A stretch of 53,636 nt of DNA from an uncultured Clostridia bacterium (GTDB lineage Bacteria; Bacillota; Clostridia; Christensenellales; Aristaeellaceae), in the NCBI GenBank assembly GCA_946413245.1, contig CAMKJS010000013.1:1-53636 (forward strand), written 5' to 3'. Positions 1-53,636 of the stretch are shown one piece after another. Each line of letters opens with the position of its first letter. Position 1 is the stretch's first letter. The notes under the pieces are model-generated. The model did not search any database, was not told the origin of the DNA, and worked only from the letters and a program-made list of their open reading frames with translations. The position numbers were made by a program, and so were the translations under genes.

Positions 1-608
1 CGATGCGTACCGAAATCACCAAGCTGCATCAGCGCCTGCAGACCACCTTCATCTACGTTACGCATGACCAGACCGAAGCTATGACGATGGCGAGCCGCAT
101 CGTGGTTATGAAGGACGGCGTCGTGCAGCAGGTGGATACTCCCCAGAACCTGTATGACTATCCGGCCAACGAGTTCGTCGCCGGCTTCATCGGAAGCCCC
201 CAGATGAACTTCTTCAACGTCAAGCTGGACCGCGAAGGCCAGGATGTCGTTGCCAAGTTCGGCGACAACAAGATCGTCGTTCCGGAGAAGAAGGTCGCCA
301 AGTTCGTTGACGAGAGCTACATCGGCAAGGAAGTCGTGATGGGCATCCGTCCCGAGAACATTCATGACGACGAGCAGAAGCTGGCTGACTTCGCTACCGC
401 CACCATCGACGTGGACGTCGAAGTGACCGAGCTGATGGGTTCCGAAACCTACCTGTACCTGAGCACCACCGGCAAAGACGGAAACATCATCGCCCGCGTG
501 GATCCGAGAACCACCAGCAGAGCCGGCAACAAGATCAAGATCGCTTTGGATACCAACCATCTGCACTTCTTCGACAAGGAAACCGAGAAGACGATGCTGA
601 ACAAGTAA
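1..608 (+). CDS. Sugar ABC transporter ATP-binding protein, MalK/MsmX (UgpC) type, 5' partial
   Basis: This is the C-terminal part of a CUT1-family carbohydrate-importer ATPase; the N-terminus lies before the window. What remains starts just before the H-loop (VTHDQTEAMTMASRIVV), followed by the usual VQQVDTPQNLYDYPAN and FIGSPQMNFF segments. The rest, about 130 residues, is the OB-fold-type regulatory domain (GIRPENIHD motif) typical of MalK/MsmX. Walker A, the signature and Walker B motifs must be upstream and were not seen. No permease or binding-protein gene follows, so this is either the last gene of a sugar transport operon or a shared stand-alone ATPase such as MsmX. A strong hairpin terminator follows the TAA stop by 15 bases. 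Confidence 0.9.
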   Translation, partial: MRTEITKLHQRLQTTFIYVTHDQTEAMTMASRIVVMKDGVVQQVDTPQNLYDYPANEFVAGFIGSPQMNFFNVKLDREGQDVVAKFGDNKIVVPEKKVAKFVDESYIGKEVVMGIRPENIHDDEQKLADFATATIDVDVEVTELMGSETYLYLSTTGKDGNIIARVDPRTTSRAGNKIKIALDTNHLHFFDKETEKTMLNK

Positions 609-623
609 TCCTTGCAAAACACA

Positions 624-658
624 GGAGCGGCCCGACTGAGAATCGGGCCGCTCCTTTT
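624..658 (+). terminator. Intrinsic terminator of the ABC ATPase gene, probably bidirectional
   Basis: There is a perfect 12-bp stem (ggagcggcccga at 624-635 with tcgggccgctcc at 643-654) and a 7-base loop, followed by tttt. On the other strand the hairpin is followed by a looser T-rich stretch, so it may also terminate the convergent secreted-protein gene. Confidence 0.9.
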
Positions 659-684
659 CTGTCTTTCGCGCGGGGACGGAAGCG

Positions 685-1392
685 TTATTCGTCTGCCGGT
701 TTATCCTGCAGATTCATCTGGCTTCTGCTGATTTTCAGATAGGGAAGATCCCCGATGTCCTCAAGCGTAGAAAGATTGATGAAATTTCCGTCGGAATACC
801 CGGTATCCACCGAGATCTGGTTGAAAGCGCCGCTGGAGACCTGCAGAAAAGAAATCCGGTCCTCCGTAACTTTGTACACAACCGCGCTGTGCTGATACTT
901 TTTCCCCCGGCGCTTGTATTCGGCCCGGACGATATCGCCGACCCTGAGCCCCTGGGACGCTTTGATATTGTAATAGAACTTCCAGTGCCCCTGCGGGTTT
1001 TTTTCGCCGGAAAGCAGATATCCGATAAACTGGGCAAAACCGAAGCATTCCCCATAGCCGCCCTGATCCGGACGGACCGACCGGACCCGATTGATCATCC
1101 ACCGGCAGCCGTACCAGTCCTCCAGATAATTCGTTTTCTTCAGATACTTCACCGCGGTATAAGTCCATCCGGGGCAATATTCGTGGCCGTGAAAATCCTG
1201 GTCCACATCCGCGGGAGTCGTCCAGAACCACCCGTCGTACAGCTCGTATTCGTCGATAATGGCGTTCAGGTTCTCGGTGGTAAAATCTCCGCGGAACCGG
1301 TCATCCTCAAAGGTGAAATCCGCCGAGGCGGATAAGGCTGAGGAGAGGATCAGAACGAGCATGCACAGTGCTGAAATAAAACGTCTGTTCAT
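685..1392 (-). CDS. Secreted protein of unknown function with a possible CHAP/NlpC-like cysteine-histidine fold
   Basis: The 235-residue protein has a clear signal peptide (MNRRFISALCMLVLILSSALSASA). The mature part has a YGECFGFAQFIGYLL segment, then GLRVGDIVRAEYK, then QHSAVVYKV. A Cys at the start of a helix, a GDIV strand and a later His in a HSAVV strand is the layout of CHAP/NlpC-P60 cysteine peptidases and amidases. That resemblance is inferred from motif order only; I do not recognise the exact family. The ATG follows AAAGGAG by 7 bases and a good promoter lies upstream. The gene stands alone, between a sugar ATPase and a divergent PucR-like regulator. It may act on peptidoglycan outside the membrane, but no binding domain or anchor is visible. 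Confidence 0.75.
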   Translation of the reverse strand: MNRRFISALCMLVLILSSALSASADFTFEDDRFRGDFTTENLNAIIDEYELYDGWFWTTPADVDQDFHGHEYCPGWTYTAVKYLKKTNYLEDWYGCRWMINRVRSVRPDQGGYGECFGFAQFIGYLLSGEKNPQGHWKFYYNIKASQGLRVGDIVRAEYKRRGKKYQHSAVVYKVTEDRISFLQVSSGAFNQISVDTGYSDGNFINLSTLEDIGDLPYLKISRSQMNLQDKPADE

Positions 1393-1414
1393 AGCGCAAC
1401 TCCTTTCATCCCGT

Positions 1415-1443
1415 ATTATATCGTCAAGTCATTTTTCGTTCAA
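1415..1443 (-). promoter_or_regulatory. Sigma-A-type promoter of the secreted-protein gene
   Basis: On the minus strand TTGAAC (1443-1438) and TATAAT (1420-1415) are separated by 17 bases, 22 bases upstream of the ATG. It lies back to back with the promoter of the PucR-like gene. Confidence 0.8.
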
Positions 1444-1467
1444 TGCTTTTTTTCATTCCTATTCTAT

Positions 1468-1475
1468 GGTATAAT
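1468..1475 (+). promoter_or_regulatory. Extended -10 promoter of the PucR-like regulator gene
   Basis: TGGTATAAT gives an extended -10 with the perfect hexamer at 1470-1475. No good -35 is seen at 16-18 bases, which suits an extended -10 promoter. Confidence 0.6.
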
Positions 1476-1504
1476 GGGCGGGATTTCAGGAAGGAGGCAG
1501 GCCC

Positions 1505-2470
1505 GTGTCCGTCAACAAGGTTCAGACCGCGCTGATTCATCCGGACGATCTTACCGCTGAAACACGGGAAGCACTCCGGACCCATACCGGTTTTCCGGTT
1601 CATCACGCCGGTTTTCTGTATGTTCCGATCGGGCAGCAGTATCTGATGTGCGAGGACACGGCAGAGGGAGAAAGAATCATCACGGCCGTTTCCGATTCCC
1701 TGAGCCAGAAGAGCAGGCCGGTTCATACGCTTCAGGACGCGTTCCGGCATCTTCTCACCGCCGGGGAAGACGAGCAGACACAGATGCTGATCCGCCGGTT
1801 CGGAATTCAGCAGAACAAGCCCCGCTGCGTGATCGTGTTCGAACAGACGGTATCCGACGGGGAACCGATCTATCCCCGGCTTTCGGACCTGGCGCAGGGG
1901 AATCCGGGTGAGATCTGCGTGGAAATGTCCCCTGTTTCCATGGCCTTTATCAAGGATATGGACGGGATCGATCAGGACGAGCCCGCAGAATTCTCCAAAG
2001 CCGTCATCTCCATGGCGGAAGAAGAAACCGGCATCTCGCTGACTGCCGGGATCGGCGGGACAAAGGCTTCCTGCGTTTCTCTGGCTGACAGTATGAAGGA
2101 AGCTGTTCTGTCGCTCCGGACCGGGAAAGCGTTCCGGCTGCAGGGGCCTGTTTACATCTATCAGGAACAGGCGCTGGAGCGCCTTCTGACAGCTGTGCCT
2201 GAAAAGGAAAGAATGAAATTCCGCAGCGGGCTGCTCTCTCCGGATACGCAGCGAAAAATCCTGAACGACGAGAACAAAGCCGTCATTCAGTCGTTTTTTG
2301 AGAATGACTTAAACCTGTCCACCACGGCCCGCCAGCTTTTTATGCATCGGAACACGCTTTCCTATAAGCTGGACCGGATTGAACAGATTACCGGGCTTGA
2401 TCTGCGCAGCTTCAAGGACGCAGCGGTTTTTCAGATCCTGATGGAGCTGACAGACCTGGATCAGGCTTGA
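1505..2470 (+). CDS. PucR/CdaR-family helix-turn-helix transcriptional regulator
   Basis: The 321-residue protein ends in the PucR C-terminal HTH domain. From about residue 255 it reads SFFENDLNLSTTARQLFMHR, then NTLSYKLDRIEQITGLDL and a closing helix FKDAAVFQILMEL. The first 240 residues form a sensor region whose ligand I cannot tell. Family members respond to purine breakdown products, sugar acids or amino-acid metabolites. The start is GTG, 6 bases after AAGGAGG. The S41 protease gene follows after 41 bases on the same strand and may be co-transcribed, which gives no clear hint of the regulon. Confidence 0.85.
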   Translation: MSVNKVQTALIHPDDLTAETREALRTHTGFPVHHAGFLYVPIGQQYLMCEDTAEGERIITAVSDSLSQKSRPVHTLQDAFRHLLTAGEDEQTQMLIRRFGIQQNKPRCVIVFEQTVSDGEPIYPRLSDLAQGNPGEICVEMSPVSMAFIKDMDGIDQDEPAEFSKAVISMAEEETGISLTAGIGGTKASCVSLADSMKEAVLSLRTGKAFRLQGPVYIYQEQALERLLTAVPEKERMKFRSGLLSPDTQRKILNDENKAVIQSFFENDLNLSTTARQLFMHRNTLSYKLDRIEQITGLDLRSFKDAAVFQILMELTDLDQA

Positions 2471-2511
2471 GACTACCATAAAGGGATAACACCAGAAAGG
2501 CGGTAAACGGA

Positions 2512-3765
2512 ATGAAACAAAAAATGATCGCTGTTCTCTGCATCCTGACGGGCTTTTGCCTGATCTGCGGAAGCCTGCTGCTGGCAGGCACTGCTCCTTT
2601 TTTGAGATCAGCCGCCGCGTCTGATACCAGCGAAGAGGGAGATCTCTCCGGCACGGTGACGATCTCCAGGGAAGAGTACGAAACGCTGAAGCAGTTTTCC
2701 GAGCTTGCTGAACTGCTCCTGGAGACGGATCTGTATTTTTATAAGGAAACCGACCGGGAGAAGCTGCTGCAGTATGCCGCCAAGGGGCTGATGGCCGGGC
2801 TGGACGATCCGTACTCCTTCTATTATACGCCGGAAGAATTCGCGAAAATGTGGGAGGACGACGAAGGAAAATACGTGGGGATCGGCGTACTGATCTCCGC
2901 GGACTATACGACGCAGATCTGCACGATCAGCCGGGTCTTCAGCGACAGCCCGGCCCAGAAAGCGGGCGTACAGCGCGGCGACATTCTTTACCGTGTCGGG
3001 GACGACCTGTATGTGAACGCGGACAATCTGCAGGACGCGGTGAATATTATGCGCGGACTCCCGGATACAGACGTGGAGGTCACTTTCCTGCGCAAAGGGG
3101 AAGAGGTTACCTTCACGATTACCCGTGAGATGATCACGGTAAACCAGATCGAATACAGCATGCTGGATTCGAAAGTGGGATATATCGCTTTCTATCAGTT
3201 CGCCGGCGAAGCCGAAATCGAGTTCGAGAACGCGCTGAACCAGCTCCTCGCGGAAGGAGCGGAAGGTATTATGATCGACCTGCGCGACAATCCCGGCGGA
3301 TGGGTCAATCAGGTGCAGTATGTGGGCGACCTTTTCATGGACGAAGGGGAAGTCTGCTATCTGGTATACCGCAACGGGGAAGAAAACCATGCGGAATACC
3401 GTACGAAGGACGGAAAAACAGACATTCCGCTGGTGATCCTGATCAACGAGAACAGCGCAAGTTCTTCCGAAATCCTTTCCGCCGCACTGAAGGAATGCGC
3501 CGGCGCGACGCTCGTCGGCGTCAAGAGCTTCGGAAAAGGAATCGTGCAGGGCGTCTGGAATGTAGGCACAAAGGGAGCCGGCGTTCAGATGACGGTCGCC
3601 CAGTATTTCACGCCGAAGGGAAACGCGGTTCATCAGGTCGGAATCGAGCCGGACATCGTCGTTCCGCTGCCGGAAGGCGATAACGGAATGTACGAATTTG
3701 CCGATCTTGAAAACGACGTTCAGCTTCAGAAAGCGTATGAGGCCATGCTGGAAAAGTTGAAATAA
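2512..3765 (+). CDS. S41-family carboxy-terminal processing protease (CtpA/CtpB-like)
   Basis: The 417-residue protein is an extracytoplasmic serine protease. It has an N-terminal membrane signal (about residues 1-35), a linker helix region, a PDZ domain (about 115-200, with KYVGIGVLI and PAQKAGVQRGDILYRVG) and an S41 catalytic domain. The Ser-Lys dyad is visible as Ser317 in NENSASSSEI and Lys342 in SFGKG, with the 25-residue spacing usual in CtpB. DLRDNPGG precedes it. The enzymes cut or degrade secreted or membrane proteins; in Bacillus CtpB acts in a sporulation checkpoint. The substrate here is unknown. The -35 of the next promoter overlaps its stop codon. Confidence 0.93.
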   Translation: MKQKMIAVLCILTGFCLICGSLLLAGTAPFLRSAAASDTSEEGDLSGTVTISREEYETLKQFSELAELLLETDLYFYKETDREKLLQYAAKGLMAGLDDPYSFYYTPEEFAKMWEDDEGKYVGIGVLISADYTTQICTISRVFSDSPAQKAGVQRGDILYRVGDDLYVNADNLQDAVNIMRGLPDTDVEVTFLRKGEEVTFTITREMITVNQIEYSMLDSKVGYIAFYQFAGEAEIEFENALNQLLAEGAEGIMIDLRDNPGGWVNQVQYVGDLFMDEGEVCYLVYRNGEENHAEYRTKDGKTDIPLVILINENSASSSEILSAALKECAGATLVGVKSFGKGIVQGVWNVGTKGAGVQMTVAQYFTPKGNAVHQVGIEPDIVVPLPEGDNGMYEFADLENDVQLQKAYEAMLEKLK

Positions 3766-3785
3766 CCGATCTTTCATGGTATGAT
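3757..3785 (+). promoter_or_regulatory. Sigma-A-type promoter driving the leader RNA
   Basis: TTGAAA at 3757-3762 (overlapping the upstream stop codon), a 17-base spacer, then TATGAT at 3780-3785 preceded by TGG. Transcription should start near 3791. Confidence 0.8.
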
Positions 3786-3790
3786 ATTCA

Positions 3791-3914
3791 CGGACAGCGG
3801 AACAAAGACTATCCCGCGGGAGCGTCGGAGCGAAACCTGTCCGGTTTCCCGATTGAGCGAAGGGAATTCCTGACGCGAGATGTGAAGGAGGCGAGATTGA
3901 TGATGCTTCTGTTC
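3791..3914 (+). ncRNA. Structured 5' leader with competing helices (possible riboswitch-like element)
   Basis: Between the promoter and the terminator lie about 125 bases rich in complementary segments. A 7-bp helix (3822-3828 with 3870-3876) closes a domain holding a 6-bp hairpin (gaaacc 3832-3837 with ggtttc 3843-3848, five-base loop TGTCC) and a further ttccc/gggaa pairing (3846-3850 with 3862-3866). The loop TGTCC is complementary to GGACA at 3792-3796. The complementarity extends to 7 bp (3791-3797 with 3837-3843), so a pseudoknot or a mutually exclusive long-range helix can form. I compared it by memory with TPP, SAM, lysine, glycine, guanidine, manganese, Moco, THF, ZTP and T-box signatures and saw no match. 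Confidence 0.6.
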
Positions 3915-3926
3915 AGCACGGCTTAG
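3900..3926 (+). CDS. Putative leader peptide MMLLFSTA inside the attenuator
   Basis: The eight-codon ORF begins ATGATG, 8 bases after a near-perfect Shine-Dalgarno (AAGGAGG at 3885-3891), stronger than most in the window. Its TAG stop (3924-3926) lies just past the ascending arm of the terminator stem (3915-3922). A ribosome translating or stopped here would cover that arm and block the hairpin. The peptide has no run of a single regulatory amino acid. Translation is inferred only from the SD, spacing and placement. Confidence 0.5.
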   Translation: MMLLFSTA

Positions 3927-3956
3927 GAGTGTTTTCTTCAGCCGTGCTTTTGTTTG
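3915..3956 (+). terminator. Intrinsic terminator/attenuator upstream of the TM1266-like gene
   Basis: The stem is agcacggc (3915-3922) with gccgtgct (3941-3948), extended by T3923-A3940 and an inner ggag/cttc pairing. It is followed by a ttttgttt tract. It sits 20 bases before the downstream start codon and within the leader of the same transcript, so it can act as an attenuator. Confidence 0.85.
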
Positions 3957-3974
3957 CTTTGGGAGGGAAAACCA

Positions 3975-4250
3975 ATGACTTCCGCTGAGAAGAGAATCGG
4001 TTTTGTCGGAATCATCATCGAACACAGGGAGAAGGTCCAGGAAGTGAACCGGATTCTGTCCCTGTTCGGGGATATGATCCGGGGCCGCATCGGCGTTCCG
4101 AATCAGGAGGATCACACCGCGGTGATCGGCCTGATCGTGGAAGGAACCAACGAACGCGTCGGCGCCCTGACGGGAAAGCTTGGCAATATCCCCGGCATCA
4201 CAGTAAAAAGCGCGTTATCCGCGAAAAAAGAAAGGAATGAAAACCCATGA
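3975..4250 (+). CDS. TM1266-family iron-only hydrogenase system putative regulator
   Basis: The 91-residue protein belongs to the small ACT-like family first seen as Thermotoga TM1266. It is widespread beside [FeFe]-hydrogenase maturation genes. Family features visible are KRIGFVGIIIEHREKVQEVN, RGRIGVPNQEDHTAVIGLIV and LTGKLGNIPGITVKSALS. The molecular function is not established; regulation or small-ligand sensing is presumed. I chose the ATG at 3975, 7 bases after GGGAGGG, rather than an in-frame ATG at 3954, which lies in the terminator T-tract. The gene overlaps the ABC binding-protein gene by ATGA and is controlled by the attenuator. No hydrogenase or HydEFG gene is in the window. Confidence 0.85.
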   Translation: MTSAEKRIGFVGIIIEHREKVQEVNRILSLFGDMIRGRIGVPNQEDHTAVIGLIVEGTNERVGALTGKLGNIPGITVKSALSAKKERNENP

Positions 4251-5167
4251 AAAAAGGATTGATCATATTCACAGCCCTGGTGCTTTGTCTGTTTGTTTTC
4301 TGCGCGGCCACCGCGGAAGATGCGGTCCGCTTCACCGTCGCATCCCCGAACGGCGCTCCCGGCCTCGCGCTGGCGACCATCGCCGCGGAGAACCCGGACA
4401 ATTTCACCTATGTGGCGGCGGACACAATTGCCGCTGAATTCGCCGGGGAAAAGGCTGACTTTATCATTGCTCCGGTGAATGCCGGCGCGAAGCTGTATAA
4501 GGCCGGCAAGTCCACCTACCGCCTGGCTGCCGTGGTGACATGGGGCAACCTCTATATCGCTTCTCAGAAAACAGACTTCAGTCTGAATGATATCAGTTCC
4601 GGAACGCTGACCCTGTTCGGCGAGAACACGATCAACGCTTCGGTGGCGTTGTTCGCCCTGCGTGAAAACGGAATCACCCCCGCCGAAACGGTTTATCTGG
4701 CTGGCGCCGCCAACACGCAGAGCCTGCTGCTTTCCGATCCCGAAGCGATCGTGATTACGGCGGAGCCTGCGCTGACGGCCGCCAGAATCAAGAACGAGAA
4801 CATTACCGCCTACGCGGTGAACGAGCTTTATGAAAAGGCAACCGGTTTCTCCGGCTACACGCAGGCGGGCCTGTTCGTCAAAAAAGAAACAGCTGAACAG
4901 TATCCGGAGCAGGTGAAGGATTTCCTTCTCCTGGCGGCCGAAGCCGCGGAAAAATGCAGCACGGATGTGAACCTTGTGGCCGAAGCCGCCGTGCAGCTGG
5001 AGCTGCTGCCGAATATGAAGGTCGCGACACTGGCGATTCCCAACTGCGCGATCCGGTATCTGAGTGCCGCGGAAGCCAGGAAACAGATCGAAACCACGGC
5101 AAATATCGATCTTCAGCAGTACGGCGGCGCGGTTCCCGAAGACGATTTCTATTATGAGTACGAATAA
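4247..5167 (+). CDS. ABC transporter substrate-binding protein (NrtA/SsuA/TauA-like)
   Basis: The 306-residue secreted protein has a signal peptide (MKKGLIIFTALVLCLFVFCAATA). The mature part has the shape of the NMT1/THI5/SsuA binding-protein group: an early VASPNGAPGLALATIA segment, VAADTIAAEFAGEKADFIIAPVNAG, and YRLAAVVTWGNLYIAS. There is no lipobox cysteine directly at the cleavage site, although Cys18 in FCAATA leaves a lipoprotein possible. The substrate is unknown; relatives bind sulfonates, taurine, nitrate, thiamine precursors or guanidine-like compounds. Overlap with the TM1266-like gene and with the permease gene suggests one translationally coupled unit. Confidence 0.85.
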   Translation: MKKGLIIFTALVLCLFVFCAATAEDAVRFTVASPNGAPGLALATIAAENPDNFTYVAADTIAAEFAGEKADFIIAPVNAGAKLYKAGKSTYRLAAVVTWGNLYIASQKTDFSLNDISSGTLTLFGENTINASVALFALRENGITPAETVYLAGAANTQSLLLSDPEAIVITAEPALTAARIKNENITAYAVNELYEKATGFSGYTQAGLFVKKETAEQYPEQVKDFLLLAAEAAEKCSTDVNLVAEAAVQLELLPNMKVATLAIPNCAIRYLSAAEARKQIETTANIDLQQYGGAVPEDDFYYEYE

Positions 5168-5930
5168 ATACCGAAGTATTACCGCGTTTTCCATCGGGAT
5201 TGTACTGACCGGCTGCCTGATTCAGGCAGCCGGTCAGCTCCGGAACGATCAGCTGGTATTTCCGGGTGTGCAGGAGATCATCCGCGCTTTTTTCAGCCTG
5301 CTGGGGCAGGGGAAAACCTATGAAAGAATCGGAACGACCCTGTTCCATCTGCTGCAGTCCCTGCTGCTTTCCTTCGGGATCGGGGTCCTGATCGGCCTGG
5401 CGGAAGGCTTGTCTGACTGGGTACGGCAGATGCTGAAGCCCGTCATGATCCTGTTCCGGTCGATTCCGATGATCGTGCTGGCAGTTGTGCTAATGGTGCT
5501 GCTGCGCTATGAGCACGTGCCAGCGATCTCGGCGGTGATCATTCTCATCCCTCTGTTTAGCGAAGCTGTCTGCGAAGGATGCCGGAGAATCGATCCCGAA
5601 CTGATCGACGTATACCGGATGAACAGCAGTATCAACGCCACCATTGTTCTGCACGTCTATCTTCCGTCGATTACCGGATATCTGAAGCAGGCGTTTGAAA
5701 ACGCTGCCGGGATGGGCATGAAAGTGGTTGTGTCCGCCGAGTATCTCGTGCAGGCCCGAAATTCGCTCGGAAAAGTCATTTTTTCAGCCGGATATTTCAA
5801 TGAGTATGCCGAGATTTACGCATACGCGCTGATTATGGTTCTTCTGGTGGTGATCGTTTCCGCTGTGCCGGGATTCATTCTGCGATGCGCCTCTTTTTTC
5901 AGGAAGAAACAGGAATCCGGAATTGTCTGA
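5154..5930 (+). CDS. ABC transporter permease (SsuC/TauC-like)
   Basis: The 258-residue protein has about six membrane helices. It carries the EAA-type cytoplasmic loop region (LIPLFSEAVCEGCRRIDPEL) that contacts the ATPase in BPD-type importers. The start ATG at 5154 lies 14 bases inside the binding-protein gene; a longer upstream reading frame would overlap by 100 bases and lacks sense. The gene is followed after one base by the end of a convergent glycosyltransferase gene, so no ATPase gene completes this transporter locally. It must borrow an ATPase encoded elsewhere or be non-functional. Confidence 0.87.
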   Translation: MSTNKYRSITAFSIGIVLTGCLIQAAGQLRNDQLVFPGVQEIIRAFFSLLGQGKTYERIGTTLFHLLQSLLLSFGIGVLIGLAEGLSDWVRQMLKPVMILFRSIPMIVLAVVLMVLLRYEHVPAISAVIILIPLFSEAVCEGCRRIDPELIDVYRMNSSINATIVLHVYLPSITGYLKQAFENAAGMGMKVVVSAEYLVQARNSLGKVIFSAGYFNEYAEIYAYALIMVLLVVIVSAVPGFILRCASFFRKKQESGIV

Positions 5931-5931
5931 A

Positions 5932-7176
5932 TTACCAGGCGGCGATTTCCTTTTCAATCAGATCCGCCGCGACCCGGGTACCGTCCTCCGCGCGAAGCTT
6001 TTCACCGAGAGCCCGCGCGTTTTCACTGTATCGGGGTTTTCCCGTCAGATCGAGAAGGCTTTTCGTCAGGCGCTGAACCGAAAGGCTGTCCCGGGGAACC
6101 GGCTTCGGACCGCAGCCGAGGGAATACACCCGATGACCCCAGAAATACTGATCTCCCGAAAACGGGATCACCAGCGCCGGCTTTCCGAAGCGAAGGCCGG
6201 CGGCCGTCGTTCCCGCGCCGCCGTGATGAATCACGGCGCGGACGCGCGGAAACAGCCAGTTGTGCGGGATATAGTCGGCGAAATATACATTCCGGGTGGA
6301 TTTCAGCTTCGTTCCGCTCCATCCGAGATTGATCACCGCGCGAAGGCCCGCCGCGTGAACAGCGCGGAGCGTCAATGCCATAAGCCGGTTCATATTTCCG
6401 CTGTTCATGGAGCCGAAGCCGATGTAGACGGGTGTTTCTCCGTTTTCCAGGAAATCCTGAAGCGATTCCGGCGGAACCCAGTCCGACGTTTCGGAATCGA
6501 ACCAGTAACCGCTCATGTATATGCGGGAATCCCATTCCGTGGGGCGTGGAAGAACAAGCGGGCTGATGGCATAGATCACCGGGATCCGGTGATCACCGAC
6601 GCGGCAGTCGGGGACCGTAACCAGCTTCCGCTCCTGCAGATGGTTTTCCCGGCGCCAGGAGGAGAGATATCTTTTTTCTACAATACTCATGAAGAGATAT
6701 CCGAGCCGGTAGCTCGCGGAATTCATCCAGGGGGCCATTTTCTGGTTTTTCACCACGGGAATAGGCAGCTTCCGCGTGGGATCCATGGGGAAATAATGCG
6801 TCTGAACGCAAGGAATATTGTACTTTTCGGCAATGGAGTAGTATACGGAACCGAAAAAGCCGCAGACCATGGCGTCGGCGTCGCTGCAGCTTTCGGACAT
6901 GTCATGCAGCAACTGCGGCGCTACGGCCTTCAGCCCTTTCTCCACATGCGGAAGATACAGCCAGCCGCTGGATCCGGGCTGCATGATACAGCTCATCAGA
7001 CGGTCGGCACTTCCGCTGAGCGCGTAAAAATGCAGACCGGCATTTTCAACCAGCTCACGGAACCGGGAAAAGCCGGAAATCGTAATTGCATGCCCGCGGG
7101 ACTGAAGCTCTTTGCCGAGCAGAATATACGGAACGACATCACCGGTGGATCCGATGGTCAGCATCGTTATCTTCAT
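5932..7176 (-). CDS. GT1-family UDP-glycosyltransferase (MGT/sterol glucosyltransferase-like)
   Basis: The 414-residue cytoplasmic GT-B enzyme begins MKITMLTIGSTGDVVPYILL, the acceptor-side signature of the family. It carries the C-terminal nucleotide-sugar site HHGGAGTTAAGLRFGKPA followed by PFSGDQYFWG near residue 315-345. This group transfers glucose or another sugar to lipids, sterols, macrolides or other small acceptors; the acceptor here is unknown. The ATG follows GGGAG and a good promoter lies upstream. It is transcribed towards the ABC permease gene with a one-base gap, and no other biosynthetic gene is nearby. Confidence 0.88.
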   Translation of the reverse strand: MKITMLTIGSTGDVVPYILLGKELQSRGHAITISGFSRFRELVENAGLHFYALSGSADRLMSCIMQPGSSGWLYLPHVEKGLKAVAPQLLHDMSESCSDADAMVCGFFGSVYYSIAEKYNIPCVQTHYFPMDPTRKLPIPVVKNQKMAPWMNSASYRLGYLFMSIVEKRYLSSWRRENHLQERKLVTVPDCRVGDHRIPVIYAISPLVLPRPTEWDSRIYMSGYWFDSETSDWVPPESLQDFLENGETPVYIGFGSMNSGNMNRLMALTLRAVHAAGLRAVINLGWSGTKLKSTRNVYFADYIPHNWLFPRVRAVIHHGGAGTTAAGLRFGKPALVIPFSGDQYFWGHRVYSLGCGPKPVPRDSLSVQRLTKSLLDLTGKPRYSENARALGEKLRAEDGTRVAADLIEKEIAAW

Positions 7177-7198
7177 TCCATCACGCTCCCTGCAAAAT

Positions 7199-7228
7199 AT
7201 TATATACCAGATTCCTGACCGCTTTCAA
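7199..7228 (-). promoter_or_regulatory. Promoter of the GT1 glycosyltransferase gene
   Basis: On the minus strand TTGAAA (7228-7223), an 18-base spacer and TATAAT (7204-7199) lie 23 bases before the ATG. Confidence 0.75.
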
Positions 7229-7311
7229 GCGGCCGGAAGCCCTTCCGGACCGGCTCCGGATCAGCCCCGCGGAAAAATCGCCCTGGTGTCAAGAAAAAAC
7301 AGGGAATTTGA

Positions 7312-7340
7312 TTGCATATTTGCCAAAGTTCAGGTATAAT
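7312..7340 (+). promoter_or_regulatory. Promoter of the receiver-like protein gene
   Basis: TTGCAT at 7312-7317, a 17-base spacer, and a perfect TATAAT at 7335-7340, 33 bases before the ATG at 7374. Confidence 0.75.
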
Positions 7341-7373
7341 TGTCCCGGTATTTTTTATGGGTGGAGGTCAAGG

Positions 7374-8189
7374 ATGTACAAACTCTTGCTCGTATCAGAC
7401 CGAGAAGAAGTACTGAACGCCTTTAGTCAGGTTACAAACTGGGAAATCTACGGTTTTAAACAGCCGCATATCCGGTACAGTTACGACGGCATGCTGGACA
7501 GTCTCGCGAAGCATCACGCGGACGGGATTGCCATTGCCATGACGGATCAGGACGAAGAGGAACGGATTCTGGCCTATCTTCAGGTCCATTATCCGACTGT
7601 TTCCATTTTCGAAGCCGGGACGACGCAGCAGGAGATTTTTCGGTATCTGAACGAGCTGAAGACCCTGCTGAACAGAGTACGGGCGGATTTCTCCAATGAC
7701 CGGATCACCGAGGCGGATCTGCTGCAGCAGTGCCGGCATGAGTTCCTCCGGAAAGTGATTACCGGGAAAGTTTCAGACGAGGCGGAGCTTCGCCGCTCCA
7801 TGCGTCTTCTGCGCAGCAAGATGGACGCCGACAGCCCCTGCCTGATTCTGGAGATCGAGCAGAGCGCCGTGCTGGACGACCGGCTGGAAGGTCGCTGGAC
7901 CTTCGGGGATAACCGCCTGGAGGGGGCGCTGCGCTACGCGTTCGGCGGGAATTATCTCGGCATGCACATATTCCCCGCTGTTTATCCGAACGGCCGCATC
8001 GTCGTGCTGGTGTGCCCGCTTCACGGAGAGGAGCACCGGGTTTCCGAAGGCGAAATGGAAAAAGAAGTCACCACGCATATCAGCGACGGGATTGATCATC
8101 TGAAACAGTATCAGGGGCTGGATCTTCATATTACGAACATTCGCGTATTGCCCGCGCTGACGGCGTTCTGCGGCGATACGAACGAATAA
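7374..8189 (+). CDS. Response-regulator-like protein without a DNA-binding domain
   Basis: The 271-residue protein starts MYKLLLVSDREEVLNAFSQV, like the first strand and acidic loop of a receiver domain. The expected phospho-Asp region reads ADGIAIAMTDQDEEE, so the receiver looks degenerate. After a helical linker (about 95-125) comes a segment like the middle domain of YesN/AraC-type response regulators (CRHEFLRKVITGKVSDEAEL, then MDADSPCLILEIEQ). The protein ends where an AraC HTH pair would begin, and no HTH can be read in any frame in the 35 bases before the next gene. It may work through protein contacts or be a shortened regulator. The ATG at 7374 follows GTGGAGG; longer in-frame extensions overlap the divergent promoter. 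Confidence 0.65.
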   Translation: MYKLLLVSDREEVLNAFSQVTNWEIYGFKQPHIRYSYDGMLDSLAKHHADGIAIAMTDQDEEERILAYLQVHYPTVSIFEAGTTQQEIFRYLNELKTLLNRVRADFSNDRITEADLLQQCRHEFLRKVITGKVSDEAELRRSMRLLRSKMDADSPCLILEIEQSAVLDDRLEGRWTFGDNRLEGALRYAFGGNYLGMHIFPAVYPNGRIVVLVCPLHGEEHRVSEGEMEKEVTTHISDGIDHLKQYQGLDLHITNIRVLPALTAFCGDTNE

Positions 8190-8224
8190 TTCCAGAATAA
8201 AAGACAGACAAGGGAGGCGTTCAA

Positions 8225-9283
8225 ATGGGTATTCTGAACATGATTAAGGGGCAGCTGATCGACGTTATCGAATGGACCGATCCATCCAACACAACCATGG
8301 TTCATAAGTATGATATGAACGGCAAGGAAATCATGATGGGCGCGCAGCTGACCGTGCGGGAAAGTCAGGTTGCTATTTTCGTAAACGAAGGTCAGCTTGC
8401 TGACATTTTCCAGCCCGGCCGCTATGAACTGCAGACCAGCAACATGCCGATTCTGACCGCTCTGAAGAGCTGGAAATACGGCTTCAACAGTCCTTTCAAG
8501 GCGGACGTCTATTTCGTGAACACCAAGCAGTTCCTGGACATGAAGTGGGGGACCAGCAATCCCGTCATGATGCGGGATTCCGAGTTCGGCATGATCCGGC
8601 TGCGGGCCTTCGGTATCTACAGCTTCAAGGTTTCCGATCCGGAAACGTTCCTGAAGGAAGTATTCGGAACCGCCGCTCTGTTTACCGTGGACGGAGTGGA
8701 AGGGCAGATCAAGCGCACCCTCGTCAGCGGCCTGAGCGACGCGATCGCGGAAAGCAAGATTCCCGCGCTGGATCTGGCAGCCAACTACGACGAACTCGGA
8801 AATTATGCCCTGCAGGCGATCAATCCGAAGCTCGCCGCGCTCGGCCTGACCCTGTGCAGCTTCGTCATCGAGAATATTTCTCTTCCCGAAGAAGTCGAGA
8901 AGAGCATGGATAAGCGGACCTCCATGGGCGTGCTCGGCAATCTCGATCAGTATGCCAAGTACCAGGCCGCAGAAGCCATGCGGGACGCCGCCAACAATCC
9001 CAACAGCGGGATGGCCGGAATGGGCGTCGGAATGGGCGCCGGCGCGGCGATGGGCCAGATGTTTGCCCAGAGCTTTGCGCCTCAGGCTCCCGCTGCCGCA
9101 CCCGCTCCCGCGCAGCCTGCCGGCGGCGCGGTGTGCACCGCCTGCGGCGCTTCCATTCCCGCCGGAAGCAAATTCTGCCCCGAATGCGGAGCCAAGCAGG
9201 CATCCAGCGCTTTCTGCACCTCCTGCGGAAAGGAAATCCCTGCCGGCACCAAATTCTGCCCCGAATGCGGAGCCAAGCAGTAA
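8225..9283 (+). CDS. SPFH-domain protein with two C-terminal zinc ribbons (YdjI-like)
   Basis: The 352-residue protein has an SPFH/band-7-type domain in residues 1-250 (QLIDVIEWTDPSNTTMVHKY, LTVRESQVAIFVNEGQLADI). This is the soluble 'virion core protein' subgroup that includes Bacillus YdjI. A Gly/Ala/Pro-rich linker (about 255-300) leads to two CxxC...CxxC zinc ribbons, CTACGASIPAGSKFCPECG and CTSCGKEIPAGTKFCPECG. In Bacillus, YdjI helps place PspA-like membrane-stress proteins; a membrane-associated scaffold role is inferred here. It lies 35 bases after the receiver-like gene with its own GGGAGG site and is followed by a strong terminator. Confidence 0.88.
   Translation: MGILNMIKGQLIDVIEWTDPSNTTMVHKYDMNGKEIMMGAQLTVRESQVAIFVNEGQLADIFQPGRYELQTSNMPILTALKSWKYGFNSPFKADVYFVNTKQFLDMKWGTSNPVMMRDSEFGMIRLRAFGIYSFKVSDPETFLKEVFGTAALFTVDGVEGQIKRTLVSGLSDAIAESKIPALDLAANYDELGNYALQAINPKLAALGLTLCSFVIENISLPEEVEKSMDKRTSMGVLGNLDQYAKYQAAEAMRDAANNPNSGMAGMGVGMGAGAAMGQMFAQSFAPQAPAAAPAPAQPAGGAVCTACGASIPAGSKFCPECGAKQASSAFCTSCGKEIPAGTKFCPECGAKQ
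9169..9199 (+). repeat. 31-base direct repeat, copy 1, encoding the end of a zinc ribbon
   Basis: Positions 9169-9199 are identical to 9250-9280 (caaattctgccccgaatgcg and the next 11 bases). Each copy encodes the KFCPECGAKQ part of a zinc ribbon. Identity at third codon positions points to recent duplication or gene conversion. Confidence 0.85.
9250..9280 (+). repeat. 31-base direct repeat, copy 2
   Basis: This is the second identical copy, ending just before the TAA stop of the SPFH gene. Confidence 0.85.
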
Positions 9284-9305
9284 CAGCTGAACGAATTCTC
9301 AAAAC

Positions 9306-9342
9306 AACGCGGCGTCCGGGTTTTCCCGGACGCCGCGTTTTC
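9306..9342. terminator. Bidirectional intrinsic terminator between the SPFH and ROK kinase genes
   Basis: A perfect 15-bp stem (9306-9320 with 9325-9339) and a TTTT loop are flanked by T-rich sequence on the plus side and A-rich sequence on the other. It can end both convergent transcripts. Confidence 0.9.
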
Positions 9343-9357
9343 CATAAACAACCAACC

Positions 9358-10299
9358 TTACGAGAGCATGGCAGCTCCGATAATGCCGGCATCCGCGCCC
9401 AGTACAGCCAGATCCACCTCCGCCATGGGCTGATCCCTGAAGATAACGTACTGCGAATACAGCGCGCGGATCGGATCCAGCAGGAAAGAGCCGGCCTTGC
9501 TGACGCCTCCGCCCAGAACGATGATTTCCGGATCCAGGAAGTTGATCACGCTTCCGATTGCCTGCGCGAGATACTCACAGTAACGGCGGAACACGTCCGA
9601 CGCCGCGGGATCTCCGGCGCGGGCAGCGTCGATCACGATCTTGGCCGTAATATTCATCGGATCCGAATCCGCCATGGTCAGCATCATGGAGTCCGGACGC
9701 TTCGAAGTTTCTTCCCGGCCCATCCGGATCAGCGCGGTGGCGGAACAGTACCGTTCCAGACATCCATGGTTTCCGCAGGTGCAGGGCTCTCCGTCCAGCT
9801 TCATGATCACGTGCCCCAGTTCGCCGCCGATTCCGTGGAATCCACTCCAGATTTTCCCGTTCAGAATAATGCCGCTGCCGATGCCCGTGCCCAGGGTAAT
9901 AAACACGCTGGAGGAAGTATTCCGGCTGATGCCGGCAACGCTCTCGGCCAGCGCCGCCACGTTTGCGTCGTTTTCGATCAGAACGGGCTTATCCAGGCGA
10001 AGTCTGAACTCTTCCCGGAACGGCACGTGATTCCAGCCCATGTTTGTGCATTTGATGATTTCACCAGTCGCCGCGGAAGCAATTCCCGGGATTCCGACGC
10101 CGATGGACTCAATATCGTCCGGGGACAGGCCTGCACCGGATACGGTTTTCAGAACGCAGTCCACAATCTGCTCCACCTGAACGGCAAAGGGAAGGTCTTT
10201 GGCCGTGGGAATGGAGGAAGAGGCCACTATTTCCATGCCTTTGTCCAGCGCGCCAACCTTGATGCCGGTTCCGCCTACGTCAATACCGATTCTGACCAT
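9358..10299 (-). CDS. ROK-family sugar kinase (glucokinase-type)
   Basis: The 313-residue cytoplasmic enzyme begins with the phosphate-1 motif MVRIGIDVGGTGIKVGAL. It has the sugar-binding ENDANVAALAE segment with GTGIGSGI, and the ROK zinc-binding cysteine cluster CTCGNHGCLERYCS. It probably phosphorylates glucose or a related hexose with ATP. It is the last gene of a four-gene minus-strand operon with the FGGY kinase, HAD phosphatase and HPr kinase, 21 bases after hprK. The ATG follows AAGGAGG by 7 bases. A regulatory ROK protein is unlikely because there is no N-terminal HTH. Confidence 0.9.
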   Translation of the reverse strand: MVRIGIDVGGTGIKVGALDKGMEIVASSSIPTAKDLPFAVQVEQIVDCVLKTVSGAGLSPDDIESIGVGIPGIASAATGEIIKCTNMGWNHVPFREEFRLRLDKPVLIENDANVAALAESVAGISRNTSSSVFITLGTGIGSGIILNGKIWSGFHGIGGELGHVIMKLDGEPCTCGNHGCLERYCSATALIRMGREETSKRPDSMMLTMADSDPMNITAKIVIDAARAGDPAASDVFRRYCEYLAQAIGSVINFLDPEIIVLGGGVSKAGSFLLDPIRALYSQYVIFRDQPMAEVDLAVLGADAGIIGAAMLS

Positions 10300-10320
10300 T
10301 TGAATGCCTCCTTCTGTATC

Positions 10321-11223
10321 TTATGACTCCTGCAGGCTGTTCATCAGTTCCTGCGCTGAATTATACCCCATTTTCCTCAGACTGAGATTCCGCGCGGCGA
10401 CTTCCACAATGATGGCCAGGTTTCTGCCGGGCTTCACCGGCATCATCTGGCAGGGGATCCTGACCCCGAGAATCTCGATGGTTTCATCCTCAATGCCGAT
10501 CCGGTCATAGGATTTGTTTTCGTCCCATGTTTCCAGCTCGATAATCAGGTCAATCGACTTGCTGACCGCCACCGCTCCGATGCCGTACATCGCTTTGATA
10601 TCAATCAGTCCGATTCCCCGAATCTCCATATAGTGACGGATGGATTTCGGACTGGTTCCGATCAGGCGCTGATCCGCGATCCTGCAGATATCCACCACGT
10701 CGTCCGCCACCAACTGATGACCCCGCTTGATCAGTTCCAGGGCCGCTTCGCTTTTTCCGACGCCGCTCCGCCCGGAAAGCAGAACGCCGACGCCGTACAC
10801 GTCCAGCAGTACGCCGTGCCGGGTAACGTGCGGCGCGAGGCAGCGATTCAGATAATTAATCGCGGACGCCATCAGCTTGCTGGTAACCAGGTTCGTCCGG
10901 AATATTCCGATCTGCTGCCTGCCCGCGATTTCCAGCAGTTCCGGAGGGGCGGACATCCCACGGCAGATAATGACGCACGGAAGGCGGTACTCAAAATAGT
11001 TCTCCAGAATCTGACGGCGCTTTTCCGGAGGCTGCTTTTCCAGGTATGTCATCTCGACCTTTCCGATTACCTGGGGCCTTTCAAAGGCGAAATACTCATA
11101 AAAGCCGCAGAACTGCATACCCGGCCGGTTCAGGTCCGGCGTGCGGATGTCCCATTCCGGTTTTCCGGAGGGCACCAGGCATTCCAGATCCAATGCCTTC
11201 TGAAAATCCAACGCTGAAATCAA
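10321..11223 (-). CDS. hprK: HPr kinase/phosphorylase
   Basis: The 300-residue enzyme phosphorylates and dephosphorylates Ser46 of HPr (and Crh), the master signal for carbon catabolite repression in Bacillota. Walker A is GRSGVGKS at residues 151-158. The family signature IRGIGLIDIKAMYGIGAV follows, with the N-terminal domain (about 1-125) in front. The start is TTG, within a TTGA overlap with the stop of the HAD gene and 8 bases after GGGAG. Its usual neighbour in Bacilli is lgt; here it sits between sugar-phosphate and sugar-kinase genes, which links the repression switch with hexose and pentose phosphorylation genes. Confidence 0.95.
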   Translation of the reverse strand: MISALDFQKALDLECLVPSGKPEWDIRTPDLNRPGMQFCGFYEYFAFERPQVIGKVEMTYLEKQPPEKRRQILENYFEYRLPCVIICRGMSAPPELLEIAGRQQIGIFRTNLVTSKLMASAINYLNRCLAPHVTRHGVLLDVYGVGVLLSGRSGVGKSEAALELIKRGHQLVADDVVDICRIADQRLIGTSPKSIRHYMEIRGIGLIDIKAMYGIGAVAVSKSIDLIIELETWDENKSYDRIGIEDETIEILGVRIPCQMMPVKPGRNLAIIVEVAARNLSLRKMGYNSAQELMNSLQES

Positions 11224-12026
11224 TCCATCATCTCCCGCGGAAAAAAGTACCGGCTCAGAAAACGGGCCACGCCGTCCTCGTTATTGGAAAGGCAAACCTC
11301 GTCGCACCGGCTGCGGACTTCCGGCCTTCCGTTCATCACCGCCACGGAGAGCCCGGAGGCCTGCAGCATCGAAAGATCGTTCAGGCTGTCCCCGAAAGCG
11401 ATAAAGTCCCGGCTCTCCATCCCCAACAGACGGCTGACCCGCTCCAGGGCCGCGCCTTTCGTCGCCCCCAGGGGATTGAATTCCAGATAATGCGCTTTGG
11501 AACTGGTCACGGAAGCCCTCCCGCCGAACAGGGCCTGCGCCTCCTCCAGCATGGCCGCTATTTTTGCTTCCTCGTCAATCATCAGGATTTTGTTCCTCGG
11601 TTCCCCAAAGCATTGATCCAGGTCACCGACATATTTCCCCTTCAGCATCGCGGAAGCGGAGTATTTTTCCGCCCAGGGAGAGTATTCCGAAAACAGGAAA
11701 CAGTCCTCCTCATAGGTATGCATATAGCAGTGATGCTTTTTGCCGAAAGCCACGATTTCCCGCGCCAGGTCCTCGTCAAAATAGACGTGATGCAGCAGCC
11801 TGTTCGTTCCGCCTTCCCAGACCTCCGCACCGTTGGAAGCGATATAGAGATCCGCGCAGTCAAAACGTTTGATCAGCGGAAGCATGCTCTGCTGCGCCCG
11901 GCCACTGGCCGGAACGATTCGGATCCCGCTGTCATGCAGCTTTCTCAGGACCTGAACGGTATAGGGGGAAATGGAAAGATCGTCATGGAGCAACGTATCA
12001 TCCAGATCAAAAGTGACTGCCTTCAT
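11220..12026 (-). CDS. Cof-type HAD-IIB family sugar phosphatase
   Basis: The 268-residue protein starts MKAVTFDLDDTLLHDD (HAD motif I with both Asp). It has the motif II region PASGRAQQ and motif III/IV GDSLNDLSML, with the large C2B cap between. Such enzymes dephosphorylate sugar phosphates, flavin or pyridoxal phosphates; the substrate is not predictable. I chose the ATG at 12026, preceded by GAGGAG, over a longer frame starting at 12110 that overlaps the upstream kinase gene. It overlaps hprK by four bases and follows the FGGY kinase gene by 34 bases. Confidence 0.9.
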   Translation of the reverse strand: MKAVTFDLDDTLLHDDLSISPYTVQVLRKLHDSGIRIVPASGRAQQSMLPLIKRFDCADLYIASNGAEVWEGGTNRLLHHVYFDEDLAREIVAFGKKHHCYMHTYEEDCFLFSEYSPWAEKYSASAMLKGKYVGDLDQCFGEPRNKILMIDEEAKIAAMLEEAQALFGGRASVTSSKAHYLEFNPLGATKGAALERVSRLLGMESRDFIAFGDSLNDLSMLQASGLSVAVMNGRPEVRSRCDEVCLSNNEDGVARFLSRYFFPREMMD

Positions 12027-12060
12027 GAACCTCCTCCTCGGTCCCTGACCCGTTTCCGGG

Positions 12061-13647
12061 TTACACAAGGTTGTCGGCGGCGGCTTTTTCAGCGGAGAGG
12101 CAGGCGGCAAAACGCTCCATGTACTGATCGAACCCGAGCTCGTCCCGCGGATCCGGCTGAACGGTGATCTGTTTCATCTCAGCGAACACACGGCGGTCCA
12201 GATAGTCTTCCAGCGTTTCATCGGGCTCACGGTTCACCATATAGGCGGCAAGGAGAGCGATGCCCCAGGCTCCGCCTTCGCCGGCGGTTTCCATGACAGT
12301 TACCGGCGCGTGTATGGCGGCGGCCAGCAGATTCTGCCCGACGCCTTCCGTCTTGAACAGCCCGCCGTGCCCGAACACCTTGTCAATAGCGACATGTTCG
12401 CGGTTCATGATTTCCATGCCGTATTTCAGCGTTTCCATACTCGCGTAAATCTGGGCGCGCATAAAGTTCGCCAGGCTGAAAACGGTATCCGGCTTCCGCA
12501 GAAGCATGGGCCGGCCGGAGGCAAGCCCCGTCACCGGTTCGCCCGCGAAATAGTTGAAACTGACGATCCCGTCACAGTCCGGTTTTCCTTCCATGGCTTT
12601 CCGGAACAGCTTCGGGAACACTTCTCCCGGATGAACGGATAATCCCATCGTCTCCGCAAATTCGCAGAACAGGCTGACCCACGCGTTGATATCCGAGGTA
12701 CAGCTGTTGCAGTGAACCATACCGACCGGACTGCCGGTAGGCGTGGTCACGATGTCGATTTCCGGATATACTTTGCTGAGCGGCTTTTCCAGCACGATCA
12801 TACTGAAAATGGACGTGCCCGCGCTGACGTTACCGGTCTTTTCACGCACGCTGTTCGTCGCGGCCATCCCGGTCCCGGCGTCGCCTTCCGGCGGGCAGAC
12901 AGGACATCCGCAGGCCAGATCCCCGTCGGGGTCCAGCAGCTTTGCGCCGGCCTCCGTCAGCACGCCGGCTTCCATTCCGGCGGAAAGCACTTTGGGAAGA
13001 ATGTCCCGCAGCTTCCAGGGGAAATGATATTCCGCCACCAGTTCGTCAAACGCCTCGACCATCCGCGCGTCATAGTCGCACGTATCCCTGTCGATGGGCA
13101 TGATGCCGCTGGCGTCGCCGACACCGATCACCTTCTGCCCGGTCAGGAGATAATGCACCCAGCCGGCCAGCGTCGTCAGAAACGCGATATCCGGAACGTG
13201 CTCCTCGCCGTTCAGGATCGCCTGGTACAAATGGCTGAGGCTCCAGCGCTGCGGCATGTTGAAGGAAAACACCTCCGTCAGCTTTTCAGCCGCTTCCCCG
13301 GTGATCGTATTTCTCCAGGTGCGGAAAGGAACCAGCAGCTTCATTTCCCGGTCGAAAGGAAGATAGCCGTGCATCATCGCGCTGATCCCGAGAGCCGCGA
13401 TTTTTTTCAGCGGAACCCCATATTCCTTCTGCACGTTGTTTTTCAGATCCGCGTAGCTCGCCTGCAGGCCTTTCAGGATCGCTTCCTCGCTGTATGTCCA
13501 GATTCCGTTTGAAAACTCATTCTCCCATTCATGGCTTCCGGAGGCTACCACCTGATGCTGCCCGTCGATCAGAACGCTTTTGATGCGGGTGGAACCAAAC
13601 TCAATTCCAAGAATACAAGAACCGTTTTCAATGCTGTTTTTGTTCAT
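12061..13647 (-). CDS. FGGY-family carbohydrate kinase (xylulokinase/ribulokinase-type)
   Basis: The 528-residue protein has the two ASKHA ATPase halves. The N-terminal phosphate motif is GIEFGSTRIKSVLIDG. An activation segment lies at GISAMMHGYLPFD, NVSAGTSIFSMI sits in the middle, and a C-terminal VFGHGGLFKTEGVGQN nucleotide site is followed by ETAGEGGAWGIALLA. It probably phosphorylates a ketopentose such as xylulose or ribulose; the exact sugar cannot be read. The ATG follows GGAGGG and a promoter lies upstream. It is the first gene of the operon leading to the HAD gene, hprK and the ROK kinase. Confidence 0.88.
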   Translation of the reverse strand: MNKNSIENGSCILGIEFGSTRIKSVLIDGQHQVVASGSHEWENEFSNGIWTYSEEAILKGLQASYADLKNNVQKEYGVPLKKIAALGISAMMHGYLPFDREMKLLVPFRTWRNTITGEAAEKLTEVFSFNMPQRWSLSHLYQAILNGEEHVPDIAFLTTLAGWVHYLLTGQKVIGVGDASGIMPIDRDTCDYDARMVEAFDELVAEYHFPWKLRDILPKVLSAGMEAGVLTEAGAKLLDPDGDLACGCPVCPPEGDAGTGMAATNSVREKTGNVSAGTSIFSMIVLEKPLSKVYPEIDIVTTPTGSPVGMVHCNSCTSDINAWVSLFCEFAETMGLSVHPGEVFPKLFRKAMEGKPDCDGIVSFNYFAGEPVTGLASGRPMLLRKPDTVFSLANFMRAQIYASMETLKYGMEIMNREHVAIDKVFGHGGLFKTEGVGQNLLAAAIHAPVTVMETAGEGGAWGIALLAAYMVNREPDETLEDYLDRRVFAEMKQITVQPDPRDELGFDQYMERFAACLSAEKAAADNLV

Positions 13648-13695
13648 CGATAGTCCCTCCAGATGATATTTTTATCTGCACCTGTAACCTGTTCT

Positions 13696-13724
13696 ATTTT
13701 ATCAAACCGAAACATGACTGTAAA
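13696..13724 (-). promoter_or_regulatory. Promoter of the FGGY-HAD-hprK-ROK operon
   Basis: On the minus strand TTTACA (13724-13719), a 17-base spacer and TAAAAT (13701-13696) lie about 50 bases before the ATG. I saw no clear cre site. Confidence 0.65.
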
Positions 13725-13738
13725 GACAATTTTCCGGG

Positions 13739-15208
13739 CTACTGAAGATGACGGCTGACAGGCTTCGGGCTTTTGATCCGCCGGCCTCTGATCCGCCTGA
13801 GCAGAAAGCGGACAGCCAGGATCACCAGCAGCAGCGCGATAAGCGGGCTTGAAATCACAAGCACGAATTCCACATTGAAGGGAGGGAAGGGATTCGGATC
13901 CGCGTAGGTTTCCTCGATGATCTGTTCCAGCGTTTTCGGCGCGTTTTCACGCATGTTCACGGTCCGGGACGCGGTCAGCTGGTAAACGACGGGATCCCCG
14001 TGCTCCGGGAACCAGGTCATGGTTCCCATCTCTTCGCCCGCTTCGATCGGAGCGATAAAATCCCGGGTATACTGAATCAGCACGTAATCGGTCAGATTGT
14101 CCGCCATCCTGTCGATCTCCGCCTTGGTGGCAATGATCGAAGGATCCTCGCCGGAGCCGGAATCCATACGCCTGCAGACCAGCTGAAGCTTTCCGCGGTT
14201 GGTATCGGATGTGGAATAATTACTCGTTTCCCGGACGATCGGATTCATATTGTAGAGCTCGATCGGGGTCACGCGCATATACTGGCTGAAGCCGTAGTTC
14301 ATCAGCTTGATGGTATCCGCCCATCTGGCCCGCCTGCCGGTGAAGAAAACGACGGAGATCAGTTCCACGCCGTTCCGGGAGGCCGCGCCGGCGAAACAGT
14401 ATCCGGAATGGGAATGGGAACCGGTCTTGATGCCGGTAGCTTCCGGATAATAATACGGATTCGGCTTCTCATCCGATCCGGTCAGCATATATTCGGATTT
14501 GGTCGTGATCGTTCTGGCGCGGGACATATTCGTTTTGGGAATGGAATAGGTAACCGACCCGGCGATGGAGCGGAACAGATCGTTGTGCATGGCCTCCCGG
14601 GCAATCACGGCCATATCCCGGGCGGTCGTATAATGATTGTCGTCATGATAGCCGTGAGCGTTCATGAAGTGCGTATGATCGCATCCCAGGACAGCGGCTG
14701 TCTCGTTCATCAGATTCACGAAGTTCGGAATGGATCCGGAAACAGTTTCCGCGATCACGTTCGCCCCGTCGTTTCCTGAAAGCATCATCGTGCCGTACAG
14801 CACGTCAATAAAACGGATTTCCTCGCCGACATGCAGATTCATCGTGGAGGAGTCTGACGGAATATTCATGGCGGATTCTGAAACCGTCACGATCTGCTCC
14901 AGATCGTCCACAAGCTGAATTCCCAGCAGAACGGTCAGAATTTTCGTCGTGGAGGCCGGATAGCGGATCTCATCCGGATCTTTTTCAAAGATGACTTCTC
15001 CCTTGTCCTCCGTCACCAGAATGGCGGAAAGGGCGTAAAGCTGATCCGGCGAAAGGTTTTCCGGATGGTTTTCGTCATATTTCTCCGCGTCCGGAGAAAG
15101 GGTGGGTTCCGGGATCTTTTCAGGGGTGGCGGATTCAGCGAAGGCGGGGGAAGAAAGGCACAGCGCCGCAAGAATCACGGACAGCATGAACGCCATGATT
15201 CTTTTCAA
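13739..15208 (-). CDS. D-alanyl-D-alanine carboxypeptidase, DacF-like (S11)
   Basis: The protein is about 489 residues and trims the terminal D-Ala from peptidoglycan pentapeptides outside the membrane. A signal peptide (MAFMLSVILAALCLSSPAFA) is followed by the transpeptidase fold with SxxK in YPASTTKI, SxN in LSGNDGANV and KTG in GIKTGSHSHSG. A C-terminal S11-associated beta domain leads to a membrane anchor (VLVISSPLIALLLVILAV) with a basic tail. The start is uncertain. I prefer TTG at 15208, 9 bases after GGGAGG; an in-frame ATG lies at 15196. The upstream 87 codons of the open frame lack protein-like sequence. It follows uppP on the same strand. Confidence 0.92.
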   Translation of the reverse strand: MKRIMAFMLSVILAALCLSSPAFAESATPEKIPEPTLSPDAEKYDENHPENLSPDQLYALSAILVTEDKGEVIFEKDPDEIRYPASTTKILTVLLGIQLVDDLEQIVTVSESAMNIPSDSSTMNLHVGEEIRFIDVLYGTMMLSGNDGANVIAETVSGSIPNFVNLMNETAAVLGCDHTHFMNAHGYHDDNHYTTARDMAVIAREAMHNDLFRSIAGSVTYSIPKTNMSRARTITTKSEYMLTGSDEKPNPYYYPEATGIKTGSHSHSGYCFAGAASRNGVELISVVFFTGRRARWADTIKLMNYGFSQYMRVTPIELYNMNPIVRETSNYSTSDTNRGKLQLVCRRMDSGSGEDPSIIATKAEIDRMADNLTDYVLIQYTRDFIAPIEAGEEMGTMTWFPEHGDPVVYQLTASRTVNMRENAPKTLEQIIEETYADPNPFPPFNVEFVLVISSPLIALLLVILAVRFLLRRIRGRRIKSPKPVSRHLQ

Positions 15209-15309
15209 AGGACACCGCCTCCCTTCCGAACAGGATGCCGACAGATACTGAAAAAAATCCGGAAGGATCCCGGGCAGGATTCGTTCCGGTTTATGGCTCC
15301 GCCGGATGT

Positions 15310-16152
15310 TTACAGGCCGGCCGGAACCGCAAAGGCAGGCAGCACGGAAACGCCGGCCAGCTGCAGGAACAGATAAACGACGCCGAGAATCGCAAGATAC
15401 AGGGAGAACCAGGCCAGGGGCAGCTTCGTGATCACGTTCAGCATAAACCGGATGGCCAGGAAGCCGCACACGGCCGCCACAAGGATGCCCACCAGGGTGG
15501 GGAACAGCTCAATCTGATTGATATAGCCTGCTTCGACGGCGTCTTTCCCTTCCAGAAGAAGGGATCCCAGGATGGCCGGCGCGCTCATCATAAAGCAGAA
15601 GCGGGCGGCCTCTTTCTTGTCAAGCCCTGTGGCGACGCCGCCGAAAATGGTGGAACCGCTGCGGGAAATGCCCGGGATCATGCCGATTCCCTGAAACAGC
15701 CCCATGACAATCGCCTGCACCACGCCGACCTTCCGGTTCCTTTTTCCGGATGCCGCAAGCCGGTCGCACAGCAGCAGAAACAGCGCCGTTATGATAAAGG
15801 AAACCCCGAGGAACCAGCCGCTGTCAAACACGGCGAAACCGTTCACAGCGGGGAAAAGCTTTTTCGCAGCCAGATAAACTGCCAGCGTCGGAAGGGAAGC
15901 GATGAAGAGCAGCCTCAGGGTCGGATCCTTCACGGGATGGCAGATCATATGGATCCAGTCCTTCCAGAAAACGATCAGCACCGGAAGAAGCGTACCGACG
16001 TGCAGAAGAATATCGAGCATTTTCAGGGCGGGCGTATCCTCCTGAATTCCGAGAATCAGCCGGGTCAGCAGTAAATGCCCGCTGGAGGAAATCGGCAAAA
16101 ATTCTCCGATACCCTGAACAAAGCCTAAAACAATACCGGTCAGAATCGACAT
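15310..16152 (-). CDS. uppP: Undecaprenyl-diphosphatase (BacA type)
   Basis: The 280-residue integral membrane protein dephosphorylates undecaprenyl diphosphate to recycle the lipid carrier for peptidoglycan synthesis; it is linked to bacitracin resistance. The signatures GEFLPISSSGHLLL (N-terminal) and GISRSGSTIFGG (middle) are both present, and about eight membrane helices are seen. The ATG at 16152 follows GGGAG; the longer frame to 16236 runs into the promoter. dacF follows about 100 bases downstream, so both peptidoglycan genes probably share a transcript. Confidence 0.95.
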   Translation of the reverse strand: MSILTGIVLGFVQGIGEFLPISSSGHLLLTRLILGIQEDTPALKMLDILLHVGTLLPVLIVFWKDWIHMICHPVKDPTLRLLFIASLPTLAVYLAAKKLFPAVNGFAVFDSGWFLGVSFIITALFLLLCDRLAASGKRNRKVGVVQAIVMGLFQGIGMIPGISRSGSTIFGGVATGLDKKEAARFCFMMSAPAILGSLLLEGKDAVEAGYINQIELFPTLVGILVAAVCGFLAIRFMLNVITKLPLAWFSLYLAILGVVYLFLQLAGVSVLPAFAVPAGL

Positions 16153-16182
16153 ACAGCATGCTCCCTTCACTGAAATCAATGT

Positions 16183-16211
16183 ATCATACCATATTTGCTC
16201 CCATTTGGAAA
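16183..16211 (-). promoter_or_regulatory. Promoter of uppP
   Basis: On the minus strand TTTCCA (16211-16206), 17 bases, then TATGAT (16188-16183) with TGG in front, a weak -35 with an extended -10. Confidence 0.55.
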
Positions 16212-16213
16212 GC

Positions 16214-16242
16214 TTGACGGGCAGAATGACATCCAATATAAT
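16214..16242 (+). promoter_or_regulatory. Promoter of ychF
   Basis: TTGACG at 16214-16219, a 17-base spacer and perfect TATAAT at 16237-16242. It is back to back with the uppP promoter. Confidence 0.85.
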
Positions 16243-16296
16243 ATGATTTTAGGATTCTGGGTTTTCCGGAGAATCGGAAGGAGTGTCAGAGAAAGA

Positions 16297-17394
16297 ATGA
16301 AGCTCGGCGTTGTAGGGTTACCGAACGTAGGAAAAAGCACATTGTTCAACGCGATTACCAAAGCGGGTGCGCAGGCTGAAAACTATCCTTTTTGCACCAT
16401 CGAGCCGAATACCGGCGTCGTGATGGTTCCGGATGAGAGGCTGAACGTTCTTGCAGCCATGTATCATCCCAAAAAAGTAACGCCGACGACGGTCGAGTTC
16501 GTGGATATCGCCGGGCTTGTGAAAGGCGCGAGCCGCGGAGAAGGCCTGGGAAACAAGTTCCTGAGCCATATCCGGGAGGTGGACGCCATCGTTCATGTGG
16601 TCCGGTGCTTCGACAACGAAAATATCATCCATGTGGACGGAAACGTCAATCCCGCCCGCGATATCGAGACGATCAACCTGGAGCTGATTTTCGCGGATAT
16701 GGAGACCGTGACCAAAAGAAAGGAAAAAGCCATCCGGAATTTCCACGGCGGGGATAAGAAAAGCGGGATGGAAGCCGAGCTGGCCGACCGGATTTATCAG
16801 CATCTGGAATCCGGGAAACCCGCGCGGACCTGTGAAGTGAACGACGAGGAACAGGCTATTCTGGACAAATGGTTCCTGCTGACCACGAAGCCGGTGATCT
16901 ATGCCGCCAATATCGCGGAGGACGATCTGGGCAAGCCCGAAGCCGAAATCCCGTACGCGGAAGCCGTCCGGGAAATCGCCGACGCGGAAAAAGCGGAAAT
17001 GATCGTCATCTCCGCCGCCATCGAGGAAGAAATCGCCCAGATGGCTCCCGAGGAAAAGGCGGAATTCCTGGAGGAGCTCTCCATCGGGCAGAGCGGCCTG
17101 GACCGGCTGATTACCGCCTGCTATAAGCTGCTGGGGCTGATCTCCTTCCTGACAGCCGGCGAGGACGAGTGCAGGGCCTGGACCATCGTGAAGGGAACCA
17201 AGGCTCCGCAGGCAGCCGGAAAGATACATACGGATTTTGAAAGAGGATTTATCCGCGCCGAGATCGTTCCCTTCGAAGTGCTTGCCGAAAACGGCAGCCT
17301 GGCGGCCTGCAAGGAAAAGGGGCTGGTCCGGAGCGAGGGAAAAGACTATGTCATGAAGGACGGGGACGTAACGCTGTTCCGGTTCAACGTCTGA
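16297..17394 (+). CDS. ychF: Redox-regulated/translation-associated ATPase YchF (OLA1 family)
   Basis: The 365-residue OBG-family P-loop protein has G1 [19 protein letters not shown]3 [17 protein letters not shown], an inserted coiled-coil domain (about 135-220) and a C-terminal TGS domain ([16 protein letters not shown]). Family members prefer ATP over GTP, bind ribosomes and affect stress responses. The ATG at 16297 follows AAGGAG; the extension to 16195 is upstream of the promoter. The ATP-grasp gene follows after 15 bases. Confidence 0.95.
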
Positions 17395-17409
17395 GGAGGG
17401 CTGTGAAAC

Positions 17410-18420
17410 ATGTCACGGTTAAGCTACTTCTGGAACCGTCTCCTGAAAATGGACTGGAAAGCCATGTGGAAAACCACCGGCCTTCTTCATCAGAAAAGCG
17501 GAAAGAGCCGCCTCTGGCTGATGCATGACATGCTGAAGTGCGCGGTTACCTACAACGCCGGATATATCGACTACAAGATCGCCCAGATGTACCGGCTGAA
17601 CGACGCCCAGCGGAAGACCGTCATCACCCGCGGTATTTCGAACGACATCGTCCGCAGGATGAACGACAAGGCCTACTGGCACTATTTTGACGACAAAGCG
17701 CTGTTCAACGAAACCTTCAAACAGTGGATTCCGCGGAAATGGCTGCGGATCGATGCAAACACGGATCCGGAGGAGCTGTTCGCGCTGTGCCGGAACCAGA
17801 CCCAGCTGATCGGCAAACCGCTGGAAGGCTCCAGCGGGCAGGGGATTAAAAAATATACGCCGGAAGACTGGAAGGAAGGCGCTCCAGCCTTCCTGAAAAA
17901 GCTGATCGGGGACCAGATCGGAATTCTGGAGGAGATCGTCGTGCAGCATCCGCAGATGGCCTCCCTGTGTCCCACTTCCGTGAACACCTGCCGGATCGCC
18001 ACGCTGCTTGGCGATAAGCAGCAGGGAATCGTCTACGCCTTCCTCCGGATCGGGAACGGAAAGATCATGGACAACGTCGACTGCGGCGGAATGGCCGCCC
18101 GGATCGACCTGGAAAGCGGAAAGCTGCTGACGGTGGGCGCCGACAAGCAGGGGAATACCTTCCTGAAGCATCCGATCACTAACACCAATCTGATCGGGTT
18201 TAAAATTCCCTTCTGGCAGGAAGCGAAGGAGATGTGCCTGGAGGCGGCGCAGGTCATTCCCCAGATGCGTTTTGTCGCCTGGGATGTGGCGATTACGGAA
18301 CAGGGGCCGACGTTCATTGAGGGAAACAGCTTCCCGTCCCACGCCATTCCGCAGTTCGCCGCCCATTATCCGGACGGGATCGGGATTCTGCCGGAATTCG
18401 AGAAATTTATCGATCTGTAA
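17410..18420 (+). CDS. Sugar-transfer-associated ATP-grasp family protein
   Basis: The 336-residue protein matches the ATP-grasp group found in exopolysaccharide and sugar-transfer loci. It has GKPLEGSSGQGIKKYT as a nucleotide-binding loop, EEIVVQHPQMASLCPTSVNT, then NVDCGGMAARIDLESG. The metal site region is AWDVAITEQGPTFIEGNS. The N-terminal 100 residues are helical and basic. The reaction is unknown; ATP-grasp enzymes form carboxylate-amine or related bonds. It is probably co-transcribed with ychF, an odd partner, and ends 224 bases before rplS with no gene between. Confidence 0.8.
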   Translation: MSRLSYFWNRLLKMDWKAMWKTTGLLHQKSGKSRLWLMHDMLKCAVTYNAGYIDYKIAQMYRLNDAQRKTVITRGISNDIVRRMNDKAYWHYFDDKALFNETFKQWIPRKWLRIDANTDPEELFALCRNQTQLIGKPLEGSSGQGIKKYTPEDWKEGAPAFLKKLIGDQIGILEEIVVQHPQMASLCPTSVNTCRIATLLGDKQQGIVYAFLRIGNGKIMDNVDCGGMAARIDLESGKLLTVGADKQGNTFLKHPITNTNLIGFKIPFWQEAKEMCLEAAQVIPQMRFVAWDVAITEQGPTFIEGNSFPSHAIPQFAAHYPDGIGILPEFEKFIDL

Positions 18421-18514
18421 AGAGGCGACTCCTTTCTTCTCCGGCGGCTGAACGGCCCGGGCGACTGAACCGGGCGGAACGCTCCCGAAATCCCCAAAAA
18501 CGCAAAAAAAATGC

Positions 18515-18543
18515 TTGCTTTTCCCCGGAAGAAGTGATATTAT
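18515..18543 (+). promoter_or_regulatory. Promoter of rplS
   Basis: TTGCTT at 18515-18520, a 17-base spacer and TATTAT at 18538-18543. Confidence 0.7.
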
Positions 18544-18549
18544 TTAAAC

Positions 18550-18640
18550 GTTATGCGGGCGGTCCGCTGTCCGGATCAGAAGGCAGTTCCGTTCGGTTCT
18601 GTCACCGGGACATGAACGTCTGAGAGGGAAGGAGGCAAAC
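18550..18640 (+). promoter_or_regulatory. rplS 5' leader, possible L19 autoregulatory RNA
   Basis: The roughly 90-base leader holds tgtcc (18570-18574) able to pair with ggaca (18608-18612), and an inner cagaa/ttctg pairing. An L19 leader that binds its product is known in Bacillota. Assignment here rests on position and self-complementarity only. Confidence 0.4.
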
Positions 18641-18643
18641 CTC

Positions 18644-18994
18644 ATGAATGAAATTATCCGTTCGATCGAAGCGAAGCAGATCAGGGATGACCGACCCCAG
18701 TTCAACGTCGGCGACACCGTCCGCGTGTGGGTGAAGGTCGTTGAAGGAAACCGGGAACGTCTGCAGGCCTTTGAAGGAACAGTCATCGCGAAGCGCAACG
18801 GCGGAGTGCGGGAAACCTTTACGGTTCGCCGCGTCTCCTACGGCATCGGCGTGGAAAGGATTTTCCCGATCCATTCTCCCCGTGTCGACCACGTTGATCT
18901 GGTTCGCCGCGGCAAGGTCCGCCGGGCCAAGCTGTACTACCTGCGGGAACGGCAGGGCAAAGCAGCGAAGATCAAGGAAGTCAAGCGCGTGTAA
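18644..18994 (+). CDS. rplS: 50S ribosomal protein L19
   Basis: At 116 residues it has the standard length. L19 sits at the 30S-50S interface. Recognisable segments are [49 protein letters not shown] and [20 protein letters not shown], ending [17 protein letters not shown]. The ATG follows GGAAGGAGG by 9 bases. It has its own promoter and terminator, so it is a single-gene unit although it sits at its usual place upstream of rbgA and rnhB. Confidence 0.98.
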
Positions 18995-19005
18995 GCGTCG
19001 CACAA

Positions 19006-19036
19006 AGATTGCAGCATAAGGCTGCAGTCTTTTTTT
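19006..19036 (+). terminator. Intrinsic terminator of rplS
   Basis: The 10-bp stem agattgcagc (19006-19015) with gctgcagtct (19021-19030), loop ATAAG, is followed by a run of T. Confidence 0.93.
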
Positions 19037-19056
19037 GTCCCCTGTTTTCGTGCGTT

Positions 19057-19085
19057 TTGACATCCTGTGCGGAATTGCATATAAT
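19057..19085 (+). promoter_or_regulatory. Consensus sigma-A promoter of the DUF2461/phosphohexomutase/rbgA block
   Basis: TTGACA at 19057-19062, exactly 17 bases, TATAAT at 19080-19085. This is a full consensus match, the strongest promoter seen in the window, and no obvious internal terminator follows until after hslU. Confidence 0.93.
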
Positions 19086-19108
19086 AGGAAGGATTCAGGA
19101 GGTGATGT

Positions 19109-19813
19109 ATGTTCACGGGTTTTACGGATGAGACGGTCCGGTTCTTTCTGGACCTGAAGTTCCACAACAGCACCGAGTATTTTCATCAGGAGCGGCAGCG
19201 CTATCTGGAGGTCGTACAGAAGCCGTTTTACGAAATGATTGAGGCATTGGCCCCGGAGATGCAGCAGATCGATCCGATGATGGAGATCCGCCCGCACAAG
19301 TGCCTCTCGCATATTCACCGGGATACGCGGTTTACAAAGGATAAAAGCCCGTACCGCGATCATCTGTGGTTCCTCTTCCGCCGGGCCGCGGAGCCGAGGG
19401 ACAAATCGCTCTTCTACTTTTTTGAGTTCGGTCCTTCGCGCCTGGCATGGGGGATGGGTTTCTGGGGAGAGAACCGGGATGCCATGGATCTGTTCAGGCG
19501 GAGGCTGGAGGCCAATCCGGCATGCTTCGACGGCATCCTGCACGACGTGAGCCCCGAAAGCCGGAATCTGTTCCCCGGCGGCACGGTGCATAAACGCATG
19601 ACCGTTCCCGCTTCCGTTCCCCTGCATTTGCGGCGCTGGTACTGCGCGAAGGAGCTCTATATCGGAAAGCAGGATCCTCCTTATCCGCTGGCCTTCACGG
19701 AGGAGCTTCTGCCGGAAGTCCGCGGAGACTTTGCCGCGCTGGCGCCTGTATACCGGCATTTTCGCGGCATTAAGGACGAAGTTGATCAGGAAGATCAGGA
19801 AAGGATGGGTTAA
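19109..19813 (+). CDS. DUF2461 domain-containing protein
   Basis: The 234-residue protein matches the DUF2461 (TIGR02453) family. It has an N-terminal FLDLKFHNSTEYFHQERQRY helix, then MMEIRPHKCLSHIHRDTRFT and KDKSPYRDHLWFLFRR, with FEFGPSRLAWGMGFW in the middle. The function of the family is unknown. The ATG follows AGGAGGTG. It is the first gene after the consensus promoter, and the next start codon follows its stop directly, so it is coupled to the phosphohexomutase gene. Confidence 0.88.
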   Translation: MFTGFTDETVRFFLDLKFHNSTEYFHQERQRYLEVVQKPFYEMIEALAPEMQQIDPMMEIRPHKCLSHIHRDTRFTKDKSPYRDHLWFLFRRAAEPRDKSLFYFFEFGPSRLAWGMGFWGENRDAMDLFRRRLEANPACFDGILHDVSPESRNLFPGGTVHKRMTVPASVPLHLRRWYCAKELYIGKQDPPYPLAFTEELLPEVRGDFAALAPVYRHFRGIKDEVDQEDQERMG

Positions 19814-19814
19814 C

Positions 19815-21344
19815 ATGGATTGGCTGCAGCTGAAAAGCGGATCGGACGTAAGAGGAACCGCGACCGGAGAGGGTACCGTTCTGACCGATGACATCGCGAT
19901 GCGCCTCGGGATGGCTTTCGCCCTCTGGCTTTCCGAAAAAAAGGGGGTTCCCGTTCAGCAGATCACCGTCGCGCTGGGGCGGGACAGCCGGATCACGGGT
20001 GAAGCGCTGCTTCACGCCGCGGCAGAGGGAATCCGGAAATGCGGCGCATCGGTGCTCGATTTCGGAATGTGCACGACGCCGGCGATGTATATGAGCATTC
20101 TGTCGCCGCAGTTTCATCCGGACGGGTCCGTGATGATTACGGCGAGCCATCACCCCTGGAACAAAAACGGGCTGAAATTCTTCTCGGAAAAAGGCGGCCT
20201 TGAAGGAAAGGACATCGAGCATCTTCTCCGGGAAGCCCAGTCGCTGAAGCCGGAAGAGTTTACCGGGCAGGAGGGTTCCCTGACCCGGGAGGACTATCTT
20301 GCCGTCTACAAATCCCAGCTGGCGGAAAGAATCCGGACCGGACTGAAGGACGACTCCGACAAACCGCTGGAGGGGCTGCACGCGGTCGTGGACGCGGGCA
20401 ACGGCGCGGGCGGTTTTTACGCCGATTTGCTGCAAAGCCTGGGCGCCTGCACGGAGGGAAGCCAGTTCCTGAATCCGGACGGATATTTCCCGAATCATAT
20501 TCCGAATCCGGAAAACGCGGACGCCATGAAATCCCTCCGGAATGCCGTAATCCGTTCCGGAGCGGATCTCGGTGTGATTTTTGACGCGGACTGCGACCGG
20601 GCCGCGATTGTGGACGCCGACGGCAAGGAAATCAACCGCAACCGTCTGATCGCCCTGATCAGCGCGATCCTTCTGGATCAGGAGTCCGGCCAGACCATCG
20701 TGACCGATTCCGTCACGTCCTCCGGGCTGAAAACCTTTATCGAGAATCACGGAGGCACCCATTACCGCTATAAAAGAGGATACAGGAACGTGATCGACGA
20801 GGCGGTCCTCCTGAATCAGCAGGGGATCAGCTGCCCGCTGGCGATTGAAACAAGCGGCCATGCCGCGCTGCGGGAAAATCACTTTCTGGACGACGGGATG
20901 TATCTCGTGACGGTTCTGATCGTCCGGGCCATGGAGATGAAAAAAGCCGGAAAGACGCTCGGATCCATCATCGCGGATCTGAAAGAACCTGCGGAAAGCA
21001 CCGAGCTTCGCCTGAACATCCTTGATCCCGACTTCAGGGCGAAAGGGAACGAAGCGATCGGCAAGGTGCTGCAGTACGCCGAACATCACAGCGACTGGCA
21101 CGTGGCGCCGGATAACCGGGAGGGAATCCGGATCAGCTTCGATATCGGCGGCCAGCCGGACGCGGGCTGGTTCCTTCTCCGGCTGAGCGTGCACGATCCC
21201 GTGCTGCCGCTGAACGCCGAAAGCGACGTTCCCGGAGGCGTGCGGGACATTCTTACCCGCCTGGATTCGGTGATCGGTGGCATGGAAGGAATCGAAATGA
21301 AATCGCTGAAGGAAATCGTCGGGGAGAGCTCCGCCGCACGGTAA
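19815..21344 (+). CDS. Phosphoglucomutase/phosphomannomutase family protein
   Basis: The 509-residue alpha-D-phosphohexomutase interconverts hexose 1- and 6-phosphates. The active-site serine is Ser111 in ITASHHPWNKNG; the usual TASHNP has His in place of Asn here. The metal loop is DADCDRAAIVD, and the sugar loop region ETSGHAAL lies near residue 350. The C-terminal phosphate-binding domain includes NREGIRISF. The start ATG at 19815 follows the DUF2461 stop by one base. Which sugar it prefers cannot be told. It probably supplies activated sugar for envelope synthesis. Confidence 0.88.
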   Translation: MDWLQLKSGSDVRGTATGEGTVLTDDIAMRLGMAFALWLSEKKGVPVQQITVALGRDSRITGEALLHAAAEGIRKCGASVLDFGMCTTPAMYMSILSPQFHPDGSVMITASHHPWNKNGLKFFSEKGGLEGKDIEHLLREAQSLKPEEFTGQEGSLTREDYLAVYKSQLAERIRTGLKDDSDKPLEGLHAVVDAGNGAGGFYADLLQSLGACTEGSQFLNPDGYFPNHIPNPENADAMKSLRNAVIRSGADLGVIFDADCDRAAIVDADGKEINRNRLIALISAILLDQESGQTIVTDSVTSSGLKTFIENHGGTHYRYKRGYRNVIDEAVLLNQQGISCPLAIETSGHAALRENHFLDDGMYLVTVLIVRAMEMKKAGKTLGSIIADLKEPAESTELRLNILDPDFRAKGNEAIGKVLQYAEHHSDWHVAPDNREGIRISFDIGGQPDAGWFLLRLSVHDPVLPLNAESDVPGGVRDILTRLDSVIGGMEGIEMKSLKEIVGESSAAR

Positions 21345-21387
21345 TCCTGCATCGCGATCAACACCGGCTGAAAGCGGGGAGAAGGAT

Positions 21388-21567
21388 ATGAGAATGCATT
21401 TCCGGCCCAAGAACAGGCCCGGCGAACGTCCGCCTCACAGAAAGCTTCATATCGCGCGCGACGTGCTTGCGCTGATCGGTGCGGGGACGCTGCTGTACCT
21501 GTTTATCACGGAAGTGGTCATGCGTATTCTGGCATGGTTCACTCCCGCCGGCGGAGGAAGCCTATGA
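21388..21567 (+). CDS. Small single-pass membrane protein (59 aa)
   Basis: The short ORF begins MRMHFRPKNRPGERPPHRKL, very basic, then has one hydrophobic helix (VLALIGAGTLLYLFITEVVM) and the tail RILAWFTPAGGGSL. The ATG at 21388 lies 6 bases after GGGAGAAGG, and its TGA overlaps the ATG of the next gene (ATGA). I do not recognise a family. The good ribosome site, positive-inside topology and overlap make it likely to be real. It may act with the DUF4230 protein that follows. Confidence 0.72.
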   Translation: MRMHFRPKNRPGERPPHRKLHIARDVLALIGAGTLLYLFITEVVMRILAWFTPAGGGSL

Positions 21568-22187
21568 AAAAAGCGGGACACTGGTTTTTATCGTTCGTTT
21601 CCAGGCTCCTCCTGCTTCTTCTGGTCATCGTTCTTCTGCCGTATTGTTTCCGGCTGGCTGAAAGCGTTTTTCCGGATTTGACGGGAAACATCGAAAGCCA
21701 GAGCGCGGTACTGATGCGTGAGCTGCAGTCCAGCAGCCGCCTGGAAACCACGATCGTGGACGAAGAGGGTGTGATCGATTCCAAAACCAGCGTGATTCTG
21801 CTGGGCACCGTCGGAACGACGACGGTGCATTACCGCTATCACGCGAGTATCGGAATCGACCTGAGCCGTGTTCAGATGAAAATCAGCGGAAAGAATATCA
21901 CCTTTCTGCTCCCGGAGCTGGAGGTGCTGAACGACAGCATCGAAATGCTGAAGGTGCAGAAAAACGATTTTCTTTCCCATGCCATCGACAAGGATGTCAA
22001 CCTTTTGCTTTCAGAACAGCGTGAAAAGAGCCGGGCGTATTATCTGGATCAGAACGAGCATTCCGAAAAAGCCTGGGAGGATACGCGGAAGGCTTTCGAA
22101 AACACGATCGCACAGTGGATTACCCGGGTCGGCGGCGAAAAATACACGATAACCTATGAACGTCTTGCGGGAGAAAACAAGGAATGA
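21564..22187 (+). CDS. DUF4230 domain-containing membrane-anchored protein
   Basis: The 207-residue protein has an N-terminal membrane helix (FVSRLLLLLLVIVLLPYCF) and an extracytoplasmic DUF4230 domain: LMRELQSSSRLETTIVDEEG, GTVGTTTVHYRYHASIGIDL and ISGKNITFLLPELEVLNDSI. A helical C-terminal part follows. The family function is unknown. I chose the ATG at 21564, overlapping the small membrane-protein gene by four bases. It overlaps rbgA by ATGA as well, so it is embedded in a translationally coupled string. Confidence 0.85.
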   Translation: MKKAGHWFLSFVSRLLLLLLVIVLLPYCFRLAESVFPDLTGNIESQSAVLMRELQSSSRLETTIVDEEGVIDSKTSVILLGTVGTTTVHYRYHASIGIDLSRVQMKISGKNITFLLPELEVLNDSIEMLKVQKNDFLSHAIDKDVNLLLSEQREKSRAYYLDQNEHSEKAWEDTRKAFENTIAQWITRVGGEKYTITYERLAGENKE

Positions 22188-23050
22188 GCGAAGGAAACGT
22201 TCCGATTCACTGGTATCCCGGGCACATGGCCAAAGCCAGGCGCCTGCTTCAGGAACAGCTGAAGCGGGCGGATCTTGTTCTGGAATTATGTGACGCGCGA
22301 ATCCCGGAAGCCTCCAGAAATCCGGAACTGAGAAAAATGATCTCCGCGAAAAAGAGCATGCTGCTTCTGAACAAGGCCGATCTGGCTGATCCCGACACGA
22401 CGGAGAAATGGCTGCGGGAACTGCCCGGGGCGATTGCCCTGAATTCTCTGAAAAGCAACGGGAAGACAGTGCTGGACGCGATGCGGAACGCCACCCGGGA
22501 TCTGATTCAGAAATATGAATCGCGCGGGGTGCATAAAACAGTCCGGGCCATGATCGTCGGGGTGCCGAACGTAGGGAAAAGCACGCTGATCAACCAGCTG
22601 CATGGTTCAAAAATCGCGCAGACCGGGGACCGGCCCGGGGTAACGAAAAGCAATCAGTGGGTCAGGATCACCCCCTATCTTGAGCTGCTGGACACGCCCG
22701 GCATGCTATGGCCCAAACTGGACGACCAGGACGCCGCCCGCAGGCTCGCCTATATCGGTACCATCAGCGACGAGGTGGTCGATCTGAACGACCTGGCATT
22801 TCATCTGCTGCAGGATCTGAAGGCGCTGGTGCCGGACCGCGTGGCGGAACGGTTTCATGTGGACAGTCCGGAAACCCTGGACGGGATTGATCTGATGGAC
22901 GCGGTCTGCCGGGGCCGGGGCTGGATCATGAAGGGCAACACCTGCGATTACGACCGATGCAGCCGGATCGTTCTGGATGAGTTCAGAGCCGGCAGGCTCG
23001 GAAGAATCAGCCTGGAAGCGCCGGCTGCCGGAGAGGGGACGGAAACATGA
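22184..23050 (+). CDS. rbgA: Ribosome biogenesis GTPase RbgA (YlqF)
   Basis: The 288-residue circularly permuted GTPase is needed for late 50S assembly. The permuted order is visible: G4 LLNKADLAD near residue 60 comes before G1 [14 protein letters not shown] near 125, then G2 GVTKS and G3 DTPGMLWPK. The early IHWYPGHMAKARR motif is the hallmark of YlqF. The C-terminal helical domain binds 23S rRNA. It overlaps the genes on both sides by four bases and keeps the conserved rplS-rbgA-rnhB order. Confidence 0.96.
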   Translation: MSEGNVPIHWYPGHMAKARRLLQEQLKRADLVLELCDARIPEASRNPELRKMISAKKSMLLLNKADLADPDTTEKWLRELPGAIALNSLKSNGKTVLDAMRNATRDLIQKYESRGVHKTVRAMIVGVPNVGKSTLINQLHGSKIAQTGDRPGVTKSNQWVRITPYLELLDTPGMLWPKLDDQDAARRLAYIGTISDEVVDLNDLAFHLLQDLKALVPDRVAERFHVDSPETLDGIDLMDAVCRGRGWIMKGNTCDYDRCSRIVLDEFRAGRLGRISLEAPAAGEGTET

Positions 23051-23655
23051 CGGACAGGAAGCTTCACGCGGAAGCGCTGATGCGCTTCGATCAGCCCTAC
23101 AGGGAGCGGGGGATCGTCGCTGGGATGGATGAGGTCGGCAGAGGGCCGCTGGCAGGTCCCGTGGTTACCGCCTGCGTAATCATGCCCGCGGAGCCGCTTC
23201 TGACATGGGTGGACGACAGCAAAAAGCTGAGTGAGAAGCGCCGCGAAAGTGTATACAGCGAAATCATGCAGATCGCGAAGGCTTTCGCTTTCGGCCGGAT
23301 TGAGCCGGAAGAGATCGACCGGATCAACATCCTGCAGGCTACCCGGAAAGCCATGGTTCAGGCCGCGGAACAGGTCCGGGCAGACTTTTATCTGATCGAC
23401 GCCGTGTCGGACCTGGGCCTGGCGGGAACGGAAGTCCCGATCATCAAGGGAGACGCGAATTCGTACAGCATCGCCGCTGCCAGCATTCTCGCGAAGGTTT
23501 GCCGGGACGCTGAGATGATCCGTTACGACGCGCTTTATCCGGAATACGGCTTTGCCCGAAACAAGGGATACGGAACGAAGGAACATATCGATGCCCTTCG
23601 GAAATACGGTCCCTGTCCGATTCACCGCAGGACCTTTATCGGAAATTTCATATGA
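23047..23655 (+). CDS. rnhB: Ribonuclease HII
   Basis: The 202-residue cytoplasmic nuclease cuts the RNA strand of RNA-DNA hybrids and removes single ribonucleotides. The DEDD catalytic residues lie in AGMDEVGRGPLAGPV (Asp-Glu), FYLIDAV (Asp) and later helical segments. KGDANSYSIAAASILAKV and YGFARNKGYGTKEHIDAL are typical. It overlaps rbgA (ATGA) and yraN (ATGA). A second RNase H (type I) is encoded at 37281, so both classes are present. Confidence 0.97.
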   Translation: MTDRKLHAEALMRFDQPYRERGIVAGMDEVGRGPLAGPVVTACVIMPAEPLLTWVDDSKKLSEKRRESVYSEIMQIAKAFAFGRIEPEEIDRINILQATRKAMVQAAEQVRADFYLIDAVSDLGLAGTEVPIIKGDANSYSIAAASILAKVCRDAEMIRYDALYPEYGFARNKGYGTKEHIDALRKYGPCPIHRRTFIGNFI

Positions 23656-24020
23656 AAGATACGTATCAGACCGGCGTGCTCGGGGAGCAGGCCGCGGAAA
23701 ACTACCTTTGCGGCGCCAGGGGAATGCGGTGCCTGGCGCGCAGGTTCCGGGCGCGCTGCGGCGAAATCGATCTGGTGATGACCGACGGCGGCACCGTGGT
23801 GTTTGTGGAAGTGAAAACACGGAAAAGCGGCGCGCCGGGCTCAGGGCTTGTGTCCGTGAACGCGGCCAAGCAGAAAAGAATCGCACAGGCTGCCGTATAT
23901 TTTCTGATGAGCCGGCACTGGCTGAACAAACCGGTCCGGTTTGATATCGTGGAGATCACGCCCGCCGGGATCAATCACATTCAGGATGCTTTTCAGCCCG
24001 GCGGAATGTTTTATGCTTAG
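23652..24020 (+). CDS. YraN family protein (UPF0102, endonuclease-like fold)
   Basis: The 122-residue protein has the RecB/Holliday-junction-resolvase-like core: GEQAAENYLCGARGMRCLAR, CGEIDLVMTDGGTVVFVEVK and TRKSGAPGSGL. The E-D-ExK pattern is that of the PD-(D/E)XK fold. Its role is unknown but it is nearly always near rnhB, comM and dprA, as here. The start overlaps the rnhB stop. Confidence 0.92.
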   Translation: MKDTYQTGVLGEQAAENYLCGARGMRCLARRFRARCGEIDLVMTDGGTVVFVEVKTRKSGAPGSGLVSVNAAKQKRIAQAAVYFLMSRHWLNKPVRFDIVEITPAGINHIQDAFQPGGMFYA

Positions 24021-24040
24021 GGAAAGGTGGACAATATACC

Positions 24041-27000
24041 ATGCGCGGAACGGTTCGTTGGCTTCGGTTTCTTCTTGTGACAGCGCTTATTTTCGGTATG
24101 CTGCTTCCTCTTCCTGCCGTAACGGCGGAAACGGAAGACGGCAACCTGATCTATAACGGGGATTTTTCCGTCATCGACGAGGACGGGATTCCGGAAGGCT
24201 GGTATACGGAAGCGTATATCGAGGATCCCGGTTATTCCGTCTTCAAAGTGGATCCCTCGGAAAAAAGGAACGGATCGAACGTCGTTTCCATTCAGAATAT
24301 CGCCCTCAACGACGCGCGGTTCGCACAGGTCGTGGAAGTGCTTCCGGAAACCGTATACCGGTTCTCAGGCGATATCCGGGCCGAGGACGTGCAGGAAGGC
24401 CACGGCGCGAACCTCAGTATCGAGGGGATGTATCTGTTCAGCGAAAAGGTTTACGACACGGACGGCGAGTGGCAGCATATCGAATGGTACGGGGAAACCG
24501 GTCCGGATCAGGAGGATGTGACCCTGTTCGTCCGTCTGGGCGGCTACAGCGGTGAAAGCATGGGGAAGGCCTGGTTCGCCGACATCCGGCTGGAAGAAGT
24601 GGAGGAAATTCCGGACGGCGTGATTCCGGATTCATGGTTCAAAGAGGAACGGGAACCCGCGGTATACGACGACGAGGACGAGACTGCTGACGAAGAGGAG
24701 GCGGGGCCCGCCTGGCCGTGGCTGCTGTGCCTCGGTATCGCCTATGCCTGCGCGGTCGTTCTGTTCGTCCGCGGAACCAGAGACGGCGCTGCCCTGAAAC
24801 CCGAAACGACCGTCGCGGACAAGCTGGCTGTTCCGCTGTTGTTCCTGTTCGCACTGATCGTCCGGATCATCGTGAGTGCCGTCTGCAAGGGGTATGACGT
24901 GGATGTCGGCTGCTTCCTGAGCTGGGGAGGCACCATGCTGACCTACGGCCCGACGCAGTTCTATCTGAACACCGGTTTCTGCGATTATCCGCCCGCCTAC
25001 ACCTATGTGCTGGGCCTCTGCAGCTTGCTCAGCAAGCTGACAGGCGCGTCGGACGCGCTCACCCGGGTCATCTTCCGGCTCATTCCGTCCATGTGCGACG
25101 TCGCCGCCTGCTGGATGATTTACAGAATCGGCATCAAGAACAGACTGGAGTCTAAACGTTGGATCTTCGCCGTTACCTTTCTGATGGCCCTGAATCCGGC
25201 CACGATCCTGAACAGCGCGGCCTGGGGACAGATGGACAGCGTTCTCTGCCTGCTGCTGCTGGCAGTCGCTCTGTACGCAGTCAACCGGAAATGGGAGTTC
25301 GCGCTGCCGCTCTATATGCTGTCCGTCCTCGTAAAACCTCAGGCGCTGATGCTGGGCTTTCTGGGGCTTGCGGCACTGATTCTCGCCTGGATCCGGGAAC
25401 CTGACCGGCGCAAATCCATCCTGAAAGGCCTCGGAATCAGCCTGGCGGTTTTTGCCGTGATCGTGATCCCCTTCAGCATCGGGCAGCCTCTTGACTGGCT
25501 TTATCAGCTGTACGCCTCCACGCTCAGCTCCTATCCCTACGCAGTTCTGAACACTGTCAACCTGTTCTACCTGCTGAACGGAAACTGGGTGAAAACCGCG
25601 GAGCCGGCCAACCTGTTTGCGCCGATCATTCTCCTGCTGATTTCCTGTGGCTGGGGTGTCCTGTGGCTGCTCCGGGGCAAAAGCCGTTTCCGTTTTTGGT
25701 GGATCGAGCTGTCCCTGTCCGGGGCCTTTGCCGCGGCTTTCCTGGTTTTCACGATCATCCGCGCAAACTGGGGTATTGTGGGAGCTTTGTCCATGGCCTT
25801 CGCGTTTATGATCGTTCTTTCCCTGTACATCCGGAAGGGAGATCTGAAGTTCCTTCCGTATTGTGGCGCGCTGCTGTTCATCCTGCTTTACGTGCTCGGG
25901 GTCAAGATGCATGAGCGCTATATCTTCCCGGCCGTTTTCCTGCTTCCCGCCGCCTGGATGATCCATCGGGATCGCAGGATTCTGTGGGTGACGGCGGCGA
26001 TCTCCGCTACGACCCTGATCAGTGAAGGAATTATTCTGGACAACTGCATCCGGCTGGGGGCTACCCTGGGACACTTAAACAACGATACTGTTCTTCTTGC
26101 TGACATACTCAGCGTAGTGAACATTCTGGCGACGCTATACGCCGCCTGGCTCGGTCTTGAAATCTGCCTGGAAAGAAGCCCGAAGGAAATTCCCGTTGCC
26201 GCCGCTCTTTTCCCGGTCAGAACCGTTTCGCGGGTTCGCTCGCCGCTGGATTACGCTCCGGATTCCCGCCTGCGCTGGTCGCTCCGGGATTCGGTGATTC
26301 TCGGCGCCATCGTTCTTGTTTATTCCGTCATCAGTCTCACCACCCTGGGCAGCACAAAGGCCCCGCAGACCGCCTGGACCTCCAGCGGATATGACGAAAG
26401 CGTGATTCTGGATACCGGCGAACACGAAGGGCCTGTTACCGTGCTGTATTTCGCGCAGGTCAGCCGGTACGATTTTTCCGTGGCGGAAAGCGACGACATG
26501 CAGGGATGGTCTGAGGAGCACTATGCCGAGATGAATCAGGGACAGTGCTGGAGATGGAAATATGTCACGGAATCCTGGGAAACCTCGGACGGGGAGCGCC
26601 GGTATTCCAATTCCCGCATGGATGACGTCATCCGCTTTACCGGCAGATATCTGCGCATCTCCGCGCACCAGATCGGTCTGGCGCTGAACGAGATTCTCGT
26701 CCGGGATGAAGCCGGACAGATTCTTCCGGTGACGGTCGTGGAACGGATCGGCGGCACTCCTGATTCCGAGCTCTATTCCGATCCTTCCTTGCTGCTGGAT
26801 GAACAGGACACGCTGGAAGCGCTGCCCAGCTGGTTCCCGACCGCGTCCGAAGAGGGCGGGGAAGACATCCCGCAGCCCAGCTGGTGGAACAGCACCTATT
26901 TCGACGAGATTTATCACGCGCGCACCGGCTTTGAATTCCTGCACGGAACGTCTCCGTATGAAACGACCCATCCGCCTCTGGGAAAGGTGCTGATGAGCTT

Positions 27001-28252
27001 CTGCATCTCGGTGTTCGGAATGACCCCCTTCGGCTGGCGCTTTGCCGGCGCTCTGGCCGGGATTCTGATGCTTCCGGGCATGTACCTGTTCGCGAAGCAG
27101 CTGACCGGCAAAACGCTGCTGGCGTCCTTTGCCTGCGGGTTTATGGCGCTGGACTGCATGCACCTGACGCAGACCCAGATTGCCACCATCGACAGCTTCC
27201 CCGTGCTGTTCATTCTCTTCGCGTTCTTCTTCATGCTGCGCTTCATGCAGCTGAATATCCTGACGGAGAAGCCGGCCCGCGTTCTGACGAATCTGTTCCT
27301 CAGCGGCCTGTTCATGGGCTTCTCCATCGCGAGCAAGTGGATCGGCGTCTATGCCGGGGCCGGCCTGGCGGTGCTGTTCTTCTGGCACTGCCTGCGCCAT
27401 ATCCGGCTGTGCGGGGAAGCGGAAATCCTGGCGGCCGGCCAGACATGCAGTCCGGAAGAAAAAAAGAAGCTGGCTCCCTATCTGAAAACAAAGTCTTCCA
27501 GGCAGTCTCCCGGCATCCGGAAAACTATGATTCTCTGCGCCTGGTGCGTGCTGTTTTTCGTTCTGATTCCGCTGACGATTTATCTGCTGAGCTATGTACC
27601 GTACTTCGCTTACGACAAAAGTATCCACTCTTTCGGCGATTATCTCCGGGCCGTATGGAGAGCCCAGGAAGGGATGTTCAACTATCACAGCATCAAGGGC
27701 CTGGGAATGGATCATCCGTTCTATTCTCCCTGGTGGGAGTGGCCGATTATTGGAAAGCCGATGTATTACGCTTCGGAACAGTATCTGCCGGATCACGGGC
27801 TGCATTACAGCATCTTCTGCTTCGGAAACCCGGTTGTCTGGTTCGGCGGTCTTGCCGCGGTCGCCTGCTGCCTGGTTCTTCATCTTCTGGGGAAAAGGTA
27901 TGCCGTGGAAGGCAGGAATTCATCCGTCTGGCATCTTTTCAGCGACAGCTTTGACGGCCGGTACGGCATTGTGCTGATCGGGCTGCTGGCCCAGTATCTG
28001 CCCTGGATGCTTGTGCCCCGCGGAACCTATATCTACCATTATTTCGCGAGCGTTCCGTTCCTGATTCTGGCGTGCGTCCTGGCTCTGAACGCGTTTACGG
28101 AAAAATTTGAGAAGCCGGGCAGGATGCTGACCGTTCTGCTGCTTGCTCTCGCCGCTGTTTTCTTTATCATTTTCTTCCCCTATGCCAGCGGAATCCTGGC
28201 GCCCTCGTCCTGGATGGACATCGGAAAGAATATCCTGTCGATCTGGTATTAG
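24041..28252 (+). CDS. Large two-module membrane glycosyltransferase (GT-C/PMT fold)
   Basis: The 1403-residue protein appears to be a fusion. A signal peptide (1-28) leads to a carbohydrate-binding-like beta domain (about 35-190, NLIYNGDFSV). Module 1 is a multispanning GT-C mannosyltransferase-like region (about 255-715; CDYPPAYTYVLGLC, NPATILNSAAWGQMDS). A second extracytoplasmic beta domain (about 775-900) resembles a discoidin-type fold. Module 2 is a PMT/GT39-like transferase (about 925-1400; STYFDEIYHARTGFEFLHG and YETTHPPLGKVL, with the acidic DE pair expected for catalysis). GT-C enzymes transfer sugars from polyprenyl-phosphate donors outside the membrane. The substrate is unknown. 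It sits between yraN and comM, where other Bacillota have no such gene. Confidence 0.82.
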   Translation: MRGTVRWLRFLLVTALIFGMLLPLPAVTAETEDGNLIYNGDFSVIDEDGIPEGWYTEAYIEDPGYSVFKVDPSEKRNGSNVVSIQNIALNDARFAQVVEVLPETVYRFSGDIRAEDVQEGHGANLSIEGMYLFSEKVYDTDGEWQHIEWYGETGPDQEDVTLFVRLGGYSGESMGKAWFADIRLEEVEEIPDGVIPDSWFKEEREPAVYDDEDETADEEEAGPAWPWLLCLGIAYACAVVLFVRGTRDGAALKPETTVADKLAVPLLFLFALIVRIIVSAVCKGYDVDVGCFLSWGGTMLTYGPTQFYLNTGFCDYPPAYTYVLGLCSLLSKLTGASDALTRVIFRLIPSMCDVAACWMIYRIGIKNRLESKRWIFAVTFLMALNPATILNSAAWGQMDSVLCLLLLAVALYAVNRKWEFALPLYMLSVLVKPQALMLGFLGLAALILAWIREPDRRKSILKGLGISLAVFAVIVIPFSIGQPLDWLYQLYASTLSSYPYAVLNTVNLFYLLNGNWVKTAEPANLFAPIILLLISCGWGVLWLLRGKSRFRFWWIELSLSGAFAAAFLVFTIIRANWGIVGALSMAFAFMIVLSLYIRKGDLKFLPYCGALLFILLYVLGVKMHERYIFPAVFLLPAAWMIHRDRRILWVTAAISATTLISEGIILDNCIRLGATLGHLNNDTVLLADILSVVNILATLYAAWLGLEICLERSPKEIPVAAALFPVRTVSRVRSPLDYAPDSRLRWSLRDSVILGAIVLVYSVISLTTLGSTKAPQTAWTSSGYDESVILDTGEHEGPVTVLYFAQVSRYDFSVAESDDMQGWSEEHYAEMNQGQCWRWKYVTESWETSDGERRYSNSRMDDVIRFTGRYLRISAHQIGLALNEILVRDEAGQILPVTVVERIGGTPDSELYSDPSLLLDEQDTLEALPSWFPTASEEGGEDIPQPSWWNSTYFDEIYHARTGFEFLHGTSPYETTHPPLGKVLMSFCISVFGMTPFGWRFAGALAGILMLPGMYLFAKQLTGKTLLASFACGFMALDCMHLTQTQIATIDSFPVLFILFAFFFMLRFMQLNILTEKPARVLTNLFLSGLFMGFSIASKWIGVYAGAGLAVLFFWHCLRHIRLCGEAEILAAGQTCSPEEKKKLAPYLKTKSSRQSPGIRKTMILCAWCVLFFVLIPLTIYLLSYVPYFAYDKSIHSFGDYLRAVWRAQEGMFNYHSIKGLGMDHPFYSPWWEWPIIGKPMYYASEQYLPDHGLHYSIFCFGNPVVWFGGLAAVACCLVLHLLGKRYAVEGRNSSVWHLFSDSFDGRYGIVLIGLLAQYLPWMLVPRGTYIYHYFASVPFLILACVLALNAFTEKFEKPGRMLTVLLLALAAVFFIIFFPYASGILAPSSWMDIGKNILSIWY

Positions 28253-28270
28253 GGGGGAGCGTGAAACACC

Positions 28271-29821
28271 TTGAATGAGATCATCTCGAGAACGCTCAGC
28301 TTCGGGGTCAGCGGTGTAAACGGGTTTCCTGTGCACGTCGAGGTGTTCGGGATCAACGGGATGCCCGGCATGGAAATCATCGGCCTGCCTGATGTTTCCG
28401 TCCGCGAGAGCAGAGACCGGGTCAATGCCGCCATCATCAACAGCGGAAGACAGATGCATCCCCGTAGAATCACCATCAACCTCGCTCCCGCTGATCTGAA
28501 GAAGGAAGGCCCGTCCTTCGACCTGCCGATTGCCGTCGGGGTTCTGACCGCGAACGGAGAGCTGATTCCATCCGCGGATTACGATCCCGATACCACAGCC
28601 ATCTTCGGAGAACTGAGCCTGACCGGAGAGGTGCAGCCGATTCGCGGCGCGCTGCCGATGGTCATCAGCGCGAAGGAACACGGCGTCCGGAATGTGATTC
28701 TGCCCGCGCAAAACGCCCGGGAAGCCGCCTGTATTGAAGGAATCACGATTCTGCCTGTGAGTCATCTCCGGGAAGTGATCGAACATCTGGAAGGGAAATG
28801 CCCCATTCCGCCTCAGAGCCAGATTCCCTTTGAAGAGCTTCGGAACAACGTCGCTCCTGCGGCGGACATGTCCCAGATCAAAGGGCAGCTCGGCGCGCGC
28901 AGGGCGCTGGAGGTCGCTGCCGCAGGCGGACACAACATGCTGATGATCGGCGTTCCGGGCAGCGGAAAAACCATGCTGGCCAGATGCCTTCCCGGTATTC
29001 TTCCGCCGATGAGTTTTGAGGAAGCGCTGGAAACCACCCGCATTCATTCCATTTGCGGGAAACTGAACTCCGGCGGCGGCCTGATGGTCACGCGGCCGTT
29101 CTGCGCTCCGCACCACAGCGCTTCGGTAGCCAGCCTGGTGGGCGGGGGACAGAACGCCCGTCCCGGGGAGGTTTCCCTCGCGCACAACGGGGTTCTGTTT
29201 CTGGACGAGCTGCCGGAATTCAGCCGCAGCGTGCTGGAAGCGCTGCGGCAGCCGCTGGAAGACGGGGTCGTCTCGGTAAACAGAGTCAAAAACCAGGCGC
29301 AGTATCAGTCCTCCTTTATGCTGGTGGCCGCCATGAACCCGTGCCCCTGCGGTTACTACGGCAGTAAAAACAGGGCGTGCCGGTGTACGCCGAATGAGAT
29401 CAGACGCTATCTGGACAGGATTTCCGGCCCGCTGCTGGACCGGATTGACATCCAGATGGAAGTGGACGCTGTCCCGGTCAGCGAGATTCAGCAGTCCGGC
29501 GACGCCGAGCCCAGCAGTTCGGTGGCGGAGCGGGTCCGGGAAGCGAGAACGGTTCAGATGAACCGGTACCGCGGCACCGGGCTGCACAGCAACGCGCAGC
29601 TGAAAAACCAGGAAATCCGCAGGTACTGCCGGATGACGTCCGAAGCGGAGCAGCTGCTTCGCGCCGCGGTGGAATCCATGCACATGAGCATGCGTGCTCA
29701 TCAGCGGATTCTGAAGGTAGCGCGCACCATCGCGGATCTGGATCATCAGGAGACCATTCAGGCGCAGCATCTGGCCGAAGCCGTCCAATACCGTGAGCTG
29801 GATCAGAAATACTGGAGTTGA
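28271..29821 (+). CDS. comM: YifB/ComM-family Mg-chelatase-like AAA+ ATPase
   Basis: The 516-residue protein has an N-terminal Lon-protease-like fold domain (about 1-170, INGMPGMEIIGLPDVSVRES), then an AAA+ domain with Walker A GVPGSGKTMLARCLPG and Walker B LFLDELPEF. A cysteine-rich loop NPCPCGYYGSKNRACRC follows, then a C-terminal Mg-chelatase domain. ComM is a hexameric helicase that helps branch migration of DNA during natural transformation. The start is TTG at 28271, 13 bases after GGGGGGAG; an ATG four bases later is out of frame. dprA follows after 6 bases. Confidence 0.95.
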   Translation: MNEIISRTLSFGVSGVNGFPVHVEVFGINGMPGMEIIGLPDVSVRESRDRVNAAIINSGRQMHPRRITINLAPADLKKEGPSFDLPIAVGVLTANGELIPSADYDPDTTAIFGELSLTGEVQPIRGALPMVISAKEHGVRNVILPAQNAREAACIEGITILPVSHLREVIEHLEGKCPIPPQSQIPFEELRNNVAPAADMSQIKGQLGARRALEVAAAGGHNMLMIGVPGSGKTMLARCLPGILPPMSFEEALETTRIHSICGKLNSGGGLMVTRPFCAPHHSASVASLVGGGQNARPGEVSLAHNGVLFLDELPEFSRSVLEALRQPLEDGVVSVNRVKNQAQYQSSFMLVAAMNPCPCGYYGSKNRACRCTPNEIRRYLDRISGPLLDRIDIQMEVDAVPVSEIQQSGDAEPSSSVAERVREARTVQMNRYRGTGLHSNAQLKNQEIRRYCRMTSEAEQLLRAAVESMHMSMRAHQRILKVARTIADLDHQETIQAQHLAEAVQYRELDQKYWS

Positions 29822-29827
29822 GTATTC

Positions 29828-30949
29828 ATGCCGAAATGCTTCGAAGAAAAAGTATTCTGCGCCTGGATGGCCGGCGCGATGCTGAGCTCTTCCTCGGCGC
29901 AGCAGGCGCTGCGGCATTTTGGCGGCGCTGCGGCGGTGTATGCCGCGGTCCGGAAAGACGACCCGGATCTGAAGGAGATTTTTTCCGCCCAGGAACTGCA
30001 GCGGCTGACCGGGCTTTCCTCAGACCGGCATCTGGGAACGCTGGAGGACAGGCTGAACTGCTTTTCAATTTCCGTTCTGTCCTTCCTGGACGAAGCGTAT
30101 CCGGTCGTACTGCTGAATTATGACGATCCCCCCTGCGTGCTTTTTTATCAGGGTGATATCGGCTGCCTGCGTTCTGACAGAACGCTTTCCATGGTCGGAA
30201 GCCGCCGCGCTTCCTGGTCCGGTATCCGGGCGGCAAAAGACATCGCGGGGGAACTGAGCCGGCATCGCGTTCAGATCGTCAGCGGGCTGGCCTACGGGAT
30301 CGACACCGCCGCGCATCAGGGATGCATCGCCGGAGGAAGCCCCACCGTCGCGATCCTCGGCTGCGGGCTGGATATCGATTATCCATCTGGCAACGCACAG
30401 CTCAAAAAAGAAATCCTGCTGCACGGAGGCCTTCTGCTTTCTGAATTCGCGCCGGGAGAACAGCCCCTCGGATGGCATTTCCCGTACCGGAACCGGATCA
30501 TCAGCGGGCTGAGCCGGGCCGTCGTGCTGATGGAGGCCAAAATACGGAGCGGAAGCCTTACGACCGTCCAACACGCCCTGAATCAGGGGAAGGATGTGTT
30601 CGTGTATCCCGGCGATCCGGCCTCGGAGCAATTCAGCGGAAACCGGCTGCTGCTTCGGGAAGGCGCCAGATACTTCACGACAGCCGGAGACATCCTGGAG
30701 GATATGAACTGGCTTGACAATCAGGCTGAAGTAAGGCAAAATAGCGAAGGCGCGGCGCCGGAATCTTCGCTGACGCCAACGGAAAAAAGGATTCTGAACG
30801 TTCTGAAGCCGGGAATTCTGAGCTTTGAACAGATCTGCGCGGAGACAGGGATCGCACCCCGGGAGATGATGAGCGCGCTGACCATGCTTCAGATTCACGG
30901 ATTGGTGGAAGCTCTTCCGGGAAAAAACTATCAAAAGAAAGTCAGATAA
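29828..30949 (+). CDS. dprA: DNA-processing protein DprA (Smf)
   Basis: The 373-residue protein protects incoming single-stranded DNA and loads RecA during transformation. A SAM-like N-terminal region is followed by the Rossmann-like DprA core: MVGSRRASWSGIRAAKDIAG, IVSGLAYGIDTAAHQGCI, GCGLDIDYP and RSGSLTTVQHALNQGKDVFV. A C-terminal winged-helix-like domain (about 315-365, EICAETGIAPREMMSAL without its first residues quoted) follows. It lies directly after comM and before topA, the common Bacillota order. Presence of both genes suggests DNA uptake capacity, but no com pilus genes are in the window. Confidence 0.95.
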   Translation: MPKCFEEKVFCAWMAGAMLSSSSAQQALRHFGGAAAVYAAVRKDDPDLKEIFSAQELQRLTGLSSDRHLGTLEDRLNCFSISVLSFLDEAYPVVLLNYDDPPCVLFYQGDIGCLRSDRTLSMVGSRRASWSGIRAAKDIAGELSRHRVQIVSGLAYGIDTAAHQGCIAGGSPTVAILGCGLDIDYPSGNAQLKKEILLHGGLLLSEFAPGEQPLGWHFPYRNRIISGLSRAVVLMEAKIRSGSLTTVQHALNQGKDVFVYPGDPASEQFSGNRLLLREGARYFTTAGDILEDMNWLDNQAEVRQNSEGAAPESSLTPTEKRILNVLKPGILSFEQICAETGIAPREMMSALTMLQIHGLVEALPGKNYQKKVR

Positions 30950-30981
30950 GATGCTGACGATCAATTCGGAGGGTTGTTGAA

Positions 30982-33102
30982 ATGCCGACTGCAAAACAAA
31001 AGCTTGTGATTGTGGAGTCTCCGGCGAAAGCCCGCACCATCAGCAGGTACCTGGGGAAAGGATATAAAGTGGAGGCTTCCCAGGGCCATGTGTGCGATTT
31101 GCCGAAAAGCCAGCTCGGAATCGATCCGGACAATGATTTTGAGCTGAAATATATCACAATCCGCGGCCGCGGCGAAATCCTGAGCCGGATCCGTAAAGAA
31201 GCTCACAACGCTTCACAGATCTATTTCGCCACCGACCCTGACCGGGAAGGGGAGGCCATCAGCTGGCATCTGTATCACGTGCTGAACGTCAACGAGGCAA
31301 AAGCCTGCCGGATTGAGTTTAACGAAGTGACCAAAAAGGCCGTGCAGGCCGCCATCAAGCACCCCCGGAAGCTGGACATGGGCCGGATTAACGCGCAGCA
31401 GGCCAGGCGTGCCCTGGACCGGCTTGTCGGATACAAAATCAGTCCGCTGCTCTGGGTGAAGATTAAAAAAGGGCTTTCCGCCGGACGGGTGCAAAGCGTA
31501 GCCACCCGGATGGTGGTGGACAGGGAAAACGAAATTCAGGCCTTCGTTCCGGAAGAATACTGGGAGATTTCCGCGGACTGCTCCGTTTCCGTGAAAAGCA
31601 GGAAATATCCGTTTACCGCGAAGCTGAATACGGTGGACGGGGAAAAGGTTCAGATCACCGGGGAGGAACAGGCGAACGGCATTCTGAAGCTGATTGAGTC
31701 CGAATCCTTTACGGTCTCGGACGTCCGCAAAAAGGAACGGCGGAAAATGCCGGCCCCGCCCTTTACCACCTCCAGCCTGCAGCAGGAAGCCAGCCGGAAG
31801 CTGAATTTCACCACCTCCAGAACCATGCAGGTCGTTCAGCAGCTGTATGAGGGAATCGAACTGGCGGGAGAAGGAACCCAGGGCCTTGTTACGTATATCC
31901 GTACGGACAGCGTCCGGATCAGCAGCGAAGCGATGGACGCGCTGAGATCCTTCATACCCGAGCACTACGGGCCGGAATTCCTTCCCGCGGAGAAGAACGA
32001 ATACAAAGGCCGGAAAAACGCGCAGGACGCCCACGAGGCCATCCGCCCTACGGACGTCACCCGCACGCCGGAAAGCATCAAAGGTTCTCTCAGCCGGGAG
32101 CAGTTCCAGCTGTACCGGCTGATCTACAACCGCTTCGTCGCCAGCCAGATGGCTCCCGCCGTATATCAGACCCTGACCGCGGATCTTTCCGGGAGCCGGG
32201 TTTCGCTGCGGTTCTACGGAGAGCACAAGGTCTTCGCGGGCTTTACGTCCCTGTACGAAGAGGGAACGGACGAGCAGGTCGACACGATGGAAACGGCGCT
32301 TCCTCCGCTGGAGGCAAAACAGCCCGTAACCATATCCGGAACGAACGGAAGCCAGCACTTTACGCAGCCGCCGAGCCGGTTCACGGAAGCAAGCCTCGTG
32401 CGGACGCTGGAGGAAAACGGCATCGGCCGGCCCTCCACCTACGCGCCTACGATCTCCACCATCATCTCGCGGGGGTACGTATCCCGGGAGAAGAAGCGGC
32501 TGTATCCCACCGAGCTGGGCATTATGGTGACCCAGATGATGGAAACCTATTTTAAGGAAATCGTGGATACGGATTTCACTGCGAACATGGAAACCCAGCT
32601 GGACGAAGTAGAGGAAGGAAAGCTGGACTGGAAGGAAGTTCTGCGGGAATTTTATCCTGCCTTCGAAGATACCCTGAAGCTGGCGGAGCAGGAGATCGAC
32701 CGGGTCACCATTCAGGATGAAGTCAGCGACGTCATCTGTGACCAGTGCGGAAGCAGAATGGTCTATAAGATGGGGCGGTACGGAAAATTCCTGGCCTGCC
32801 CGAATTTCCCGGCCTGCCGGAATACGAAGCCGGTTCTGAACTATATTGACGCGCCGTGCCCGAAGTGCGGAAAGAAGCTGCTGGAAAAGACCAGCAAGAA
32901 GAACCGCCGCTTTTTCGGATGCGAGGGATATCCGGACTGCGATTTTGTGAGCTGGGAAAAGCCTGTGCCGAAGTCCTGTCCCAAGTGCGGCCAGTACATG
33001 GTGGAAAAGCGGAACGGCAGGGGCGACCTGCTTTATCTGTGCTCCAACGGAAACTGCCGCTATAAGGAGCTTGCGCCTGAAGAGGAAAACACGGATGAAT
33101 GA
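30982..33102 (+). CDS. topA: DNA topoisomerase I
   Basis: The 706-residue type IA topoisomerase relaxes negative supercoils. The TOPRIM domain starts [20 protein letters not shown] and has the metal site [13 protein letters not shown]. The catalytic tyrosine is Tyr305 in [10 protein letters not shown]. The C-terminus has three four-cysteine zinc ribbons: CDQCGSRM...[15 protein letters not shown]...CEGYPDC and CPKCGQYM...CSNGNC. The ATG follows GGAGGG by 9 bases. It overlaps trmFO by 8 bases, as expected for a coupled pair. Confidence 0.97.
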
Positions 33103-34414
33103 GATCAAAGCGACGGTCGTGGGCGGCGGCCTGGCAGGTTCCGAGGCGGCCTGGCAGCTGGCTGAACGCGGCGTTCAGGTATCCCTGATCGAAATGAAGC
33201 CGGGCAAAAAAACGCCGGCGCACCACGCGAACGGGCTGGCTGAGCTCGTTTGCTCCAACAGCTTCCGCAGCAACCGTCTGAGCAACGCCGTGGGCCTGCT
33301 GAAGGAAGAAATGCGCCGTTTTCACTCCCTTGTCATGGAAGCCGCTGACGCCACGAGCGTGCCGGCGGGAGGCGCCCTGGCGGTGGACCGGAATTCTTTC
33401 TCTGCCTATATAACCAAAGCGGTCTGCGCTCATCCGCGGATCGAAATGATTGAGGAAGAGGTTTCCTCGATTCCTTCGGGTCCTGTGATTATTGCCACAG
33501 GACCTTTAACCACGGAAAAGCTTTCTGAACAGATTTCCTCTCTTCCCGGGCTGAAAAATCTGCATTTTTACGACGCTGCCGCCCCGATCGTCACAAAGGA
33601 TTCACTGAATTTGGACAGAATGTTCAGACTCAGCAGATATGATCGTGGTGAGGATTACCTGAACTGTCCGATGACCCGCGAGGAATACGACCGGTTCATC
33701 GACGCCCTGCTGACCGCGGAAACGGCGGAAGTACACGGATTCGAGGAAAGCAGCGTCTTTGAGGGCTGCATGCCGATCGAAAGCATGGCGCGGCGGGGGA
33801 GAATGGTCCCCGCCTTCGGACCGATGAAGCCGGTGGGGCTGAAGGATCCGCGAACGGGAAGGGAGCCCTTCGCCGTGCTGCAGCTTCGTCAGGATGACGC
33901 CGCCGATACCCTCTATAATCTGGTGGGCTTTCAGACGCGGCTCCGGTTCGGCGAGCAGAAGCGGGTGTTCAGCCTGATTCCCGGGCTTGAGAATGCTGAA
34001 TTCGCCCGGTACGGCGTCATGCACCGCAACACGTTCCTGTCCAGTCCCGGCTTCCTGAACGCCCGGTTCGAAATGATCGGCCGGAAACAGTGTTACTTCG
34101 CGGGGCAGATGACGGGCGTGGAAGGATATGTCGAAAGCGCCGCCAGCGGGCTCGTGGCCGGGATCTCTCTCGCGAACGATCTGACAGGGCGGTCCTCCCT
34201 CAGCCTTCCCGGATGCACGGCCCTGGGCGCCATGGGGAGATATGTTTCCACGCCCAACAGTCACTTTCAGCCGATGAACTGCACCTTCGGCCTGATCGAT
34301 CCTCTGCCGGACGCAAGAAAAATCCGGAACAAGCAGCTGCGGTATGAGGCCGTTTCAAAAAGAGCGCTGGAGGAAATCGACCGAATCGTCCAAACCATGA
34401 ATCAGGAGGAATGA
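33095..34414 (+). CDS. trmFO: Methylenetetrahydrofolate-tRNA-(uracil-5-)-methyltransferase TrmFO
   Basis: The 439-residue flavoprotein makes m5U54 in the tRNA T-loop, using methylene-THF as carbon donor. The FAD site is [20 protein letters not shown] at the N-terminus, followed by [17 protein letters not shown], and a long GidA-like body with [18 protein letters not shown] near the C-terminus. The ATG at 33095 sits inside the end of topA; the slightly longer frame from 33071 is less likely. hslV follows after three bases. Confidence 0.96.
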
Positions 34415-34417
34415 AAT

Positions 34418-34957
34418 ATGCCCGGTATGTTTAAGGGAACAACGATCTGCGCGGTTCGGCGGAACGGCGAAATCGCCATCGCCGGAGACGGGCAGGTCAC
34501 GATGGGAGAGAACACCATCTTCAAGACCACCGCGCGCAAGGTGCGTCGCCTGTACCACGGGCAAGTCGCCGTCGGCTTTGCCGGTTCCGTATCCGACGCT
34601 TTCGCCCTTTGCGAAAAGTTTGAGGAAAAGCTCGTTCAGTGCAACGGCAATCTGGAGAAAGCGGCTGTTCAGCTGGCACAGACCTGGCGCGGCGATCAGG
34701 TGATGCGTCAGCTGGAATCCATGATGATCGTCGCGGACAAAAACAGTCTGCTGATAATCAGCGGCACGGGCGAGGTGATTGATCCGGACGGCGGGATCGC
34801 CGCCATCGGGTCCGGCGGCAACTATGCCCTGGCCGCTGCCCGGGCACTCATGGAAAATACGGAACTCAGCGCGGGAGAGATTGCGGAGAAAGCGCTGCAC
34901 ATCGCGGCGAGCATATGCGTTTTTACCAACGACAATATTATTGTCGAAGTCGTGTAA
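34418..34957 (+). CDS. hslV: ATP-dependent protease subunit HslV (ClpQ)
   Basis: The 179-residue N-terminal-nucleophile peptidase forms the proteolytic core of HslUV. The sequence starts [20 protein letters not shown], so a threonine (Thr8) should become the active N-terminus after propeptide removal. The alternative ATG at 34427 gives a shorter propeptide. [20 protein letters not shown] and the closing TNDNIIVEV are typical. The ATG at 34418 follows AGGAGG. In B. subtilis a recombinase gene (codV) lies between trmFO and clpQ; here they are adjacent. Confidence 0.96.
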
Positions 34958-34971
34958 GCAGGAGGAATGAC

Positions 34972-36339
34972 ATGAGCGAGCAACTTACTCCGAGACAGAT
35001 TGTGCACGAACTGGATCGGTTCATTATCGGGCAGGACGAGGCAAAAAAGGCCGTGGCCATCGCCCTCCGGAACCGGTACCGCCGTAGCCGCGTGGATGAA
35101 ACCCTCCGGGATGAGATCATTCCCAAAAACATCCTGATGGTAGGGCCTACCGGCGTCGGGAAAACGGAAATCGCCAGAAGGCTGGCGAAGCTCGTCAACG
35201 CGCCGTTTATCAAGGTGGAAGCCACGAAATTCACCGAGGTCGGCTACGTGGGCCGGGACGTGGAAAGCATCATCCGGGATCTGACCGAGAACGCCATCCG
35301 GATGGTCCGGAAGGAGCATGAGGAAAAGGTCCTCCCGCGGGCCCGCGTTCTCGCGGAGGAGCGGCTGTCCGATCTGCTGGTGCATCCGCCCCGGAAGGCC
35401 GCTTCCAATCCGCTGGATTTCCTGCTCGGAAAGCAGAAGGAGCAGACTGCTACTCCCGAGGAAACGACCGCGCTGGCCCGGAAAAAGGAAGATATCCGTC
35501 AGCAGCTGATGCGCGGGGAAATCGAGGATCTGGAGCTGGAAATCGAGGTCGAGGAAGAAATGCCGACGCTGGAGGTGGGCGGCAGCAGCATCAGCATCGG
35601 GGATATGATGGGGAACATGATGCCCCGGAAAACCAGAATGCGCCACGTCAAGGTGAAGGAAGCGCGAAAGATCCTGACGGATCAGGAAGCCGCGAAACTG
35701 ATCGACAACGACGCCGTTCAGGAAGAAGCGATCGAGCGAACCGAGCAGAACGGCATCGTCTTTATCGACGAAATCGACAAAATCGCTGGCGGTTCGGGCG
35801 GCCACGGGCCGGACGTCAGCCGGGAAGGCGTGCAGCGGGATATTCTCCCCATCGTGGAAGGCTGCACCGTGAACACCAAATACGGCGCCGTAAAGACCGA
35901 TTACATGCTCTTTATCGCGGCCGGCGCGTTCCACGTCAGCAAAGTGACCGACCTGATTCCGGAACTGCAGGGACGTTTTCCCGTTCACGTGCAGCTGCAC
36001 AGCCTGACCCGGGAAGATTTCCGCCGGATCCTGACCGCGCCGGACAACGCCCTGACGAAGCAGTACAAAGCGCTGCTGGAGGTGGACAAGGTCATCCTGC
36101 AGTTTGACGATTCAGCTATCGCCGCGATTGCCGATGCCGCCTGCAACGCAAACGAAAACGCCGAGGATATCGGAGCCAGAAGGCTGCACGCCGTTTTTGA
36201 GCAGCTGCTGGAGGATATTTCCTTCAACGCCGGGGATGAAAACATGCCGCCCTTCGAGCTGACCATCGACGCGAAATACGTCAACGATCACCTGCAAGAA
36301 GAAAACAAACGGACCGATCTCAGGAAATACATTATTTAA
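34972..36339 (+). CDS. hslU: ATP-dependent protease ATPase subunit HslU (ClpY)
   Basis: The 455-residue AAA+ unfoldase delivers substrates to HslV. Walker A is GPTGVGKTEIARRLAK, the pore-loop area is TEVGYVGRDVESI, and Walker B is GIVFIDEIDKIA. The intermediate domain (about 110-230) is acidic. The C-terminus ends LRKYII, the tail that docks into HslV. The ATG at 34972 follows GGAGG by 7 bases. No codY follows, unlike in Bacillus. An inverted repeat and new promoter come directly after the stop. Confidence 0.97.
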   Translation: MSEQLTPRQIVHELDRFIIGQDEAKKAVAIALRNRYRRSRVDETLRDEIIPKNILMVGPTGVGKTEIARRLAKLVNAPFIKVEATKFTEVGYVGRDVESIIRDLTENAIRMVRKEHEEKVLPRARVLAEERLSDLLVHPPRKAASNPLDFLLGKQKEQTATPEETTALARKKEDIRQQLMRGEIEDLELEIEVEEEMPTLEVGGSSISIGDMMGNMMPRKTRMRHVKVKEARKILTDQEAAKLIDNDAVQEEAIERTEQNGIVFIDEIDKIAGGSGGHGPDVSREGVQRDILPIVEGCTVNTKYGAVKTDYMLFIAAGAFHVSKVTDLIPELQGRFPVHVQLHSLTREDFRRILTAPDNALTKQYKALLEVDKVILQFDDSAIAAIADAACNANENAEDIGARRLHAVFEQLLEDISFNAGDENMPPFELTIDAKYVNDHLQEENKRTDLRKYII

Positions 36340-36348
36340 GCGGCCGGC

Positions 36349-36374
36349 GCCATCTGCAAACCTTTGCAGATGGC
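36349..36374. repeat. Perfect 12-bp inverted repeat between hslU and proC
   Basis: gccatctgcaaa (36349-36360) is the exact reverse complement of tttgcagatggc (36363-36374), separated by CC. There is no T-run after it on the plus strand, so it is a poor terminator. Its right arm contains the likely -35 of the proC promoter, which suits an operator. Confidence 0.8.
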
Positions 36375-36391
36375 GTTCCGCATGGTATAAT
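36363..36391 (+). promoter_or_regulatory. Promoter of proC
   Basis: A TTTGCA -35 (36363-36368) is 17 bases from an extended -10 TGGTATAAT (hexamer 36386-36391). The -35 lies in the right arm of the inverted repeat. Confidence 0.65.
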
Positions 36392-36428
36392 GGATGCAGG
36401 CAGAAATACAGACGGGGAGGATACGTAC

Positions 36429-37244
36429 ATGAACAGAATCATCGGCATGATCGGCACCGGAAACATGGGATCGGCAATCCTGCGCGGGATCGTGGAAGCC
36501 GGAACGGTAAACGCGCAGCAGATAGTTGCCTTCGACAACAGTTCGCGACGTATCCGGGAGCTGGAGGAGGATCTTCCCGGCATCCGCGCCGCCCGTTCCT
36601 GTCTGGACGTGGCGGAGCAGGCTGACATGATTATCCTGGCAGTCAAGCCCCTGTACATTCAGGAAGTCATCGACGAGATCCGTCCCGCGATGAGCGGGAA
36701 AGCCGTCATCAGTATCGCCGCGGGCTGGACGACCTCCATGCTGGAAAAAGCCCTGCGCGGGTCCGGCGCCTACTATATGCGTGTGATGCCGAACACGCCG
36801 GCCCTTGTCGGGGAAGGAATGACCGCGATCTGCGACGAATCCACCTTCTCCCGGGAGGATTTCGACGACGCCAAGCGGATTTTCGACTCCGTCGGGAAAA
36901 CCAGGATTCTGCCGGAACGGCTCTTCGACGGCGTTACAGCCATCAGCGGCAGCAGCCCTGCCTATGTGTATATGATGATTGAAGCCATGGCGGACGCCGG
37001 GGTGAAGGAAGGAATTCCGCGGACGTATGCCTACGAAATGGCAGCCCAGAGCGTGCTCGGCAGCGCGCTGATGGTGCTTTCCTCCGGTACGCATCCCGCC
37101 GCCCTGAAGGACGCGGTCTGCTCGCCGGGAGGAACGACCATTGAAGCGGTGGAGGAGCTTGAGCGCAAAGGGTTCCGGGCCGCTATCATGGACGCCATGG
37201 GCGCCTGCGCGCAGAAAAGTCGGGAACTGTCCGCCGGAAAATAA
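36429..37244 (+). CDS. proC: Pyrroline-5-carboxylate reductase
   Basis: The 271-residue cytoplasmic enzyme makes the last step of proline synthesis, reducing pyrroline-5-carboxylate with NAD(P)H. The Rossmann motif is IGMIGTGNMGSAIL, with the family segments VMPNTPALVGEGMTAI, SGSSPAYVYMMIEAMADAG and CSPGGTTIEAVEELE. The ATG at 36429 follows GGGGAGG. It is probably co-transcribed with rnhA, which starts 36 bases later. proA and proB are not in the window. Confidence 0.96.
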   Translation: MNRIIGMIGTGNMGSAILRGIVEAGTVNAQQIVAFDNSSRRIRELEEDLPGIRAARSCLDVAEQADMIILAVKPLYIQEVIDEIRPAMSGKAVISIAAGWTTSMLEKALRGSGAYYMRVMPNTPALVGEGMTAICDESTFSREDFDDAKRIFDSVGKTRILPERLFDGVTAISGSSPAYVYMMIEAMADAGVKEGIPRTYAYEMAAQSVLGSALMVLSSGTHPAALKDAVCSPGGTTIEAVEELERKGFRAAIMDAMGACAQKSRELSAGK

Positions 37245-37280
37245 TCCCGGACCGGTTCAGGCATACAAGAAGGAAAGAGC

Positions 37281-37763
37281 ATGAAGAAAGTCAATATCTA
37301 TACGGACGGCGCCTGCAGCGGCAATCCAGGGCCCGGGGGCTGGGGCGCCATTCTCGAATATGGCGGGCACCAGAAGGAAATCAGCGGCTACGTGCCGGGT
37401 ACCACCAACAACCGGATGGAGCTGTTTGCCGCCATCAGCGCGCTGGGCGCCCTGAAGGAGCCCTGCGAGGTGACCCTGTATTCGGACAGCAATTATCTCG
37501 TCCAGGCGTTCAACGATCACTGGATCGACAACTGGAAACGGAACGGATGGAAGACCAGCGGGGGAGCGGCGGTTGAAAATCAGGATCTTTGGTTCGCTCT
37601 GTCCGCGGCGGTCAGAAAGCATCAGGTTTCTTTCGTCAAAGTAAAGGGCCACGCGGATCATCCGGAAAACAACCGGTGTGACGAACTGGCCCGCCAGGCG
37701 ATTGAGGAATACAGGAAAACCTACGGAGAGGATAGTGCGGATTCTGATCCAACTCTTCGCTAA
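37281..37763 (+). CDS. rnhA: Ribonuclease HI
   Basis: The 160-residue enzyme cleaves RNA in RNA-DNA hybrids. All catalytic acids are visible: Asp in YTDGACSGNPGPGGWGA, Glu in NRMELFAAI, Asp in LYSDSNYLVQAF and Asp in NNRCDELARQA. It is a bacterial rnhA type without an extra N-terminal hybrid-binding domain. The ATG follows AAGGAAAG. It lies between proC and the recombinase gene. Confidence 0.96.
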   Translation: MKKVNIYTDGACSGNPGPGGWGAILEYGGHQKEISGYVPGTTNNRMELFAAISALGALKEPCEVTLYSDSNYLVQAFNDHWIDNWKRNGWKTSGGAAVENQDLWFALSAAVRKHQVSFVKVKGHADHPENNRCDELARQAIEEYRKTYGEDSADSDPTLR

Positions 37764-37824
37764 ACCACAGTTTTACGAATAGTTGAGCCTATTTTAGGAT
37801 ATGCCGCGGGAGGGCTTCTGGGTT

Positions 37825-38925
37825 ATGGCGGAAAAACTCTCATACCGTGAAGAGATTGATTTTAAACGTACTGTACAGATTCGGGAGATCTGCAGAGAGC
37901 TTCCGCAGGCCTGCGGTGATTTTCTGCGCTCTATTGCCGTTACGTCCAGAACGCTTACCCGTCTGGCTTATGCGATTGATCTGCGGACGTTCTTTTTCTT
38001 TCTTCATGAGGAGCGCCTGTTTTTCTCCCGGAAGCCGGTAATCCTCCTCACCGACGAGGATCTGACGCAGCTGACCCAGGCGGACCTGACCGCCTACACC
38101 GAATATCTTTCCTATTATTTTAAAGATCCGGAAAGTTCGTTACCGAACAAAGTGATCATGAACCACGAGCTTTCCATTAAACGTAAGCTCTGTTCCATCC
38201 GTTCGTTTTACGATTATCTGTTTAAAAACAAACGAATCGCCTCGAACGTAACGGAGCTCGTTCCCCTGCCGAAAATCCATGAGAAGCCGATTATCCGGCT
38301 TTCCAGGGACGAAATGATCCATATCCTCTCCCAGGCCCAGTCCGGAGAATCCCTCACCAAATCGCAGCAGAAATATCAGAAGATTACCGCCAAACGCGAT
38401 TATGCCCTTCTGCTGCTGTTCCTGGGCACCGGCATCCGGGTCAGCGAATGCGTCGGCATCAATCTTGAGGACGTGGATTTCGAAAACAACGCGTTTCTGG
38501 TCACCCGCAAGGGCGGAAATCAGGTCGTACTGTATTTCCCCCCGGAGGTCGCGGAGGCCATGGCGGATTATCTGGCGGAGCGGGAGCAGATCGAGCCCCT
38601 GCCCGGGCACGAGAACGCGTTTTTCCTGAGCCTGCAGCGCCGGAGAATCTCCCAGCGGGCCGTTCAGAATCTGGTCAAAAAATACGCTTCCGTCGCGATT
38701 CCGCTGAAGCCGAAAATCAGCCCGCATAAACTACGCAGCACCTATGCCACGAACCTCTATCAGGAAACCGGCGATATCTATCTGGTGGCGGACGTGCTGG
38801 GCCACACTTCCGTGGATACTACGCGAAAGCATTACGCGGACATGTCGGACGCGAGACGGCGGATGGCCGCTGAACACGTTCATCTGCCTGGAGATCCCGC
38901 GTTCGATCAGAACAAGAGCGAATAA
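37825..38925 (+). CDS. Tyrosine recombinase of the XerC/XerS type
   Basis: The 366-residue integrase-family protein has an N-terminal SAM-like core-binding domain (about 15-150) and a full catalytic domain. The residues are Arg205 (GTGIRVSE), Lys229 (VTRKGGN), His301 and Arg304 (SPHKLRSTYA), His327 (VLGHTSV) and Tyr337 (KHYADM). A long N-terminal domain and single-gene setting resemble XerS-like chromosome dimer resolvases more than XerC. The ATG at 37825 follows GGGAGGG; an ATG at 37801 without a ribosome site is the alternative. No phage or transposon genes lie near. I could not identify a dif site with confidence. Confidence 0.87.
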   Translation: MAEKLSYREEIDFKRTVQIREICRELPQACGDFLRSIAVTSRTLTRLAYAIDLRTFFFFLHEERLFFSRKPVILLTDEDLTQLTQADLTAYTEYLSYYFKDPESSLPNKVIMNHELSIKRKLCSIRSFYDYLFKNKRIASNVTELVPLPKIHEKPIIRLSRDEMIHILSQAQSGESLTKSQQKYQKITAKRDYALLLLFLGTGIRVSECVGINLEDVDFENNAFLVTRKGGNQVVLYFPPEVAEAMADYLAEREQIEPLPGHENAFFLSLQRRRISQRAVQNLVKKYASVAIPLKPKISPHKLRSTYATNLYQETGDIYLVADVLGHTSVDTTRKHYADMSDARRRMAAEHVHLPGDPAFDQNKSE

Positions 38926-38928
38926 GCT

Positions 38929-39129
38929 TTATTCCCGCCCGTTTTCCCGCGGGGCTTCCCGGTTCGGAATCAGAATCCCGTCAATGCGGACGGAACGGTA
39001 TTCCGCGTCTCCGTTCACACATTTCATGCAGTTGTCGCAGATCTTTTCCGGATCCAGATCGCACCGGTCGCATTCGCCGCAGCCGATGCATTCCCGGTCG
39101 TAGAGAACGCAGCGCCTCTGTGTCGCCAA
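38929..39129 (-). CDS. Small cysteine-rich, probably metal-binding protein
   Basis: The 66-residue protein has seven cysteines in a compact array (CIGCGECDRCDLDPEKICDN followed by CMKC), plus one earlier Cys. It then has a short tail with an YRSVRIDGILIP strand. The spacing CxxCxxCxxC recalls 4Fe-4S ferredoxin sites and zinc knuckles. I do not know the family's function. The start TTG at 39129 is 8 bases after a full-strength GGAGGTGA; a GTG at 39138 overlaps that site and is less likely. It has its own promoter and is transcribed towards the recombinase gene. Confidence 0.75.
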   Translation of the reverse strand: MATQRRCVLYDRECIGCGECDRCDLDPEKICDNCMKCVNGDAEYRSVRIDGILIPNREAPRENGRE

Positions 39130-39161
39130 CTCTGTCACCTCCCCTGAGAATGCCTGAATTT

Positions 39162-39191
39162 ATTATACATTCTGCGGAAAAGGAAGGTCAA
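39162..39191 (-). promoter_or_regulatory. Promoter of the cysteine-rich protein gene
   Basis: On the minus strand TTGACC (39191-39186), 18 bases, then a perfect TATAAT (39167-39162). Confidence 0.75.
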
Positions 39192-39197
39192 GATTCA

Positions 39198-39714
39198 TTG
39201 AGTGAAATCACGCTGAGAACATTCTCAGAAGAAGAATACCATGATTTTTTCCGGCATTACGAGCCGGATCCGTGGACTTCTCCGCCCTACCGGTATGACC
39301 GGGAGCAGGTTTCCCGCTCCTATCGGTACAATCACGGCGGGTTCCGGCCGGATTACGCCCATTTCGGCGTCTTCGAGGGAAACGAGCCGGTCGGTTCCTT
39401 TCAGCTGAAGCGGATCGATCCCGAAAAAAAAAACCTGTGAATTCGGCATCATTCTGCTGAACGAGGAGAAGCGCGGCCGCGGTATCGGACCGGAGGCCAT
39501 TCGGCTCGGGCTGGAAATCGCCCGGGACCGGTATCACGTCGACACGGTTTACGGGGATACGATGGGTCGAAACGAAAGAATGCGCCGCGTGTTTCTGAAA
39601 ACCGGATTTGAACAGATTGAAACCGTGAAAGATGCTTTTACGCTGTGGAACGGGGAAAAGGAAGACCGCCTGGTTTTTCGGATCAGGCTTTCCGCCCCGA
39701 AGGAGGAGTGCTGA
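39198..39714 (+). pseudogene. GNAT-family N-acetyltransferase, frameshifted at a run of ten A
   Basis: The first frame (TTG at 39198, after AGGAAGG) reads EITLRTFSEEEYHDFFRHYE to FQLKRIDPEKK, then stops shortly after a run of ten A (39424-39433). Moving forward one base, the +1 frame continues in good GNAT sequence, CEFGIILLNEEKRGRGIGPE (acetyl-CoA loop R-G-R-G-I-G), on to FLKTGFEQIETVKDAF and a stop at 39714. Joined, it is about 172 residues, normal for the family. The break may be a real mutation, a sequencing slip in the homopolymer, or a slippage site used in expression. rlmI-like translation starts from a GGAGGAG inside its 3' end. Confidence 0.8.
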
Positions 39715-39717
39715 ACG

Positions 39718-40896
39718 ATGATTGCGCAGGCTGTTTTGCTTCCCGGTAAGGAAAAACGGGTATATTCCAGGCATCCGTGGATCTTTCGCAGCGATATTCA
39801 GGAAATCCGGGGAGAATTTACACCCGGGGACATCGTGGACGTTCAATCCTCGAAAGGGCGTTTCCTCGCGCGGGCTTTCTATAACCCGAACAGCCAGATC
39901 GCGTTGCGCGTCATGTCCTATCATCAGGAAAACATCGACCGGGAGTTCATTTTCCGGCGGATTCACACCGCCGTCGAATACCGTCGTCAGTTCGCGGATT
40001 TATCCAGCTGCCGGCTTGTCTTCGCGGAAAGCGACGGCCTCCCCGCGCTGATCGTCGATTCCTTCGGGGATACCCTGGTCCTTCAGTGCCTCGCCCTCGG
40101 CATGGAACGCTTCAAAAAGGATATTACGGACGCGCTGATTCAGGAAGTAAGCCCCCGCGGAATCTGGGAGCGGAACGACGTTCCGGTGCGGCGGCTGGAG
40201 GGGCTGGAGATGACCACAGGCCTGCTGTACGGCACCGTTCCGGACCGCGTACAGATGACGGAAAACGGAATTCATTTCTGGGTGGACGTGAAGGAAGGCC
40301 AGAAGACCGGGTATTTTCTGGATCAGAAGGAAAACCGGGCGGCGATCGCGCCCTATGTGAAAGGCAAAAGAGTCCTGGACTGCTTTACGCATACAGGTTC
40401 CTTCGCGCTGCACGCGGGTTTCTACGGCGCTTCGGACGTCAATGGGATCGATATCAGCGAATACGCCTGTTCCTTCGCCGCTGAAAACGCCCGTCTGAAC
40501 GGGCTGGAGGACCGCGTCCGCTTCACGGCGGCCAATGCCTTTGATCTGCTGGCGGAAGAAAGCCGGCAGAAGAAAAAGTACGACGTGATTATTCTCGATC
40601 CCCCGGCGTTTACAAAAACCCGCGGAGCGCTGGAAAATGCGCTGCGCGGGTATAAGGAAATCAATCTGCGTGCCATGAAAATGCTGGAGCCCGGAGGATT
40701 CCTGATCACCTGCTCCTGCAGCCAGCACGTTTTGCCGGAAATGTTTCAGCAGATGGTCCGGGACGCTGCTTCCGACGCGAAGGTTCTGCTGCGCCAGGCG
40801 GAATTCAGGGCCCAGGCGAAAGATCATCCGATCCTTCCGTCCGCTCCCGAGACCCATTATCTGAAATGCGGGATTTATCAGGTGTTTCCGGTCTGA
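39718..40896 (+). CDS. Class I SAM-dependent rRNA methyltransferase, RlmI-like
   Basis: The 392-residue protein has an N-terminal PUA domain (GKEKRVYSRHPWIFRSDIQE, FTPGDIVDV), an EEHEE-like linker, and a Rossmann methyltransferase domain: VKEGQKTGYFLDQKENRAAI, VLDCFTHTGSFALHAG (SAM motif I), and catalytic DPPAFTK with a later TCSCSQHV. The two catalytic cysteines are as in RlmI, which makes m5C1962 in 23S rRNA. The start is three bases after the GNAT stop. A weak hairpin overlaps its end. Confidence 0.93.
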   Translation: MIAQAVLLPGKEKRVYSRHPWIFRSDIQEIRGEFTPGDIVDVQSSKGRFLARAFYNPNSQIALRVMSYHQENIDREFIFRRIHTAVEYRRQFADLSSCRLVFAESDGLPALIVDSFGDTLVLQCLALGMERFKKDITDALIQEVSPRGIWERNDVPVRRLEGLEMTTGLLYGTVPDRVQMTENGIHFWVDVKEGQKTGYFLDQKENRAAIAPYVKGKRVLDCFTHTGSFALHAGFYGASDVNGIDISEYACSFAAENARLNGLEDRVRFTAANAFDLLAEESRQKKKYDVIILDPPAFTKTRGALENALRGYKEINLRAMKMLEPGGFLITCSCSQHVLPEMFQQMVRDAASDAKVLLRQAEFRAQAKDHPILPSAPETHYLKCGIYQVFPV

Positions 40897-40911
40897 GGCC
40901 GGAATATTTTT
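40886..40911 (+). terminator. Weak terminator at the end of the RlmI-like gene
   Basis: ttccgg (40886-40891) and ccggaa (40899-40904) form a 6-bp stem around the stop codon, followed by tattttt. Confidence 0.5.
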
Positions 40912-40931
40912 CTCGTGCCTGTGTCCCGTCT

Positions 40932-41825
40932 TCAGCCTTCATACCCAAGATTCTTCAGGTCTGAAACGCGGTTCCGCCAGTCCGGACGGATCTTGATCCA
41001 CAATTTCAGATTGACGTGGGTATCCATCAGATTTTCGATATCCTTCCGGGCGTCCGCCCCGATTTTCTTCAGCATGGACCCCTGTTTTCCGATGATAATG
41101 CCCTTATGGGATTCTTTTTCACAATAGACGGTCGCGTGGATTTCGGTCAGGTTTTCGTGGATTTCCTGAATGCGCATGATTTCCACGCCGATTCCGTGCG
41201 GAACTTCGTCGCGAAGATTCTGCAGGGCTTTCTCCCGGATGATTTCCGCGCAGAGAATCCGCTCCGGCTGGTCTGTCATGGTATCGTCCGGGAAATACTT
41301 CGGTCCTTCCGGCAGATATTTCAGCATGGTCTGCGTCAGTTCGTCCAGCCCGTCTCCCCTTTTGGCGCTGACCGGAACAATTTCGTCGTATCCCATGCCG
41401 GAAAAGGTGGCAGTGGCCTCCAGAATCTGTTCCGGCCGGACGAGGTCGATCTTGTTCAGCGCAAGGATCCGCGGAATTTTCTGCCCGCCCATTTCCCGGG
41501 CGATCTCCAGATCCTTTTCACGAATGTTGGACGTGTCGATCAGCATCAGAACGCAGTCCGTTCCGTCCATGGCTTCGTGAACGGAACGCATCATATATTC
41601 CCCGAGCATCGTTTTGGGCGTATGGATTCCCGGCGTATCCAGAAAGATCATCTGATCGTTTTCATGGGTGACGACCCCCATGATCCGGCTTCTGGTTGTC
41701 TGCGGCCGGCTGGAAACAATGGCTACCTTTTCTCCGATCAGCGCGTTCATCAGGGATGATTTCCCCACATTTGGCCTGCCGACAATGGTAATGAAACCGG
41801 AATGAAAAGCTTCCTGATTCTTCAT
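40932..41825 (-). CDS. era: GTPase Era
   Basis: The 297-residue GTPase binds 16S rRNA in 30S maturation. G1 is GRPNVGKSSLMNALIG, G2 PQTTRSRIMG, G3 DTPGIHTPK and G4 ALNKIDLV. A C-terminal KH domain carries GIIIGKQGSMLKKIGADARK. It is the last gene of the phoH-pgpH-ybeY/cdd-era cluster and starts three bases after the ybeY-cdd stop. recO often follows era in Bacillota but does not here. Confidence 0.97.
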   Translation of the reverse strand: MKNQEAFHSGFITIVGRPNVGKSSLMNALIGEKVAIVSSRPQTTRSRIMGVVTHENDQMIFLDTPGIHTPKTMLGEYMMRSVHEAMDGTDCVLMLIDTSNIREKDLEIAREMGGQKIPRILALNKIDLVRPEQILEATATFSGMGYDEIVPVSAKRGDGLDELTQTMLKYLPEGPKYFPDDTMTDQPERILCAEIIREKALQNLRDEVPHGIGVEIMRIQEIHENLTEIHATVYCEKESHKGIIIGKQGSMLKKIGADARKDIENLMDTHVNLKLWIKIRPDWRNRVSDLKNLGYEG

Positions 41826-41828
41826 GCG

Positions 41829-42740
41829 TCACTCTCTCCCCTCTGACGGTTCCCGGTCCAGCGAAAACTGGCCGGGAAGGAGCACGGACAGCCTGGATTC
41901 CTCCACTTCCCCGTCCCCCCATGTGATCAGAACCCGGAGATCCGGGGCGAACTCGCTCATCACCTGGCGGCAGGCGCCGCAGGGCCAGGCTTTTTCCCGG
42001 GCTGAAATCGCGATGGTTTCGAATTCAAGCTCTCCCTCGCTGACCGCCTTGAACATGGCGGTTCTTTCCGCGCAGTTCGTAAGGCCGAAGGAAGCGTTTT
42101 CGATGTTGCATCCGAGGAAAATACGGCCGCTTTTCGTCAGCAGCGCAGCGCCCACGGAAAACCGGGAATAGGGTGAATAGCTCTTTTTCTGCGCCTCCCT
42201 GGCAAGGGACAACAGGGTTTCGTCGCTGACCGCCAGGTCCGCGTTTCTTTCAATCCCCATGGCGCCTGTGACTTTCTCTTCCATTTTTCTCATGACAGCC
42301 CTTTCTTCCTCCTGCATATGGTCGTACCCCATCAGGTGGCACACCCCGTGAACCAGCAGATAGACGGCCTCCCTGTATTCGGAATGCCCGTATTCCTCAG
42401 CCTGTGCTTTCATATGCGGAAGCGAAATGATAATATCGCCGATGAAGAACGCTTTCTTTTCGTCGTCGTATTCCTGTCTCAGAAGACGTCCGCACGTTCC
42501 CAGCGTCGCGCCATGCGGATAACCGATGGCGGGAAAAGACAACACGTCTGTCGCGTGGTCAATTCCCCTGCAGGTCCGGTTAATTTCCCGGATTTCCTCG
42601 TCTCCGCAGTATCGGACGGTGATCAGGCACGGAGCGTCCACGCCTTCCGCGGCAAGACATTTGTCCGCGGCGGCCTGCATCAGCGCCTGTGTCGCCTGAT
42701 CCGGCGCAAAGGCGGGATCGTGATTCCATTCAATGATCAT
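41829..42740 (-). CDS. Fused YbeY endoribonuclease and cytidine deaminase
   Basis: The 303-residue protein joins two usually separate enzymes. Residues 1-155 are YbeY, the single-strand endoRNase for 16S rRNA maturation, with the zinc triad HGVCHLMGYDH and the TDVLSFPAIGYPHG segment. Residues about 170-295 are a homotetrameric-type cytidine deaminase with SYSPYSRFSVGAALL, the catalytic TNCAERTA and zinc cysteines PCGACRQ. Both active sites are complete. In many Bacillota ybeY, dgkA, cdd and era are separate and adjacent in that order, so loss of dgkA and fusion of its neighbours is a simple origin. It overlaps pgpH by four bases. Confidence 0.95.
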   Translation of the reverse strand: MIIEWNHDPAFAPDQATQALMQAAADKCLAAEGVDAPCLITVRYCGDEEIREINRTCRGIDHATDVLSFPAIGYPHGATLGTCGRLLRQEYDDEKKAFFIGDIIISLPHMKAQAEEYGHSEYREAVYLLVHGVCHLMGYDHMQEEERAVMRKMEEKVTGAMGIERNADLAVSDETLLSLAREAQKKSYSPYSRFSVGAALLTKSGRIFLGCNIENASFGLTNCAERTAMFKAVSEGELEFETIAISAREKAWPCGACRQVMSEFAPDLRVLITWGDGEVEESRLSVLLPGQFSLDREPSEGRE

Positions 42741-45085
42741 TTCTCAGTCACGTCTCCGGCGGCATTCAGATTCTCGGCATCATCGGAAAATGATTCGGTT
42801 TCCGCAGTTTTTCCAGCCGGTTGAGAGAACTCCTCCGGTATGGTCTTCTCCTCTTCCGGCACCGCCGGTCCCTGCTCGGGCCGGGCAGCGCTCTCCTGCG
42901 TTTCTCCGCCGGAAACCGGGGACGGAGATGTCTGCGGCGGCATCTGAATGGAGTGCTTCACTGTCGGATATTCGATCCGCTCGTGGAAAACACCTTTCAG
43001 GATTTTGGAGAAAGCGTCGCAGATATTGTCGATATCATCCAGCGTAAGCGGAGAATCGCTCAATTGCCCGTCCTCCACGCGCCCGCGCACCAGGCGTTCG
43101 ATAAACTGGTCGATTGCCTTCGGCGTAGGATCCTTCATGGACCGCACGGCGGCCTCAATCGTGTCCGCGAGCATGACGATCGCGGCTTCCTTGGTTTGCG
43201 GCCTCGGCCCTTCATACCGGAACTCGTTGATATCCACCTGATTGCCGTTGGACATCTGCAGCGCTTTATGATAGAAGAACATCACGGGTGTCACGCCATG
43301 GTGCTGGCGGATAATGTCCTGCACTTCGACCGGGATCTTCTCCTTCTGCGCGATAAACACGCCGTCCTTCGGATGACTCGTCAGGATCGCCGCGGAGACA
43401 TAGGGATCCGTCTTGTCGTGGGGATTGTCCCCCATCTGATTTTCCTTGAAATACAGAGGCCGCTTCAGCTTTCCGATATCGTGGTAATACGCCCCGGCTC
43501 TCGCGAGGTACGGATTCGCGCCGATCCTCGTGGCAGCGGCTTCAGCAAGATTCGCCACGATAATGGAATGATGATAGGTGCCCGCTGCCTCGATCAGCAG
43601 GCGGCGCATCAGCGGCTGATTCGGGTTGGTCAGCTCAAGCAGCTTGCTGGGCGTGGGAAGCCGGAACAGGTTCTCAAAAACCGGCTGCAGCGCCGTAGCC
43701 AGCGCGCCGGACAGCAGACTGCCGCCGACAGACCACAGGATTGTGTTGGAGATATTCAGGGATTCGGCCGCTGTCAGCAGCCGGATGGTCATAATCAGCA
43801 CGATCCCGGGGATCGCGGAAATCGGACCGGCCAGCAGTACACGCAGACGCTGCGGATGTCCTTTCAGGAACCAGACCGTGGCGACGCTTCCGGACAGGGT
43901 CATGGTCAGCAGCAGCACGTTGTCATACATCGTGGTAATGCTGTTTCCGAACGTCAGGCCGGAAATCAGCAGGGCCATCGGGATGGTCACCGCGATACCC
44001 GCCCGGTAATGAATCAGAACCGTAATCAGGATGGCAGCCAGGGACACCGGCGTAATATAAATGCTGGGCAGCAGGTGCGCGATGGCCGCGAACGCGACAC
44101 TGATGATCAGCACCAGCATGATTACCATCATCCGGCGTATGTCCTGCAGCACCGGCTTCATCAGCATATACAGCGAGAAGAAGAGGCATGTCAGCGCCAG
44201 CAGGATACACAGCAGCGCGCCGATATAGATGGTATGGTCGTACTTTTCGCTGTTCAGCATGCCGAGGGAACGCAGCATTTCCAGCTGACTCTTGGTGATC
44301 CGGTCACCTTCCCGGATAATATTCTGCCCCTGCAGATAGACAATCGGATCGATGCCTTCCATGACCTTCGCCTTGGCCGCGTCCGTCGCTTCCTGGTCGA
44401 TTGTCATGTTCGGCTTGATGCAGGTTCTCAGAACCGTCGGAAGAATGGTCTGCGTGAGCGAAACGTCGACCTTGTATCCGACGATCTGCATGATATTCTG
44501 AATCGACTGGCTGACATAGCCCTCCCGGATGGTCGCGTTCAGCGAGTTTTCAACCGCGGTCGTGACCGTGCTGACCATATCCTCGAAGGCAGCTGTTTCC
44601 GTCCGCAGCAGGGTTGTAATCTGATATCTTGACAGCTGCACGCTCTTGACGATTCCGATCGCGTAATCGATTTCCTCGTCGGTGTACGTTCTCCGCAGCG
44701 TCTCCGAATCGTCCGACTGCAGGGTGAGGCCGTACTGCTGAACGGTCCGCAGTTCGCCGAACACGTCCTTCAGGGAGGCGAGCACCTCTTCCTTCACGTC
44801 CGCCTGGAAGTGATAAGTCGGCTCGATGGCGTTCGCGGCTGCCTGTCTTTTTTCTTCCGTGGAAACCTCGTCCACCACGTCTTTGGTCGCGTTGATCGTT
44901 TCATGAGAGATGGAACCGACCTTAAAGTCGTACTTCCTGGGCGTGAACACAGAGAAGTATATCCCAAACAGGATCAGAAACGTCAGGATGAAAAGCAGCG
45001 CGCAGCGGAAAGGCGGCGAGCGGAACCATTTTTTATCCTTTTTTTTCGTTTTTTCCTCTGAATGACCGGATTGCTGGTCCGTCAT
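42737..45085 (-). CDS. pgpH: PgpH-like HD-domain c-di-AMP phosphodiesterase (7TMR-HD)
   Basis: The 782-residue membrane protein has one N-terminal membrane helix (about 25-50), an extracytoplasmic 7TMR-HDED domain (about 60-280), seven membrane helices (about 285-480) and a cytoplasmic HD domain. The HD domain has HHSIIVANLAEAAA, AGAYYHDIGKLKRP and HHGVTPVMFFYHKA. Its relatives in Listeria and others hydrolyse c-di-AMP. A proline/glutamate-rich tail of about 60 residues follows the HD domain. It overlaps phoH and ybeY-cdd by four bases each. Confidence 0.94.
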   Translation of the reverse strand: MTDQQSGHSEEKTKKKDKKWFRSPPFRCALLFILTFLILFGIYFSVFTPRKYDFKVGSISHETINATKDVVDEVSTEEKRQAAANAIEPTYHFQADVKEEVLASLKDVFGELRTVQQYGLTLQSDDSETLRRTYTDEEIDYAIGIVKSVQLSRYQITTLLRTETAAFEDMVSTVTTAVENSLNATIREGYVSQSIQNIMQIVGYKVDVSLTQTILPTVLRTCIKPNMTIDQEATDAAKAKVMEGIDPIVYLQGQNIIREGDRITKSQLEMLRSLGMLNSEKYDHTIYIGALLCILLALTCLFFSLYMLMKPVLQDIRRMMVIMLVLIISVAFAAIAHLLPSIYITPVSLAAILITVLIHYRAGIAVTIPMALLISGLTFGNSITTMYDNVLLLTMTLSGSVATVWFLKGHPQRLRVLLAGPISAIPGIVLIMTIRLLTAAESLNISNTILWSVGGSLLSGALATALQPVFENLFRLPTPSKLLELTNPNQPLMRRLLIEAAGTYHHSIIVANLAEAAATRIGANPYLARAGAYYHDIGKLKRPLYFKENQMGDNPHDKTDPYVSAAILTSHPKDGVFIAQKEKIPVEVQDIIRQHHGVTPVMFFYHKALQMSNGNQVDINEFRYEGPRPQTKEAAIVMLADTIEAAVRSMKDPTPKAIDQFIERLVRGRVEDGQLSDSPLTLDDIDNICDAFSKILKGVFHERIEYPTVKHSIQMPPQTSPSPVSGGETQESAARPEQGPAVPEEEKTIPEEFSQPAGKTAETESFSDDAENLNAAGDVTEK

Positions 45086-46077
45086 GCTTCTCCTCCTCCC
45101 TTTCCCGGCGGCATCGGTCTGCCGTCAGACTGCTCGTAAGCTTCGACAATCTTCTGAACCAGTTCGTGCCGTACAATGTCTTTCCCTGTCAGCTGAACCA
45201 CGCCGATTCCCGGAATTCCTTCCAGAATCCGGACTGCTTCCGCGAGCCCGGACTGCTTTCCGGACGGAAGATCCGTCTGGGTGATGTCGCCCGTCACGAC
45301 TACTTTGGAATGAAAGCCCATTCTCGTCAAGAACATTTTCATCTGCTCCGAAGTGGTATTCTGCGCCTCATCCAGAATGATAAAGGAATCCGACAGCGTC
45401 CGGCCCCGCATATAGGCCAGCGGAGCCACTTCGACGATTCCGCGCTCCATGAGCTTCGTATAGGAGTCCGCCCCCATAAAGTCGTACATGGCGTCGTACA
45501 GGGGTCGCAGATAAGGATCCACCTTCTGGGTCAGATCGCCCGGAAGGAACCCGAGCTTTTCGCCGGCTTCCACCGCGGGCCTGGTCAGGATGATCCGTTC
45601 CGCTTCCTTGTTCTTCAAAGCCATCACCGCCAGCGCCATCGCCAGATAGGTTTTTCCGGTTCCCGCCGGGCCTACGGCGAAGGTCAGCACGTTTTTCCGG
45701 ATCGTATCGACATAAAGCTGCTGTCCTACCGTCTTGCAGGTGATTTTCTTGCCCCGGTGCGTGATCGCAATCACGTTTTTCAGGCTTTCGTCAATCAGAT
45801 CCGTTTTGCCTTCCCGGATCATGGCTATGGTATACCGAATCCGAACCCGATCCACAAGCTCGTTCCGCTCAATCATTTTCAACAGAAGAGAAATCGCTTT
45901 CCAGGCAATATCGATCTGTTCCTCATTCCCCTTGATGAGAATCATATTGTCCCGCAGCGAAACCGAAACGTCGCACTCCTGTTCCACCAGAGCGATATTC
46001 TGGTCGTTCAGGCCGAACAGAGAAACATACGTATCGATGGATTCCGCCGAAAGTGAAAACGAACGGGTTTCGGTCAA
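45082..46077 (-). CDS. phoH: PhoH-family ATPase (PhoH-like, possible RNA helicase/nuclease partner)
   Basis: The 331-residue cytoplasmic P-loop protein has an N-terminal KH-like segment (about 20-90) and Walker A GPAGTGKTYLAMALAVMALK with LTRPAVEAGEKLGFLPGD. Walker B is IILDEAQNTTSEQMKMFLTR, and VVTGDITQTDLP follows. Its activity in this setting is thought to aid rRNA or RNA processing with YbeY. The start is TTG at 46077, 8 bases after GAAGGGAAGG. It overlaps pgpH (ATGA) and follows metA by 69 bases. Confidence 0.93.
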   Translation of the reverse strand: MTETRSFSLSAESIDTYVSLFGLNDQNIALVEQECDVSVSLRDNMILIKGNEEQIDIAWKAISLLLKMIERNELVDRVRIRYTIAMIREGKTDLIDESLKNVIAITHRGKKITCKTVGQQLYVDTIRKNVLTFAVGPAGTGKTYLAMALAVMALKNKEAERIILTRPAVEAGEKLGFLPGDLTQKVDPYLRPLYDAMYDFMGADSYTKLMERGIVEVAPLAYMRGRTLSDSFIILDEAQNTTSEQMKMFLTRMGFHSKVVVTGDITQTDLPSGKQSGLAEAVRILEGIPGIGVVQLTGKDIVRHELVQKIVEAYEQSDGRPMPPGKGGGEA

Positions 46078-46146
46078 AATGCGATCCTTCCCTTCTGTGT
46101 ATTCATCATCAGCCGGCCTCGACGCCGGCGGGACTTCGCCGCGTTC

Positions 46147-47064
46147 TCAGCGAATCTCGGAGAGGTCGTACGGCGTGGTCTGATAGACCATATAATTCAG
46201 CCAGTTGGCATAGAGCAGGTTTGCGTGGCTGCGCCAGGTCACCAGTGGCGGCCGGGTATCGTCGTCATCGGGATAGTAGTTTTTCGGAACCTCGATGGGC
46301 AGGCCCGCGTTCAGATCCCGCCGGTATTCCCTGTCCAGTGTCAGCGGATCGTATTCGCTGTGGCCCATAATGAAAATCTGCCGCCCGTTATCCGTGGATA
46401 CGGCATAGACGCCGGCCTCGTCCGAGGACGCCAGAATCTTCAGCTCCGGACGGTTTTCCAGATCCGTCCGGAGGACGGTGGTATGGCGGCTGTGGGGAAC
46501 CATGAAATCGTCGTCGAAACCCCGGAGCAGAATATAGTTCTTCCGGTCCGCGTGATGATGAAACACCCCGAAGAGCTTTTTCTCAAGCGGATACTTGGGA
46601 ATCTGGAAATGATAATACAGCCCGGCCTGCGCGCCCCAGCAGATATGGAACGTGGAGTGAACGTGCGTTTTGCTCCACTCCATGATTTCGCAGAGCTCCT
46701 GCCAGTATTCCACGTCCTCGAAGGCCAGGTGTTCCACCGGCGCTCCGGTGATGATCATCCCGTCAAAGTTCTGATCCCGGATCTCTGAAAACGTTTTATA
46801 GAACGACGTCAGATGCTCCCTGGACGTATTTTTGGACTCATGGGATTCCATCTTAATCAGTTCGGTTTCCACCTGGAGCGACGTATTCCCGAGCAGGCGG
46901 AGCAGCTGCGTCTCCGTATCAATTTTAGTGGGCATCAGATTGACGATGGCAATACGAAGCGGCCGTATATCCTGTGTCAGCGCGCGGGTTTCCGTCATGA
47001 CGAAAATATTTTCATCCGTCAGCGTACGAAATGCCGGAAGCTCATTGGGAATTTTGATCGGCAC
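46147..47064 (-). CDS. metA: Homoserine O-acetyltransferase of the MetA fold (MetAA)
   Basis: The 305-residue enzyme acylates homoserine, the first committed step to methionine. The catalytic residues fall at their canonical numbers: Lys47 (MPTKIDT), Cys142 (ICWGAQA), His235 and Glu237 (GHSEYD). Residue 111 is Glu ([10 protein letters not shown]), the residue known from the Bacillus cereus enzyme to favour acetyl-CoA, whereas Gly111 favours succinyl-CoA. Acetyltransferase activity is therefore more likely than the succinyltransferase its name suggests. The start is GTG at 47064 after GGAAAGGGA. I saw no SAM riboswitch or T-box in its 175-base upstream region. Confidence 0.94.
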
Positions 47065-47127
47065 GGAATCATCCCTTTCCGAAAAGCGTTCTGATCAGTT
47101 GACTGTCGGACGGTGAACGCTTCTCAA

Positions 47128-47156
47128 AGTTTAACATAATCGTATCAAAAACTCAA
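47128..47156 (-). promoter_or_regulatory. Possible promoter of the metA-phoH-era cluster
   Basis: On the minus strand TTGAGT (47156-47151), 17 bases, then TAAACT (47133-47128). The -10 is weak. Confidence 0.4.
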
Positions 47157-47192
47157 TGTTTCGGCCGGCGCTTTTCGTGTATTTGTTCCCGT

Positions 47193-47226
47193 GAAAAATC
47201 GCCTGCACATGTCTGTGCAGGCGATT
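47193..47226 (-). terminator. Intrinsic terminator of groEL
   Basis: A perfect 13-bp stem (47197-47209 with 47214-47226) and a four-base loop are followed on the minus strand by TTT. It begins 14 bases after the groEL stop. Confidence 0.88.
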
Positions 47227-47239
47227 GATGAAATCCTGA

Positions 47240-48889
<1,650 letters not shown>

Positions 48890-48904
48890 TCAGTTTCACG
48901 GGGA

Positions 48905-49222
<318 letters not shown>

Positions 49223-49249
49223 TTAGCACTCAATCTGATCGAGTGCTAA
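49223..49249. promoter_or_regulatory. CIRCE operator (HrcA binding site)
   Basis: TTAGCACTC (49223-49231), nine bases, then GAGTGCTAA (49241-49249), a perfect copy of the consensus. HrcA represses groESL here until heat or misfolding titrates GroEL. Confidence 0.98.
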
Positions 49250-49259
49250 CAACAATGGT

Positions 49260-49288
49260 AATATATATTTTTTATCGGCTGAAAGCAA
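49260..49288 (-). promoter_or_regulatory. Promoter of groESL
   Basis: On the minus strand TTGCTT (49288-49283), 17 bases, TATATT (49265-49260). Transcription would start in or next to the CIRCE element. Confidence 0.8.
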
Positions 49289-49431
49289 GTAGCCAAATGC
49301 TGAAAAATCATCATATTTCTTCCTTATTTAAATTTTATCTTGTGATTTCTTCCGTTTTCTTTGAATTCCTCAATTTTATTCATCGGAAGATTATGATATG
49401 GTAAGCGAAAACGATGGAAAGGCTTCTCCCG

Positions 49432-50475
49432 ATGAATACGATATCCGATCTTCTCCTCGCGTGGTATGACGCTCACAGCCGTTCCCTGCCCTGGCGCGGG
49501 ATTGCGAATCCGTATTACACCTGGATCAGTGAAATCATGCTGCAGCAGACGAGAGTGGATACCGTCATTCCCCGGTATCTGCATTTTATCGAACATTTCC
49601 CGACGGTTGATTCCCTCGCCGAAGCTTCCGAAGCGGAAGTTCTGAAGGAATGGGAAGGGCTCGGGTATTACTCCCGGGCCAGGAATCTCCTGACCGGCGC
49701 CAGGCAGATCATGCGGGAATACCGCGGACAGTTTCCCTCTTCGCCTGAAGCCCTGCACTGCATCTCCGGAATCGGCTCCTATACCGCCGGCGCGATCGCG
49801 TCGATCGCCTTCCAGCAGCAGGTTCCGGCTGTCGACGGAAATGTAATCCGGGTTCTTTCAAGAGTATTCGGAATTCGGGAAAATGTCGGCAATGCAGAAA
49901 TAAAGAAAGAAATTGAGCGCACCGCCGCTTCCCTGGTTCCTTTGGACCGTCCGGGGGATTACAATCAGGCGGTCATGGATCTGGGCGCCATGGTCTGCGT
50001 GCCCGGAACGCCGAACTGCGACGAATGCCCTCTCCGCAGCGTTTGCAACGCGTATCGCGCGGGAGACGCAGCTGACCTTCCAATCCGTCCTGCATCCCAT
50101 CCCCCGAAAGAAATCCGGTATGACGTTCTTCTGATTACCTGCGGTGATTCCGTCCTGATGCAAAAACGGACAGAGCAGCTTCTGCACGGCCTCTGGGTCT
50201 TTCCGATGGCGGAAACAGCCCCTGAAAATCCGTCAGGCCCGGAGATTCCCCGGGAACTTTCCGGCATCCCGGTATCCGATCCTGACCTCCTCGGCTCAGC
50301 GCGTCATGTATTTACTCATCAGATCTGGCAGATGCGGGTTTTCTCCCTGAATGCTGCATCCACTGAAAAAGCTCCCAAAGGATATTCCTGGATTCACCGG
50401 GACCAGCTTCCGACCGTTCCGGTTCCCACCGCCATGAAGATTCCGCTGCGCCTTCTGGAAGCCGTCCCGCTATAA
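49432..50475 (+). CDS. mutY: A/G-specific adenine glycosylase
   Basis: The 347-residue base-excision repair enzyme removes adenine opposite 8-oxoguanine. The catalytic Glu lies in PYYTWISEIMLQQTRVDTVI, the helix-hairpin-helix in ISGIGSYTAGAIASIAF with the catalytic Asp in VDGNVIRVLSR. A 4Fe-4S loop has the C-x6-C-x2-C-x5-C pattern (CVPGTPNCDECPLRSVC). The C-terminal NUDIX-like domain that reads 8-oxoG contains MQKRTEQLLHGLWVFPM. I prefer the ATG at 49432, 9 bases after GGAAAGG; another ATG at 49414 adds six residues. It stands alone and divergent from groESL. Confidence 0.95.
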   Translation: MNTISDLLLAWYDAHSRSLPWRGIANPYYTWISEIMLQQTRVDTVIPRYLHFIEHFPTVDSLAEASEAEVLKEWEGLGYYSRARNLLTGARQIMREYRGQFPSSPEALHCISGIGSYTAGAIASIAFQQQVPAVDGNVIRVLSRVFGIRENVGNAEIKKEIERTAASLVPLDRPGDYNQAVMDLGAMVCVPGTPNCDECPLRSVCNAYRAGDAADLPIRPASHPPKEIRYDVLLITCGDSVLMQKRTEQLLHGLWVFPMAETAPENPSGPEIPRELSGIPVSDPDLLGSARHVFTHQIWQMRVFSLNAASTEKAPKGYSWIHRDQLPTVPVPTAMKIPLRLLEAVPL

Positions 50476-50529
50476 GCATTAATTCACATATATCCGGTGC
50501 ATATTCATTCACGTAAGCTTCTCCATTAA

Positions 50530-51864
50530 TCATTCATCATCAAACTCCTCGATCAGAATGGTTTTATCGTTTACACCATGAATGGCATTAGCCCATTCTC
50601 TGTCAAGCTCTCTGGCAAATTCTTCTGCTATCATTTCGCCCTTCATGAAAAACAGATCTCTGGCGCGCATATACTCACTGTACTGACTGCCGATGATCCA
50701 ATTCCCTTTTTCCAAACACGGTATTACGTATTGATCCAGGTCTTTGATGCTCTGCAGCCATTCTTTCGTATACTGATAACACCCCGGCGCCTTCATTTTC
50801 TTCAGCTCATGGTTCGTGGCTTCCACATCGAACTGATCCGGAAATGCCCATGGATCATACCGGGTTATGCCACGAATGACTTCCGTATGCGGAATGGCAG
50901 TTTCAAACAGTTCCGCAGTCTGGGATACATATGCACTCTGAGCATTGACGCAATAAAGCCCCATGGTGAAATTGACTAAACGCGGTTGATCTGAAGTAGT
51001 TCTATACGGAATCATACTTTCGCAGGTGAATCCATCCCTCAGGTTACAGGAAAATCCACGATGATTCTTAGAAAACAGATATTGCTTCTTTGTATCCCGT
51101 TTGGTCCTGTAGTCTGATTTCAACATCCGCTGAAATAGTTCCTGGGATCGATCCGCAAGTGTAATGAATAACGGATCGCTGAACACAACCGGCTTCCCAG
51201 CGTACTCGCATTGAACGACCCAAGAGCCCAGAAGCGGTTCCAAAAACAGATCATTCAAAAATGTTCCCTTGTTTTGATGATCGCAAAAACAGAAGAGAAA
51301 TCCCTCATGAGATGTCTGTAGATAAGTATCCATAAAGTCCAACAATTCTTCGTATGAAGAAGGATATGGATCATTTTGAAATGGAGACGCCTCCCATGCG
51401 TCCATAATCCAATAGCCGATAAATGAGGGTTCACACATCGAATAACCGCTTAATGGATATCCCAGCATCCGCCCATCCTCAAGTATCAGTTCGTTTTGGA
51501 TCAATTTCTGAACAATTGGCGTCATCTCGGATATTTCCGCCAGCATGGTTTCCGTAGGCGTGAAAGGGGCAATCAATCCCGCCCGATAAAGCGCTTTGGG
51601 CGTTTCATCCTGCCAAGTCAGAACGCTCATGAAATCCGGCTGATAATCATGAATCAGCTCTGTAAAGATGTCGTAGCTTTGTATGACTTTAAGATTTTCC
51701 AGCGGCTGTTCGAAACCCAGTATTTCAGCCCATCGCCTTGCCTGTCCGTCATCATTGATCCGGTATAATGTAGGCGGGATCTTTTTTCCATCAGCGCAGG
51801 CATATTGGGCAATAACCAATACAAGCATCAATGCCGCCATCAGGATACAAAAGATGCTTTTCAT
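50530..51864 (-). CDS. Secreted protein resembling extracellular solute-binding proteins
   Basis: The 444-residue protein has a signal peptide (MKSIFCILMAALMLVLVIAQYACA). A two-lobe-like mature chain contains FTELIHDYQPDFMSVLTWQD and ALYRAGLIAPFTPTETMLAE, then MLGYPLSGYSMCEP, as in sugar-type family 1 binding proteins. No permease or ATPase is near. The Cys at the end of the signal region (QYACADG) could be a weak lipobox. The ATG at 51864 follows GGGAGG. It is encoded after the anti-sigma gene and its codons are more AT-rich than those of the block before 50 kb. It may sense or bind a ligand for that sigma system, which is a guess. Confidence 0.7.
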   Translation of the reverse strand: MKSIFCILMAALMLVLVIAQYACADGKKIPPTLYRINDDGQARRWAEILGFEQPLENLKVIQSYDIFTELIHDYQPDFMSVLTWQDETPKALYRAGLIAPFTPTETMLAEISEMTPIVQKLIQNELILEDGRMLGYPLSGYSMCEPSFIGYWIMDAWEASPFQNDPYPSSYEELLDFMDTYLQTSHEGFLFCFCDHQNKGTFLNDLFLEPLLGSWVVQCEYAGKPVVFSDPLFITLADRSQELFQRMLKSDYRTKRDTKKQYLFSKNHRGFSCNLRDGFTCESMIPYRTTSDQPRLVNFTMGLYCVNAQSAYVSQTAELFETAIPHTEVIRGITRYDPWAFPDQFDVEATNHELKKMKAPGCYQYTKEWLQSIKDLDQYVIPCLEKGNWIIGSQYSEYMRARDLFFMKGEMIAEEFARELDREWANAIHGVNDKTILIEEFDDE

Positions 51865-51878
51865 TTTTCCTCCCGAAG

Positions 51879-51914
51879 GGAGCACCGTCATCCTTTTGAG
51901 GGTGACGGTGCTCC
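51879..51914 (-). promoter_or_regulatory. Long hairpin between the anti-sigma-like gene and the solute-binding-like gene
   Basis: A 15-bp stem with one G-U pair (51879-51893 with 51900-51914, 6-base loop) starts 10 bases after the anti-sigma stop and ends 4 bases before the GGGAGG of the next gene. There is no T-run, so a plain terminator is unlikely; it may affect read-through, stability or translation. Confidence 0.7.
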
Positions 51915-51924
51915 GAATTGATCT

Positions 51925-53055
51925 TTACTTTTTCAGTTTCAGCACCAGCATGGTGTCATTCCCGCTTGCATCGGGGAATACCAGATGAATCGTTTCCGGA
52001 ATCTGATCCAACGTGACCATCTGGACATACGGAATCTGCGGCCAGGTATCCAGATTTGCAAAACCACCCGTAAGCGTAATGCCAGTGGGATAATCCTCTC
52101 CGTTCTCCTTCACAATGTTCAATCGAAGATCGTCTTCCGCCTGTTCTTGCGTTGCACCATCCAGGGCAAACAGGTTGGTGGTGAAGTGCAGGCCGCTGGG
52201 CAGCAGTTCCGCCTGGATACTGTCAATCCGGAAGGCATCCAGCACCCTTGTGTCTTCAGGAATGATGTATTCTGCCGTCGCGATGGTCTTCTCCGCATGG
52301 ATGGGCAGATCCACGTATTCCTCCGTGACGTTGCTATCATCCTCCGCATCTTCCAGGTTCACCAGCTTCGTTCGCAGATACACCTGGGCTTTGATTTCCT
52401 CATCGGTGATCTGTCCGTTCAGGGGCTGCAGGGAGAAGTAAGTCAGGCTGCCATCCTCGTTAAACATGGCATCTCCGTATTCTTCGCTGCCCCAGAACTC
52501 GGATGGAGTCTCCAATATAGCGAGGACGCTGTACAGGGGCCGGTTCAGTTCTTTCGCTGCCTCCATCCAGGTCATGGACGGATCCACGCCGAGCTTTTGC
52601 GCAACAGCAGCGCTGTTCTCGCCATATGCGCCAATTACCTCGGTAAAATCATCCGCAGCCAGAATCCCTTTCACACCGTCCGCCAGACGGGCTTCAACAG
52701 AAATCATAGCCAGCCGGGAATCACTGTAACGTTCCCGCACAGTGAAGATCACGTCGCCTTCCTGCCATGACACCGGTTCGCACATTGCCATGATCTCCTG
52801 CGCGGTTTTCGGAATATCGGTACCGTAGTCTTTCGAGAAGAAATCATTCCAGCCAAAAATCTGTCCCGCAGCCATCGCCACTGCCATGGTCGCCACGATC
52901 ACACAAACTGCAATACACACCGTTCTGATTGTTGCGCGTTTCACGGGTTCGTCCTCCTTCATGGAGCGAGCGGCTGTCATCAGCGCATCACGGATTTCTT
53001 CCGGCATTGGCCCGAAAGCATTCCGCAGATTCAGATTATCCATATCACGCTTCAT
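51925..53055 (-). CDS. Membrane protein, probable anti-sigma factor (DUF4179-like)
   Basis: The 376-residue protein has an N-terminal cytoplasmic segment (about 1-42, MPEEIRDALMTAARSMKEDE), one membrane helix (about 44-66, TVCIAVCVIVATMAVAMAAG) and a large extracytoplasmic part of about 300 residues. That part is acidic and beta-rich, with no cysteines of note. This layout, and its ATGA overlap with an ECF sigma gene, is that of anti-sigma factors that hold sigma at the membrane. The similarity to DUF4179-type proteins is from memory. No zinc-binding HxxxCxxC motif is present. Confidence 0.75.
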   Translation of the reverse strand: MKRDMDNLNLRNAFGPMPEEIRDALMTAARSMKEDEPVKRATIRTVCIAVCVIVATMAVAMAAGQIFGWNDFFSKDYGTDIPKTAQEIMAMCEPVSWQEGDVIFTVRERYSDSRLAMISVEARLADGVKGILAADDFTEVIGAYGENSAAVAQKLGVDPSMTWMEAAKELNRPLYSVLAILETPSEFWGSEEYGDAMFNEDGSLTYFSLQPLNGQITDEEIKAQVYLRTKLVNLEDAEDDSNVTEEYVDLPIHAEKTIATAEYIIPEDTRVLDAFRIDSIQAELLPSGLHFTTNLFALDGATQEQAEDDLRLNIVKENGEDYPTGITLTGGFANLDTWPQIPYVQMVTLDQIPETIHLVFPDASGNDTMLVLKLKK

Positions 53056-53513
53056 TCCGCATCCAGCTCCTTTCTCAGTTCTTTTATCCCCCGGCGAAGT
53101 CGGCCTCGGAGCGTGGTCATCGGGATTCGCAGCACTTCTGCTGCTTCCTCATAGGTCATTCCTTCTGAATAGCAGAGGACAAGAGGTAATCGAAGCTTCT
53201 CCGGAAGAGCCTCCAATGCCATCGCCAGGTCAGGGTCCGGGGCAGGATAAAAACTTTGTACAGGGATCTTATTCAGTGGAACGATTTTCCGATGCATCCG
53301 TTGTGTGTCGTAACACACGTTGATCAGGATGCGAGTCATCCAAGTGCGGAAATACTTCTCCTCCCGCAGTTTGTCCCGCTTTTCCCAGGCCTTGAGGACA
53401 GCATCCTGCAATGCGTCCTGCACATCGGCTTCGTTCCGCAGGATCGACCAAGCTACCCGGTACATCATGTCCGAGCAGGTTTCGATCTCTGCGATGAAGA
53501 ATCCCCTGTCCAC
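53052..53513 (-). CDS. ECF-type RNA polymerase sigma factor
   Basis: The 153-residue sigma-70 family protein has region 2 (ETCSDMMYRVAWSILRNEAD, VQDALQDAVLKAWEKRDKL, FRTWMTRILINVCYD) and region 4 (LPEKLRLPLVLCYSEGMTYE, then EAAEVLRIPMTTLRGRLRR). There is no region 3 or 1.1, as expected for ECF. I chose the GTG at 53513, 9 bases after AGGAGG. The open frame continues to 53597, but the extra 28 residues are not sigma-like. It overlaps the anti-sigma gene by four bases. A palindrome GTAACGTTAC lies at 53534-53543 upstream. Confidence 0.9.
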   Translation of the reverse strand: MDRGFFIAEIETCSDMMYRVAWSILRNEADVQDALQDAVLKAWEKRDKLREEKYFRTWMTRILINVCYDTQRMHRKIVPLNKIPVQSFYPAPDPDLAMALEALPEKLRLPLVLCYSEGMTYEEAAEVLRIPMTTLRGRLRRGIKELRKELDAE

Positions 53514-53636
53514 GGTGTTCTGCCTCCTGTTTCGTAACGTTACACCCATTAGACGGTTAAGAAGGAAGAATCGGTACACAACTATAGTAAACGACATTTA
53601 TAAATTTACTTTGAACTAATCCGATAAATGTGCTAT
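53514..53636. other. AT-rich upstream region of the ECF sigma gene, cut by the window end
   Basis: The 123 bases hold no gene I can support. They contain the palindrome GTAACGTTAC (53534-53543) and AT-rich stretches that should include the sigma operon promoter, but no confident hexamer pair was found. Confidence 0.5.

Follow-up and report, generated by a model that had tools for sequence, protein, structure and literature searches.

The locus considered here raises the question of how a short, intergenic stretch of RNA might decide whether a TM1266-like gene and the transporter genes behind it are transcribed. The window, by which we mean the whole stretch of DNA that was analyzed (53,636 nucleotides from an uncultured Clostridia bacterium), places a promoter, a structured leader, a minute open reading frame and a terminator in close succession ahead of this operon. 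Taken together, these parts probably make up an RNA sensor that acts in cis on an intrinsic attenuator coupled to translation; that is, an orphan riboswitch-like OFF element that gates a mini-ORF. The anatomy of the element comes from comparison with relatives, while its signal, its polarity and the action of the ribosome are what we infer from sequence. The parts of the leader are as follows:

3757-3785, + strand: promoter of the sigma-70 type, TTGAAA-17-TATGAT, by direct reading (TTGAAA 3757-3762, TATGAT 3780-3785)
3790-3891, + strand: two-domain structured RNA, the aptamer-like part (matches of covariance models R1 and R2)
3791-3843, + strand: domain 1 (flank-swap test of helix P1; inner-helix covariation)
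3791-3797/3837-3843, + strand: closing helix P1 of domain 1, CGGACAG/CTGTCCG, 7 bp
3803-3809 against 3824-3830, + strand: inner part of domain 1, C-AAA-GAC against GTC-GGA-G
3813-3820, + strand: hairpin of domain 1, CCCGCGGG
3845-3891, + strand: domain 2 (helix 3 of the covariation count, 98.2% of cells paired)
3845-3849 opposite 3887-3891, + strand: outer strands of domain 2, UUUCC and GGAGG
3852-3854/3879-3881, 3855-3856/3877-3878 and 3857-3859/3874-3876, + strand: inner part of domain 2, AUU/GAU, GA/GA and GCG/CGC
3885-3891, + strand: Shine-Dalgarno sequence (SD) of the mini-ORF, AAGGAGG (direct reading; conserved in the alignments)
3900-3926, + strand: mini-ORF, eight codons plus TAG (sequence reading, relatives, shuffles)
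3915-3955, + strand: intrinsic terminator, 9-bp core 3915-3923/3940-3948 plus T-tract

The -35 element of the promoter overlaps the final two sense codons of the S41 peptidase gene upstream. Among relatives the best -10 element is TATAAT in 40 of 68 leaders, and the best -35 element matches at least four of six bases in 43 of 68. Eight bases separate AAGGAGG from ATGATG (3900-3905), and the codons ATG ATG CTT CTG TTC AGC ACG GCT TAG encode the peptide MMLLFSTA. The TAG (3924-3926) lies immediately 3' of the ascending core arm of the terminator, whose T-tract is TTTTGTTT (3948-3955). A preliminary description of this DNA had located the promoter, the SD, the double start eight bases on and the peptide exactly where they are found here; it had also recognized the terminator, with the TAG just past its ascending arm, but gave the core as 8 bp, one fewer than the 9 counted.

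Downstream of the leader, three genes follow on the same strand:

3975-4250, + strand: TM1266-like gene (PF21699, 93.5 bits; TIGR03959, 97 bits; both above cut-off)
4247-5167, + strand: substrate-binding protein (SBP) of an NMT1/SsuA-type ABC transporter (NMT1 matches of homologues; profile match to PDB 3hn0)
5064-5930, + strand: ABC permease (PF00528, E 5.5e-11); true start uncertain, listed start overlapping the previous gene

The TM1266-type assignment made in the preliminary description is borne out by both family models. The hydrogenase connection drawn there holds for the family name of this first gene and for nothing beyond the name, because transporter genes follow it in the family loci: an SBP related to that of the window stands beside TM1266 in 30 of 30 loci of the window's family (L005-L034), and a permease in 29 of 30, the remaining locus (L017) being cut by a contig end. 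A further set of loci (L075-L084) is left uncounted, as nine of them were taken to be the same contigs as L005-L034 loci. Both transporter genes are absent, at E 1e-4, from 13 loci with a more distant TM1266 (L085-L097). The SBP of the window itself has no Pfam match at 0.001; its homologues in L077, L079 and L084 match NMT1, and a profile built on five homologues finds PDB 3hn0, named a nitrate transport protein, at 1e-23. Gene context was considered as a guide to the ligand, and NMT1/SsuA-like SBPs and the 3hn0 match proved too general to name a cargo. The importer of the window (4247-5930) consists of SBP and permease with no adjacent ATPase; an ATPase does lie next to the importer in L077, L080, L083 and L084, unlike in the window. 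The next gene, on the opposite strand (5932-7176), is a glycosyltransferase that resembles rifamycin/macrolide-type families, far below their curated cut-offs.

Of 300 genomes from the window's family, 146 encode TM1266 homologues. A best match of E <=1e-20, our definition of a close orthologue, is reached in 74 of them; the other carriers are one genome with a split orthologue (G248) and 71 whose best match lies above 1e-16. Upstream regions were collected for 70 of the 74 close orthologues (L005-L074), and later for the last four and G248 (L116-L120). At E <=0.01, covariance model R1 matches 68 of the 300 genomes, namely 67 of the 74 with close orthologues and G248, most of the matched leaders being R1's own sequences; it matches none of the 71 family genomes that have only a distant TM1266. 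A single match is found in 65 of the 68 genomes and a second, weak one (L121-L123, E 0.002 to 0.005) in three. The seven close orthologues that R1 misses are L030, L037 and L043, which reach 31 to 36 bits in a direct search, and four leaders of genus g15. The g15 aptamer is highly diverged (R1 scores L118 at 19.2 bits and passes over L072, L116 and L117); by eye, all four g15 leaders nevertheless show an ORF of 8 or 9 codons, in one case with a GTG start, that ends at the terminator arm.

Judged by these searches, the RNA appears to be found only in the window's family, with convincing matches nowhere else in the samples of its order, class and phylum. At E 0.01, and under stricter filters that lose weak matches, R1 matched 13 of 396 genomes in the order sample, all of the window's own family; one of 391 in the class sample, the window's own genome; and three of 398 in the phylum sample, its own genome and two weak matches (E 0.0046 and 0.0096), about what chance would give. 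A DNA similarity search with the leader in 150 genomes returned, beyond the window itself, three short weak matches. R1 finds no leader at the 13 loci with a more distant TM1266, most of which carry names of other taxa (L095 is possibly from the window's family), nor upstream of the distant TM1266 genes L124, L125 and L126, the first two of which look leaderless by eye. The named relatives are Clostridia MAGs, several of them from deer, sheep or horse gut.

Single-sequence folding statistics of the window leader are uninformative, as its folding energy is unremarkable against shuffles (z -1.13 for 3787-3953 and -0.47 for 3787-3890), and a signal appears only across relatives. Alignment A1 comprised 62 of the 70 orthologue upstream regions fetched by then, excluding L029, L030, L032, L037, L043, L064, L065 and L072 as divergent, odd or mis-segmented. 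On these 62 aligned leaders of the window's family, RNAalifold returns 17 pairs, 14 of them with compensatory change; 95.4% of cells are paired, versus 76.5% in shuffles. Covariation scores 0.530 on the real alignment, while shuffles give 0.195 and slid partners 0.047 to 0.091. Since the structure came out of the very alignment on which it was counted, and relatedness is lost in the shuffles, it is a held-out test that matters here. Model R2 (A3/R2) was trained without the window's genus (g1), on 45 of the 47 remaining A1 rows, the near-copies L054 and L067 being excluded. It finds the window at 3790-3891 with 33.7 bits and E 2e-5, and 14 of the 15 leaders of the genus, window included, at E <0.01, the fifteenth (L010) at 0.045; these E-values are rough because calibration was short. 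R1, which has the window among its sequences, matches the same segment at 57.5 bits. The claim of a structured RNA thus holds in both the 62-leader covariation and the genus-held-out model.

Across genera, domain 1 consists of P1, then an internal loop of AAA opposite nGA between CC/GG and GCC/GGC pairs, and a hairpin whose shoulders read AAGYG and CRUGA in many genera; the window has GAC/GUC in place of the usual inner pairs. P1 is too variable for alignment and was examined by swapping flanks among leaders: own flanks give a mean of -11.5 kcal/mol, versus -7.6 (sd 0.3) for swapped ones, a value that none of 200 swaps reaches. Taken singly, just 18 of 62 flanks come out among the top 5% of swaps, the median rank being 0.14. 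In the window's genus domain 1 is less regular, since RNAalifold on the 15 leaders of that genus alone returns domain 2 only. Domain 2 across relatives comprises a C- or U-rich strand (CC, CUCC, UUUCC), NUUGA, a variable helix and RAGAUGnGAAGG, which runs into the SD; the g30 counterpart of this last element is RAGAGCGAAAGG. This architecture differs from the two-state switch proposed in the preliminary description, between a 6-bp hairpin with loop pairing and a 7-bp long-range helix: what covaries is P1, the inner helices and a separate domain 2. The 7-bp helix does exist, but as P1, which closes domain 1. No TTCAC/GTGAA outer helix was seen by eye in the alignment of relatives. As far as sequence can tell, the element has the general hallmark of a riboswitch, a conserved and covarying structured 5' leader in cis to transport genes.

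The relatives keep not only the helices but also the SD, the short ORF and the terminator, as would be expected had the preliminary description read the leader correctly. ORF counts refer to 68 of the 70 leaders (L029 and L072 were excluded, and both read by eye). In 41 of 68 leaders an ATG begins 7 or 8 bases downstream of the SD (22 and 19, respectively), while any other offset between 0 and 44 accounts for 0 to 7. In 35 of these 41 the first in-frame stop follows after 7-9 codons; in either other frame this is true of none of the 41. The combination is therefore present in 35 of 68 leaders; in 500 dinucleotide shuffles it turns up in 0.2 leaders on average and never in more than 2. The ascending arm of the terminator holds the first in-frame stop in 39 of the 68, its loop does so in 4 and its descending arm in 1, and in 4 the stop comes after the terminator; of the remaining leaders, 19 have no ORF closing before the TM1266 gene and in 1 no terminator was found. 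The script that locates these stops also accepts other starts near the SD, and its 39 include the three-codon ORF of L052. A short ORF ending in or beside the ascending arm, as had been claimed, is thus the usual arrangement. Six of the 41 leaders do not stop after 7-9 codons. The mini-ORF reads through the whole terminator in L012 and L019 (by script; both among those six) and in L032 (by eye), and the first ATG of L025 also reads past it. No ORF is present in the g16 leaders L047 and L057, and none of the usual kind in L014, L026 and L032.

The peptides themselves are diverse. In a manual selection of 47, which draws 39 from the group of 41 whose ATG lies at 7 or 8 bases, adds eight others and leaves out the read-through cases, 44 are distinct, no residue occurs in more than 29 and no run is longer than two. 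Neither conserved regulatory codons nor a stalling peptide, by which amino-acid or antibiotic leader-peptide attenuators are recognized, was found among these 47. The constant features of the mini-ORF are its SD, spacing and stop position; because the peptides are diverse and not conserved, it is the position of the ORF, and not its amino acids, that matters.

The terminator and mini-ORF are the conserved parts of the putative expression platform, and masking of the SD is predicted, weakly overall. In the window the predicted SD partner is UUUCC 3845-3849, with a mean pairing of 0.99 in the truncated leader, which agrees with the maskable SD put forward in the preliminary description; outside the window the predicted pairing is weak (median 0.34 over 68 leaders). 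The energy of own anti-SD/SD pairs is -3.97, versus -3.77 (sd 0.08) for cross-genus swaps, of which 3 of 300 reach it, so that this control shows a small effect only. Sliding the anti-SD gives -1.95 to 0.63 kcal/mol at eight usable offsets, against -3.97 at the true position; the other four of the twelve offsets returned placeholder energies and were excluded.

Genus g30 is a clade in which 17 leaders lack the usual mini-ORF: in 16 the stretch 3-17 bases downstream of the SD contains no ATG, and L052 has the three-codon ORF. In these genomes the terminator arm, GGACGCAU (or GGGCGCAU), has its complement in a strand of the domain 2 hairpin, AUGCGUCC (or ACGCGUCC). With arms located by pattern, the complementarity between this loop and the 5' arm of the terminator amounts to -12.8 to -17.2 kcal/mol in 17 of 17 ORF-less leaders, seven of which have ACGCGUCC and so lose one of eight pairs. 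The same complementarity is weaker, -6.0 to -10.0 kcal/mol, in all five ORF-bearing g30 leaders. Two further g30 leaders (L119, L120) look alike by eye. As g30 is a single clade, this amounts to a strong hint of an exchanged expression platform and not to proof; the loop-terminator pairing may reflect inheritance within one genus. In some ORF-less g30 leaders (L040, L041, L056) a frame from an internal TTG or ATG crosses the terminator towards the TM1266 start, a through-frame that by eye is inconsistent across the genus. Since most g30 members have no such ORF, translation cannot be the sole way in which the element works.

A mechanism that joins these parts can be proposed. Domain 2 would be stabilized by some signal, probably an ion or small molecule with a connection to the transporter's cargo; the SD would then stay paired with the CC/CUCC/UUUCC strand, the mini-ORF would go untranslated, the terminator would form and the operon would be off. 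Without the signal, domain 2 would open, and a ribosome could initiate, reach the stop codon on the ascending arm and cover that arm; RNA polymerase would then continue into the TM1266 and importer genes. A ribosome footprint at the stop codon would cover the ascending terminator arm. In g30 leaders without an ORF, unfolded domain 2 could block the terminator directly by RNA pairing, with the same OFF polarity. That the operon includes an importer is consistent with its being turned off by the importer's cargo or product.

Other readings of the same leader deserve to be weighed. The TM1266-like protein might bind the RNA and control access to the SD, as ribosomal proteins do in their own leaders. 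The RNA is indeed tied to one gene family (67 of 74 genomes with close orthologues versus none of 71 with distant ones only), generally occurs once per genome (65 of 68) and has convincing matches confined to one bacterial family. However, its link with the operon's ABC genes is just as tight and therefore does not point to TM1266 in particular, and we know of no RNA binders among TM1266-like proteins; such autoregulation therefore seems unlikely to us, if the least unlikely of the alternatives. Classic leader-peptide attenuation, with particular codons of the mini-ORF serving the ribosome as sensors of charged tRNA or an antibiotic, would agree with a short ORF that overlaps a terminator. We regard this as very improbable: no residue is common to all 47 peptides and no run among them exceeds two, a covarying RNA lies upstream of the SD, and a ribosome completing the mini-ORF would block the terminator, not permit it.

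It could also be that the RNA fixes how strongly the mini-ORF is translated, either constitutively or in dependence on temperature or stress, and that the attenuator responds to ribosome availability, with no specific ligand. SD spacing and stop position, the most constant features, would suit such a role, and the gene context indicates no ligand; yet two domains with conserved internal loops, retained in members that have lost the ORF, argue for specific recognition, and we give this reading only a slim chance. The preferred reading remains a ligand-responsive sensor that gates the mini-ORF. A stronger form of it, in which the element represents an undescribed riboswitch class with a sequence-free minimal ORF as platform, an aptamer-gated SD and the ribosome as antiterminator, and in which one clade swapped the ribosome for RNA pairing while keeping the aptamer and OFF logic, is tentative, its chances falling slightly short of even.

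The RNA matches no class in Rfam at the gathering score. An Rfam search had been set beforehand as the test that could overturn the claim that no known riboswitch has this layout, and release 15 gave no match at gathering over the whole window. Under permissive thresholds, only chance-level matches below gathering were obtained in window positions 3500-4200; none of 30 relative loci had a match at gathering, the closest on a leader being atoC (32.8 against 50, L025), and the 13 loci with a more distant TM1266 had no leader match at gathering. The T-box family has no match at the leader. On the other strand of L045 (420-601) there is a T-box-like RNA, cut by the locus end, with 55 bits against a gathering threshold of 93. 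No description of the RNA was found in the open literature, as covered by titles and the starts of abstracts, and the main texts of the structured-RNA discovery papers searched contain zero mentions of TM1266 or hydrogenase.

Riboswitches are usually classed as either transcriptional or translational in their action. If the proposed mechanism is true, this element joins both modes: whether a disposable ORF is translated would determine whether transcription continues past an intrinsic terminator. The many orthologues and the natural ORF-less clade make it a ready test of platform change under a kept aptamer, and the element offers a route to the cargo of the TM1266-linked ABC importer and to roles of TM1266 outside hydrogenase clusters. 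In leader-peptide attenuators of the trp and erm types, the position of a ribosome decides whether a terminator forms, through codon sensing or stalling; the window element would share the dependence on ribosome position, but here the sequence of the peptide is free.

Several described systems share individual parts of this arrangement. In the odc1 motif a structured RNA sequesters the ribosome-binding site of a short uORF; that motif has a conserved 11-residue peptide and two adjacent start codons, belongs to alphaproteobacteria, and is presented in the relevant passages with no terminator described (PMC8632094). The fthC uORF motif has an SD-like region and AUG between hairpins, a stop often in a stem and a terminator-like third hairpin, but precedes another gene and is reported from Streptococcus only; a response to the speed of translation initiation is suggested for it, and the passages that describe it include no aptamer (PMC11109978). 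The B12 riboswitch of Mycobacterium tuberculosis ppe2 is likewise described as an OFF switch whose aptamer masks the SD of a uORF, with uORF translation required for translation of PPE2 by termination-reinitiation (PMC11260477); here, by contrast, the ORF overlaps an intrinsic terminator. A further likeness is to the M. tuberculosis pe20 Mbox, a riboswitch reported to control both translation of a small upstream ORF and Rho-dependent transcription termination, through a known Mg2+ aptamer and with a uORF described as highly conserved (PMC12810186). The window element differs from it in pairing an undescribed RNA and an unconserved peptide with an intrinsic terminator that carries the stop codon in its arm.
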